A stretch of 64,000 nt of DNA from Eutreptiella sp. 'Long Island Sound 2002' (Eukaryota > Euglenozoa > Euglenophyceae > Eutreptiales > Eutreptiaceae): positions 1,901,379 through 1,965,378 of the forward strand of contig OZ038394.1 of NCBI GenBank assembly GCA_964036045.1, given 5' to 3'. The position numbers and the translations under genes are program-made. The notes beneath the pieces are model-generated. The model did no database searches, was not told the DNA's origin, and saw only the letters and a program-made list of their open reading frames with translations. Below, in pieces: positions 1 to 64,000 of the stretch; position 1 is the stretch's first letter, and each line of letters starts with the position of its first letter.

Positions 1-1
1 T

Positions 2-2560
2 GGTTTTAGGAAGAAAAGAGGCACCACGGACGCAGCGGGCATGATTTCCCTGCTGATTGAGTTATGCCATGTCATGCAAACGACCCTCATGGGTTTCGGG
101 CTAAATTATGTAAAATGCTTTGATCTTATTCCATAGCAGGTGGTGCTCCTGGTTGCCAAGGAGGAGGGCATGGATGAAGGGGTCCAAAGGGCCTTGTCCG
201 GAATGTACGCCCAGCTCATGTGCTGTTTCAAAATTATGGCATGTATGTGCATTTTTTTCCAAGCCACCAATGGCATTCTTCAGGGCTGTCCTCTCAACGT
301 GATTTTAATAAACCTGCTGACCAGCATTTGGAAACGGGTCATGGACGCTGAGGCACAAGCGATCCAGGTGTTAGCGAACCGCATGCCACCAGGGGGTTCT
401 CCCACGGAGGCATTGTCCTTCATTATCACAGCTTTAGGATACACAGATGACACCTACGGATTGGGCACAGTGCGACCGCACACGCAGAGACTGCTGGAGC
501 GCACGGAGGAGTGGCTGACCAACACTGGACAGGCAGTGAACCCGCTGAAATCTGTAAGCTTTCAAGTCGGCCTCGCTGACAAAGACCCATTGCGGATGGG
601 GCGGGAACCCTTTCCAATTTCGACGGAGTTTAAGTCACTGGGGGCAGGGGTGCGCACGACAGGGGATCCCAGTTCGGGCCCACTCATATTGCAACGTATT
701 GCGCGTGCTAGCAAATTGCTGGACAGGGTGCACGGTGCCCAGGGACACTTTGAACGGAGATGCCCTGTCGTCTCTACGATGATTACGGCCACAGGCCTCC
801 ATGCCGTGGAGATCGTGCCATTACAGCCCAAAAGCCTGAGCTCCTTTGAGACCAAAATCATTACCACTATTTGGGGGCCCTCCCGCCCAGCGCGAGCCAA
901 GGAAATCGTTTTTTGCCTGCTCTGTACAGGGCACAGGATCGCCCCCACCCCGATCATCCCGTATCAGCGCGCGGTATGGCTGGCGAAGCTGAGCCGTACG
1001 CGGGTTCCATCGCTTGTTTTGGCCCAGGCCATATGGGAGAAAAACCCCTCTCCGCAATCTGCAGGACCTTTCGGCAGGGCACTACAGACACTGCACAACT
1101 GGGGCTGGACCCCAGCACAGGGGTGGTGGGAATGGACAGCGCCAGGCGTCGCCCAACCTCTAAGCCTCATTGGCGACAAGGCGGAGGTCAAGCACCATGT
1201 CCGGGAACAGCTCAGGGCACAACTGATAGCCCAGCTTATTCAGCGCAGGCCTTGGCAATTCACAGGCATGCACTACACCACTAACAGGCGTTTGGTCCCG
1301 CAGAGCATACTCTCATTCACCTCGGAGCTCGAACGCTCGTTGCTTCGCACCATCCTTGCGGGGGGGGGTCTGGACAGCGCTACGCGCACATCAAAGGGGC
1401 TTGCGGCCCTCCTCTGACTGCCCCTTCTGCGGTAAGGCCGCGGAGACAGAGCAACATATTTTCTGGTCCTGCGAGGCGTGGCAGACCATCAGAGACTCTC
1501 ACACACCCAATATCGAGCATCTGGCCCAGCAGTTTCCTGGGCTAAAGCACACTGCCCACTGGCCCCCCTGTTTACTCACGTGTGGACTAGCGCCAGACAT
1601 TCCACTGCCTGTCAACAGGCAGGAGCGCAACACCAGCCTGGAATTTTTACAAGCCATACATGTCATGTATGTGGCCATTCTTGCAGCGCGCAAGATTCGA
1701 GATGAGCAGGCCCCCATGCTGTTTCCCTCAGCCAGACATGTCGGACAGACAGGGTATCCGTACCAGCAACTGACGGGCCCGGTCCCGCGCACCGAAAATT
1801 TAGGCACGCTGACGCTAGCCAAGCCCACAGCCAAAACCTGGCCGTGGGAGCTACCCTTTCTAGTAGATCTCCTGTCTTGGGCACGTCAGCTGGTTTGGGC
1901 AGACGAGCCAGGCACAGTCGCATTCATAGGGCTCGCGCTCGATTTCGAGAAAACGTCACAGCGCACCCTACCCACAGCTCCACAGGCCAAATACAGAGGG
2001 ACGGCACTGCCGCTGCAAGAGCGCGCCAGGGTTCTCAGGCTGGCGTTATGCACGATGCAGAAATTGGTTACGCGGGGCGCCCTGCACCCCGCTAAAGTAA
2101 TCACCAGGGCGAATTCATTGGTCCCGCTGGGGGGGCCTCAGCAAAGCGGTCTCAGCCGACGCCCATATTTCGTGTCCACATAGGCCATGGTGGGGCATAT
2201 TGCTAAGCTCAGTCAATACTGCGAAGAAACTTGGGCACTGCGCGCACACTCCAGGCAGAACGAGGCACGCTCGTACGTGTACAGACACATGCGCAGTCCA
2301 GTGGAAGTGGAGGAAGCCCGGATTCAGCGGGCCCTCATGGGAGCGTTAAACACCGGGCTTATGCCCTCCTCCTCTGCCACCGCCAAAGGGGGGGGGGGGC
2401 TTTCGCGGCAAATTTCTTCCCCGTCATTGGTCAGGGCAAAGCCCCGCAGGCACCTTACCAGACTACCAGGCAACGCAAGCTCGCAGCTCCGCCGGCGCCA
2501 CAAGCATGTGTGGCAGTGCCGGCACCACATACATGCGCACGGGCTCTCGACCTGTGCAAC
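2..2560 (+). pseudogene. Non-LTR retroelement reverse transcriptase ORF, 5' part (broken)
   Basis: The reading frame is open at the left edge. Reverse-transcriptase landmarks occur in order: GFRKKRGTTDA near 2-34, a motif-A-like KCFDLIP near 113-133 with the catalytic Asp codon at 122-124, a motif-B-like QGCPLN near 281-300, and motif C as YTDDTY at 440-457 (family usual form YADD). A zinc-binding tail of the type that ends many non-LTR RTs follows, with CPFC at about 1419-1430 and EQHIFWSC after it. Such enzymes copy element RNA at a nicked chromosomal target. The frame is damaged: in-frame TAG at 134-136, a frame change at a run of nine G at 1360-1368, TAG at 2181-2183, and another change at twelve G at 2388-2399. 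The ORF stops at 2560 because a DNA element is inserted there; it resumes at 6074. I infer a decayed copy, though the two G-run shifts could be sequencing errors. Confidence 0.85.
2554..2560. repeat. Left target-site duplication GTGCAAC
   Basis: Seven-base direct repeat immediately left of the TIR element; the partner is at 6067-6073. Removing one copy with the element restores the retroelement reading frame. Confidence 0.85.
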
Positions 2561-2584
2561 TTAGGCGTCACAAGTTGCCCGCCC
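2561..2584 (+). repeat. Left terminal inverted repeat
   Basis: A 24-base perfect match to the reverse complement of 6043-6066. It begins TTAGGCGTCACAAG and ends GCCCGCCC. Confidence 0.9.
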
Positions 2585-2751
2585 TCTAGGACCCCATATA
2601 CGCACGATGTGAGAATATTCTACATTTCTAGTTTGAGTATGCTATTTGACATATGTGAGCAATGTTGGTACCAGCGTTGTGTGACATCCATTGAAATAGG
2701 TGGTGATGTGTTAGCCTTAGGTATCCGCTTCATCTAGTGTATCATGTTTGA

Positions 2752-3960
2752 GGTTTTTTTGAAGCTGGCCTAAATTGAGGCCAGCTTTTGGGCTCCATTG
2801 GAAACATCCATGTGTATATACACCTTTTAACGCTTCTGGCCGAAATTTCGGCCAGCTTTTTGGTTTAATGCTGAATGACTATACTCATTTTCATTTTTTT
2901 AAGGGCTGGCCGAAATTTCTCCCAGCTCTCTGGTCTAATCACCATTCATACACTTATACTGGGCTTTTTTTTGTTGGTGTGGCCGAAATTTCGGCCAGCA
3001 TTTCCTCTTTCTGCGCATATCAGCAATTGTTTTCCCACACATTCTTCTTGGTTCCAGGGGTTCCACAAAACCGACCTATACACCACAAGTGAAAGAGCAG
3101 CAAAGATACGATTCATTGAACAGCAAACAAAACTACCCCCAAAGCATATACGTGTATTTCCTATTTTTATTAACCTGGCCGAAATTTCGGCCAGCTTTTC
3201 CAAGAAAATCAAAACACATGGTCTTATTCACCGGACAGGCCCAAGCTGGCCGAAATTTCGGCCAGGTCCTTCAAAACTTGAAATAACGTCACAGAAATGG
3301 ATACCTTTGAGGTTTTTTGGAAGTTGGCCAAAATGGAGGCCAGCTTTTCCATTGGTTCCATTGGAAACATGCATGTGTATATCCACTTTTCAACGCTTCT
3401 GGCCGAAATTTCGGCTAGCTTTTTGGTGTAACGTTGAATGACTATACTCATTTTCATTGTTTTAAGGGCTGGCCGAAATTTCTCCCAGCTCTTTGGTCTA
3501 ATCACCTTTCATACGCTCATATTCGGCTTTTTTGCCAGTGTGTGCCAAAAAAATCAAAACACATGGTAGTATTCACCGGACAGGCCCAAGCTGGCCGAAA
3601 TTTCGGCCAGGTCCTTCAAACTTTGAAATAACGTCACGGAAATGGATACCTTTGAGCTTTTTTGGAAGCTGGCCGAAATTGAGGCCAGCTTTTCCATTGG
3701 TTCCATTGGAAACATGCATGTGTATATACACCTTTTAACGCTTCTGGCCGAAATTTCGGCCAGCTTTTTGGTTTAGTGTTGAATGACTATACTCATTTTC
3801 ATTTTGTTAAGGGCTGGCCGAAATTTCTTCCAGCTCTCTGGTCTAATCACCTTTCATACACTCGTATCCCGCTTTTTTGCCGGTGTGGCCGAAATTTCGG
3901 CCAGTGTGTCCCATTTCTGCGCATATTAGCAATTGTTTTCCCATCCAAAACATCTGGCCG
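2752..3960. repeat. Left foldback arm with GGCCGAAATTTCGGCC palindromes
   Basis: The arm has a modular build. A block beginning near a GAGG-TTTTTTGGAAG motif and carrying the text ACGCTTCTGGCC recurs at about 2752, 3309 and 3650. Each module holds two or three palindromes of the form CTGGCCGAAATTTCGGCCAG at fixed places; perfect 16-base cores begin near 2841, 2981, 3177, 3249, 3593, 3746 and 3887. The same modules occur inverted at 4740-5760. Confidence 0.85.
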
Positions 3961-4377
3961 AAATTTCTGCCAACTTGCAATTCTTGTTGTGCATAAATAT
4001 TACACCGTACACTTCTATAAAGCTGCTTTCTTCTCACAGCGTTAATGCTTTCTGGTATTACTATAACTGTCATGCTCGTATGGGTTGTGCCACGCATTGC
4101 CACTGTTTTGTGTGTACATTCTCTATTTTGCATTTTGCTGGCCGAAATTTCGGCCAAAGTTGCCTTATGTGGACCCCTGATTCCAAATGACACACATTTC
4201 TGGCAGAAATTTCGGCCAGCTTCTCGGCAACCCAATTTTGAACAGTGGTTTCACATCCAGTGCATGGCTGGCCGAAATTTCGGCTATGGTATTCCATCCT
4301 TCGTGTCAAGACGTCGATTTTGGGCCATTTTGTGTTGAATTGCGCTTGTTATTGCCACTTTTGTTATTTCTCTTTCC

Positions 4378-4770
4378 ATGAAATCCCCTACTGTAGCATC
4401 CTTTTTTATGACCGAGCCTGCAATGGATTCACAGGAGGTGCTTATTTCCCCTCCAGCTGAAGCTGCGTCCGAAAATGGGCAATCCCAACCTGCCCATCAA
4501 CCGGACGGGGATAAGGCAAGCACAGAGGGACTTCAAGGGAAGCCTAAGGCACCACCAATGAAAAATTCATCAACCACCATCACGTTATCCGACTGGGTCA
4601 CGTCAACAACCAAAATAAAAGTTCTCTTTGACCAAATTGTAATAGACCACGACCGAAGCATTGGCCACGTCCGTAAATTATCCGAGGATCGTGTGCAGCG
4701 GCGCTATGACGATCTCAAGGCCGCACCACCTGTGGATTACAGGAAATACACGTATATCCTTTGGGGGTAG
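4378..4770 (+). CDS. Short ORF in the unique centre of the TIR element, unknown function
   Basis: A 130-codon frame with an ATG start, in the unique centre of the DNA element. The N-terminal 65 residues are Ser/Pro/Gln-rich and look disordered (EPAMDSQEV, GDKASTEGL). A more ordered stretch follows with DWVTSTTKIK, FDQIVIDHDR and RKLSEDRVQRRYDDL, which could be helical. The last residues (about YRKYTYILWG) are encoded by the right foldback arm, so the frame runs into repeat sequence and was probably truncated there. It may be the remnant of an element protein or a captured host fragment. No transposase catalytic motif is visible and I do not recognise a family. Confidence 0.4.
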   Translation: MKSPTVASFFMTEPAMDSQEVLISPPAEAASENGQSQPAHQPDGDKASTEGLQGKPKAPPMKNSSTTITLSDWVTSTTKIKVLFDQIVIDHDRSIGHVRKLSEDRVQRRYDDLKAAPPVDYRKYTYILWG

Positions 4771-5760
4771 TTTTGTTTGCTGTTCAATGAACCGTATCTT
4801 TGCTGCTCTTTTACTTGTGGTGCATAGGTGGCTTTTGTGGAAACCCTGGAACCAAGAAGAATGTGTTGGATGGGAAAACAATTGCTGATATGCGCGGAAA
4901 CAGGAAATGCTGGCCGAAATTTCGGCCACACCAACGAAAAAAGCCGAATATGAGTGTATGAATGGTGATTAGAGCACAGAGCTGGGAGAAATTTCGGCCA
5001 GCCCTTAAAAAAATGAAAATGAGTATAGTCATTCAACACTAAACCAAAAAGCTGGCCGAAATTTCGGCCAGAAGCGTTAAAAGGTGTATATACACATGCA
5101 TGTTTCCAATGGAACCAATGGAAAAGCTGGCCTCAATTTCGGCCAAGTTGCAAAAAACCTCAAAGGTATCCATTTCTGTGACGTTATTTCAAGGTTTGAA
5201 GGACCTGGCCGAAATTTCGGCCAGCTTGGGCCTGTCTCGTGAATAACACCATGTGTTTTGATGTTTTTGGACCCGACTGGCAAAAAAGCCGAATATGAAC
5301 GTATGGAAGCTGATTAGACCAGAGAGCTGGGAGAAATTTCGGCCAGCCCTTAAAAAAATGAAAATGAGTATAGTCATTCAACGTTAAACCAAAAAGCTGG
5401 CCGAAATTTCGGCCAGAAGCGTTAAAAGGTGTATATACACATGCATGTTTCCAATGGAACCAATGGAAAAGCTGGCCTCAATTTCGGCCAGCTTCCAAAA
5501 AAGCTCAAAGGTATCCATTTCTGTGGCGTTATTTCAAGTTTTGAAGGACCTGGCCGAAATTTCGGCCAGCTTGGGCCTGTCCGGTGAATACTACCATGTG
5601 TTTTGATTTTTTTGGCACAAACTGGCCGAAATTTCGGCCAGGTTCATAAAAAAAGGAAATACACGTATATGCTTTGGGGGTAGTTTTGTTTGTTTTTCAA
5701 TGACCCATATTTTTGCTGTTCTTTTACTTGTGCTGTATACGTGGGTTTTGTGGTAACCCT
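4740..5760. repeat. Right foldback arm (inverted copy of the left arm modules)
   Basis: Reverse-complement counterpart of the left arm. Perfect palindrome cores begin near 4912, 5055, 5208, 5399, 5551 and 5624. The two arms could pair over roughly 1 kb as a single-stranded hairpin. The arms are not identical, so pairing would be interrupted. Confidence 0.85.
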
Positions 5761-6042
5761 GGAACCAAGGGGTAAAAGTAATAATAGATAGACCCCCCCC
5801 CCCTACTAAAGGAATGCAATGGTCTAAATGTAAAATACCACCATATTTTTGTGATTTGGTATCTTTATTTCGAAAATTTGTGTGTAGCTAGAAATAGAAA
5901 TAACGGCATATATTTCACATACATACCTTCATTTTGCCTATTGCCACCGGGGGGGGATAGATACCCCCAAAATAACACCCCTTTTCACATACTTTTCTCC
6001 TCACTACAACATGGACTTCCGTAGGCCATAGCGCCAGGTGGG
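5761..6042. other. Non-coding right flank of the TIR element
   Basis: Holds a run of C near 5794-5803, a run of G near 5950 and A/T-rich sequence between the palindrome arm and the right terminal repeat. I see no reading frame or structured RNA. Confidence 0.5.
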
Positions 6043-6066
6043 GGGCGGGCAACTTGTGACGCCTAA
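6043..6066 (-). repeat. Right terminal inverted repeat
   Basis: A 24-base perfect inverted partner of 2561-2584, ending GACGCCTAA on the plus strand next to the target duplication. Confidence 0.9.
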
Positions 6067-6073
6067 GTGCAAC
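6067..6073. repeat. Right target-site duplication GTGCAAC
   Basis: Partner of the direct repeat at 2554-2560, immediately after the right terminal inverted repeat. Confidence 0.85.
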
Positions 6074-6577
6074 ACACACCAGCGCGCACCGTGCATCACA
6101 TGCAAGCGGCTGCGCAAGTCAGGGGACGCATGCTGTGCCCTCGGACATCACCGGCCAGGATATGTGGACAGGCTACCCCTGTCAGTCACGTGCCGCCAGC
6201 ATGGATTGCCGGCCTGCGCCAGATGCGCCAGAATGCAAAGGGGGGTCCGAAACTGCTGAGGGCACCACAAAGTTCACACACCGGTGCGCAAGCGGCCAGC
6301 CGCACCAGACACGCGACCAGCTAAGCCGCTGCGCACCTCCCGCAGCCCCCCACGCACACACATGGAGCATGCGCGCTCCCCACACATACCAGCCAGACCG
6401 CCCGCCCCAAAGCGACGGAGACCCAAGTCACCATGCCCCCCCTCCCCCCCCCGCCCCGCGGCCCTGCGAGATGATGGGGGAGGGAGAGCCAGAGCATGTA
6501 AGCCGACTTCTGTTTGGTGCAGAGCACGGGAGAGCTTCCACGGAAATAACATAACTATGTCGGCTCAGAGGTTTTGA
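6067..6577 (+). pseudogene. Non-LTR retroelement ORF, 3' part after the inserted DNA element
   Basis: This continues the ORF broken at 2560. If 2561-6066 and one copy of the 7-bp duplication are ignored, the frame runs straight through (ending DLCN on the left, continuing THQRAPC on the right). It encodes a Cys/His-rich module with TCKRLR, GHHRPG, VDRLPL, HGLPAC and MQRGVRNC, almost identical in layout to the copy at 8200-8420. A TGA at 6257-6259 interrupts it, and the same frame then stays open through a Pro/Arg-rich tail to a stop at 6575-6577. The Cys/His spacing suggests a zinc-binding, perhaps nucleic-acid-binding, domain; this is inference. I do not recognise a named family. Confidence 0.75.
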
Positions 6578-7420
6578 CTTTTTGACCGCAGAGAACAGGC
6601 AGTCCAATAAGGCACACACTCGGGTGTACACTTCGGTAAGCCTATCTTAGCAAGCAATCAAACATGGGTCTCCCTCGTTAATAGCACAAGAGCGTCGCAA
6701 GAGCGGCCAGGACATTAAAAGCCATCAACCCTCGTTAATAGCACAGAGCACACACACACACACACACACCTGAACTGGAGGCGCTGAAATCACCCTTGTG
6801 GTGGGGCAATTGGCAATTGGTACACACACGCTGCGGTGGTTGCGCTGGTGTGCTGCAGGGGGTGGGGATCACCGACGCCACCGTGGGGCAACCTACTGCT
6901 CGCCAATTGAAGCGGAATTGAGGAACCAAGCGGAGTGGCGGAGCACTGCTTGCTAGTGGTCTTACGGCCCGGAAGCCGTGAATCAGTGTGCTAGGGGCTT
7001 CTGCAGGGCCCGCTTGACCTAATGGTTCTGCAGCCTAGTACGAATGTAGGAATGTTCAACCTCACGGTTTCAGCATGATTGGAATTGATACCTCAGCGCG
7101 CACACACACGCAACCGCCTGATGCCGCCAGGGGGCAGGCTTTCAAGAGGGGGAGGGCGGGGAACCCCCCCCCCCCCCGGCCAAATGGGCATGCGCACAGC
7201 CACAGAGCGAGGCACGGCATGGACGTGCAGGGACGGAGGTGACTTAAACCCCCATACCCCAGGGGTTCTAGCTCAGGCGAGGCCCCCAGCTGCGACCGAG
7301 CAGGCGCCAGACAGCCCAGCTGTACGCCAGACTATATGCTTTGGAGGCGCTTAAGACGACCACGGGGACCTTGGACCCATACGGGCCTCCCTCTACAATA
7401 TTGTTCTTCCCCGGCGCGCG
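6578..7420. other. Spacer between retroelement copies, no gene seen
   Basis: Contains a short (CA)n run at 6749-6769 and a 16-base direct repeat CCCTCGTTAATAGCAC (about 6674 and 6729). A stretch near 7105-7150 reads NRLMPPGG, faintly like NRMPPGG in the RT copy at about 378-400, so part of this spacer may be very decayed retroelement. Confidence 0.4.
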
Positions 7421-7445
7421 CACACACACATAGACATACATGCAC

Positions 7446-7488
<43 letters not shown>
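7421..7488. repeat. (CA)n microsatellite
   Basis: Almost uninterrupted CA dinucleotides with a few substitutions near 7431-7450. Confidence 0.9.
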
Positions 7489-7489
<1 letters not shown>

Positions 7490-7499
7490 CGGCTTAGCT

Positions 7500-8546
7500 C
7501 CGGATCTCCCAGCCCCGATCTACAGGCAAGTGGAGCAGCATGATGTGCCATTTATTCTGGCAGTGCACACCACGTTTGTTTCTGTGTTGGCGGCCTGAAA
7601 AATACACGATCAGAACACCCTCAAGCTCTTTCCGAAAGCCCGCGTGGACTGAGCCAGGGCATACCCATGTCAGCACCTGATGGGACCGCTACCCCGCCCC
7701 TCTGTGACAGCGTTTCTCTCTCTGCACAATCCCACCAAACACACGTGGCCCTGGGAGGTGGGTTTCATCACGGACTTGCTGTGCTGGCCGCGTGCCCTGC
7801 AGTGGGCCGACGAGCCAGGAACCATCACCTTTATAGAGCTGGCTCTAGACTTCGAGGAATTTGCCGAGCGGACACTGCCGGCCGCACCACAGGCGAAATT
7901 TCGAGGGCACAAGCTACCGCTGCAGGAGAGGGCCCGGGTCCTCAGGCTGGCACTGTGCACTGTGCAAAGGTTGGGTTAATCAGGCACACTACACCCGGTC
8001 AAGAAGGAAGAGGCACGCCCGCAGCGTGCCCTGGCAGGTAGCCTAAACACGGGCTTGATGCCGTCCTCATCTCTATGCGCCAAGGGGGGGGTGTCCACCA
8101 CCTTTACGAGTGACCTATTCCCGGTCATTGGATCCGGCGGCGTACCACAAGCGCCATACTCTGTCGGCGTGCGCCGCAGGTCAGCAGCCAGCGCACTGAC
8201 ATCGGTCACATACGCGCCTCATGCCCACTCATATTGCCCAGCGCACTGTTTGCCGGCGTGTTCCACATGCAAGAGGCTGAGAATCCCGGCGGCACTATGC
8301 TACAGCAAGGGACACCACAACCCGGGGCACGTGGACCGGCACCCGCTTTTGAAAACATGCGCCCTCCATGGACTCCCGCCCTGCCCTCGTTGCACACTCA
8401 TGCAGAGAGGCGTACGGCATTGTTGTGCGGGCATCACAAAGTGTGCCCACCCCGAGAGTGTGTTTGTGTTGAAGAGACCACCATGCACAACCCATCATGC
8501 TGAGGCATTCTTGTCACTTGTTTTTGCAGAAAGTGCTCAAGCATGA
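7500..8546 (+). pseudogene. Second non-LTR retroelement copy, 5'-truncated and broken
   Basis: Homologous to the distal part of the retroelement at 1419-2560 plus 6074-6300. Around 7540-7570 a CHLFWQC string recalls the zinc motif HIFWSC. From 7680 the frame gives KHTWPWEVGF, WADEPGT, LALDFEE, PQAKFRG and LPLQERARVLRLALCT, matching the first copy nearly residue for residue. A TAA at 7977-7979 breaks it. A segment present in copy 1 between ALHPAK and VEEARIQRAL is missing here. From 8055 the frame gives NTGLMPSS-like sequence, LFPVIGSGG and then the Cys/His module (STCKRLR, GHHNPGHVDR, HGLPPCPRC, MQRGVRHCC). No RT core is present. This copy carries no TIR element and so shows what the empty site looks like. 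Confidence 0.8.
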
Positions 8547-8613
8547 CCCGAAACATGACCTCATTCTCCTTCCCTCATTCCCCTTCCCCGGAATTTTGGG
8601 GCTATCTTTATAA

Positions 8614-8704
8614 TGTTTTGTGGCAAGAAATTGTAAGGGGGTATGCATCACAGCTGCACTTGAGGCGCTGATATCTGCAGTGCAGCGTCGTGCTGAGGCT
8701 GAGG
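8614..8704 (+). CDS. Possible upstream exon of the CAP-Gly gene
   Basis: The frame is open from 8614 and reads ITAALEALISAVQRRAEAEG, ending at GAG-G before GTGAGG at 8705. An 84-nt intron 8705-8788 (GTGAGG to CTTTGCAG) would join it in phase to the CAP-Gly exon, completing a Gly codon (G+GC). This rests only on splice signals and phase. The true 5' limit is unknown. Confidence 0.3.
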
Positions 8705-8788
8705 GTGAGGCAAGTTGCCGTGCTGCAACAACCCAGATGGTCCCAGTTTCACCCTTTCTACCCCATTCTGCCATGTGAATCTTTGCAG

Positions 8789-9348
8789 GCTCTGTGAATC
8801 GGTCTTTTTTTCGCCATCAAATGCCTGCACTCGGTGAGCGTGTCTATGTGCAGCATTTACAATGTGCCGGAGCGGTGAGGTTTGCAGGGGAGATCCCCGG
8901 TGTCCAAGGGGAATGGTACGGAGTAGAGCTGGACGAGGCAAAAGGGACCAGCAATGGCAAGCTCGTCGGCAAGCAGCTGTTCAGTTGCGAGGAAAAGCAC
9001 GGCGTGTTCTTACGCGGCACCAATTTGACCTCCGAAGAAGAGATGAAGAAAAAGGCAGCACAAGCCGCTTTACCCGCACAGTCCACGAATGTGCAGGGGC
9101 CCAAGAGTACTAGCATGGCTCCCCAAGTGCACACTGTGCAGAAAGGCCTTCACCGCGTTCAAAGAAACTCACTTGGCTTTCCTGGGCCCGTGCAGGTGTG
9201 CATCCAGGACGCGTCTCGTGCCGTTGTGCATGTGTGCACTGGAGTAGTGCGCAATGCCCCTTGTGCCTTAGATGTCTGCCCTACTGTCATTCTCAGGACC
9301 ATGGGTTTTGCTGGGGCCACTTTCGTGCCGATGGGGTGTAGGTATTGA
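8789..9348 (+). CDS. CAP-Gly domain protein, partial exon
   Basis: CAP-Gly domains bind the C-terminal EEY/F tails of tubulin and EB proteins; they occur in dynactin p150, CLIPs and tubulin-folding cofactors. The domain begins about 8833: GERVYVQ, then GAVRFAGEIPGVQGEWYGVELDEAKGTSNG, GKQLFSCEEKHGVFL and RGTNL. The Trp, the Gly residues and the FxCxxxxGVF signature are in place. The usual GKNDG peptide-binding loop reads GTSNG, which may change ligand preference. An acidic-basic stretch EEEMKKKAAQAAL follows. The first ATG in frame is at 8821; the exon probably starts at 8789 after CTTTGCAG. After about 9190 the sequence looks non-coding, and a CAG-GTGTGC donor at 9194 is possible, so the stop at 9346-9348 may never be used. 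Which CAP-Gly protein this is cannot be told from one domain. Confidence 0.7.
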
Positions 9349-10950
9349 GGTATGCTGGTTCGGCGGTGCCCACATGGGCCTGTGGCACGGGTCATCGTAT
9401 CGGCTCCAATCCTCAAACAACACATGCACTGGCGGGGGTATCACTGTGTCTTGGGCAGTGTGGAACAGGGTTTGGGAGGTCGCCGACATACAGTATTTTG
9501 CGAAACTGCAACTTCATAGGTTTGTTCCGGATGGGGACAATGCATATCTGGTGACTTTGCCGAATGTGTACGGAGTGCCCACGCCCTGGAATCCTGCCAT
9601 CTGAAGCCTTAGACTGTGCTCAAGCAAACCTTGAGCAAAAGGTTCTCATTACTAAAAGGACAGCCCTGTGCGCTGTATTGCCCTTTCGGCTGAAAGTAAA
9701 AAGATTGCGATTTCCCAGCCCTAAGTGAGGGGGGGGGGGGTTCAGCACAGTGCGTGCGGAATGCGACTATTGGCTTTTTTTTGGCTACCTTTTGGCAATT
9801 TTGGCTACCTCAAAGTGTGTAGTTTTAGCACAATTGGCACTCGTGAAAGTGCCCTGTTGTCTGGTGCATGTTGTGTCAGGGTGAGGGAAGGTACGTAACA
9901 GTTGTGAATCACTGGGCTGGATGCCTGGGCTCATGTGCGGGCCTTTGAGGGCGCTCTTGCCACGGTGCACACGCGGTGCAAATTTTGGGTAAATTTGGGG
10001 ACCCATTGGCAGCCATTGGCACCCCAGGAACACAACTGGTGTGTTTGCAACTGCGCTTTTCTAGGGGCGAAGGCTTGATCCGAAGCAGTTTGATGCATTT
10101 TGGGGCTACTTGTGCCTCGGGAGGCGGGACTGGAGGGCTACGGGGGGTGTGCGGTGCGGTAGCGAAAGCGGTTGCTGGCGGTACCGAAAGGCGGTTGGGG
10201 GGGGGGGTTCAGGTGCTGCCAAAAGAGGCGGAGGACGGAGAGGTGCGGTTGGGGGCGGTACTTCTGCCTTTCTTCCTAAGCTTAGGCGTGAGTGGGGTGC
10301 GTGTTCCCACGCTCATCTGCGCAGCCGACCCTGGTCTTGCAAAAGGTCGCTGGAGCATGTATCATTCCATGTACCCTCACATGCATCGAAAAAATTAGCG
10401 CCCTGCACATCCAATTCGGGGTACAGACTGCTCGGGTGGGCTATTCGCCCAAAAACTTGGTGAGCGGGATTGGCACACTACCAAGAAATGGTCCCTGGGC
10501 CATGTCCGGCTCTCGAGCCTCCGGAGATGGGCCCTCTGTGTGGGAAGCGAGGTCAACAGGCATTGCTGGTGGGGGCGGCGGTGACATGCCCACCGTATGT
10601 CCTGATTCACAGCTGGACGTTGCAAGGTCCATTGTGTGTTGTAGTGCATCCCAACACGAGCGTGTTGGGCCGCCGGTAGCGGTGATCGGGAACGCCGTAT
10701 GCTGAGACTCTGGTGGTGTGCGCCTCATCAACTTGAACTGGTTCGAACATAACAATCTCTGATTCTCCGAAATCCCGGTTGTCAGTTCCCACACCGAATT
10801 CTTGATGCCTGTATGCCGCTTCGCGTTGTCGTCGCTCAATTTTGGATGTAGTCACCAGTTCCGGGAGAATCTTGGGAACGTAGAACTGGTAAAATCATAT
10901 TAGGCCAGTGGCCAGAGAACCGCTCCTGGCTAGGCAAGACCCGCCAGGCA
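9349..10950. other. Unassigned stretch downstream of the CAP-Gly exon
   Basis: No recognisable gene. There are poly-G tracts near 9730-9740 and 10198-10208, and a G-rich part (10120-10270) that can be read as Gly/Arg-rich peptide (KRGGGRRGAVGGG) ending near a possible donor at 10288. It could contain further exons of the CAP-Gly gene, but nothing confirms this. Confidence 0.35.
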
Positions 10951-11523
10951 ATGCACAAAGATGTCACGCCCCCCTTACAGCACCAAATGTGGGTCCCAGT
11001 ATTGCCAGACTGTGGGGGCGTGGAATCCAACCCGGGGCCAGAACCACAGGAGGCGAAACATGGTGTCCCCCAAGCGCAGGCTTCCCCACTACTGCATGAA
11101 TTGGTCATGGGACTTTCAGTCACAGGTCTGCAAGCAATTAATACAAAATGCAAAGGCATCTAGGAACATTTTCAGAAAATTAGCAAACAAGCGGAAATCG
11201 CTGGCCCCGGCGGAAAGAAAAGGGGCCAATCTGAGGAATATGAGGATGCACTTGCATAGATGATAGAGGTCTTGGTAGAGTTTAACACACTGATAAAAAA
11301 TTTGCGCCACCCCCTCCTTGATAAAGTCAAGGGACAGGTTGATGAAATTAATCAACAACTCAAGCAGGTTGAGGACATGTTGCAGCAACCCTCGAAAGAG
11401 GAGGCAAACAAACTTGTTGATCAAATACATGAACTTTTTGAACAATTGGATCTTCGCTTAGACCAACTGGTTCACCTCGTCACCCATGGTGAGTTTGCGA
11501 GGGGTCAACGCGGTCGTTTTTGA
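10951..11523 (+). pseudogene. ORF with 2A-like motif and coiled coil, broken by two TAG codons
   Basis: One frame runs from ATG 10951 to a stop at 11521, interrupted by TAG at 11161-11163 and 11257-11259. Residues 20-30 read DCGGVESNPGP, close to the 2A consensus D(V/I)ExNPGP, which makes ribosomes skip a peptide bond; here Gly replaces the consensus Asp. 2A-like motifs are known near the N-termini of several non-LTR retroelements. The distal part (11260-11520: VDEINQQLKQVEDMLQ, EEANKLVDQIHELFEQLDLRLDQLVHLV) has heptad-like hydrophobic spacing typical of a coiled coil. The combination suggests the N-terminal protein of a retroelement; this is inference. The frame ends where satellite DNA begins, so the 3' part may have been lost to the array. 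Confidence 0.5.
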
Positions 11524-12699
11524 TTTTGCCCCCCGCTCTGAAGCGGTGCGGATACCCGATACGGCAGGGGTGAGGTAGCCATTTTGCCCACTTGTGGGCC
11601 ACTTCTGATTTTGCCCCCCGCTCTGAAGCGGTGGGGATCCCCGATACGGCGGGGGTGAGGTAGCCACTTTGCCCACTTGTGGGCCACTTCTGATTTTGCC
11701 CCCCGCTCTGAAGCGGTGGGGATCCCCGATACGGCAGGGGTGAGGTAGCCATTTTGCCCACTTGTGGGCCACTTCTGATTTTGCCCCCCGCTCTGAAGCG
11801 GCGGGGATCCCCGATACGGCAAGGGTGAGGTAGCCATTTTGCCCACTTGTGGGCCACTTCTGATTTTGCCACCCGCTCTGAAGCGGTGGGGATCCCCGAT
11901 ACGGCAGGGGTGAGGTAGCCATTTTGCCCACTTGTGGGCCACTTCTGATTTTGCCCCCCGCTCTGAAGCGGTGGGGATCCCCGATACGGCAGGGGTGAGG
12001 TAGCCACTTTGCCCACTTGTGGGCCACTTCTGATTTTGCCCCCCGCTCTGAAGCGGTGGGGATCCCCGATACGGCAGGGGTGAGGTAGCCACTTTGCCCA
12101 CTTGTGGGCCACTTCTGATTTTGCCCCCCGCTCTGAAGCGGTGGGGATCCCCGATACGGCAGGGGTGAGGTAGCCATTTTGCCCACTTGTGGGCCACTTC
12201 TGATTTTGCCCCCCGCTCTGAAGCGGTGGGGATCCCCGATACGGCAGGGGTGAGGTAGCCACTTTGCCCACTTGTGGGCCACTTCTGATTTTGCCCCCCG
12301 CTCTGAAGCGGTGGGGATCCCCGATACGGCAGGGGTGAGGTAGCCATTTTGCCCACTTGTGGGCCACTTCTCATTTTGCCCCCCGCTCTGAAGCGGTGGG
12401 GATCCCCGATACGGCAGGGGTGAGGTAGCCATTTTGCCCACTTGTGGGCCACTTCTGATTTTGCCCCCCGCTCTGAAGCGGTGGGGATCCCCGATACGGC
12501 AGGGGTGAGGTAGCCACTTTGCCCACTTGCGGGCCACTTCTGATTTTGCCCCCCGCTCTGAAGCGGTGGGGATCCCCGATACGGCAGGGGTGAGGTAGCC
12601 ATTTTGCCCACTTGTGGGCCACTTCTCATTTTGCCCCCCGCTCTGAAGCGGTGGGGATCCCCGATACGGCAGGGGTGAGGTAGCCACTTTGCCCACTTG

Positions 12700-15600
12700 T
12701 GGGCCACTTCTGATTCTGCCCCCCGCCCTGAAGCGGTGGGGATCCCCGATACGGCAGGGGTGAGGTAGCCATTTTGCCCACTTGTGGGCCACTTCTGATT
12801 TTGCCCCCCGCTCTGAAGCGGTGGGGATCCCCGATACGGCAGGGTTGAGGTAGCCATTTTGCCCACTTGTGTGCCACTTCTGATTCTGCCCCCCGCTCTG
12901 AAGCGGTGGGGATCCCCGATACGGCAGGGGTGAGGTAGCCACTTTGCCCACTTGTGGGCCACTTCTGATTTTGCCCCCCGCTCTGAAGCGGTGGGGATCC
13001 CCGATACGGCAGGGGTGAGGTAGCCATTTTGCCCACTTGTGGGCCACTTCTGATTTTGCCCCCTGCTCTGAAGCGGTGGGGATCCCCGATACGGCAGGGG
13101 TGAGGTAGCCATTTTGCCCACTTGTGGGCCACTTCTGATTTTGCCACCCGCTCTGAAGCGGTGGGGATCCCCGATACGGCAGGGGTGAGGTAGCCATTTT
13201 GCCCACTTGTGGGCCACTTCTGATTCTGCCCCCCGCTCTGAAGCGGTGGGGATCCCCGATACGGCAGGGGTGAGGTAGCCATTTTGCCCACTTGTGGGCC
13301 ACTTCTGATTTTGCCCCCCGCTCTGAAGCGGTGGGGATCCCCGATACGGCAGGGGTGAGGTAGCCACTTTGCCCACTTGTGGGCCACTTCTGATTTTGCC
13401 CCCCGCCCTGAAGCGGTGGGGATCTCCGATACGGCAGGGGTGAGGTAGCCACTTTGCCCACTTGTGGGCCACTTCTGATTCTGCCCCCCGCTCTGAAGCG
13501 GTGGGGATCCCCGATACGGCAGGGGTGAGGTAGCCATTTTGCCCACTTGTGGGCCACTTCTGATTTTGCCCCCCGCTCTGAAGCGGTGGGGATCCCCGAT
13601 ACGGCAGGGGTGAGGTAGCCACTTTGCCCCCTTGTGGGCCACTTCTGATTTTGCCCCCCGCCCTGAAGCGGTGGGGATCTCCGATACGGCAGGGGTGAGG
13701 TAGCCACTTTGCCCACTTGTGGGCCACTTCTGATTCTGCCCCCCGCTCTGAAGCGGTGGGGATCCCCGATACGGCAGGGGTGAGGTAGCCATTTTGCCCA
13801 CTTGTGGGCCACTTCTGATTTTGCCCCCCGCTCTGAAGCGGTGGGGATCCCCGATACGGCAGGGGTGAGGTAGCCACTTTGCCCACTTGTGGGCCACTTC
13901 TGATTCTGCCCCCCGCTCTGAAGGGGTGGGGATCCCCGATACGGCAGGGGTGAGGTAGCCATTTTGCCCACTTGTGGGCCACTTCTGATTTTGCCCCCCG
14001 CTCTGAAGCAGTGGGGATCCCCGATACAGCAGGGGTGAGGTAGCCATTTTGCCCACTTGTGGGCCACTTCTGATTCTGCCCCCCGCTCTGAAGCGGTGGG
14101 GATCCCCGATACGGCAGGGGTGAGGTAGCCATTTTGCCCACTTGTGGGCCACTTCTGATTTTGCCCCCCGCTCTGAAGCGGTGGGGATCCCCGATACGGC
14201 GGGGGTGAGGTAGCCACTTTGCCCACTTGTGGGCCACTTCTGATTTTGCCCCCCGCTCTGAAGCGGTGGGGATCCCCGATACGGCAGGGGTGAGGTAGCC
14301 ACTTTGCCCACTTGTGGGCCACTTCTGATTTTGCCCCCCGCTCTGAAGCGGTGGGGATCCCCGATACGGCAGGGGTGAGGTAGCCATTTTGCCCACTTGT
14401 GGGCCACTTCTGATTTTGCCCCCCGCTCTGAAGCGGTGGGGATCCCCGATACGGCAGGGTTGAGGTAGCCATTTTGCCCACTTGTGTGCCACTTCTGATT
14501 CTGCCCCCCGCTCCGAAGCGGTGGGGATCCCCGATACGGCAGGGGTGAGGTAGCCACTTTGCCCACTTGTGGGCCACTTCTGATTTTGCCCCCCGCTCTG
14601 AAGCGGTGGGGATCCCCGATACGGCAGGGGTGAGGTAGCCATTTTGCCCACTTGTGGGCCACTTCTGATTTTGCCCCCTGCTCTGAAGCGGTGGGGATCC
14701 CCGATACGGCAGGGGTGAGGTAGCCATTTTGCCCACTTGTGGGCCACTTGTGATTTTGCCACCCGCTCTGAAGCGGTGGGGATCCCCGATACGGCAGGGG
14801 TGAGGTAGCCATTTTGCCCACTTGTGGGCCACTTCTGATTCTGCCCCCCGCTCTGAAGCGGTGGGGATCCCCGATACGGCAGGGGTGAGGTAGCCATTTT
14901 GCCCACTTGTGGGCCACTTCTGATTTTGCCCCCCGCTCTGAAGCGGTGGGGATCCCCGATACGGCAGGGGTGAGGTAGCCACTTTGCCCACTTGTGGGCC
15001 ACTTCTGATTTTGCCCCCCGCCCTGAAGCGGTGGGGATCTCCGATACGGCAGGGGTGAGGTAGCCACTTTGCCCACTTGTGGGCCACTTCTGATTCTGCC
15101 CCCCGCTCTGAAGCGGTGGGGATCCCCGATACGGCAGGGGTGAGGTAGCCATTTTGCCCACTTGTGGGCCACTTCTGATTTTGCCCCCCGCTCTGAAGCG
15201 GTGGGGATCCCCGATACGGCAGGGGTGAGGTAGCCACTTTGCCCCCTTGTGGGCCACTTCTGATTTTGCCCCCGGCCCTGAAGCGGTGGGGATCTCCGAT
15301 ACGGCAGGGGTGAGGTAGCCACTTTGCCCACTTGTGGGCCACTTCTGATTCTGCCCCCCGCTCTGAAGCGGTGGGGATCCCCGATACGGCAGGGGTGAGG
15401 TAGCCATTTTGCCCACTTGTGGGCCACTTCTGATTTTGCCCCCCGCTCTGAAGCGGTGGGGATCCCCGATACGGCAGGGGTGAGGTAGCCACTTTGCCCA
15501 CTTGTGGGCCACTTCTGATTCTGCCCCCCGCTCTGAAGGGGTGGGGATCCCCGATACGGCAGGGGTGAGGTAGCCATTTTGCCCACTTGTGGGCCACTTC

Positions 15601-15900
15601 TGATTTTGCCCCCCGCTCTGAAGCAGTGGGGATCCCCGATACAGCAGGGGTGAGGTAGCCATTTTGCCCACTTGTGGGCCACTTCTGATTCTGCCCCCCG
15701 CTCTGAAGCGGTGGGGATCCCCGATACGGCAGGGGTGAGGTAGCCATTTTGCCCACTTGTGGGCCACTTCTGATTTTGCCCCCCGCTCTGAAGCGGTGGG
15801 GATCCCCGATACGGCGGGGGTGAGGTAGCCACTTTGCCCACTTGTGGGCCACTTCTGATTTTGCCCCCCGCTCTGAAGCGGTGGGGATCCCCGATACGGC
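12700..15900. repeat. Higher-order repeat: 19 monomers (1615 bp), two copies
   Basis: Rare variants recur exactly 1615 bp apart: TTGTGTGCC at 12867/14482, CCCTGCTCTG at 13061/14676, GCCCCCTTGTGG at about 13627/15242, AAGGGGTGGG at 13921/15536, GATACAGC at about 14026/15641 and ACGGCGGGGG at 14196/15811. 1615 is 19 times 85. Outer limits are approximate. Confidence 0.85.
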
Positions 15901-18900
15901 AGGGGTGAGGTAGCCACTTTGCCCACTTGTGGGCCACTTCTGATTTTGCCCCCCGCTCTGAAGCGGTGGGGATCCCCGATACGGCAGGGGTGAGGTAGCC
16001 ATTTTGCCCACTTGTGGGCCACTTCTGATTTTGCCCCCCGCTCTGAAGCGGTGGGGATCCCCAATACGGCAGGGGTGAGGTAGCCACTTTGCCCACTTGT
16101 GGGCCACTTCTGATTTTGCCCCCCGCTCTGAAGCGGTGGGGATCCCTGATACGGCAGGGGTGAGGTAGCCACTTTGCCCACTTGTGGGCCACTTCTGATT
16201 TTGCCCCCCGCTCTGAAGCGGTGGGGATCTCCGATACGGCAGGGGTGAGGTAGCCACTTTGCCCACTTGTGGGCCACTTCTGATTTTGCCCCCCGCTCTG
16301 AAGCGGTGGGGATCCCTGATACGGCAGGGGTGAGGTAGCCATTTTGCCCACTTGTGGGCCACTTCTGATTTTGCCCCCCGCTCTGAAGCGGTGGGGATCC
16401 CCGATACGGCAGGGGTGAGGTAGCCACTTTGCCCACTTGTGGGCCACTTCTGATTTTGCCCCCCGCTCTGAAGCGGTGGGGATCCCCGATACGGCAGGGG
16501 TGAGGTAGGCATTTTGCCCACTTGTGGGCCACTTCTCATTTTGCCCCCCGCTCTGAAGCGGTGGGGATCCCCGATACGGCAGGGGTGAGGTAGCCATTTT
16601 GCCCACTTGTGGGCCACTTCTGATTTTGCCCCCCGCCCTGAAGCGGTGGGGATCCCCGATACGGCAGGGGTCAGGTAGCCACTTTGCCCACTTGTGGGCC
16701 ACTTCTGATTCTGCCCCCCGCTCTGAAGCGGTGGGGATCCCCGATACGGCAGGGGTGAGGTAGCCATTTTGCCCACTTGTGGGCCACTTCTGATTTTCCC
16801 CCCCGCTCTGAAGCGGTGGGGATCCCCGATACGGCAGGGGTGACGTAGCCACTTTGCCCACTTGTGGGCCACTTCTGATTCTGCCCCCCGCTCTAAAGCG
16901 GTGGGGATCCCCGATACGGCAGGCGTGAGGTAGCCATTTTGCCCACTTGTGGGCCACTTCTGATTTTGCCCCCCGCTCTGAAGCGGTGGGGATCCCCGAT
17001 ACGGCAGGGGTGAGGTAGCCATTTTGCCCACTTGTGGGCCACTTCTGATTTTGCCCCCCGCTCTGAAGCGGTGGGGATCCCCGATACGGCAGGGGTGAGG
17101 TAGCCATTTTGCCCACTTGTGTGCCACTTCTGATTCTGCCCCCCGCTCTGAAGCGGTGGGGATCCCCGATACGGCAGGGGTGAGGTAGCCACTTTGCCCA
17201 CTTGTGGGCCACTTCTGATTTTGCCCCCCGCTCTGAAGCGGTGGGGATCCCCGATACGGCAGGGGTGAGGTAGCCATTTTGCCCACTTGTGGGCCACTTC
17301 TGATTTTGCCCCCCGCTCTGAAGCGGTGGGGATCCCTGATACGGCAGGGGTGAGGTAGCCATTTTGCCCACTTGTGGGCCACTTCTGATTTTGCCACCCG
17401 CTCTGAAGCGGTGGGGATCCCCGATACGGCAGGGGTGAGGTAGCCACTTTGCCCACTTGTGGGCCACTTCTGATTTTGCCCCCCGCTCTGAAGCGGTGGG
17501 GATCCCCGATACGGCAGGGGTGAGGTAGCCATTTTGCCCACCTGTGGGCCACTTCTGATTTTGCCCCCCGCTCTGAAGCGGTGGGGATGCCCGATACGGC
17601 AGGGGTGAGGTAGCCATTTTCCCCACTTGTGGGCCACTTCTGATTTTGCCCCCCGCCCTGAAGCGGTGGGGATCTCCGATACGGCAGGGGTGAGGTAGCC
17701 ACTTTGCCCACTTGTGGGCCACTTCTGATTTTGCCCCCCGCTCTGAAGCGGTGGGGATCCCCGATACGGCAGGGGTGAGGTAGCCATTTTGCCCACTTGT
17801 GGGCCACTTGTGATTTTGCCCCCCGCTCTGAAGCGGTGGGGATCCCCGATACGGCAGGGGTGAGGTAGCCACTTTGCCCACTTGTGGGGCACTTCTGATT
17901 TTGCCCCCCGCTCTGAAGGGGTGGGGATCCCCGATACGGCAGGGGTGAGGTAGCCATTTTGCCCACTTGTGGGGCACTTCTGATTTTGCCCCCCGCTCTG
18001 AAGCGGTGGGGATCCCCGATACGGCAGGGGTGAGGTAGCCATTTTGCCCACTTGTGGGCCACTTCTGATTTTGCCACCCGCTCTGAAGCGGTGGGGATCC
18101 CCGATACGGCAGGGGTGAGGTAGCCACTTTGCCCACTTGTGGGCCACTTCTGATTTTGCCCCCCGCTCTGAAGCGGTCGGGATCCCCGATACGGCAGGGG
18201 TGAGGTAGCCATTTTGCTCACTTGTGGGCCACTTCTGATTCTGCCCCCCGCTCTGAAGCGGTGGGGATCCCCGATACGGCAGGGGTGAGGTAGCCATTTT
18301 GCCCACTTGTGGGCCACTTCTGATTTTGCCCCCCGCTCTGAAGCGGTGGGGATCCCCGATACGGCAGGGGTGAGGTAGCCATTTTGCCCACTTGTGGGCC
18401 ACTTCTGATTTTGCCCCTCGCTCTGAAGCGGTGGGGATCCCCGATACGGCAGGGGTGAGGTAGCCACTTTGCCCACTTGTGGGCCACTTCTGATTCTGCC
18501 CCCCGCTCTGGAGCGGTGGGGATCCCCGATACGGCAGGGGTGAGGTAGCCACTTTGCCCACTTGTGGGCCACTTCTGATTTTGCCCCCCGCTCTGAAGCG
18601 GTGGGGATCCCCGATACGGCAGGGGTGAGGTAGCCATTTTGCCCACTCGTGGGCCACTTCTGATTCTGCCCCCCGCTCTGAAGCGGTGGGGATCCCCGAT
18701 ACGGCAGGGGTGAGGTAGCCATTTTGCCCACTTGTGGGCCACTTCTGATTTTGCCCCCCGCTCTTAAGCGGTGGGGATCCCCGATACGGCAGGGGTGAGG
18801 TAGCCACTTTGCCCACTTGTGGGCCACTTCTGATTTTGCCCCCCGCTCTGAAGCGGTGGGGATCCCCGATACGGCAGGGGTGAGGTAGCCATTTTGCCGA

Positions 18901-21900
18901 CTTGTGGGCCACTTCTGATTTTGCCCCCCGCTCTGAAGCGGTGGGGATCCCCGATACGGCAGGGGTGAGGTAGCCATTTTGCCCACTTGTGGGCCACTTC
19001 TGATTTTGCCCCCCGCTCTGAAGCGGTGGGGATCCCCGATACGGCAGGGGTGAGGTAGCCACTTTGCCCACTTGTGGGCCACTTCTGATTTTGCCCCCCG
19101 CTCTGAAGCGGTGGGGATCCCCGATACGGCAGGGGTGAGGTAGCCATTTTGCCCACTTGTGGGCCACTTCTGATTTTGCCCCCCGCTCTGAAGCGGTGGG
19201 GATCCCCGATACGGCAGGGGTGAGGTAGCCACTTTGCCCACTTGTGGGCCACTTCTGATTCTGCCCCCCGCTCTGAAGCAGTGGGGATCCCCGATACGGC
19301 AGGGGTGAGGTAGCCATTTTGCCCACTTGTGGGCCACTTCTGATTCTGCCCCCCGCTCTGAAGCGGTGGGGATCCCCGATACGGCAGGGGTGAGGTAGCC
19401 ATTTTGCCCACTTGTGGGCCACTTCTGATTTTGCCCCCCCGCTGTGAAGCGGTGGGGATCCCCGATACGGCGGGGGTGAGGTAGCCACTTTGCCCACTTG
19501 TGGGCCACTTCTGATTTTGCCCCCCGCTCTGAAGCGGTGGGGATCCCCGATACGGCAGGGGTGAGGTAGCCACTTTGCCCACTTGTGGGCCACTTCTGAT
19601 TTTGCCCCCCGCTCTGAAGCGGTGGGGATCCCCGATACGGCAGGGGTGAGGTAGCCATTTTGCCCACTTGTGGGCCACTTCTGATTTTGCCCCCCGCTCT
19701 GAAGCGGTGGGGATCTCCGATACGGCAGGGGTGAGGTAGCCACTTTGCCCACTTGTGGGCCACTTCTGATTTTGCCCCCCGCTCTGAAGCGGTGGGGATC
19801 CCCGATACGGCAGGGGTGAGGTAGCCACTTTGCCCACTTGTGGGCCACTTCTGATTTTGCCCCCCGCTCTGAAGCGGTGGGGATCCCCGATACGGCAGGG
19901 GTGAGTTAGGCATTTTGCCCACTTGTGGGCCACTTCTCATTTTGCCCCCCGCTCTGAAGCGGTGGGGATCCCCGATACGGAAGGGGTGAGGTAGCCATTT
20001 TGCCCACTTGTGGGCCACTTCTTATTTTGCCCCCCGCTCTGAAGCGGTGGGGATCCCTGATACGGCAGGGGTGAGGTAGCCATTTTGCCCACTTGCGGGC
20101 CACTTCTGATTTTGCCCCGCGCCCTGAAGCGGTGGGGATCCCCGATACGGCAGGGGTCAGGTAGCCACTTTGCCCACTTGTGGGCCACTTCTGATTCTGC
20201 ACCCCGCTCTGAAGCGGTGGGGATCCCCGATACGGCAGGGGTGAGGTAGCCATTTTGCCCACTTGTGGGCCACTTCTGATTTTGCCCCCCGCTCTGAAGC
20301 GGTGGGGATCCCCGATACGGCAGGGGTGACGTAGCCACTTTGCCCACTTGTGGGCCACTTCTGATTCTGCCCCCCGCTCTGAAGCGGTGGGGATCCCCGA
20401 TACGGCAGGGGTGAGGTAGCCATTTTGCCCACTTGTGGGCCACTTCTGATTTTGCCCCCCGCTCTGAAGCGGTGGGGATCCCCGATACGGCAGGGGTGAG
20501 GTAGCCATTTTGCCCACTTGTGGGCCACTTCTGATTTTGCCCCCCGCTCTGAAGCGGTGGGGATCCCCGATACGGCAGGGGTGAGGTAGCCATTTTGCCC
20601 ACTTGTGTGCCACTTCTGATTCTGCCCCCCGCTCTGAAGCGGTGGGGATCCCCGATACGGCAGGGGTGAGGTAGCCACTTTGCCCACTTGTGGGCCACTT
20701 CTCATTTTGCCCCCCGCTCTGAAGCGGTGGGGATCCCCGATACGGCAGGGGTGAGGTAGCCATTTTGCCCACTTGTGGGCCACTTCTGATTTTGCCCACC
20801 GCTCTGAAGCGGTGGGGATCCCCGATACGGCAGGGGTGAGGTAGCCACTTTGCCCACTTGTGGGCCACTTCTGATTTTACCACCCGCTCTGAAGCGGTGG
20901 GGATCCCCGATACGGCAGGGGTGAGGTAGCCACTTTGCCCACTTGTGGGCCACTTCTGATTTTGCCCCCCGCTCTGAAGCGGTGGGGATCCCCGATACGG
21001 CAGGGGTGAGGTAGCCATTTTGCCCACTTGTGGGCCACTTCTGATTTTGCCCCCCGCTCTGAAGCGGTGGGGATCCCCGATACGGCAGGGGTGAGGTAGC
21101 CACTTTGCCCACTTGTGGGCCACTTCTGATTTTGCCCCCCGCCCTGAAGCGGTGGGGATCTCCGATACGGCAGGGGTGAGGTAGCCACTTTGCCCACTTG
21201 TGGGCCACTTCTGATTCTGCCCCCCGCTCTGAAGCGGTGGGGATCCCCGATACGGCAGGGGTGAGGTAGCCATTTTGCCCACTTGTGGGCCACTTGTGAT
21301 TTTGCCCCCCGCTCTGAAGCGGTGGGGATCCCCGATACGGCAGGGGTGAGGTAGCCATTTTGCCCACTTGTGGGGCACTTCTGATTTTGCCCCCCGCTCT
21401 GAAGCGGTGGGGATCCCCGATACGGCAGGGGTGAGGTAGCCATTTTGCCCACTTGTGGGCCACTTCTGATTTTGCCCCCCGCTCTGAAGCGGTGGGGATC
21501 CCCGATACGGCAGGGGTGAGGTAGCCATTTTGCCCACTTGTGGGCCACTTCTGATTTTGCCACCCGCTCTGAAGCGGTGGGGATCCCCGATATGGCAGGG
21601 GTGAGGTAGCCATTTTGCCCACTTGTGGGCCACTTCTGATTTTGCCACCCGCTCTGAAGCGGTGGGGATCCCCGATACGGCAGGGGTGAGGTAGCCACTT
21701 TGCCCACTTGTGGGCCACTTCTGATTCTGCCCCCCGCTCTGAAGCGGTGGGGATCCCCGATACGGCAGGGGTGAGGTAGCCACTTTGCCCACTTGTGGGC
21801 CACTTCTGATTTTGCCCCCCGCTCTGAAGCGGTGGGGATCCCCGATACGGCAGGGGTGAGGTAGCCATTTTGCCCACTTGTGGGCCACTTCTGATTTTGC

Positions 21901-24079
21901 CCCCCGCTCTGAAGCGGTGGGGATCCCCGATAGGGCAGGGGTGAGGTAGCCATTTTGCCCACTTGTGGGCCACTTCTGATTTTGCCCCCCGCTCTGAAGC
22001 GGTGGGGATCCCCGATACGGCAGGGGTGAGGTAGCCACTTTGCCCACTTGTGGGCCACTTCTGATTCTGCCCCCCGCTCTTAAGCGGTGGGGATCCCCGA
22101 TACGGCAGGGGTGAGGTAGCCATTTTGCCCACTTGTGGGCCACTTCTGATTTTGCCCCCCGCTCTGAAGCGGTGGGGATCCCCGATACGGCAGGGGTGAG
22201 GTAGCCATTTTGCCCACTTGTGGGCCACTTCTGATTTTGCCCCCCGCTCTGAAGCGGTTGGGATCCCCGATACGGCAGGGTTGAGGTAGCCATTTTTCCC
22301 ACTTGTGGGCCACTTCTGATTCTGCCCCCCGCTCTGAAGCGGTGGGGATCCCCGATACGGCAGGGGTGAGGTAGCCACTTTGCCCACTTGTGGGCCACTT
22401 CTGATTCTGCCCCCCGCTCTGAAGCGGTGGGGATCCCCGATACGGCAGGGGTGAGGTAGCCACTTTGCCCACTTGTGGGCCACTTCTGATTTTGCCCCCC
22501 GCTCTGAAGCGGTGGGGATACCCGATACGGCAGGGGTGAGGTAGCCATTTTGCCCACTTGTGGGCCACTTCTGATTTTGCCCCCCGCTCTGAAGCGGTGG
22601 GGATCCCTTATACGGCAGGGGTGAGGTAGCCATTTTGCCCACTTGTGGGCCACTTCTGATTTTGCCCCCCGCTCTGAAGCGGTGGGGATCCCCGATACGG
22701 CAGGGTTGAGGTAGCCATTTTGCCCACTTGTGGGGCACTTCTGATTTTGCCCCCCGCTCTGAAGCGGTGGGGATCCCTTATACGGCAGGGGTGAGGTAGC
22801 CATTTTGCCCACTTGTGGGCCACTTCTAATTTTGCCCCCCGCTCTGAAGCGGTGGGGATCCCCGATACGCCAGGGGTGAGGTAGCCACTTTGCCCACTTG
22901 TGGGGCACTTCTGATTTTGCCCCCCGCCCTGAAGCGGTGGGGATCCCCGATACGGCAGGGGTGAGGTAGCCATTTTGCCCACTTGTGGGCCACTTCTGAT
23001 TTTGCCCCCCGCTCTGAAGCGGTGGGGATCCCCGATACGGCAGGGGTGAGGTAGCCATTTTGCCCACTTGTGGGCCACTTCTGATTTTGCCCCCCGCTCT
23101 GAAGCGGTGGGGATCCCCGATACGGCAGGGGTGAGGTAGCCATTTTGCCCACTTGTGGGCCACTTCTGATTCTGCCCCCCGCTCTGAAGCGGTGGGGATC
23201 CCCGATACGGCAGGGGTGAGGTAGCCATTTTGCCCACTTGTGGGCCACTTCTGATTTTGCCCCCCGCTCTGAAGCGATGGGGATCCCCGATACGGCAGGG
23301 GTGAGGTAGCCATTTTGCCCACTTGTGGGCCACTTCTGATTTTGCCCCCCGCTCTGAAGCGGTGGGGATCCCCGATAGGGCACGGGTGAGGTAGCCATTT
23401 TGCCCACTTGTGGGCCACTTCTGATTTTGCCCCCCGCTCTGAAGCGGTGGGGATCCCCGATACGGCAGGGGTGAGGTAGCCATTTTGCCCACTTGTGGGC
23501 CACTTCTGATTTTGCCCCCCGCTCTGAAGCGGTGGGGATCCCCGATACGGTGGGGGTGAGGTAGCCATTTTGCCCACTTGTGGGCCACTTCTGATTTTGC
23601 CCCCCGCTCCGAAGCGGTGGGGATCCCCGATACGGCAGGGGTGAGGTAGCCATTTTGCCCACTTGTGGGCCACTTCTGATTTTGCCCCCCGCTCTGAAGC
23701 GGTGGGGATCCCCGATACGGCAGGGGTGAGGTAGCCACTTTGCCCACTTGTGGGCCACTTCTGATTTTGCCCCCCGCTCTGAAGCGGTGGGGATCCCCGA
23801 TACGGCAGGGGTGAGGTAGCCACTTTGCCCACTTGTGGGCCACTTCTGATTTTGCCCCCCGCTCTGAAGCGGTGGGGATCCCCGATACGGCAGGGGTGAG
23901 GTAGCCATTTTGCCCACTTGTGGGCCACTTCTGATTTTGCCCCCCGCTCTGAAGCGGTGGGGATCCCCGATACGGCAGGGGTGAGGTAGCCATTTTGCCC
24001 ACTTGTGGGCCACTTCTGATTTTGCCCCCCGCTCTGAAGCGGTGGGGATCCCCGATACGGCAGGGGTGAGGTAGCCACT

Positions 24080-27000
24080 TTGCCCACTTGTGGGCCACTT
24101 CTGATTCTGCCCCCCGCTGTGAAGCGATGGGGATCCCCGATACGGCAGGGGTGAGGTAGCCATTTTGCCCACTTGTGGGCCACTTCTGATTTTGCCCCCC
24201 GCTGTGAAGCGGTGGGGATCCCCGATACGGCAGGGGTGAGGTAGCCACTTTGCCCACTTGTGGGCCACTTCTGATTTTGCCCCCCGCTCTGAAGCGGTGG
24301 GGATCCCCGATACGGCAGGGGTGAGGTAGCCATTTGGCCCACTTGTGGGCCACTTCTGATTTTGCCCCCCGCTCTGAAGCGGTGGGGATCCCCGATACGG
24401 CAGGGGTGAGGTAGCCACTTTGCCCACTTGCGGGCCACTTCTGATTTTGCCCCCCGCTTTGAAGCGGTGGGGATCCCCGATACGGCAGGGGTGAGGTAGC
24501 CATTTTGCCCACTTGTGGGCCACTTCTGATTTTGGCCCCCGCTCTGAAGCGGTGGGGATCCCCGATACGGCAGGGGTGAGGTAGCCATTTTGCCCACTTG
24601 TGGGCCACTTCTGATTTTGCCCCCCGCTCTGAAGCGGTGGGGATCCCCGATACGGCTGGGGTGAGGTAGCCACTTTTCCCACTTGTGGGCCACTTCTGAT
24701 TCTGCCCCCCGCTCTGAAGCAGTGGGGATCCCCGATACGGCAGGGGTGAGGTAGCCACTTTGCCCACTTGTGGGCCACTTCTGATTTTGCCCCCCGCTCT
24801 GAAGCGGTGGGGATCCCCGATACGGCAGGGGTGAGGTAGCCATTTTGCCCACTTGTGGGCCACTTCTGATTTTGCCCCCCGCTCTGAAGCGGAGGGGATC
24901 CCCGATACGGCAGGGGTGAGGTAGCCATTTTGCGCACTTGTGGGCCACTTCTGATTTTGCCCCCCGCTCTGAAGCGGTGGGGATCCCCGATACGGCAGGG
25001 GTGAGGTAGCCATTTTGCCCACTTGTGGGCCACTTCTGATTTTGCCCCCCGCTCTGAAGCGGTGGGGATCCCCGATACGGCAGGGGTGAGGTAGCCATTT
25101 TGCCCACTTGTGGGCCACTTCTGATTCTGCCCCCCGCTCTGAAGCGGTGGGGCTCCCCGATACGGCAGGGGTGAGGTAGCCACTTTGCCCACTTGTGGGC
25201 CACTTCTGATTCTGCCCCCCGCTCTGAAGCGGTGGGGATCCCCGATACGGCAGGGGTGAGGTAGCCATTTTGCCCACTTGTGGGCCACTTCTGATTCTGC
25301 CCCCCGCTCTGAAGCGGTGGGGATCCCCGATACGGCAGGGGTGAGGTAGCCATTTTGCCCACTTGTGGGCCACTTCTGATTTTGCCCCCCGCTCTGAAGC
25401 GGTGGGGATCCCCGATACGGCAGGGGTGAGGTAGCCATTTTGCCCACTTGTGGGCCACTTCTGATTTTGCCCCCCGCTCTGAAGCGGTGGGGATCCCCGA
25501 TACGGCAGGGGTGAGGTAGCCACTTTGCCCACTTGTGGGCCACTTCTGATTTTGCCCCCCGCTGTGAAGCGATGGGGATCCCCGATACGGCAGGGGTGAG
25601 GTAGCCATTTTGCCCACTTGTGGGCCACTTCTGATTTTGCCCCCCGCTCTGAAGCGGTGGGGATCCCCGATACGGCAGGGGTGAGGTAGCCACTTTGCCC
25701 ACTTGTGGGCCACTTCTGATTTTGCCCCCCGCTCTGAAGCGGTGGGGATCCCCGATACGGCAGGGGTGAGGTAGCCATTTGGCCCACTTGTGGGCCACTT
25801 CTGATTTTGCCCCCCGCTCTGAAGCGGTGGGGATCCCCGATACGGCAGGGGTGAGGTAGCCACTTTGCCCACTTGCGGGCCACTTCTGATTTTGCCCCCC
25901 GCTTTGAAGCGGTGGGGATCCCCGATACGGCAGGGGTGAGGTAGCCATTTTGCCCACTTGTGGGCCACTTCTGATTTTGCCCCCCGCTCTGAAGCGGTGG
26001 GGATCCCCGATACGGCAGGGGTGAGGTAGCCACTTTTCCCACTTGTGGGCCACTTCTGATTCTGCCCCCCGCTCTGAAGTAGTGGGGATCCCCGATACGG
26101 CAGGGGTGAGGTAGCCACTTTGCCCACTTGTGGGCCACTTCTGATTTTGCCCCCCGCTCTGAAGCGGTGGGGATCCCCGATACGGCAGGGGTGAGGTAGC
26201 CATTTTGCCCACTTGTGGGCCACTTCTGATTTTGCCCCCCGCTCTGAAGCGGAGGGGATCCCCGATACGGCAGGGGTGAGGTAGCCATTTTGCGCACTTG
26301 TGGGCCACTTCTGATTTTGCCCCCCGCTCTGAAGCGGTGGGGATCCCCGATACGGCAGGGGTGAGGTAGCCATTTTGCCCACTTGTGGGCCACTTCTGAT
26401 TTTGCCCCCCGCTCTGAAGCGGTGGGGATCCCCGATACGGCAGGGGTGAGGTAGCCATTTTGCCCACTTGTGGGCCACTTCTGATTTTGCCCCCCGCTCT
26501 GAAGCGGTGGGGATCCCCGATACGGCAGGGGTGAGGTAGCCATTTTGCCCACTTGTGGGCCACTTCTGATTCTGCCCCCCGCTCTGAAGCGATGGGGATC
26601 CCCGATACGGCAGGGGTGAGGTAGCCACTTTGCCCACTTGTGGGCCACTTCTGATTTTGCTCCCCGCTCTGAAGCGGTGGGGATCCCCGATACGGCAGGG
26701 GTGAGGTAGCCACTTTGCCCACTTGTGGGCCACTTCTGATTTTGCCCCCCGCTCTGAAGCGGTGGGGATCCCCGATACGGCAGGGGTGAGGTAGCCATTT
26801 TGCCCACTTGTGGGCCACTTCTGATTTTGCCCCCCGCTCTGAAGCGGTGGGGATCCCCGATACGGCAGGGGTGAGGTAGCCACTTTGCCCACTTGTGGGC
26901 CACTTCTGATTTTGCCCCCCGCTCTGAAGCGGTGGGGATCCCCGATACGGCAGGGGTGAGGTAGCCATTTTGCCCACTTGTGGGCCACTTCTGATTTTGC

Positions 27001-27300
27001 CCCCCGCTCTGAAGCGGTGGGGATCCCCGATACGGCAGGGGTGAGGTAGCCACTTTGCCCACTTGCGGGCCACTTCTGATTTTGCCCCCCGCTTTGAAGC
27101 GGTGGGGATCCCCGATACGGCAGGGGTGAGGTAGCCATTTTGCCCACTTGTGGGCCACTTCTGATTTTGCCCCCCGCTCTGAAGCGGTGGGGATCCCCGA
27201 TACGGCAGGGGTGAGGTAGCCATTTTGCCCACTTGTGGGCCACTTCTGATTTTGCCCCCCGCTCTGAAGTGGTGGGGATCCCCGATACGGCAGGGGTGAG
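24080..27300. repeat. Higher-order repeat: 17 monomers (1445 bp), two to three copies
   Basis: GAAGCGATGG recurs at 24121/25566, CATTTGGCCC at 24331/25776 and ACTTGCGGG at 24426/25871, all 1445 bp (17 monomers) apart. CACTTTTCCC recurs at 24671/26031 (16 monomers), so one monomer was lost in between. A further ACTTGCGGG at 27061 lies 14 monomers on. Confidence 0.8.
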
Positions 27301-30300
27301 GTAGCCACTTTTCCCACTTGTGGGCCACTTCTGATTCTGCCCCCCGCTCTGAAGCGGTGGGGATCCCCGATACGGCAGGGGTGAGGTAGCCACTTTGCCC
27401 ACTTGTGGGCCACTTCTGATTTTGCCCCCCGCTCTGAAGCGGTGGGGATCCCCGATACGGCAGGGGTGAGGTAGCCATTTGGCCCACTTGTGGGCCACTT
27501 CTGATTTTGCCCCCCGCTCTGAAGCGGTGGGGATCCCCGATACGGCAGGGGTGAGGTAGCCATTTTGCGCACTTGTGGGCCACTTCTGATTTTGCCCCCC
27601 GCTCTGAAGCGGTGGGGATCCCCGATACGGCAGGGGTGAGGTAGCCATTTTGCCCACTTGTGGGCCACTTCTGATTTTGCCCCCCGCTCTGAAGCGGTTG
27701 GGATCCCCCATACGGCAGGGGTGAGGTAGCCACTTTGCCCACTTGTGGGCCACTTCTGATTTTGCCCCCCGCTCTGAAGCGGTGGGGATACCCGATACGG
27801 CAGGGGTGAGGTAGCCATTTTGCCCACTTGTGGGCCACTTCTGATTTTGCCCCCCGCTCTGAAGCGGTGGGGATCCCCGATACGGCAGGGGTGAGGTAGC
27901 CATTTTGCCCACTTGTGGGCCACTTCTGATTTTGCCCCCCGCTTTGAAGCGGTGGGGATCCCCGATACGGCAGGGTTGAGGTAGCCATTTTGCCCACTTG
28001 TGGGGCACTTCTGATTTTGCCCCCCGCTCTGAAGCGGTGGGGATCCCTGATACGGCAGGGGTGAGGTAGCCATTTTGCCCACTTGTGGGCCACTTCTAAT
28101 TTTGCCCCCCGCTCTGAAGCGGTGGGGATCCCCGATACGGCAGGGGTGAGGTAGCCACTTTGCCCACTTGTGGGGCACTTCTGATTTTGCCCCCCGCCCT
28201 GAAGCGGTGGGGATCCCCGATACGGCAGGGGTGAGGTAGCCATTTTGCCCACTTGTGGGCCACTTCTGATTTTGCCCCCCGCTCTGAAGCGGTGGGGATC
28301 CCCGATACGGCAGGGGTGAGGTAGCCATTTTGCCCACTTGTGGGCCACTTCTGATTTTGCCCCCCGCTCTGAAGCGGTGGGGATCCCCGATACGGCAGGG
28401 GTGAGGTAGCCACTTTGCCCACTTGTGGGCCACTTCTGATTTTGCCCCCCGCTCTGAAGCGGTGGGGATCCCCGATACGGCAGGGGTGAGGTAGCCATTT
28501 TGCCCACTTGTGGGCCACTTCTGATTTTGCCCCCCGCTCTGAAGCGGTGGGGATCCCCGATACGGCAGGGGTGAGGTAGCCATTTTGCCCACTTGTGGGC
28601 CACTTCTGATTTTGCCCCCCGCTCTGAAGCGGTGGGGATCCCCGATACGGCAGGGGTGAGGTAGCCATTTTGCCCACTTGTGGGCCACTTCTGATTTTGC
28701 CCCCCGCTCTGAAGCGGTGGGGATCCCCGATACGGCAGGGGTGAGGTAGCCACTTTGCCCACTTGTGGGCAACTTCTGATTTTGCCCCCCGCTCTGAAGC
28801 GCTGGGGATCCCCGATACGGCAGGGGTGAGGTAGCCATTTTGCCCACTTGTGGGCCACTTCTGATTTTGCCCCCCGCTCTGAAGCGGTGGGGATCCCTGA
28901 TACGGCAGGGCTGAGGTAGCCATTTTGCCCACTTGTGGGCCACTTCTCATTTTGCCCCCCGCTCTGAAGCATTGGGGATCCCCGATACGGCAGCGGTGAG
29001 GTAGCCACTTTGCCCACTTGTGGGCCACTTCTCATTTTGCCCCCCGCTGTGAAGCGGTGGGGATACCCGATACGGCAGGGGTGAGGTAGCCATTTTGCCC
29101 ACTTGTGGGCCACTTCTGATTTTGCCCCCAGCTCTGAAGCGGTGGGGATCCCCGATACGGCAGGGGTGAGGTAGCCATTTTGCCCACTTGTGGGCCACTT
29201 CTGGTTTTGCCCCCCGCTCTGAAGCGGTGGGGATCCCCGATACGGCAGGGGTGAGGTAGCCATTTTGCCCACTTGTGGGCCACTTCTGATTTTGCCCCTC
29301 GCTCTGAAGCGGTGGGGATCCCTGATACGGCAGGGGTGGGATCCCTGATACGGCAGGGGTGAGGTAGCCATTTTGCCCACTTGTGGGCCACTTCTGATTT
29401 TGCCCCCCGCCCTGAAGCGGTGGGGATCCCTGATACGGCAGGGGTGAGGTAGCCATTTTGCCCACTTGTGGGCCACTTCTGATTTTGCCCCCCGCTCTGA
29501 AGCGGGGTCGTGATCCCCGATACGGCAGGGGTGAGGTAGCCATTTTGCCCACTTGTGGGCCACTTCTGATTTTGCCCCCCGCTCTGAAGCGGTGGGGATC
29601 CCCGATACGGCAGGGGTGAGGTAGCAACTTTGCCCACTTTTGGGCCACTTCTGATTTTGCCCCCCGCTCTGAAGCGGTGGGGATCCCCGATACGGCAGGG
29701 GTGAGGTAGCCATTTTGCCCACTTTTGGGCCACTTCTGATTTTGGCCCCCGCTCCGAAGCGGTGGGGATCCCCGATACGGCAGGGCTGAGGTAGCCATTT
29801 TGCCCACTTGTGGGCCACTTCTGATTTTGCCCCCCGCTCTGAAGCGGTGGGGATCCCCGATACGGCAGGGGTGAGGTAGCCATTTTGCCCACTTGTGGGC
29901 CACTTCTGATTTTGCCCCCCGCTCTGAAGCGGTGGGGATCCCCGATACGGCAGGGGTGAGGTAGCCACTTTGCCCACTTTTGGGCCACTTCTGATTTTGC
30001 CCCCCGCTCTGAAGCGGTGGGGATCCCCGATACGGCAGGGGTGAGGTAGCCATTTTGCCCACTTGTGGGCCACTTCTGATTTTGCCCCCCGCTCTGAAGC
30101 GGTGGGGATCCCCGATACGGCAGGGGTGAGGTAGCCACTTTGCCCACTTGTGGGCCACTTCTGATTTTGCCCCCCGCCCTGAAGCGGTGGGGATCCCCGA
30201 TACGGCAGGGGTGAGGTAGCCACTTTGCCCACTTGTGGGCCACTTCTGATTCTGCCCCCCGCTCTGAAGCGGTGGGGATCCCCGATACGGCAGGGGTGAG

Positions 30301-32349
30301 GTAGCCATTTTGCCCACTTGTGGGCCACTTCTGATTTTGCCCCCCGCTCCGAAGCGGTGGGGATCCCCGATACGGCAGGGCTGAGGTAGCCATTTTCCCC
30401 ACTTGTGGGCCACTTCTGATTTTGCCCCCCGCTCTGAAGCGGTGGGGATCCCCGATACGGCAGGGGTGAGGTAGCCATTTTGCCCACTTGTGGGCCACTT
30501 CTGATTTTGCCCCCCGCTTTGAAGCGGTGGGGATCCCCGATACGGCAGGGGTGAGGTAGCCACTTTGCCCACTTGTGGGCCACTTCTGATTTTGCCCCCC
30601 GCCCTGAAGCGGTGGGGATCCCCGATACGGCAGGGGTGAGGTAGCCACTTTGCCCACTTGTGGGCCACTTCTGATTTTGCCTCCCGCTCTGAAGCGGTGG
30701 GGATCCCCGATACGGCAGGGGTGAGGTAGCCATTTTGCCCACTTGTGGGCCACTTCTGATTTTGCCCCCCGCTCTGAAGCGGTGGGGATCCCCGATACGG
30801 CAGGGGTGAGGTAGCCACTTTGCCAACTTGTGGGCCACTTCTGATTTTGCCCCCCGCTCTGAAGCGGTGGGGATCCCCGATACGGCAGGGGTGAGGTAGC
30901 CATTTTGCCCACTTGTGGGCCACTTCTGATTTTGCCCCCCGCTCTGAAGCGGTGGGGATCCCCCATACGGCAGGGGTGAGGTAGCCACTTTGCCCACTTG
31001 TGGGCCACTTCTGATTCTGCCCCCCGCTCTGAAGCGGTGGGGATCCCCGATACGGCAGGGGTGAGGTAGCCATTTTGCCCACTTGTGGGCCACTTCTGAT
31101 TTTGCCCCCCGCTCTGAAGCGGGGTCGGGATCCCCGATACGGCAGGGGTGAGGTAGCCACTTTGCCCACTTGTGGGCCACTTCTGATTTTGCCCCCCGCT
31201 CTGAAGCGGTGGGGATCCCCGATACGGCAGGGGTGAGGTAGCCATTTTGCCCACTTGTGGGCCACTTCTGATTTTGCCCCCCGCTCTGAAGCGGTGGGGA
31301 TCCCCGATACGGCAGGGGTGAGGTAGCCATTTTGCCCACTTGTGGGCCACTTCTGATTTTGCCCCCCGCTCCGAAGCGGTGGGGATCCCCGATACAGCAG
31401 GGGTGAGGTAGCCACTTTGCCCACTTGTGGGCCACTTCTGATTTTGCCCCCCGCCTTGAAGCGGTGGGGATCCCCTATACGGCAGGGGTGAGGTAGCCAC
31501 TTTGCCCACTTGTGGGCCACTTCTGATTTTGCCCCCCGCTCTGAAGCGGTGGGGATCCCCGATACAGCAGGGGTGAGGTAGCCATTTTGCCCACTTGTGG
31601 GCCACTTCTGATTTTGCCCCCCGCTCTGAAGCGGTGGGGATCCCCGATACGGCAGGGGTGAGGTAGTCATTTTGCCCACTTGTGGGCCACTTCTGATTTT
31701 GCCCCCCGCTCTGAAGCCGTGGGGATACCCGATACGGCAGGGGTGAGGTAGCCATTTGGCCCACTTGTGGGCCACTTCTGATTCTGCCCCCCGCTCTGAA
31801 GCGGTGGGGATGCCCGATACGGCAGGGGTGAGGTAGCCATTTTGCCCACTTGTGGGCCACTTCTGATTTTGCCCCCCGCTCTGAAGCGGTGGGGATCCCC
31901 GATACGGCAGGGGTGAGGTAGCCATTTTGCCCACTTGTGGGCCACTTCTTATTCTGCCCCCCGCTCTGAAGCGGTGGGGATCCCCGATACGGCAGGGGTG
32001 AGGTAGCCATTTTGCCCACTTGTGGGCCACTTCTGATTTTGCCCCCCGCTCTGAAGCCGTGGGGATACCCGATACGGCAGGGGTGAGGTAGCCATTTGGC
32101 CCACTTGTGGGCCACTTCTGATTCTGCCCCCCGCTCTGAAGCGGTGGGGATGCCCGATACGGCAGGGGTGAGGTAGCCATTTTGCCCACTTGTGGGCCAC
32201 TTCTGATTTTGTCCCCCGCCTTGAAGCGGTGGGGATCCCTGATACGGCAGGGGTGAGGTAGCCACTTTGCCCACTTGTGGGCCACTTCTGATTCCGCCCC
32301 CCGCTCTGAAGCGGTGGGGATCCCCGATACGGCAGGGGTGAGGTAGCCA

Positions 32350-35300
32350 TTTTGCCCACTTGTGGGCCACTTCTGATTTTGCCCCCCGCTCTAAAGCGGT
32401 GGGGATCCCCGATACGGCAGGGGTGAGTTAGCCATTTTGCCCACTTGTGGGCCACTTCTGGATTTGCCCCCCGCTCTGAAGCGGTGGGGATCCCCGATAC
32501 GGCAGGGGTGAGGTAGCCATTTTGCCCACTTGTGGGCCACTTCTCATTTTGCCCCCCGCTCTGAAGCGGTGGGGATCCCCGATACGGCAGGGGTGAGGTA
32601 GCCACTTTGCCCACTTGTGGGCCACTTCTGATTCTGCCCCCCGCTCTGAAGCGGTGGGGATCCCCGATACGGCAGGGGTGAGGTAGCCACTTTGCCCACT
32701 TGTGGGCCACTTCTGATTTTGCCCCCCGCTCTGAAGCGGTGGGGATCCCCGATACGGCAGGGGTGAGGTAGCCATTTTGCCCACTTGTGGGCCACTTCTG
32801 ATTTTGCCCCCCGCTCTGAAGCGGTGGGGATCCCCGATACGGCAGGGGTGAGGTAGCTATTTTGCCCACTTGTGGGCCACTTCTGATTTTGCCCCCCGCT
32901 CTGAAGCGGTGGGGATCCCCGATACGGCAGGGGTGAGGTACCCATTTTGCCCACTTGTGGGCCACTTCTGATTTTGCCCCCCGCTCTGAAGCGGTGGGGA
33001 TCCCCGATACGGCAGGGGTGAGGTAGCCACTTTGCCCACTTGTGGGCCACTTCTGATTTTGCCCCCCGCTCTGAAGCGGTGGGGATCCCCGATACGGCAG
33101 GGGTGATGTAGCCGCTTTGCCCACTTGTGGGCCACTTCTGATTTTGCCCCCCGCTCTGAAGCGGTGGGGATCCCCGATACGGCAGGGGTGAGGTAGCCAT
33201 TTTGCCCACTTGTGGGCCACTTCTGATTTTGCCCCCCGCTCTGAAGCGGTGGGGATCCCCGATACGGCAGGGGTGAGGTAGCCACTTTGCCCACTTGTGG
33301 GCCACTTCTGATTTTGCCCCCCGCCTTGAAGCGGTGGGGATCCCCGATACGGCAGGGGTGAGGTAGCCATTTTGCCCACTTGTGGGCCACTTCTGATTTT
33401 GCCCCCCGCTCTGAAGCGGTGGGGATCCCCGATACGGCAGGGGTGAGGTAGCCATTTTGCCCACCTCTGGGCCACTTCTGATTTTGCCCCCCGCTCTGAA
33501 GCGGTGGGGATCCCCTATACGGCAGGGGTGAGGTAGCCATTTGGCCCACTTGTGGGCCACTTCTGATTCTGCCCCCCGCTCTGAAGCGGTGGGGATCCCC
33601 TATACGGCAGGGGTGAGGTAGCCATTTTGCCCACTTGTGGGCCACTTCTGATTTTGCCCCCCGCTCTGAAGCGGTGGGGATCCCCGATACGGCAGGGGTG
33701 AGGTAGCCGCTTTGCCCACTTGTGGGCCACTTCTGATTTTGCCCCCCGCTCGGAAGCGGTGGGGATCCCCGATACGGCAGGGGTGAGGTAGCCACTTTGC
33801 CCACTTGTGGGCCACTTCTGATTCTGCCCCCCGCTCTGAAGCGGTGGGGATCCCCGATACGGCAGGGGTGAGGTAGCCATTTTGCCCACTTGTGGGCCAC
33901 TTCTGATTTTGCCCCCCGCTCTGAAGCGGTGGGGATGCCCGATACGGCAGGGGTGAGGTAGCCATTTTCCCCACTTGTGGGCCACTTCTGATTTTGCCCC
34001 CCGCTCTGAAGCGGTGGGGATCCCCCATACGGCAGGGGTGAGGTAGCCATTTTGCCCACTTGTGGGCCACTTCTGATTCTGCCCCCCGCTCTGAAGCGGT
34101 GGGGATCCCCGATACGGCAGGGGTGAGGTAGCCATTTTGCCCACTTGTGGGCCACTTCTGATTCTGCCCCCCGCTCTGAAGCGGTGGGGATCCCCTATAC
34201 GGCAGGGGTGAGGTAGCCATTTTGCCCACTTGTGGGCCACTTCTGATTTTGCCCCCCGCTCTGAAGCGGTGGGGATCCCCGATACGGCAGGGGTGAGGTA
34301 GCCGCTTTGCCCACTTGTGGGCCACTTCTGATTTTGCCCCCCGCTCTGAAGCGGTGGGGATCCCCGATACGGCAGGGGTGAGGTAGCCATTTTGCCCACT
34401 TGTGGGCCACTTCTGATTCTGCCCCCCGCTCTGAAGCGGTGGGGATCCCCGATACGGCAGGGGTGAGGTAGCCACTTTGCCCACTTGTGGGCCACTTCTG
34501 ATTTTGCCCCCCGCTCTGAAGCGGTGGGGATCCCCTATACGGCAGGGGTGAGGTAGCCATTTTGCCCACTTGTGGGCCACTTCTGATTTTGCCCCCCGCT
34601 CTGAAGCGGTGGGGATCCCCGATACGGCAGGGGTGAGGTAGCCATTTTGCCCACTTGTGGGCCACTTCTGATTTTGCCCCCCGCTCTGAAGCGGTGGGGA
34701 TCCCCGATACGGCAGGGGTGAGGTAGCCATTTGGCCCACTTGTGGGCCACTTCTGATTCTGCCCCCCGCTCTGAAGCGGTGGGGATGCCCGATACGGCAG
34801 GGGTGAGGTAGCCATTTTCCCCACTTGTGGGCCACTTCTGATTTTGCCCCCCGCTCTGAAGCGGTGGGGATCCCCGATACGGCAGGGGTGAGGTAGCCAT
34901 TTTGCCCACTTGTGGGCCACTTCTGATTCTGCCCCCCGCTCTGAAGCGGTGGGGATCCCCGATACAGCAGGGGTGAGGTAGCCACTTTGCCCACTTGTGG
35001 GCCACTTCTGATTTTGCCCCCCGCCTTGAAGCGGTGGGGATCCCCTATACGGCAGGGGTGAGGTAGCCATTTTGCCCACTTGTGGGCCACTTCTGATTTT
35101 GCCCCCCGCTCTGAAGCGGTGGGGATCCCCGATACGGCAGGGGTGAGGTAGCCACTTTGCCCACTTGTGGGCCACTTCTGATTCTGCCCCCCGCTCTGAA
35201 GCGGTGGGGATCCCCGATACGGCAGGGGTGAGGTAGCCATTTTGCCCACTTGTGGGCCACTTCTGATTTTGCCCCCCGCTCTAAAGCGGTGGGGATCCCC

Positions 35301-38300
35301 GATACGGCAGGGGTGAGTTAGCCATTTTGCCCACTTGTGGGCCACTTCTGGATTTGCCCCCCGCTCTGAAGCGGTGGGGATCCCCGATACGGCAGGGGTG
35401 AGGTAGCCATTTTCCCCACTTGTGGGCCACTTCTCATTTTGCCCCCCGCTCTGAAGCGGTGGGGATCCCCGATACGGCAGGGGTGAGGTAGCCATTTTGC
35501 CCACTTGTGGGCCACTTCTGATTCTGCCCCCCGCTCTGAAGCGGTGGGGATCCCCGATACGGCAGGGGTGAGGTAGCCACTTTGCCCACTTGTGGGCCAC
35601 TTCTGATTTTGCCCCCCGCTCTGAAGCGGTGGGGATCCCCGATACGGCAGGGGTGAGGTAGCCATTTTGCCCACTTGTGGGCCACTTCTGATTTTGCCCC
35701 CCGCTCTGAAGCGGTGGGGATCCCCGATACGGCAGGGGTGAGGTAGCTATTTTGCCCACTTGTGGGCCACTTCTGATTTTGCCCCCCGCTCTGAAGCGGT
35801 GGGGATCCCCGATACGGCAGGGGTGAGGTACCCATTTTGCCCACTTGTGGGCCACTTCTGATTTTGCCCCCCGCTCTGAAGCGGTGGGGATCCCCGATAC
35901 GGCAGGGGTGAGGTAGCCACTTTGCCCACTTGTGGGCCACTTCTGATTTTGCCCCCCGCTCTGAAGCGGTGGGGATCCCCGATACGGCAGGGGTGAGGTA
36001 GCCGCTTTGCCCACTTGTGGGCCACTTCTGATTTTGCCCCCCGCTCTGAAGCGGTGGGCATCCCCGATACGGCAGGGGTGAGGTAGCCACTTTGCCCACT
36101 TGTGGGCCACTTCTGATTTTGCCCCCCGCCTTGAAGCGGTGGGGATCCCCGATACGGCAGGGGTGAGGTAGCCATTTTGCCCACTTGTGGGCCACTTCTG
36201 ATTTTGCCCCCCGCTCTGAAGCGGTGGGGATCCCCGATACGGCAGGGGTGAGGTAGCCATTTTGCCCACTTGTGGGCCACTTCTGATTTTGCCCCCCGCT
36301 CTGAAGCGGTGGGGATCCCCGATACGGCAGGGGTGAGGTAGCCACTTTGCCCACTTGTGGGCCACTTCTGATTTTGCCCCCCGCTCTGAAGCGGTGGGGA
36401 TCCCCGATACGGCAGGGGTGAGGTAGCCATTTTGCCCACTTGTGGGCCACTTCTGATTTTGCCCCCCGCTCTGAAGCGGTGGGGATCCCCGATACGGCAG
36501 GGGTGAGGTAGCTATTTTGCCCACTTGTGGGCCACTTCTGATTTTGCCCCCCGCTCTGAAGCGGTGGGGATCCCCGATACGGCAGGGGTGAGGTACCCAT
36601 TTTGCCCACTTGTGGGCCACTTCTGATTTTGCCCCCCGCCCTGAAGCGGTGGGGATCCCCGATACGGCAGGGGTGAGGTAGCCACTTTGCCCACTTGTGG
36701 GCCACTTCTGATTTTGCCCCCCGCTCTGAAGCGGTGGGGATCCCCGATACGGCAGGGGTGAGGTAGCCGCTTTGCCCACTTGTGGGCCACTTCTGATTTT
36801 GCCCCCCGCTCTGAAGCGGTGGGGATCCCCGATACGGCAGGGGTGAGGTAGCCATTTTGCCCACTTGTGGGCCACTTCTGATTTTGCCCCCCGCTCTGAA
36901 GCGGTGGGGATCCCCGATACGGCAGGGGTGAGGTAGCCACTTTGCCCACTTGTGGGCCACTTCTGATTTTGCCCCCCGCCTTGAAGCGGTGGGGATCCCC
37001 GATACGGCAGGGGTGAGGTAGCCATTTTGCCCACTTGTGGGCCACTTCTGATTTTGCCCCCCGCTCTGAAGCGGTGGGGATCCCCGATACGGCAGGGGTG
37101 AGGTAGCCATTTTGCCCACCTCTGGGCCACTTCTGATTTTGCCCCCCGCTCTGAAGCGGTGGGGATCCCCTATACGGCAGGGGTGAGGTAGCCATTTGGC
37201 CCACTTGTGGGCCACTTCTGATTTTGCCCCCCGCTCTGAAGCGGTGGGGATCCCCTATACGGCAGGGGTGAGGTAGCCATTTTGCCCACTTGTGGGCCAC
37301 TTCTGATTTTGCCCCCCGCTCGGAAGCGGTGGGGATCCCCGATACGGCAGGGGTGAGGTAGCCACTTTGCCCACTTGTGGGCCACTTCTGATTCTGCCCC
37401 CCGCTCTGAAGCGGTGGGGATCCCCGATACGGCAGGGGTGAGGTAGCCATTTTGCCCACCTCTGGGCCACTTCTGATTTTGCCCCCCGCTCTGAAGCGGT
37501 GGGGATCCCCTATACGGCAGGGGTGAGGTAGCCATTTGGCCCACTTGTGGGCCACTTCTGATTTTGCCCCCCGCTCTGAAGCGGTGGGGATCCCCGATAC
37601 GGCAGGGGTGAGGTAGCCGCTTTGCCCACTTGTGGGCCACTTCTGATTTTGCCCCCCGCTCGGAAGCGGTGGGGATCCCCGATACGGCAGGGGTGAGGTA
37701 GCCACTTTGCCCACTTGTGGGCCACTTCTGATTCTGCCCCCCGCTCTGAAGCGGTGGGGATCCCCGATACGGCAGGGGTGAGGTAGCCATTTTGCCCACT
37801 TGTGGGCCACTTCTGATTTTGCCCCCCGCTCTGAAGCGGTGGGGATGCCCGATACGGCAGGGGTGAGGTAGCCATTTTCCCCACTTGTGGGCCACTTCTG
37901 ATTTTGCCCCCCGCTCTGAAGCGGTGGGGATCCCCGATACGGCAGGGGTGAGGTAGCCATTTTCCCCACTTGTGGGCCACTTCTGATTTTGCCCCCCGCT
38001 CTGAAGCGGTGGGGATCCCCGATACGGCAGGGGTGAGGTAGCCATTTTGCCCACTTGTGGGCCACTTCTGATTTTGCCCCCCGCTCTGAAGCGGTGGGGA
38101 TCCCCGATACGGCAGGGGTGAGGTAGCCACTTTGCCCACTTGTGGGCCACTTCTGATTCTGCCCCCCGCTCTGAAGCGGTGGGGAGCCCCGATACGGCAG
38201 GGGTGAGGTAGCCATTTTGCCCACTTGTGGGCCACTTCTGATTTTGCCCCCCGCTCTAAAGCGGTGGGGATCCCCGATACGGCAGGGGTGAGTTAGCCAT

Positions 38301-41300
38301 TTTGCCCACTTGTGGGCCACTTCTGATTCTGCCCCCCGCTCTGAAGCGGTGGGGATCCCCGATACGGCAGGGGTGAGGTAGCCATTTTCCCCACTTGTGG
38401 GCCACTTCTCATTTTGCCCCCCGCTCTGAAGCGGTGGGGATCCCCGATACGGCAGGGGTGAGGTAGCCATTTTGCCCACTTGTGGGCCACTTCTGATTCT
38501 GCCCCCCGCTCTGAAGCGGTGGGGATCCCCGATACGGCAGGGGTGAGGTAGCCACTTTGCCCACTTGTGGGCCACTTCTGATTTTGCCCCCCGCTCTGAA
38601 GCGGTGGGGATCCCCGATACGGCAGGGGTGAGGTAGCCATTTTGCCCACTTGTGGGCCACTTCTGATTTTGCCCCCCGCTCTGAAGCGGTGGGGATCCCC
38701 GATACGGCAGGGGTGAGGTAGCTATTTTGCCCACTTGTGGGCCACTTCTGATTTTGCCCCCCGCTCTGAAGCGGTGGGGATCCCCGATACGGCAGGGGTG
38801 AGGTACCCATTTTGCCCACTTGTGGGCCACTTCTGATTTTGCCCCCCGCTCTGAAGCGGTGGGGATCCCCGATACGGCAGGGGTGAGGTAGCCACTTTGC
38901 CCACTTGTGGGCCACTTCTGATTTTGCCCCCCGCTCTGAAGCGGTGGGGATCCCCGATACGGCAGGGGTGAGGTAGCCGCTTTGCCCACTTGTGGGCCAC
39001 TTCTGATTTTGCCCCACGCTCTGAAGCGGTGGGGATCCCCGATACGGCAGGGGTGAGGTAGCCACTTTGCCCACTTGTGGGCCACTTCTGATTTTGCCCC
39101 CCGCCTTGAAGCGGTGGGGATCCCCGATACGGCAGGGGTGAGGTAGCCATTTTGCCCACTTGTGGGCCACTTCTGATTTTGCCCCCCGCTCTGAAGCGGT
39201 GGGGATCCCCGATACGGCAGGGGTGAGGTAGCCATTTTGCCCACTTGTGGGCCACTTCTGATTTTGCCCCCCGCTCTGAAGCGGTGGGGATCCCCGATAC
39301 GGCAGGGGTGAGGTAGCCACTTTGCCCACTTGTGGGCCACTTCTGATTTTGCCCCCCGCTCTGAAGCGGTGGGGATCCCCGATACGGCAGGGGTGAGGTA
39401 GCCATTTTGCCCACTTGTGGGCCACTTCTGATTTTGCCCCCCGCTCTGAAGCGGTGGGGATCCCCGATACGGCACGGGTGAGGTAGCTATTTTGCCCACT
39501 TGTGGGCCACTTCTGATTTTGCCCCCCGCTCTGAAGCGGTGGGGATCCCCGATACGGCAGGGGTGAGGTAGCCATTTTGCCCACTTGTGGGCCACTTCTG
39601 ATTTTGCCCCCCGCTCTGAAGCGGTGGGGATCCCCGATACGGCAGGGGTGAGGTAGCCATTTTGCCCACCTCCCGGCCACTTCTGATTCTGCCCCCCGCT
39701 CTGAAGCGGTGGGGATCCCCTATACGGCAGGGGTGAGGTAGCCATTTTGCCCACTTGTGGGCCACTTCTGATTTTGCCCCCCGCTCTGAAGCGGTGGGGA
39801 TCCCCGATACGGCAGGGGTGAGGTAGCCATTTTGCCCACTTGTGGGCCACTTCTGATTCTGCCCCCCGCTCTGAAGCGGTGGGGATCCCCGATACGGCAG
39901 GGGTGAGGTAGCCACTTTGCCCACTTGTGGGCCACTTCTGATTTTGCCCCCCGCTCTGAAGCGGTGGGGATCCCCGATACGGCAGGGGTGAGGTAGCCAT
40001 TTTGCCCACTTGTGGGCCACTTCTGATTTTGCCCCCCGCTCTGAAGCGGTGGGGATCCCCGATACGGCAGGGGTGAGGTAGCTATTTTGCCCACTTGTGG
40101 GCCACTTCTGATTTTGCCCCCCGCTCTGAAGCGGTGGGGATCCCCGATACGGCAGGGGTGAGGTAGCCATTTTGCCCACTTGTGGGCCACTTCTGATTTT
40201 GCCCCCCGCTCTGAAGCGGTGGGGATCCCCTATACGGCAGGGGTGAGGTAGCCATTTGGCCCACTTGTGGGCCACTTCTGATTCTGCCCCCCGCTCTGAA
40301 GCGGTGGGGATCCCCTATACGGCAGGGGTGAGGTAGCCATTTTGCCCACTTGTGGGCCACTTCTGATTTTGCCCCCCGCTCTGAAGCGGTGGGGATCCCC
40401 GATACGGCAGGGGTGAGGTAGCCATTTTGCCCACTTGTGGGCCACTTCTGATTCTGCCCCCCGCTCTGAAGCGGTGGGGATCCCCGATACGGCAGGGGTG
40501 AGGTAGCCACTTTGCCCACTTGTGGGCCACTTCTGATTTTGCCCCCCGCTCTGAAGCGGTGGGGATCCCCTATACGGCAGGGGTGAGGTAGCCATTTTGC
40601 CCACTTGTGGGCCACTTCTGATTTTGCCCCCCGCTCTGAAGCGGTGGGGATCCCCGATACGGCAGGGGTGAGGTAGCCATTTTGCCCACTTGTGGGCCAC
40701 TTCTGATTTTGCCCCCCGCTCTGAAGCGGTGGGGATCCCCCATACGGCAGGGGTGAGGTAGCCATTTTGCCCACTTGTGGGCCACTTCTGATTCTGCCCC
40801 CCGCTCTGAAGCGGTGGGGATCCCCGATACGGCAGGGGTGAGGTAGCCATTTTGCCCACTTGTGGGCCACTTCTGATTCTGCCCCCCGCTCTGAAGCGGT
40901 GGGGATCCCCTATACGGCAGGGGTGAGGTAGCCATTTTGCCCACTTGTGGGCCACTTCTGATTTTGCCCCCCGCTCTGAAGCGGTGGGGATCCCCGATAC
41001 GGCAGGGGTGAGGTAGCCATTTTGCCCACTTGTGGGCCACTTCTGATTTTGCCCCCCGCTCTGAAGCGGTGGGGATCCCCGATACGGCACGGGTGAGGTA
41101 GCCATTTTGCCCACTTGTGGGCCACTTCTGATTCTGCCCCCCGCTCTGAAGCGGTGGGGATCCCCGATACGGCAGGGGTGAGGTAGCCACTTTGCCCACT
41201 TGTGGGCCACTTCTGATTTTGCCCCCCGCTCTGAAGCGGTGGGGATCCCCTATACGGCAGGGGTGAGGTAGCCATTTTGCCCACTTGTGGGCCACTTCTG
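32350..41300. repeat. Higher-order repeat: 34-35 monomers (2890-2975 bp), about three copies
   Basis: The private variant CTAAAGCGG followed by GTGAGTTAGCC occurs at 32391, 35281 and 38256, spaced 2890 and 2975 bp (34 and 35 monomers). Other rare variants (GTAGCTATTTT, GGTACCCATTTT, CCACCTCTGGG, TAGCCGCTTTG) recur in the same order within each block. Confidence 0.85.
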
Positions 41301-42399
41301 ATTTTGCCCCCCGCTCTGAAGCGGTGGGGATCCCCGATACGGCAGGGGTGAGGTAGCCATTTGGCCCACTTGTGGGCCACTTCTGATTTTGCCCCCCGCT
41401 CTGAAGCGGTGGGGATCCCCGATACGGCAGGGGTGAGGTAGCCATTTGGCCCACTTGTGGGCCACTTCTGATTCTGCCCCCCGCTCTGAAGCGGTGGGGA
41501 TGCCCGATACGGCAGGGGTGAGGTAGCCATTTTCCCCACTTGTGGGCCACTTCTGATTTTGCCCCCCGCTCTGAAGCGGTGGGGATCCCCGATACGGCAG
41601 GGGTGAGGTAGCCATTTTGCCCACTTGTGGGCCACTTCTGATTCTGCCCCCCGCTCTGAAGCGGTGGGGATCCCCGATACAGCAGGGGTGAGGTAGCCAC
41701 TTTGCCCACTTGTGGGCCACTTCTGATTTTGCCCCCCGCCTTGAAGCGGTGGGGATCCCCTATACGGCAGGGGTGAGGTAGCCATTTTGCCCACTTGTGG
41801 GCCACTTCTGATTTTGCCCCCCGCTCTGAAGCGGTGGGGATCCCCGATACGGCAGGGGTGAGGTAGCCATTTTGCCCACTTGTGGGCCACTTCTGATTTT
41901 GCCCCCCGCTCTGAAGCCGTGGGGATACCCGATACGGCAGGGGTGAGGTAGCCATTTGGCCCACTTGTGGGCCACTTCTGATTCTGCCCCCCGCTCTGAA
42001 GCGGTGGGGATGCCCGATACGGCAGGGGTGAGGTAGCCATTTTGCCCACTTGTGGGCCACTTCTGATTTTGCCCCCCGCTCTGAAGCGGTGGGGTTCCCC
42101 GATACGGCAGGGGTGAGGTAGCCATTTTGCCCACTTGTGGGCCACTTCTTATTCTGCCCCCCGCTCTGAAGCGGTGGGGATCCCCGATACGGCAGGGGTG
42201 AGGTAGCCATTTTGCCCACTTGTGGGCCACTTCTGATTTTGCCCCCCGCTCTGAAGCGGTGGGGATGCCCGATACGGCAGGGGTGAGGGAGGTAGCCATT
42301 TTGCCCACTTGTGGGCCACTTCTGATTTTGCCCCCCGCTCTGAAGCGGTGGGGATCCCCGATACGGCAGGGGTGAGGTAGCCATTTTGCCCACTTGTGG

Positions 42400-44280
42400 G
42401 CCACTTCTTATTCTGCCCCCCGCTCTGAAGCGGTGGGGATCCCCGATACGGCAGGGGTGAGGTAGCCATTTTGCCCACTTGTGGGCCACTTCTGATTCTG
42501 CCCCCGCTCTGAAGCGGTGGGGATGCCCGATACGGCAGGGGTGAGGTAGCCATTTTGCCCACTTGTGGGCCACTTCTGATTTTGCCCCCCGCTCCGAAGC
42601 GGTGGGGATCCCCGATACGGCAGGGGTGAGGTAGCCATTTGGCCCACTTGTGGGCCACTTCTGATTTTGCCCCCCGCTCTGAAGCGGTGGGGATCCCCGA
42701 TACGGCAGGGGTGAGGTAGCCATTTTGCCCACTTGTGGGCCACTTCTGATTTTTGCCCCCGCGCTGAAGCGGAGGGGATCCCCGATACGGCAGGGGTGAG
42801 GTAGCCACTTTGCCCACTTGTGGGCCACTTCTGATTTTGCCCCCCGCTCTGAAGCGCTGTGAATCCCCGATACGGCAGGGGTGAGGTAGCCATTTTGCCC
42901 ACTTGTGGGCCACTTCTGATTCTGCCCCCCGCTCAGAAGCGGTGGGGATCCCCGATACGGCAGGGGTGAGGTAGCCACTTTGCCCACTTGTGGGCCACTT
43001 CTGATTTTGCCCCCCGCTCTGAAGCGGTGGGGATCCCCGATACGGCAGGGGTGAGGTTGCCATTTTGCCCACTTGTGGGCCACTTCTGATTTTGCCCCCC
43101 GCTCCGAAGCGGTGGGGATCCCCGATACGGCAGGGGTGAGGTAGCCACTTTGCCCACTTGTGGGCCACTTCTGATTTTGCCCCCCGCTTTGAAGCGGTGG
43201 GGATCCCCGATACGGCAGGGGTGAGGTAGCCATTTTGCCCACTTGTGGGCCACTTCTGATTTTGCCTCCCGCTCTGAAGCGGTGGGGATCCCCGATACGG
43301 CAGGGGTGAGGTAGCCATTTTGCCCACTTGTGGGCCACTTCTTATTCTGCCCCCCGCTCTGAAGCGGTGGGGATCCCCGATACGGCAGGGGTGAGGTAGC
43401 CATTTTGCCCACTTGTGGGCCACTTCTGATTCTGCCCCCGCTCTGAAGCGGTGGGGATGCCCGATACGGCAGGGGTGAGGTAGCCATTTTGCCCACTTGT
43501 GGGCCACTTCTGATTTTGCCCCCCGCTCCGAAGCGGTGGGGATCCCCGATACGGCAGGGGTGAGGTAGCCATTTGGCCCACTTGTGGGCCACTTCTGATT
43601 TTGCCCCCCGCTCTGAAGCGGTGGGGATCCCCGATACGGCAGGGGTGAGGTAGCCATTTTGCCCACTTGTGGGCCACTTCTGATTTTTGCCCCCGCGCTG
43701 AAGCGGAGGGGATCCCCGATACGGCAGGGGTGAGGTAGCCACTTTGCCCACTTGTGGGCCACTTCTGATTTTGCCCCCCGCTCTGAAGCGCTGTGAATCC
43801 CCGATACGGCAGGGGTGAGGTAGCCACTTTGCCCACTTGTGGGCCACTTCTGATTCTGCCCCCCGCTCAGAAGCGGTGGGGATCCCCGATACGGCAGGGG
43901 TGAGGTAGCCACTTTGCCCACTTGTGGGCCACTTCTGATTTTGCCCCCCGCTCTGAAGCGGTGGGGATCCCCGATACGGCAGGGGTGAGGTTGCCATTTT
44001 GCCCACTTGTGGGCCACTTCTGATTTTGCCCCCCGCTCTGAAGCGGTGGGGATCCCCGATACGGCAGGGGTGAGGTAGCCACTTTGCCCACTTGTGGGCC
44101 ACTTCTGATTTTGCCCCCCGCTTTGAAGCGGTGGGGATCCCCGATACGGCAGGGGTGAGGTAGCCATTTTGCCCACTTGTGGGCCACTTCTGATTTTGCC
44201 TCCCGCTCTGAAGCGGTGGGGATCCCCGATACGGCAGGGGTGAGGTAGCCATTTTGCCCACTTGTGGGCCACTTCTGATT
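42400..44280. repeat. Higher-order repeat: 11 monomers (934 bp), two copies at the array edge
   Basis: A block with CTTATTCTGCC, a one-base-short CCCCCGCTCT monomer (42501/43435), a TTTTTGCCCCCGCGCTG monomer and a GCGCTGTGAATCC monomer is repeated once at a distance of 934 bp (11 times 85 minus 1). Confidence 0.88.
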
Positions 44281-44408
44281 CTACCCCCTGCTCTGAAGCG
44301 GTGGGGATCCCCGATACGGCAGGGGTAGGGTAGCCATTTGGCCCACTTGTGGGCTATTCTTACGCTTTCACGGGCCGTGCCCCCCTTCCAGAACCGTGGA
44401 TGTGGTAA

Positions 44409-46061
44409 GAAAGCCAGGCCATTCATGAGGCAGCCACGTTTTTTGATGCAGGAGATGCCCTCTTTTTTCATCAGGGGGAGAAGTCCAAAAAAAGGGGACG
44501 CAACGGCCAGTCGGTGAGGACATACCCTCTTGTTGATGCCGCAGCAGCGGCGTCGTCGAATAAGACGTTGCGAAAGATAGAGAAAGGCAAATCGGTGCAA
44601 TGGAACGATTTTGTTGCATTCCGGTCAATCCACCGGGTCAACGCAGAGCGTTGCACTTGCCCAACATACGGGACATATGCCATGTGTGAAGGCGTCCTTT
44701 TGTGGCACATTGTGAAGGTTCCAGGCTTCAAGGTTCCCACTCAGTACTCCTGGGAATTGATTGCTCAACGGCCCTTCAAGTTGGGACGTGTGGAACGCTT
44801 GGTCACTGCACGGGCAGAACCACCAAAACAGTCTTCCTCAAAGAAAGCCCACAAGAAGGGCCCGAAACAGCGAGGTCCGCGATCTAGTACGGATGATGCA
44901 GCATCAGATGCGTCCGAGCATGCTGTGGCATTGCCCTCCAAAGGCGACTCCGCCCTGCATAGGAAGACGTGGCACCAATTGAACCTTTTCCGCCCCCCTT
45001 GGACTTGTGGGCAGTGCGAGCGAAAAGTGTACCTGTGGTGCATGCACTGCGAAGGCTGTGGTTTTTGCTTGACCACAGTGGAGTGCCCCATGCGAGGCCG
45101 CATCCCTCCTGATGAGGATGCGTGGTTGTACCGCAAGTGGCAAACAGAGGTGGACGTGGATTCCCTCTTGCAAGCTACCTTGCCCCCTGGTCCTATTGAG
45201 GATGAGGGGGACTCGTACGAGGCGCTCGTACTAGCTGGTAGGGTGAGCGACCTTTCAAATACCGCCACTCCAGAGCAAGATGCTGTGGTGCCTGTCCTTG
45301 CTCCTCCCTCTAACGTAGCCAAGCCGTTGATGGCCGGCATTTCCGAGGAGGAGGATACTGCTATCCCTGTGGCTCCAGCACGGATGGCGACCCGCCGGAC
45401 GCCCATCGGTGAAACCAAGCCTCTTGTTGTGGGAGATTGGTTGGCCGACAAGGACATTGTGGCGTGGCGGAACGACAGGTTGTACCACAATGAGGTCCAG
45501 GAGCCACGGGCATGGACTTTGGCGGTGACATACATTGCGTTCTGCCTGAATAGGATGAGGAAGTACGAAGACAGTAAGGGCAACAACCATAAAACTGTTC
45601 GTTTGGCTTGGAGGCGGCGCCACATATTTATTGTTAATAGTGACGCTCGCGAAGGGCTCCATTGGTTTCTTTGTGCCATCGACCGCAGAGTCCCAGTATG
45701 GGCCTTCAAAGTCCACATTTGGGAGCCACTTTGTGGTACTTCTTTGGTCCGGCCAATGTTGAAGCGCCTCCAGTCAAAGGGTGTTGTCGCACATGCTCGG
45801 GCTTTGGGTTTTCAAGAGGATGGTTGGTCATGTGGCTATCAATCGCTGCATCTTTGTGATGAGGTGGCCAACCACAGGGGAAGCCTGGACGATGTTGTTG
45901 TTACACGTTTGCCGAAAGGATTCATCAATGAAGCACTGCGCATCATCAATGCAGATCGCTCCGTCCGAGTCCCCGGCACGAATCCCGGAGAATGGGTGGG
46001 AAAAGGAGTTGACTTGCTGGAGGCCCCGAGAATCTCCTTCTCCTCCAGCCTCCAACCCTGA
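44409..46061 (+). CDS. SWIM-like plus ULP1-like (C48) cysteine protease ORF, transposon-type
   Basis: The frame is open from 44409, just after the satellite edge, so the 5' end is probably missing; no ATG is obvious near the start. In order: a CTCPTYGTYAMC...H string (about 44650-44710) resembling a SWIM zinc finger; Lys/Ser-rich linker; a Cys-rich segment CGQC-(8)-CMHCEGCGFC (about 45010-45070); and a ULP1-like protease end with EGLHWFLCAID (His codon at 45660), IWEPL (Glu codon at 45723 where the family usually has Asp) and FQEDGWSCGYQSL (Gln at 45813, nucleophile Cys at 45831). ULP1 proteases cleave SUMO-like proteins; the SWIM plus ULP combination is familiar from Mutator-like transposons. 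The stop at 46059-46061 is followed by coding-like sequence in another frame. No DDE catalytic core is present, so only a C-terminal remnant survives. Confidence 0.62.
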   Translation, partial: ESQAIHEAATFFDAGDALFFHQGEKSKKRGRNGQSVRTYPLVDAAAAASSNKTLRKIEKGKSVQWNDFVAFRSIHRVNAERCTCPTYGTYAMCEGVLLWHIVKVPGFKVPTQYSWELIAQRPFKLGRVERLVTARAEPPKQSSSKKAHKKGPKQRGPRSSTDDAASDASEHAVALPSKGDSALHRKTWHQLNLFRPPWTCGQCERKVYLWCMHCEGCGFCLTTVECPMRGRIPPDEDAWLYRKWQTEVDVDSLLQATLPPGPIEDEGDSYEALVLAGRVSDLSNTATPEQDAVVPVLAPPSNVAKPLMAGISEEEDTAIPVAPARMATRRTPIGETKPLVVGDWLADKDIVAWRNDRLYHNEVQEPRAWTLAVTYIAFCLNRMRKYEDSKGNNHKTVRLAWRRRHIFIVNSDAREGLHWFLCAIDRRVPVWAFKVHIWEPLCGTSLVRPMLKRLQSKGVVAHARALGFQEDGWSCGYQSLHLCDEVANHRGSLDDVVVTRLPKGFINEALRIINADRSVRVPGTNPGEWVGKGVDLLEAPRISFSSSLQP

Positions 46062-46530
46062 GTCCCTGCCCCCATCTACTTCCCTCCTCCTTTTCGATGA
46101 AGAGGATCCTCGTTCGGAACCCCAGGGCAACATTGCTGCCTCCTCCTCGGAGCCAAAGGTGGGAGATTTCCCTGCCTTCCCGGCCTCCAACCCCGAGGAC
46201 GTGGCCCAAGATGGGAAGTCAGTGAAGGGCAATGTTAAGGCCCCTCCACAAACCCCGCAGTCCACTTCCTCTTCCAACCCCCCCACAAGTGATGATGCCC
46301 GTCCATCCGTGTTTATCTGTCGGAAGTTTTTCGAGGTGCCCGAGGCGTACCCAAAGGGCGCAGAGGGTCGGTTGGTGAACGACAAACGATTTATTCGAGA
46401 ACTGGAAGAGATGCTTGTGAAGGACATCCGTAACGCTTGTGCGCGGAACACAAATCCGCGTGCAAAGCCGAAGGCATCGGACACAAAGTCTGATTTGATC
46501 TACAAGCGTGTGTTTGGCGACTTCTTGTAG
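46020..46530 (+). pseudogene. Probable C-terminal extension of the ULP1-like ORF in the +1 frame
   Basis: In the frame shifted by one base, coding-like sequence continues past the stop at 46061: Ser/Pro-rich linker (LPPSTSLLLFDEEDP), then FICRKFFEVPEAYPKG, RFIRELEEMLVKDIRNACARN and SDLIYKRVFGDFL ending in TAG at 46528-46530. The last 70 residues look like a compact helical domain. A one-base deletion in the Ser/Pro-rich region, or programmed frameshifting, would join it to the upstream ORF. A 53-nt GT-AG candidate at 45996-46048 gives the wrong frame. Confidence 0.45.
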
Positions 46531-46920
46531 TTGGCCGCACGCCATTATGGTTGCATGCGAAGAATGTAGTTCGCCCTAGGTGACCGGACTCAGGTGGTAT
46601 CACTGGCTTGAGCTTCGTAGCCGGTGGCGCTGGCAGCAATATAGTCATTTTGATACCGCTTGCCAAAGGCCGAAGGGCAAATTGCATTTTTTATTCGCGA
46701 TCATGATTCCGCCATGTGCCGCACGTTATTTCCGCCGCCATTCGGCGATGAGTATAAGAACCACCCTTCACGCCACGGCTCCATTGCTTTACCCGTGCCG
46801 GAGGTACCCAAAATGTCCGTGGGGGCTATATGCTTCACCTCCTCCGGTAGCAATGGCGGTTGTTGGGTGGTTCTTGTGTTTCCCCGCCTTTTTTTTTGAA
46901 AAATGGGGTTTTTTTTCCCA
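46531..46920. other. Spacer with a dispersed repeat fragment
   Basis: No gene. The stretch near 46775-46850 (GGTACCCAAAATGTCCGTGG, then CTTCACCTCCTCCGG) resembles 52665-52750 (GAGTACCCAAAATGTCTGTG, then CTTCACCTCTCCGAG), so a short dispersed repeat is present twice. Confidence 0.5.
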
Positions 46921-47091
46921 TACGCGACTTACGCCAAAAAAAAAAAAGTACCCGACTTACAGCAAAAAAAAAATTTCCGTCGAAAAAAAAACGCGACTTA
47001 CGCCAAAAAAAAAAGTTTACGCGACTTACGCCAAAAAAAAAAGTTACGCGACTTACGCCAAAAAAAATAAAAAAGCGACTTACGCTTTTTT
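46921..47091. repeat. Minisatellite GCGACTTACGCC plus poly-A
   Basis: About six units of 22-30 bp, each GCGACTTACGCC-like followed by 7-12 A. Unit length varies with the A tract. Confidence 0.85.
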
Positions 47092-47102
47092 CCACAATCG
47101 AG

Positions 47103-49235
47103 TTACGCTTTCCTCCATTTCAGATTTGTTCCCCGTGCAGAGCATTGGGGACCCCCGAGAAGGCAGGGGTGATGTAGCCCCTTTGCCCATTTGTGGGCCA
47201 TTTCAGATTTGATCCCCGTGCAGAGCACTGGGGACCCCCAAGAAGGCAGGGGTGATGTAGCCACTTTGCCCATTTGTGGGCCATTTGAGATTTGTTCCCC
47301 CTGCGGAGCATTGGGCACCCCCAAGAAGGCAAGTTTCATGCACCCGCTTTGCCCACTTGTGGGCCCTATCTGAATTTTTCCCCGTGCAAAGCATTGGGTA
47401 TCTCCCAAAAGGCAGGGGTGATGTAGCCGCTTTGCCCACTTGTGGGCCATTTCAGATTTGATCCCCGTGCGGAGCATTGGGGACCCCCAAGAAGGCAGGG
47501 GTGATGTAGCCACTTTGCCCATTTGTGGGCCATTTCAGATGTGATCCCCGTGCAAAGCATTGCGGACCCCCGAGAAGGCAGGGGTGATGTAGCCACTTTG
47601 CCCACTTGTGGGCCATTTCAGATTAAATCTACGTGCAGAGTATTGGGCACCCCTGAGAAGGCAGGGCTGATGCAGCCGCTTTCCCCAATTGTGGGCCATT
47701 TCATATTGAATCCCCGTGCAGAGCATTGTGGACGCCCGAGAAGGCAATGGTGATGTAGCCGCCTTGCCCACTTGTGGGCCATATCTGCATTTTTCCCCGT
47801 GCAGAGCATTGGGAACCCCCGAGAAGGCAGGGGTGATGTAGCCGCTTTGCCCACTTGTGGGCCATTTGAGATTTGTTCCCTGTGAAGAGCATTAGGGACC
47901 CCCAAGAAGGCAGGGGTGATGTTGCCACTTTGCCCTTTTTTGGGCCATTTCAGATTTGTTCCCCGTGCAGAGCATTCGGGGCCCCCCAGAAGGCAGGGGT
48001 GATGTAGCCGCTTTGCCCACTTCTGGGCCATATGTGAGTTTTTCCCCGTGCAGAGCATTAGGGACCCCCCAGAAGGCAGGGGTGATGTTGCCGCTTTGCC
48101 CACTTGTGGGCCATTTAAGCTTTGATCCCCGTGCAGAGCATTGGGGAACCCCAAGACCGAAGGGGTGATGTTGCCGCTCTGCCCATTTGTGGGCCATTTC
48201 AGATTTGTTGCCCGTGCAGAGCATTGGGGACCCCGAAGAAGGCAGGGCAGATGTAGCCGCTTTGCCCACTTGTAGGCCATCTCTGATGTTTGCCCCCTTG
48301 CAGAGCATTGGGGACCCCCACGAGGCAGGCGTGATGTAGCCGCTTTGCCCACTTGTGGGCCATTTCAGATTTGATCCCCATGTAGAGCATTGGGGACCCC
48401 CGAGAAGGCTGGGGTGATGTTGCCACTTTGCCCATTTGTGGGCCATTTCAGATTGGTTCCCCGTGCAGAGCATTGGGGACCCCCAAGAACGCTGGGGTGT
48501 TGTAGCCGCTTTGCCCACTTGTGGGCCATTTCAGATTTGATCCCCGTGCAGAGCATTGGGGACCCCCGAGAAGGCAGGGGTGATGTTGCCACTTTGCCCA
48601 CTTCTGGGCCATTTCAGATTGGTTCCCCGTGCAGAGCATTGGGTACCCCCAAGAAGGCAGGGCTGATGTAGCCGCTATGCCCACTTGTGGGCCTTTTCAG
48701 ATTGGTTCCGCGTGCAGAGCATTGGGGACACCGAGAAGGCAGGGGTGATGTAGCCCCTTTGCCCATTCGTGGGCCATTTCAGAGTTGTTCCCTGTGCAGA
48801 GCATTGGGGACCCCCAAGAAGGCAGAGGTGTTGTAGCCGCTTTGTCCATTTGTGTGCCATTTCAGATTTGATCCCTCTGCAGAGCACTGGGGACCCCCGA
48901 GAAGGCAAGGGTGATGTAGCCGCTTTGTCCCCGTGCAGAGCATTGGGGACCCCCAAGAAGGCAGGGGTGATGTAGCCGCTTTCCCCACTTGTGGGCCATT
49001 TCAGATTTGATCCCGGTGTAGAGCATTGGGGACCCCCGAGAAGGCAGGGGTGATGTAGCCACTTTGCCCACTTGTGGGCCATTTCAGATTTATTCCCCGG
49101 CAGAGCATTGGGGACCCCCAAGAAGGCAGGGGTGATGTAGCCGCTTTGCCCATTTGTGTGCCATTTCGGATTTGATCCGCGTGTAGAGCATTGGGGAACC
49201 TCAAGAAGGCAGGGGTGATGTAGCCACTTGGGGAT
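47103..49235. repeat. 83-bp satellite, about 25 diverged monomers, related to the 85-bp array
   Basis: AGGCAGGGGT recurs at 47161 and 47244 and an AGGCAAG variant at 47327, giving an 83-bp period. It shares GGCAGGGGTGA-GTAGCC, CTTTGCCCACTTGTGGGCCA and the GGGGA-CCCCGA core with the 85-bp monomer. It differs in the first part (CCCCGTGCAGAGCATTGGGG versus CCCCGCTCTGAAGCGGTGGG). Monomers are much more diverged from each other than in the 85-bp array, and a partly deleted unit occurs near 48920. Confidence 0.9.
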
Positions 49236-49760
49236 TGGGGTTACGGTTGGGATGTTTTACATGAAACCCTAACCCTACTCCCTTGCATATTCAGAATGCG
49301 GTTAGGGAAGCGATGTGTTACATGAAACCGTAAACCCATTCCCTTTCACATCGGGGATGGGGTCGGGGTATTGGTGTGTTACATCAAACCCTAACCTTGT
49401 TGCTTTTCGTATTGGGAATGTGGTTCCGGGAGTGGTCTCTCACATGACCTTCCAACCCTATTCCCTGTCGTATTGGGAGTGGGGCTAGGGTAGTGATGTG
49501 TTGCATGAAACCCTAACCCTATTCCCCTTCATATTGGGAGTGGGGTTAGTGTAGTGATGTGTTACATGAAACCCTAACCGTATTCCCTTTCATATCCGGA
49601 TTGGGGTTAGGGTCGTGGTGCGTTGCATGAAATTGTAACCCCATTCCCTTTAATGTTGGGAATGGAGATAGGGTAGTGGAGTCTTACACGAAACTCTAAA
49701 CCTATTCCCTTCCATATTGGGAGCGGGGTTGGGTTAGTGATGTGTTACATGAAACCCCAA
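49236..49760. repeat. 60-bp minisatellite with telomere-like motifs in both orientations
   Basis: About eight and a half units of 60-61 bp, phased by GTGTTACATGAAACC-like sequence at about 49314, 49374, 49434, 49494, 49555, 49615, 49675 and 49737. Most units contain AACCCTAACCC-like and, about 30 bp on, GGGGTTAGGGT-like sequence, so each unit can fold on itself. Confidence 0.85.
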
Positions 49761-49812
49761 TATGCCCCAATATGCAAGAATATGCATATTACACTCACGT
49801 GTGCACCGCCAT

Positions 49813-50185
49813 TCCTTCCCACGCTACGGCTCGCTGCGCTAGATGCGGGGGCCAGCTCCCGCACCCCCCTTAAATATCAAGACTCGTGCATTGCTACAGA
49901 TCGCCTTTGGTGTGCACCGCCTTGTGTATGCACCGCATTTCTCATGGTTAGCGGATAAACGGGAGGGGCATACGGGTAAACGGAGTGGCATTCATCCTTC
50001 CCACACTACAGCTCGCTGCGCTTGATGCGGGGGCCAGCCCCCGCATCCCCCTTAAATAACAAGACTTCTGAACTGCTACAGACCGCCTTTTGTGTGTATC
50101 ACCTTGTGTGTGCACCGCATCTCCCGTTGTCAGCGGGTAAACGGGAGGGCCATGCGTGTAAGCAGAGTGGCATTTGGTGTAAAAT
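49813..50185. repeat. Tandem duplication of about 184 bp
   Basis: CCTTCCCAC-CTAC-GCTCGCTGCGCT with GATGCGGGGGCCAGC and CCCCCTTAAATA begins at 49813 and again at about 49997. Both units end in a GTAAACGG(G)AG-like segment. No coding frame is convincing. Confidence 0.8.
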
Positions 50186-50378
50186 GTGCATATTCTTGCA
50201 TGTTGGGGGCCTTTGGCCCCACATCGGGCGCTACGCGCCCGTCCCGGCGGGTCCTCCGGACCGCCAGGTTGGGGGGGGGTGCTAAACAGGGGGCGGGGGG
50301 GCTAAAGCTCTCATATGCCATACACACGCACGCACACACACACACACAGACACACATATATATATATATATATATATA

Positions 50379-51448
<1,070 letters not shown>

Positions 51449-51604
51449 TATATACATGTATGTAATATATGTGGCTTATACCCCCCCCCCCCCGTGTTGG
51501 GGGCGCCTTTGGCACCGCCCCGGGCTTCCTCGCTTGCTTCGCTCGCTCGAATTACATGCCCGTGTGCACGGGTAAACGGCATGGTTGGCCCCCTTCCCCA
51601 ATAT

Positions 51605-51880
51605 TGGCACTTCGCGTCTACCTGGGAAGACAGTGTCTACCTGGGCAGACCGCGTCTACCTGGGGCAGACCGAGTCTACACCCTACAGACCGCCATACCC
51701 ATGTGCACGGGTAAATGGTGTTAGTGGACCGTTTTTTTGGCCCCCTTCGGCCCGCTTCCCAAATATTGGCACTTCACGTCTACAACATGCAGACAATGTC
51801 TACAATTAGCAGACTGTGTCGAGCAGACCGCGTCTACATGTGGCAGACAGTGTCTACAGACTACACCAAAATTTTCATGT
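51605..51880. repeat. GTCTAC/GCAGAC minisatellite, plus orientation
   Basis: A roughly 20-bp unit, GTCTACCTGGGCAGACNGC-like, in tandem at about 51627-51692 and, more diverged, at 51776-51865. The unit is itself an imperfect inverted repeat (GTCTAC and GCAGAC). The motif AATATTGGCACTTC precedes each cluster. Confidence 0.75.
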
Positions 51881-52224
51881 TCAGCGGGCAGACGGAGTGG
51901 CATTCAGTGTGAAATGTGCATATTCTTGCATATTGGAGCCGTTCGGCCCCACACGGGGTGCTACGCGCTTCGCCCCCCCCCCCCCCAAGGGGGGGCATGG
52001 ATCGTATATACCATATGTCTATATTTCCAGGAGAGGGGCGTAGTAATGTGTATATGACTTATGAGAGCTTTGCCCCCCCCCCCCCCCTGTTTGCCCCCCC
52101 CCGGGAGTCTGGAGGCGCCTCCCTTCCAGGCTTCCGCGCTCGCTTTGCTCGCTCGGAATACATGCCTGTGTACACAGGTAAACGCCGTTAGCGGCTCGTT
52201 CTTGGGGGAAGTGTCTTTGGGCGA

Positions 52225-52345
52225 AGTGCCCCAATATTGGCACTTCGCGTCTACCTGGGCAAACAGTGTCTTTCTGGAGCAGACCGCGTCTGCACCCTAC
52301 AGACCGCCATACCCATGTGCATGGGTAAACGGCGTTAGTGGACCA
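52225..52345. repeat. Second GTCTAC/GCAGAC repeat cluster
   Basis: The same family as 51605-51880: AATATTGGCACTTCGCGTCT, then GCAGACCGCGTCTGCACC, then CCATACCCATGTGCATGGGT. Confidence 0.7.
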
Positions 52346-52424
52346 TTTTTTGGGAAGAGGGCGATTTTGTCTTTTCTTTGATGTGTGTTGTTGGCTACTT
52401 TTTGGTGTTGGCCCCTTCTTTCTC

Positions 52425-52665
52425 CGTTGAACCCTAACCCACCAACTAATCTTTTATACACCTACTACGTGCGGTGTATGCAATGCCCACCTATTGGTTT
52501 GCCCTCCTCTCCCTACCATCTTCCCTTGGCCCTTCCGTCTCCATTGAACCCTGTAGACTGTAAGCCACCAATTAATCTTTTGTACACCTCATACTTGGGG
52601 TGTATCCAATGTCCACCCATTGGTACCCGCTCCCCTCCCTGTTATCATCAATCTGCGCCACAGCT
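52425..52665. repeat. Tandem duplication of about 120 bp
   Basis: CTTTTATACACCTACTACG with GTGTATGCAATGCCCACC is repeated as CTTTTGTACACCTCATACT with GTGTATCCAATGTCCACC. No gene. Confidence 0.7.
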
Positions 52666-52892
52666 CTGTTGCCTTGCCCATGCTTGGAGTACCCAAAATG
52701 TCTGTGGGGGTGAGTTTGCCTTACTTCACCTCTCCGAGTTGCACCGGTGGACTTATTGGATTCTTTCCCTCAACACTCGAGCTGATAGCTCAAACAAAAA
52801 AACAATATGGGGGTACACTCGTGCTGACACTCAAAAAGGAACAATATGAATAGATATATTTTTGAATGTCACGCGAGCACGCTCGCATGACC

Positions 52893-52908
52893 CTTCGGCA
52901 CGCTCGCG
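52893..52908. other. GC-rich perfect hairpin
   Basis: GGCACGC-TC-GCGTGCC forms a 7-bp stem with a 2-base loop, next to a related CGAGCACGCTCG. It could be a structured RNA or DNA element; nothing tells which. Confidence 0.4.
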
Positions 52909-52926
52909 TGCCTCTTTGCCCTAGCA

Positions 52927-53300
52927 GTGCCTCCACCTCATTGCCTTCAAAGCACTCCTTCCAGCCCTCATCCTCATTCCCTACAAATTTGTCTCTGCGG
53001 TCCACATCCCTGGAACCCGGTCGGTGGTAGCTGCATCATCTTCGTCTCCTGGGGATGGGTGCCTGCCGCCCTTGTCCTCATTCTGTATGCAGCAGTGCCT
53101 GCCGCCGCCGTCGTCTTCCCCTTCCAAAACATTTCCTCTGGACTTCTTCTAATCCCTTGTGCAGCAGTCCCCGCAGCCTCCCTCCTCATCCCCTGTAAAG
53201 CGGTCTGTGGCAGCTCCTTCATCCTTGTGTCCTGTGGATGCTGGCCTCCTCCTCATTCTCGCACAGGCAAAGACTCCCTTAATGTGGTGCCTGGTAATGC
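52927..53300. repeat. Imperfect tandem repeats with open frames on both strands
   Basis: Repeats of about 60 bp built around CCTCATCCCCTGT-GCAGCAGT-CCTGCCGC. The plus frame is hydrophobic (ALVLILYAAVPAAAVV, LLLIPCAAVPAASLLIPC) and the minus frame is basic (ALQGMRREAAGTAAQGIRR). Both look like by-products of the repeat, and neither shows a known domain. Confidence 0.5.
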
Positions 53301-53393
53301 CAAAGTGCGATTCAAATGCCTAGTCTCCCGACCATTGAACACACAGCACGTAGTAGAATACTAAGAAATTGTGTACAACTGTTTGTTGCTCAG

Positions 53394-53456
53394 GTTGCAC
53401 GGAAGAGGCCGCGGCAAGAGCTGCGCACGATTGGCCCTGCGAGAAAGCGCGCAAAG
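53394..53456 (+). CDS. Candidate 63-nt exon, module A (basic peptide)
   Basis: Flanked by GCTCAG and GTATGC. It encodes 21 residues, VARKRPRQELRTIGPARKRA then K, rich in Arg/Lys and reminiscent of a bipartite nuclear localisation signal. The same exon at 58546-58608 differs by a handful of bases. Confidence 0.45.
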
Positions 53457-54170
53457 GTATGCCCCTCGAGTCAAGTGGAGGGCATGGGTAAGAGACGCAA
53501 GGACACACCGATAAGAGTCGGCAGTATTTCAAATCGCTGTTGCAGTGGCGTAGTGCAAGGATCCATTTCTACACGCAAACTCATGATTGCACACACACAC
53601 TCTATGCTGACCAGCTGGGTCATCAGGGGGACATTAGCGAGGTTAGTTGGGTTGCAACTCGTTATTTTGTGTTTGAACAATGGCGCCAACCTTCCTCTCA
53701 TCAATATGGGATTTACTACTTGTGGGCTTTATCAAGTTGGGGTGGGTGTGTGTCTGGGGGGGGGGGGGGGGGCTTCGGGCCCTAATTGCAGACTATGAAT
53801 GATAAACTGACAACATCAGCTAGCTCTTTTTAAATGGGCAGGCTAAGGACTGATGATGGTTCAAAGGTCGGGCCTCTCCTCGGCCCACCTGGGCAGGGTA
53901 GCTAGACTTTTGCCTCCTACTACAGGCATACCAACGTAAGCATCCATGTCGGGGGAGCGCCAGCTGTCTGACTGTTCACGACGGGGTGGCCACTGAGGGA
54001 TCACATCACACCCGAAATAACTACTAGCAACCTCCGGTGTAGGTAGCGGGGGTCATCAATATCGAAATGGCAATTGGGGAACAAGGTGAGCTCTGGCACC
54101 ATGGGATCTAGTGACTCCATTTATCGGATTTTGTCATTGCATCCTTCCAACATCTGCCATAAAGGGTGGA

Positions 54171-54211
54171 TGGCATGGGAACAAGAGGCCACACCGCCGT
54201 GGTTCGAATCT
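54171..54211 (+). other. tRNA-like A/B boxes, possible SINE head in module A intron
   Basis: TGGCATGGGAA at 54171 resembles an A box and GGTTCGAATC at 54201 is a canonical B box about 30 bp on. The T arm pairs only partly. Modules B (59815) and C (63470) share the segment, but their B box is degraded (GGTGCGGATC, GGGTCAGGTC). Confidence 0.3.
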
Positions 54212-54257
54212 GCAATGCGTAGCAAGTGGTTGCTTTGTGTGTCTCCCTCTGCTCCAG

Positions 54258-54357
54258 ATTGTCAACCCATTTGAGATGTTGTACAAGCGGCTGGCCACCA
54301 CCAACAGCTCTGAGGTGCTCCCCCATCCTCCATCTGACCAAAGCAGCCACTGACACA
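54258..54357 (+). CDS. Candidate last shared exon, module A (short form)
   Basis: 100 nt between CTGCTCCAG and GTGAGT. Reads IVNPFEMLYKRLATTNSSEV then LPHPPSDQSSH and a TGA. The equivalent exon in module B is exactly 333 nt longer, owing to an in-frame low-complexity insert after ATTNS. Confidence 0.45.
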
Positions 54358-54574
54358 GTGAGTGAACCCCAATTTTACAAGCGTAATCACCCAGCTTCAG
54401 GTAATGACTGCACTCAACAGTACTGCGTCACGGGGAATTCAACAACAGGTACCCCTGTCAGTCCACAACCAAAACGTGCTGATGCTGTCGGGTGCAATAG
54501 GGTTTGTAGTAGTAGCAGCTGGAGTGTCATCAAACAAAGAAAAAGAAACGAACGTGTGCTGCCCCCGTCTCTTT

Positions 54575-55135
54575 GTCTACACTACGGCCAAGGGGGGCGG
54601 CCTGGTCGAATCCAGACACCCAACCCCCCCCCCCCCCCTTCCAGACCCCCAAAAGTTTTAGAACCCGTCTTTCTGAAATTTGAGAATTTGGGGGAAACTT
54701 CTGGCGCCACACGCGCCGGAAATTCCCTCGGGGGGCTTCCCGAGGGGAAAAAATTGTTTTTTACCCTATGTGTCTGTACTCAAAATACTAAGAATTTTGT
54801 GGAAAATGCAAAATTGGTTGAAAACCAGAAGAACAATTTTGGACTCCCGACCCAACCTCCGGGTTGGACCTTGGCTGATGGGACCTTGAGCTGATGGCCA
54901 AAATGTTTTTGAAAATTGTTTTTGGGCCCTCTTGTTTATGTTCAAAATGATAAGCGTGTCATCGGGATCATTTTGAGGAATGTATGTTGGGGTACCCATC
55001 GAACCTCCCTGGGACCCCGGCGGCTAACCACCCCACCAACTACCCCCCCCCCCCCTCCGGACCCCCAAAAGTTTTCGGACACGGTTGGGTGTCAAAATTC
55101 GAGCTAGCCGCCCCCCTTGGCTACGGTCTTGTCCA
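54575..55135. mobile_element. Imperfect inverted-repeat element
   Basis: CCAAGGGGGGCGGC, TCGAAT and GACACCCAAC near 54590-54627 recur inverted near 55080-55128 (GTTGGGTGTC, ATTCGAG, GCCGCCCCCCTTGG). ACCCCCAAAAGTTTT and C-rich tracts also occur inside both ends. CTACACT lies on both sides (about 54578 and 55138), possibly a 7-bp target duplication, but the termini are not cleanly aligned. No coding capacity. Confidence 0.5.
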
Positions 55136-55615
55136 AGCTACACTGAGTGAAGGATCATATTGCTTTGGGACCAATGGAATTTGCTACCAAGTGTCGGGCA
55201 GCCACAAACACAAGCGTTCCGGGATAGCATTGGTTAAGCTGTTTTTTTGGTGGGCACCTTTGTTGTCACCATTGGCTCCCTTTGCCCCCACAAAGATGTT
55301 GATTTGAGGCGGTCTTGGGCATTGGGGCTGGTACGCAGTGTGCACTCCCGTGTGGCTTTTTTGACCATGCCGTATGCAACCTATGGCGTTGTCTAAGCTA
55401 TAGCGGGCGTAGGGACCATATTAAATTAGGATGGTCGCGGGAGGTGTTTGTTTTTTCCCACAACTCTGGTGCAAGATACTTCAGCAACTGGCAATCCCAA
55501 CATTCCAGCCATATATATAGATAGATACAAAAAATCGAAACAAGGGTTACGTCTGTTTCCAACATTATCTTTCACTGTGTGATTTTTCGATAGCCACACA
55601 CTTGTGCACCCTCCA
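55136..55615. other. No gene seen
   Basis: Unremarkable non-coding sequence with a short TATATATAGATAGATA run near 55511. Confidence 0.4.
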
Positions 55616-55639
55616 CCTGATTACCCGTGCACCATAGAA

Positions 55640-55800
55640 ATTGCCGTCTGTAGTTTGTAGACACCGTCTGCGACAAGTAGACTTGTACTACTAATTGTAG
55701 ACACTGTCGGCATGTTTTAGAAGTGAAGTGCCAATATTTGGGAAAGGGGCCCCCTTACCCAAAAAAACAGGCTGCTAACGGCGTTTAAGATTGCAAAAAG
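55640..55800 (-). repeat. GTCTAC-family repeat in inverted orientation
   Basis: GTAGACACCGTCTGC and GTAGACACTGTC units, then GAAGTGCCAATATTTGGGAA and GCTAACGGCGTTTA, are the reverse complement of the arrangement at about 51750 and 52190-52340 (CGCCGTTAGC, AATATTGGCACTTC, GTCTAC). A dispersed family is therefore present in both orientations. Confidence 0.65.
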
Positions 55801-56800
55801 GAACACTTGTAAAGCGCCGCTGGGTGGGGGGCCAAAGGCACCGATAAGGGTTCCGGGCCCCTGGAATGGGGGCCCTCTAATGGGCGGGTGGGTGGGGGGC
55901 AGAGGTTGCATAAGCCGTATGTATGTGTGTTTAAATTTTTATGTATGACACCATGACAAATGTGCTTTGATTGGCTTTTACCTTGGTGACATTGTGGAAC
56001 TGCCAATCATCATCTTGAACACCCTGCGCTAGCCCAATTTTGGGTGAAAACCCCAAAATCCCCTAAACGTCAAGGCCAATGACAAAGACTGGACTGTTGA
56101 AACCAAATGCAACGCAAGACTTGAGATTTGTATGGATGAGAGCAGAACTATCTTTCCAATCTATGATGTGCTGGAGAACAAGCCAAACACACCCTCATTC
56201 TACCCAAATTGATCCAAAGTCAGATCATGGTGACCAAGCTAGGCCTGTCAGAATCAGGTAAGAAAACCCCTTTGCGCTCTGAATGTGGACCAGGAGTTTG
56301 CACCAGCAAGGTGCAAGCAATAGGCCGCAGATTTGTGCGAAAAGATCAAACGCCCGATGCCACTTGTTTTTGGTTTCCACCCAAATCACCTCGAAGAGGG
56401 TTGTTAGATCAAGCGCAGGCGCGGACGCCATATACCCCCCCTTTTGGGGGTCATTTGCGTGGCATACCCCAAGCTGTGGTATCCGACGTTAAACCCCTTG
56501 TAAAATCATCATTTTAGAAGAGAAAATGATCCCCCAATGAATTTTTCTTTTTTGAACTCTCTAACCCCCTGTACCCGGGTACCCCCTTTTTTGGGGGTTG
56601 GGGGTGGGGGTGGGGTCAAAACTTCTTTGCGTATTGCAGGCGCTGTGTGTGAATTTGGACCCGGGTCCAGGGCGACTTTTTTCTTGTACATGGATCCCCT
56701 AACCTATGGCAGGGGTCGCGCGTCCGAACGCCGGGTACCCCGAGTCACCCCCTCCTCTGGGCCCTTGCTAGTGAGGACATCCATTTTCACGCCGGATAAG
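55801..56800. other. No gene seen; low-complexity G/C-rich spacer
   Basis: Short open frames only. A 12-base palindrome GTACCCGGGTAC lies near 56571 beside a G/C tract. Nothing coding is convincing. Confidence 0.4.
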
Positions 56801-56803
56801 GCT

Positions 56804-57195
56804 GTTTAGTGACACCGCAAGGTTTCCTAAATTCGACTTTTTCGGAAACCCTTCTGTCGCCCCTAGGATGGGTTTGGGTGATGATTTAGTGACAATACAG
56901 GTACTTGGGCACCCATGGGGGGCCACGTAGTGGCCCCAAGGCCCATATAGCCCGAGCCATGGCCCCCCCAAAAGGCCCAAAAATGCCATCGTGTGGCCGT
57001 TTAGTGACACCCGCAAGGTTTCCAAAATTGGAGTTTTTCTGAAACCCTTCTGTCGCCCCTGAGATGTGTTTGGGTGATGACAATACGGGTACTTGAGCAC
57101 CCATAGGAACCCACGTAGTGGCCGCTAGGCCCATATGCCCCGAGCCATGGCCTCCCCGAAAGCCCCGAAATTGCTGTTTGTGGGCGGTTCAGTGG
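56804..57195. repeat. Tandem duplication of 195 bp
   Basis: GTTTAGTGACACC-GCAAGGTTTCC begins at 56804 and 56999, with matching CCCTTCTGTCGCCCCT, CACGTAGTGGCC and CGAGCCATGGCC in each. A third start (GGTTCAGTGGCACCC at 57185) is cut off. Confidence 0.85.
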
Positions 57196-57224
57196 CACCC
57201 GATGTGCGCACAAACTGCATTAGC

Positions 57225-58245
57225 AGCTTACCACCCTCTACAACTCAAAAACAGAAATTTTTTTATATATTTTGATAATGCACAATGATCAAATATTCTG
57301 TGTAAAGCGTGTTTTAGGCCCTCTTTATGTGTTTTTCACCCTTGTTCGGTGTTTGGAGGGGTAATGGGGGGCTTCCAAAGGGGATGGGCGCATGCAAATT
57401 TCTGGAACCAATTTTTTTGATATTTTGTCTATTCACAATGATCAAATATCCTATGTAAGGCATGTTTCATGCCCTCTTTATGTGCTTTTCACCCTTGTTC
57501 GGTGTTTGGAGGGGTAATGGGGGGCTTCCAAAGGGGATGGGCACATGCAAATTTCTGAAACCAATTTTTTTGATATTTTGTCTATTCACAATGATCAAAT
57601 ATCCTATGTAAGGCATGTTTCATGCCCTCTTTATGTGTTTTTCACCCTTGTTCGGTGTTTGGAGGGGTAATGGGGGGCTTCCAAAGGGGATGGGCACATG
57701 CAAATTTCTGAAACCAATTTTTTTTTGATATTTTGTCTATTCACAATGATCAAATATCCTATGTAAGGCATGTTTTATGCCCTCTTTATGTGTTTTTCAC
57801 CCTTGTTCGGTGTTTGGAGGGGTAAGGGGGGGCTCCCAAAGGGGGTGGGGCACAACCGGCTTATGTAGTTTTCCACCCTTGGCAGCTCAAAAATGCAAAT
57901 TTCTGAAACCAATTTTTTTGATATTTTGACCACTCACAATGATAAAATATCCTATGTGAAGCATGTTTTAGACGTCCTTCATGTGTTTTTCACCCCATTT
58001 GGGTGTTGGAGGGGGGCTGAGGCGGCTTTGAAGGGGCTGCGGCACAACCTGCTTATGCAATTTTCCACCCTTTGCAGCTCAAAAATGGAAATTTTTCAAA
58101 CCAAAATTCAAAATTCAAAATTTTCATTTTCGGACCATTCACAATGATCAAATATCCTGTGTAAAGCATGTTTTAGTCCTACTTTATGCGTTTTTCACCC
58201 TATTTGCGTGTTCACCCGGGGCTGGGGGGCTTCTGAATGACTTTG
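57225..58245. repeat. 153-bp tandem repeat with longer distal units
   Basis: CAATGATCAAATAT-like phase marks lie at 57283, 57436, 57589, 57744, 57937 and 58142: units of 153, 153, 155, 193 and 205 bp. The longer units carry an additional CTTATG-AGTTTTCCACCCTT-GCAGCTC segment, also seen ahead of the first unit. No coding frame. Confidence 0.88.
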
Positions 58246-58545
58246 TGACTAACCCAGTGATTGACTGACTGTGCCCCCTCCCTTTTCGAGGTGCCTTGCC
58301 TTTAGGCAATAGAATTTTATCGTGAAGGATATTTTGCGATATGACTATGAAACTCCCAATATCAATGGTGGTGTCTGTGTCCAAATTAAAAAACTCAACG
58401 TTGGTGTCTATGAGTGAAATCATCACAAAGAGACTTCTCTGCAGCTCTTATAACATCCAAGTACGATTCAAATGCCTGGTCTCCCACCCAGTGAACAGCT
58501 CTCAGTAGAATCCGAGGAAATTGTGTACAATTGTTTGTTGTTCAG

Positions 58546-58608
58546 GTTGCACGCAAGAGGCCGCGGCAAGAGCTGCGCACGGTTGGCGCTACCAGAAAGC
58601 GCGCAAAG
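58546..58608 (+). CDS. Candidate 63-nt exon, module B (basic peptide)
   Basis: Reads VARKRPRQELRTVGATRKRA then K, between GTTCAG and GTATGC. It matches the module A exon at 53394-53456 with three amino-acid changes, more similar than most of the flanks. Confidence 0.45.
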
Positions 58609-59168
58609 GTATGCCCTTCCAGTCGAGTGCAGGGCATGGGTAAGAGACGCAAGGACACACTGATAAGAGTCAGCAGCAGTTTCAAATCGCTGCTGCAGTG
58701 GCGTAGTGCAAGGATCCATTTCTACACGCAAACTCATGATTGCACACACCCAGCTGGTCAGCATAGAGTCATCAGGGGGACATTAGCGAGGACGTTTCGG
58801 ACTGCAACTCGTTATTTTGTCTTTGAACAATGACATTAGCCCCCTTCCCATCAGTACGGGATTTCATAGCTATGGTCTTTATGGTGTTGGGGTGTGGGGG
58901 GCCTTCTGCAGGTCCCTATTTGCAACTTACGAATTACACAGTGACCACTGGAGCTCTTTTTAGATGGGAGGCTGAGAACCGCTGATGGCTCAAATGTCGT
59001 GCCCCAAAGTGACCTGGGTCGAAAGGTTCCCCTCCACGATATACACCTCAAAATTGTCAATGCATCATGGATATCATTTTCAGGTGTAGATGTCGTGTTT
59101 CTTGCCCCCCCCCCCCCCCCCTTGATCCCCTTGGTGGCCTGTTTTGGTTGGGACACATCAGTTCGTAA

Positions 59169-59360
59169 TTGCTACCTCGTATTGGGCGTGGGCAGTGCAG
59201 TGTGGATTCCACAACCCACCGGGGGCTGATAAGTCAAACAAAACTTAATGCCATATGGATCCTTACTGTATTGACTACCATAGCTCGCCGCCACGGTAAA
59301 ACAGAAGTGGAGGGGTCAAGACAGCCACTGGCAGACTTTTTGACGAAGCACATTTCGTAA
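59169..59360 (+). pseudogene. Possible Ty1/copia polyprotein C-terminus remnant
   Basis: The end of the frame reads SRQPLADFLTKHIS before TAA, resembling the LAD-x-(L/F)TK end of copia-type RNase H domains. The upstream part is too diverged to confirm and no LTR is visible. It falls in the segment that module B has and module A lacks, which fits an insertion. Confidence 0.3.
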
Positions 59361-59901
59361 AAGGAAGAACGGATGACTGTCGGGGCCCCGTAAGGAAACC
59401 ACTGAAGGACAAAATGTCACATAGGGGGCACCTCCGTTCTATATCTAACCGGTCCTGCTTCCCTGCCATCGCAGTCATGACAAATGCAATAATTGCAATG
59501 GATCTATATGTCCGGTTCGCCTGGCTTGGACCATATCGGGGGAAAGGACCTACAAAATGTCCGTCAACCTTCTCGATGGTGTCAGTGCAAGAAAGCGTCC
59601 CCTACTTCGAGGCTTTCATACAAAGTGTTTAAAAGATCAAAATCGGTGGTTCTCAGCACATATTCCTGCTTCAATGCATCAATTTGGCGACCACCATCAT
59701 CATTATCGAACTGACAGTTGAGGAACAGGGTGAGTGCTGTATTCATGGGGTCTAGTGACTCCGTTTGTCCGTGTCCGTCATTGCATCCTCCCAACACCTG
59801 CCATAAAGGGTCGATGGCATGGGAATAAGGGGCCACACCGCCGTGGTGCGGATCTGCGATGCGTGGCAAGTGGTTGCTTTGTGTGTCTCCCTCTCCTCCA
59901 G

Positions 59902-60334
59902 ATTGTCAACCCATTCGAGATGTTCTACCAGTGGCTGGCCACCACCAACAGCATCACCACCTCCACCACCACCAGCAGCACCAGCACCAGCAGCAGCAGT
60001 AGCAGCAGTGCGGCCGCCGCCGCCGCCACAAGCAGCAGCAGCAGCAGCCGCCGAAGAAGGGGGACGTTTAGTGATGATTACGTCGCGAAGAGGAAGAAGA
60101 GGGAGGCAAGCAAAAGCAGCACCAGCACCAGCACCAGCACCAGCAGTGCTGCCGCCGCCGCCGCTGCCACAAGCAGCAGCAGCAGCCGCAGCCGCAGCAC
60201 CCCTGCCACCGCTGCCAGCAGCCACCATGAAAGCAACAGCAACACCGCTGCCGCCGTTGCGGCCGCTACCACAACCGCTGCAACGTCTGAGGTGCTCCCC
60301 CATCCTTCATCTGGCGAAACCCGCCACCGCCCTA
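59902..60334 (+). CDS. Candidate last shared exon, module B (Ser/Ala/Thr-rich long form)
   Basis: 433 nt between CTCCTCCAG and GTGAGT. It starts IVNPFEMFYQWLATTNS and ends SEVLPHPSSGETRHRP, as in module A. In between are about 111 residues of poly-Ser, poly-Ala and Thr/Ser repeats from AGC/GCC/ACC triplets, broken by a basic island RRRRGTFSDDYVAKRKKREA. Exon length differs from A by exactly 333 nt, so phase is kept. This suggests a disordered, possibly nuclear, protein; function unknown. Confidence 0.45.
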
Positions 60335-60426
60335 GTGAGTGAACCCCAATTTTACAAGCCTAATGACCCAACTTTAGGTAATGACTGCACTCGACAGTAC
60401 TGCATCGTCATGGGAAATTCAACAAC

Positions 60427-61900
60427 GCAGCCAATAGCCCACCAAACAGCACAACAATGAACACACTGAAGGTGGTGTTAATGCATGGTCCATGCATGGA
60501 AGCTGCATGCCGAAATATCCGTAGGCAGCCACCGAAAGCAGCTTCAAAGTGGTTGGAGGGGGGCAATTGCGCTATAGACACCGCTGCTGGAGGGCAGACA
60601 GGAGAATGTCTGATGACGTGAAAAGCCATTTATCACCGGGATGACTCGTCAAAACTCCAGTGTGTGGTGAAAAGATTCTCCCACACACTGATCGCTGAAC
60701 ACACCTCCCCGCACCCCAAAGGACAGCGCATCACACATTTTTGGCTGAGATGGAGGTAGGGCTTTCAGATACAGTCCACAATGCAGTTGTAAACACAGTG
60801 CCACCGTGCCTACGTTCTCATCCCCCACTGCCAACCCATTCCATTGCTGACCACTTACTTGTCCTCTAGTGAGCACTTATTTGTCCTCTGGTGACTTGTG
60901 GGCGCCTGTGGGTTTGCTCTCGCGGTGAAAAGAATGTTGTGACAGTGTACACTTCTGCTTGAAGGTTGTCTTTCGAATCATGGTTGCAATTGATTGAGTC
61001 CTTTCCCTTTGCAATTGTTCTCTGGTGGCTGGCAAATGGAGAAAATTGCAACGGGCCTCCGGTGCTGATCCCCTGGCGGACTTGATGACTCGACCCTGTA
61101 TGAAGTCCTATCACAACCCAGCCCAACCCCTCTTTTCGAGGCCCCAGGTTGTGTCCAGGGTGGGTGTTATGAATAGACCTACCAAGACTGATTTCTCCTG
61201 CCCTCTCCTACAATTGAAAGTTTGCCCACCCCACTTCTGTTTGGGGTGCTTGCTGAATACCACGGTGTCTTGTCCCCTGAGCTTATCAATTTGATCATCC
61301 CCCACCACCCCTCTGCAGACCTTGCAAAAATTGTCCCTGGGTCACATTTGTATTGCTTTGGAGGGGGTCTCTGCCATTTCCTGCACCTCTAGTGAGCGCA
61401 GGCACACCCCTCTATATGCTTGTTGCAGGGCATGGATGTGGATGATGATGCGTTGTATGCTCCGCAGGTATGCGCATGGCTCATGCGTGCCTGTACCGTG
61501 ATTGCAAAGGAGTCAGGCAGTGGCAGAGGGATCAGAGTAGGGGTGTTGGTGGTGTTATGAACGGGGTGTTGGAATCACGCTCAGTGTGTCAATGGTAAGT
61601 CAATTCACTAGATTCTGCACTGCAGTAGGTAGTCAGAACCTAAGGAGAACCTTTTTGTTTTAGCTCACTGCTTTTGTAGAGGGTTGCAGGCGTTGAGAGT
61701 ACTTGAGAAGTGGTTCAGGAGTATGCAGGGTTCTTAAGGGTGTGTGGGTGGTACTGAGACGTGTGAACCCAAATCATACTTCTGTGGGTGGCTCCGTCTT
61801 AGTGTTTTCCCCAACCCCCAGTAACAACCATCAACAGTGCCAAGTAGCCCTGTGCCACCCATAACCCACAACAACAGTATCTCCATCTCGCGGCCATTCG
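60427..61900. other. No gene seen
   Basis: Only short frames without recognisable motifs on either strand. Confidence 0.4.
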
Positions 61901-61905
61901 AGAGG

Positions 61906-62290
61906 CCATCAGGAAATAACAGCAACCATCCAGAGCACGCCAGGAATTAACAGCACCCATCGAGAGCCCACCAAGAATAAACAACAACCATCCAGAGCCC
62001 ATCAGGAATAAACAGCAACCATCCAGAGCCCATCAGGAATAAACAGCAACCATCCGGAGCCCACCAAGAATAAACAACAATCATCCAGGGCCCACCATGA
62101 ATAAACAGCAACTATCCAGAGCCCATGAGGAAATAACAGCATGCATCGAGAGCCCATCAGGAATAAACAGCAACCATCCAGAGCCCACCAGGAATAACAG
62201 CAACCATCCAGAGCCCATCACGAAGTAACAGCAACCATCCAGAGCCCATCAGGAAGTAACAGCAACCATGCAGAGTGCATGAAGAATTAT
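61906..62290. repeat. 30-bp minisatellite, about 12 units
   Basis: Units of AACAGCAACCATCCAGAGCC plus CATCAGGAAT, 30-31 bp, with variable AATAA or AGTAA joins. The minus strand reads as repeated GLWMVAV-type peptide, which looks like a by-product. Confidence 0.88.
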
Positions 62291-63440
62291 CAATGTCTAC
62301 AAAACCATGCAGGAAAGAAACGTCAAAAACGAAGCAAAAAAACAATGAAAAGTAACAGTCACACAAAGCGCAGCCATAAACAAGGTTTTGCAATAAAGTA
62401 AGTACCAAACAGTAGAAAGCATGCAATAGTGTGTACAAAACTTCCAAAGTGGACCCCACCTTTTCTATCAAATAACCCCAAAAGGCTTTTGCCATTGGTA
62501 TGTGCAAAATGAAACCAAAAAATGAGGGAAAAAACAAAAAAAACAAAAAAAAACAAAAAAAAACATGGGTTTCCTTGATGTGCCCGTCAGCCCGTCAACA
62601 CCCTTGTTGACGGGCGTGTATGCGATCCTTGCTCACACATCATGTGCATGGACGCACAGAAGTGGCATCTGGGATCTTCCCCCCTCTGGATGCCCAACGC
62701 CCACTCCACACCTGACCATGGGTGAAGACACAACAATTGCTCTGAGCTGCAAAGCTTTTGAAACCCTTTTCATGTCGCCATAGGTACCAACATGTAGCGG
62801 GGATCATTAGGGCATAACCTATTGGGGTGATGTAACCCTGAATTGAAGCCCGGTCCTTTTTCATTTCTGAACAACTTGTTTCTGCACTCGGGACCACGAC
62901 AGCATGCTTTTGTAATCAGGGTCAAAACAAGAAAAATAACTCAAAATACAATTTTCCAGTACGCTTGGTGACAATTTTCCAACACTCCTTCCCCCGCCAG
63001 ACACACGATGTGATTCCCCTGGGACGCCCTCCCTTGACACACCTTCCACCTTGCTCTTGGGGACAGCCCATGTGACATGAAACATTTTTGTGTTGGAAGG
63101 AGGGGCTCACCTTTGGAGAGGCATTGCACCCGGCGAGAAATCTTCAGAAGATGCATTGGTACAGGAACCCTTATCCTGTTGGGCCCTCTGAGGGCCTTGA
63201 AGGGTCGCGATTGAAGGGGAAACATCGCTAGGATGAAGGGTAGGGCTTGAGGTGCGCTGAACTGCTGAGTTTTACTGAATGCAACGTTACGGTGCTTGCT
63301 TCCTCTGAGTCTTAGTGTCTAGACGGGAGCTGGGGTTTGGCGAATGGAGCCTCCTTCCGAGGGGGTGCGGGGACGGGAAAGGGTCACAAGAATGAACGGT
63401 AGGGCTTGAGGTGCGGCAAAGGAGTGGTGGGGGCTGGGAA
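62291..63440. other. Non-coding spacer with A-rich tract and hairpin
   Basis: An A-rich segment (62510-62565), then CCCGTCAAC-ACCCTT-GTTGACGGG at 62591-62614 (9-bp stem, 6-base loop). GGTAGGGCTTGAGGTGCG occurs at about 63239 and 63401. No gene is supported. Confidence 0.4.
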
Positions 63441-63559
63441 GGGGACAACAACGCCTGCATTGAGGGGTCGATGGTATGTGAATAAGGGGCCACACTGCCG
63501 CGGGGTCAGGTCTGCGGCGTGTGCCAAGTGGTTGCTTTGTGTTTCTCCGTTTCCGCCAG

Positions 63560-63751
63560 GTCGGAGCCACCATCAACAGCACCACTTGCAGCAGCATTGC
63601 GGCCACCACCACCACACCAGAGCAGCAGCACCAGCAACAGCAGCAGGCACAGGCACAGGCACAGTCACAGGCACAGAGGCAGGCACAGGCACAGGCACAA
63701 GCACACGCACAGGCACAGGCACAGGCACAGAGGCAGGCACAGGCACAGGCG

Positions 63752-63802
<51 letters not shown>

Positions 63803-63805
63803 AGG

Positions 63806-63856
<51 letters not shown>

Positions 63857-63911
63857 AGGCAGGTACAGGCACAGGCACAGGCACAGGCACATGCACAAGC
63901 ACAGGCACAGT

Positions 63912-63943
<32 letters not shown>

Positions 63944-63955
63944 GAGGCACAGAGG

Positions 63956-63988
<33 letters not shown>

Positions 63989-64000
63989 AGGCAGGTACAG
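63560..64000 (+). CDS. Candidate last shared exon, module C (Ala-Gln repeat), open at edge
   Basis: Open from TTCCGCCAG to the window end (147 codons). Begins [19 protein letters not shown], recalling LATTNS of modules A and B, then PEQQHQQQQ and a long alternating Ala-Gln run from CAGGCA hexanucleotides, with occasional Arg, Ser or His. The first 27 nt of the B exon are not recognisable here. Confidence 0.45.
63640..64000. repeat. (CAGGCA)n hexanucleotide repeat
   Basis: About 60 near-perfect hexamers with AGG, TCA or ACG interruptions, continuing beyond the window. Confidence 0.95.

What the first reader, a model, noticed from the sequence alone, without database searches (positions are those of the whole stretch)
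2554..6073. A TIR element caught inside a retroelement ORF, with a frame-perfect empty site
The 24-bp perfect terminal inverted repeats and the GTGCAAC duplication are read directly. Deleting 2561-6066 plus one GTGCAAC joins the retroelement frame without a shift, and the related copy at 7.5-8.5 kb has no insertion at the equivalent place. This fixes the ends of an otherwise unrecognised element and orders the events: the DNA element came after the retroelement.
Basis: seen in the sequence. Interest (0 to 1): 0.75.

Follow-up and report, generated by a model that had tools for sequence, protein, structure and literature searches.

The report
Transposon inserted in a retroelement gene
A short, gene-poor DNA transposon with matching inverted ends jumped into an older retroelement, and that stretch was later copied to other places in the genome; it belongs to a large transposon family whose bigger members carry a gene that matches no known protein family in the parts read.

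Summary
The insertion is real, but its ends are off by one base and the target duplication is 5 bp, not 7. I read 35 complete relatives from the whole genome (2.28 Gb, G000; best matches, not a random sample). In 34 of 35 the TTAGGCG-type end is preceded by C and the other end followed by G. Of the 31 at sites other than the window's, 29 have an exact 5-bp target duplication outside these bases and 0 have a 7-bp one. The window's target read G-TGCAA-C, which mimics 7 bp. The element is therefore 2560-6067 (3508 bp, 25-bp inverted ends, TSD TGCAA).

It is a deletion derivative of a 3.93-kb family that shares its ends with about 6.53-kb elements. The 19-base end occurs 684 + 685 times (reversed control 0). 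The 6.5-kb form carries a gene in several open stretches, without a family match in the parts read.

Five filled (up to 1 mismatch) and 56 empty (up to 2) retroelement sites were found. The five filled copies share downstream flank: one insertion, then duplication of the locus. A sixth locus, 97% alike, is empty. The superfamily is unassigned.

The parts
2555..2559 (.). Target site duplication, left copy (TGCAA)
   Evidence: 5-bp rule from 29 of 31 relatives at other sites; sequence
6068..6072 (.). Target site duplication, right copy (TGCAA)
2560..6067 (+). Whole DNA element, 3508 bp, deletion derivative of the 3.93-kb family
   Evidence: TIR, TSD and alignment with 23 copies of 3.88-3.95 kb; window copy 98.5% to their majority sequence
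2560..2584 (+). Left terminal inverted repeat, 25 bp, begins C-TTAGGCGTCACAAGTTG
6043..6067 (-). Right terminal inverted repeat, 25 bp
2747..3973 (+). Left block of about 345-bp repeats, with copies of the near-palindrome CTGGCCGAAATTTCGGCCAG
   Evidence: inverted repeats I1-I10; palindrome positions
4378..4770 (+). 130-codon ORF: remnant of exon 1 of the family's gene, cut after codon 121 by the internal deletion
   Evidence: 29 homologous protein clusters, alignment; a relative of this exon lies in larger elements
4741..5769 (-). Right block of the same repeats in inverted orientation; its left edge is the deletion junction (about 417 bp lost against the 3.93-kb form)
1..2559 (+). Host retroelement, left part: reverse transcriptase and zf-RVT region, with frame breaks
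   Evidence: PF00078 weak (E 0.015, below its cut-off), PF13966 E 2.5e-6; ORFs
6068..6744 (+). Host retroelement, right part: end of ORF (stop 6257-6259) and 3' end (TTAATAGCACA)
   Evidence: joined frame; 3' boundary from the divergence of copy C7:75.9

Best explanation
This is a non-autonomous cut-and-paste DNA transposon. A transposase supplied in trans, most likely by the 6.5-kb relatives with the same ends, recognised its 25-bp inverted ends, cut it out elsewhere, and inserted it into TGCAA within an older non-LTR retroelement, staggering the cut by 5 bp. The insert kept the ends, the palindrome-rich inverted subterminal blocks and part of exon 1 of the family's gene, and had lost about 417 bp of the core. 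Later the locus, retroelement and element together, was duplicated so that five copies exist. Shown: ends, TSD length, family, shared flanks of the five filled copies, empty relatives. Inferred: that the 6.5-kb elements make the transposase, that the palindromes bind a protein of the element, that the internal deletion preceded the insertion, and that the sixth locus split off before the insertion.
For: Ends and exact 5-bp TSD in 29 of 31 complete copies at other sites, plus 1 with one mismatch. 19-base end: 684 forward and 685 reverse exact places against 0 for the reversed control. Of the first 100 places listed, 78 form 39 +/- pairs within 20 kb (0.5 expected at random, at most 4 in 1000 trials); 10 pairs measure 3920-3948 bp and 11 measure 6511-6539 bp. 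Five filled junctions against 56 empty sites. The five filled copies share flank beyond the retroelement 3' end, and a 97% paralogous locus is empty. Element and flanks have diverged about equally among the five, gaps left out: 98.9-99.5% and, for 2.5 kb of left flank, 99.0-99.3%. Gene of the larger form: places of exon 1, 2 and 3 lie in open frames of most often 289, 184 and 439 codons; without a stop inside the match in 130, 146 and 146 of 150 scored places each.
Against: No transposase catalytic domain has been seen. The 700 bp read of one 6.5-kb element and the exon-1 proteins match no family convincingly; about 1.75 kb to the right and 4.1 kb to the left of that sample were not read. One complete copy (L026) has G instead of C at one end and no TSD, and one (L032) has a mismatch in it. 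The copies read were chosen as best matches to the window, and the stop-free counts come from best-scoring places, so both lean towards intact copies. Constraint on the short copies' ORF is weak: 43 synonymous and 83 other changes in codons 1-121, ratio about 0.58.
Confidence: 0.9

Rival explanations
1. The element ends at TTAGGCG and makes 7-bp duplications, as a P/Galileo-like or Dada-like element would (the Galileo and Dada TSD lengths are recalled).
Against: 0 of 31 copies at other sites show a 7-bp duplication with these ends; 29 of 31 show exactly 5 bp outside C..G.
Confidence: 0.01
2. The five filled copies arose by retrotransposition of the retroelement carrying the DNA element as a passenger.
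For: In copy C7:75.9 the homology on the right stops exactly at the retroelement 3' end.
Against: The same downstream flank (window 6693-11400) reappears 21.8 kb further on in C7:75.9, and directly at or just beyond the 3' end in the other four. So that break is most simply a later insertion there, not an independent landing. Left flanks beyond 4 kb were not read.
Confidence: 0.06
3. The family is a hAT5-type element (hAT with 5-bp TSD).
For: hAT lineages with 5-bp TSDs are described (PMC12730594, passages). hAT dimerisation domains are plentiful in this genome (150 scored of 1757 candidates). Short TIR and subterminal repeats fit hAT (recalled).
Against: 0 of the 11 listed hAT hits on contig C1 below 100.1 Mb lie in any of the 39 TIR pairs there, whereas 6 of 8 exon-2 and 6 of 8 exon-3 places do (compared by eye). 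The hit lists are capped at 150, so this is weak. Termini CTTAGG do not fit the hAT pattern as recalled.
Confidence: 0.15
4. Transib/RAG-like or Ginger2/TDD element, the other described groups with 5-bp TSDs that I found.
For: Transib 5-bp TSD (PMC8355894, passages); TDD-4 and TDD-5 5-bp TSD (PMC2836005, passages).
Against: CMCT elements, with Transib among them, end CA..TG in most cases (PMC12730594, passages) and Ginger2 ends follow TGTNR (PMC2836005, passages); this family begins with C before TTAGG and ends CCTAA-G, C..G in 34 of 35 copies read.
Confidence: 0.12

Closest known systems
Non-autonomous deletion derivatives of TIR DNA transposons (Ds-like; the name is recalled)
   Same: Short TIRs, fixed-length TSD, internal deletion of the gene, family of near-identical size, larger gene-bearing relatives with the same ends
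   Different: Superfamily not identified; large inverted subterminal repeat blocks make up most of the element
Foldback/Galileo elements (P superfamily; PMC3573991, PMC3688188, seen in the search listing only)
   Same: Long internally repetitive inverted repeats; multiple sites inside them that could bind a protein
   Different: Inverted blocks are subterminal, not terminal; TSD 5 bp; no P-type transposase seen
hAT5, Transib and Ginger2/TDD
   Same: 5-bp TSD (PMC12730594, PMC8355894, PMC2836005, passages)
   Different: Termini CTTAGG..CCTAAG; no domain of these groups found in the parts read

Membership tests
Cut-and-paste TIR DNA transposon | Terminal inverted repeats shared by many copies | tested here: met
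   25-bp TIR; 24-bp core perfect at both ends in 26 of 35 complete copies, one mismatch at one end in 9; 684+685 exact end 19-mers
Cut-and-paste TIR DNA transposon | Fixed-length target duplication | tested here: met
   exact 5 bp in 29 of 31 copies at sites other than the window's
Cut-and-paste TIR DNA transposon | DDE or other transposase in autonomous members | tested here: inconclusive
   a gene in large open frames in the larger form, no family match in the parts read
hAT5 | 5-bp TSD | tested here: met
hAT5 | hAT transposase between the TIRs | tested here: inconclusive
   0 of 11 listed hAT hits on C1 below 100.1 Mb inside 39 TIR pairs; capped list
Transib / CMCT | CA..TG (CAC..GTG) termini | tested here: not met
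   C-TTAGG start and CCTAA-G end, C..G in 34 of 35; rule from PMC12730594 passages, 'in most cases'
CACTA (EnSpm) | Transposase_21 domain | tested here: inconclusive
   PF02992 rang nowhere, the 14 controls included
KDZ (Zisupton group) | 8-bp TSD as in Zisupton | tested here: not met
   TSD is 5 bp; 8 bp from PMC12730594 passages
KDZ (Zisupton group) | KDZ domain | tested here: inconclusive
   PF18758 rang nowhere, the 14 controls included
Ginger2/TDD | TGTNR termini | tested here: not met
   termini differ (rule from PMC2836005 passages)
Ginger2/TDD | Integrase-like transposase | not tested
   no search for an integrase family was made in the genome
Mutator (MULE) | MULE domain between the TIRs | tested here: inconclusive
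   0 of 3 listed MULE hits on C1 below 100.1 Mb inside 39 TIR pairs; capped list
P/Galileo | 7-8-bp TSD (recalled) | tested here: not met
   0 of 31 with 7 bp; 29 of 31 with 5 bp

The most novel reading that the evidence does not exclude
The family is a DNA transposon superfamily not yet described: 5-bp TSD, CTTAGG..CCTAAG ends, and a transposase-sized spliced gene with no recognisable domain, whose product (or that of a truncated exon 1 kept in the short copies) binds the palindromes GGCCGAAATTTCGGCC that stand about 70 bp apart through most of the element.
Probability: 0.2. Interest if true: 0.65.

Novelty: new member of a known kind. Interest (0 to 1): 0.4.

Why it matters
It fixes the true ends and TSD of a family with an exact end at 684 + 685 places in this genome, that is perhaps some 700 elements. 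It gives an ordered nest (retroelement, then DNA element, then locus duplication, with an empty sister locus), and it points to 6.5-kb relatives whose protein is the obvious next thing to read. If that protein is a transposase of no known group, the classification of eukaryotic DNA transposons gains a lineage; if it is a divergent hAT, Transib or Ginger, it gains an unusual branch.

Tried and rejected
The 7-bp TSD and the P/Galileo reading (recalled) were dropped. Passenger retrotransposition was favoured for copy C7:75.9 after and dropped. A longer protein beginning with exon 1 was sought among proteins of roughly 330-1050 residues: 135 candidates, none at E <= 0.01. A structure model of the exon-1 protein is useless (mean pLDDT 42.7), so no fold search was made. 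Exon-2 protein against solved structures: best E 0.29. Exon-3 protein in viral contigs: no relative. An 18-base piece of the end in viral contigs: 0. KDZ and CACTA domain searches rang nowhere, controls included, and say nothing. Rfam on the window at gathering thresholds: nothing. The organism was not identified. Literature searches for 5-bp TSD elements and for the motif letters and one for the genome showed no description of this family in that library's listings.
Full report
What is there. The window lies in a 2.28-Gb genome of 2205 contigs, held unnamed as G000 (window = G000:C17:1901379-1965378). At 2561-2584 and 6043-6066 stand perfect 24-bp inverted repeats, and GTGCAAC stands on both sides. 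The element is AT-richer (windows inside it 0.40-0.48 GC) than the retroelement around it. The surroundings are a non-LTR retroelement: a weak RVT_1 match (E 0.015, below its cut-off), zf-RVT at 2.5e-6, and close relatives in the protein database.

Correcting the ends. I fetched 36 relatives, which with the window make up the 37 places scored (2039 first-look candidates); 35 had both ends in the stretch (L043 did not). If the next base at each side is counted in, 34 of 35 begin with C and end with G, and an exact 5-bp duplication follows in 33 of 35, that is in 29 of the 31 at other sites. L032 has one mismatch; L026 has G for C and no duplication. By chance one would expect about 0.03 of 31. 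The window's target read G-TGCAA-C, so that its own G and C extend the match to seven letters. The element is 2560-6067, the TSD is TGCAA. The 31 distinct duplicated targets (the window's site counted twice because copy C19 differs by one flanking base) are AT-rich inside the 5 bp and lean weakly to C before and G after.

Empty sites. The joined flanks read ...FAANFFPVIGQGKAPQAPYQ...RALDLCNTHQRAPCITCKRLRKSGDACC..., and protein P0036 reads ...RALDLCSTHQRAPCITCKRLRKSGDACC.... Genome-wide, the filled left junction (up to 1 mismatch) occurs 5 times and the empty site (up to 2 mismatches) 56 times (11 exact, 20 with one, 25 with two); the reversed controls give 0.

One insertion, then duplication. 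The five filled copies share their left flank at 98.4-99.3%, over about 4 kb between the other four and over 2.56 kb with the window. On the right, the query window 6068-11400 matches C7:70.6 and C17:32.3 in full at 99-100%, C19:32.4 in two pieces, and C7:75.9 as 1-678 and, 21.8 kb further on, 626-5333. That last copy had first looked like an independent landing by retrotransposition, because its homology stops exactly at the retroelement 3' end, and further retroelement-like sequence ending in the same 3' tail follows; one search makes a later insertion there the simpler reading. A sixth locus, C17:2444416-2448017 (-), is 97% alike in the flank. Its retroelement piece (95%) carries a single TGCAA, read directly as CTCTCGACCTGTGCAACACACACC. 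So the likely order is retroelement, split of the sixth locus, insertion, further duplication. This assumes that the retroelement at the sixth locus is the same original insertion; 2.2 kb lie between it and the shared flank there, and its left flank was not read. Element and flanks have diverged by about the same amount among the five, gaps left out: element 98.9-99.5%, 2.5 kb of left flank 99.0-99.3%.

The family. Twenty-three of the 35 complete copies measure 3.88-3.95 kb and are 96.9-98.6% identical to their majority sequence; the window copy is 98.5% and has lost about 417 bp of the core. The five filled copies all align across this deletion; copy C19:32.4 has in addition a partial internal duplication and is 4694 bp. 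So the deletion most likely preceded the insertion (inference). Divergence is lowest at the two ends (0.93% in the first 200 bp, about 0.8% in the last 131 bp, 1.4-3.5% in the 200-bp bins between), as expected if the ends are under selection for mobility (the last value is rescaled from the printed 0.54 for its shorter bin). Most of the element consists of two inverted blocks of about 345-bp units around a core of about 1 kb, with 31 near-copies (up to 5 mismatches) of CTGGCCGAAATTTCGGCCAG in the 3931-bp sequence, 23 of the 30 spacings being 62-78 bp. The window's element has 28 and the rest of the window none.

Larger relatives. The 19-base end CTTAGGCGTCACAAGTTGC occurs 684 + 685 times against 0 for the reversed control. 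Of the first 100 places (contig C1 to 100.1 Mb), 78 form 39 pairs of the right order within 20 kb (0.5 expected at random): 10 of 3920-3948 bp, 11 of 6511-6539 bp, 18 others from 2170 to 13525 bp; 22 places stay unpaired. The short copies' ORF (130 codons in the window, 162 in the full form; full length in 16 of the 22 assessable of 23 copies) has 29 database clusters in two groups, the second 53-68% identical to the window's. Constraint on the ORF within the short copies is weak (43 synonymous, 83 other changes, ratio about 0.58). The second group (query P0011) sits in larger elements: of its 5 listed places on C1 below 100.1 Mb, 4 lie in a TIR pair of 4.5-6.5 kb and the fifth near an unpaired end. 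A 700-base sample from one 6530-bp element shows two more coding stretches parted by an intron with a GTATGT start that itself holds one perfect palindrome (the splice sites are my reading). In the genome, exon 1, 2 and 3 queries give 150 scored places each of 3335, 2150 and 3040 candidates; the commonest open frames are 289, 184 and 439 codons; 130, 146 and 146 of 150 have no stop inside the match (scored places are the best ones, so these figures lean high). Listed exon-2 places on C1 below 100.1 Mb fall in a TIR pair in 6 of 8, and exon-3 places below 100.2 Mb in 6 of 8; three of the other four lie within about 4.1 kb of an unpaired end, one (63169785) has none near (compared by eye). In a few elements exons 1 and 2 share one open frame of 474 codons. 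So the 6.5-kb form has room for a protein of roughly 600-700 residues (inference), the natural candidate for the transposase.

Which group? Exon-1 proteins and the two read exons match nothing convincing in Pfam or NCBIfam, and exon 2 nothing in solved structures. hAT and MULE domains are common in the genome, but none of the 11 hAT and 3 MULE places listed on C1 below 100.1 Mb lies in a TIR pair (compared by eye; lists capped at 150; the hAT control rang in 0 of 14 genomes, MULE in 3). KDZ and Transposase_21 rang nowhere, controls included. Described groups with 5-bp TSDs that I met are hAT5 (PMC12730594, passages), Transib (PMC8355894, passages) and TDD-4/5 of Ginger2 (PMC2836005, passages). 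The latter two end mostly CA..TG and TGTNR according to the passages, unlike CTTAGG..CCTAAG. IS481EU has TSDs of about 4, 15 or 25 bp and TGT or TNT ends (PMC10045372, passages). I therefore leave the superfamily open.

How it most likely works. A transposase from the 6.5-kb relatives acts in trans on the 25-bp ends. The regular palindromes, present in the short copies and also in the intron of a larger one, look like dimer-binding sites for a protein of the element, perhaps exon 1's product; this is a guess, and the structure model gave no help.

Noticed in passing
window 11461-44354: A 33-kb array of an 85-bp satellite, with long open stretches in all three minus-strand frames.
   Followed up: no
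window 7440-7500, 6744-6770; database proteins P0036, P0037: Retroelement ends and truncated relatives lie next to (CA)n runs (or THTHTH in the proteins), as if this retroelement family prefers (CA)n targets.
   Followed up: no
L046 (G000:C7:75889850-75893849); L012 near the retroelement 3' end: Retroelement-like sequence repeated head to tail at the shared 3' end: within 21.8 kb of extra sequence in C7:75.9, and a 141-bp piece in C19:32.4, suggesting insertion into, or recombination at, 3' ends of its own kind.
   Followed up: partly
window 44409-46058: A 550-codon open frame with a CxC..CxH pattern like a SWIM zinc finger (recalled motif), no Pfam match even at E 5; stands at the edge of the satellite.
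   Followed up: partly
G000:C16:6449067-6815995 and other contigs: MULE domains in open frames near 1007 codons at many places, and a cluster on C16; perhaps an intact autonomous Mutator family.
   Followed up: no
G000:C1:24399150-24412674, 84609315-84619188, 97889326-97902200: TIR pairs 9.9-13.5 kb apart: nested insertions or still larger members of the family.
   Followed up: no
window 8779-9345: A CAP-Gly domain open frame (E 1.4e-18) inside the duplicated flank, so a host gene piece is copied along with the locus.
   Followed up: no
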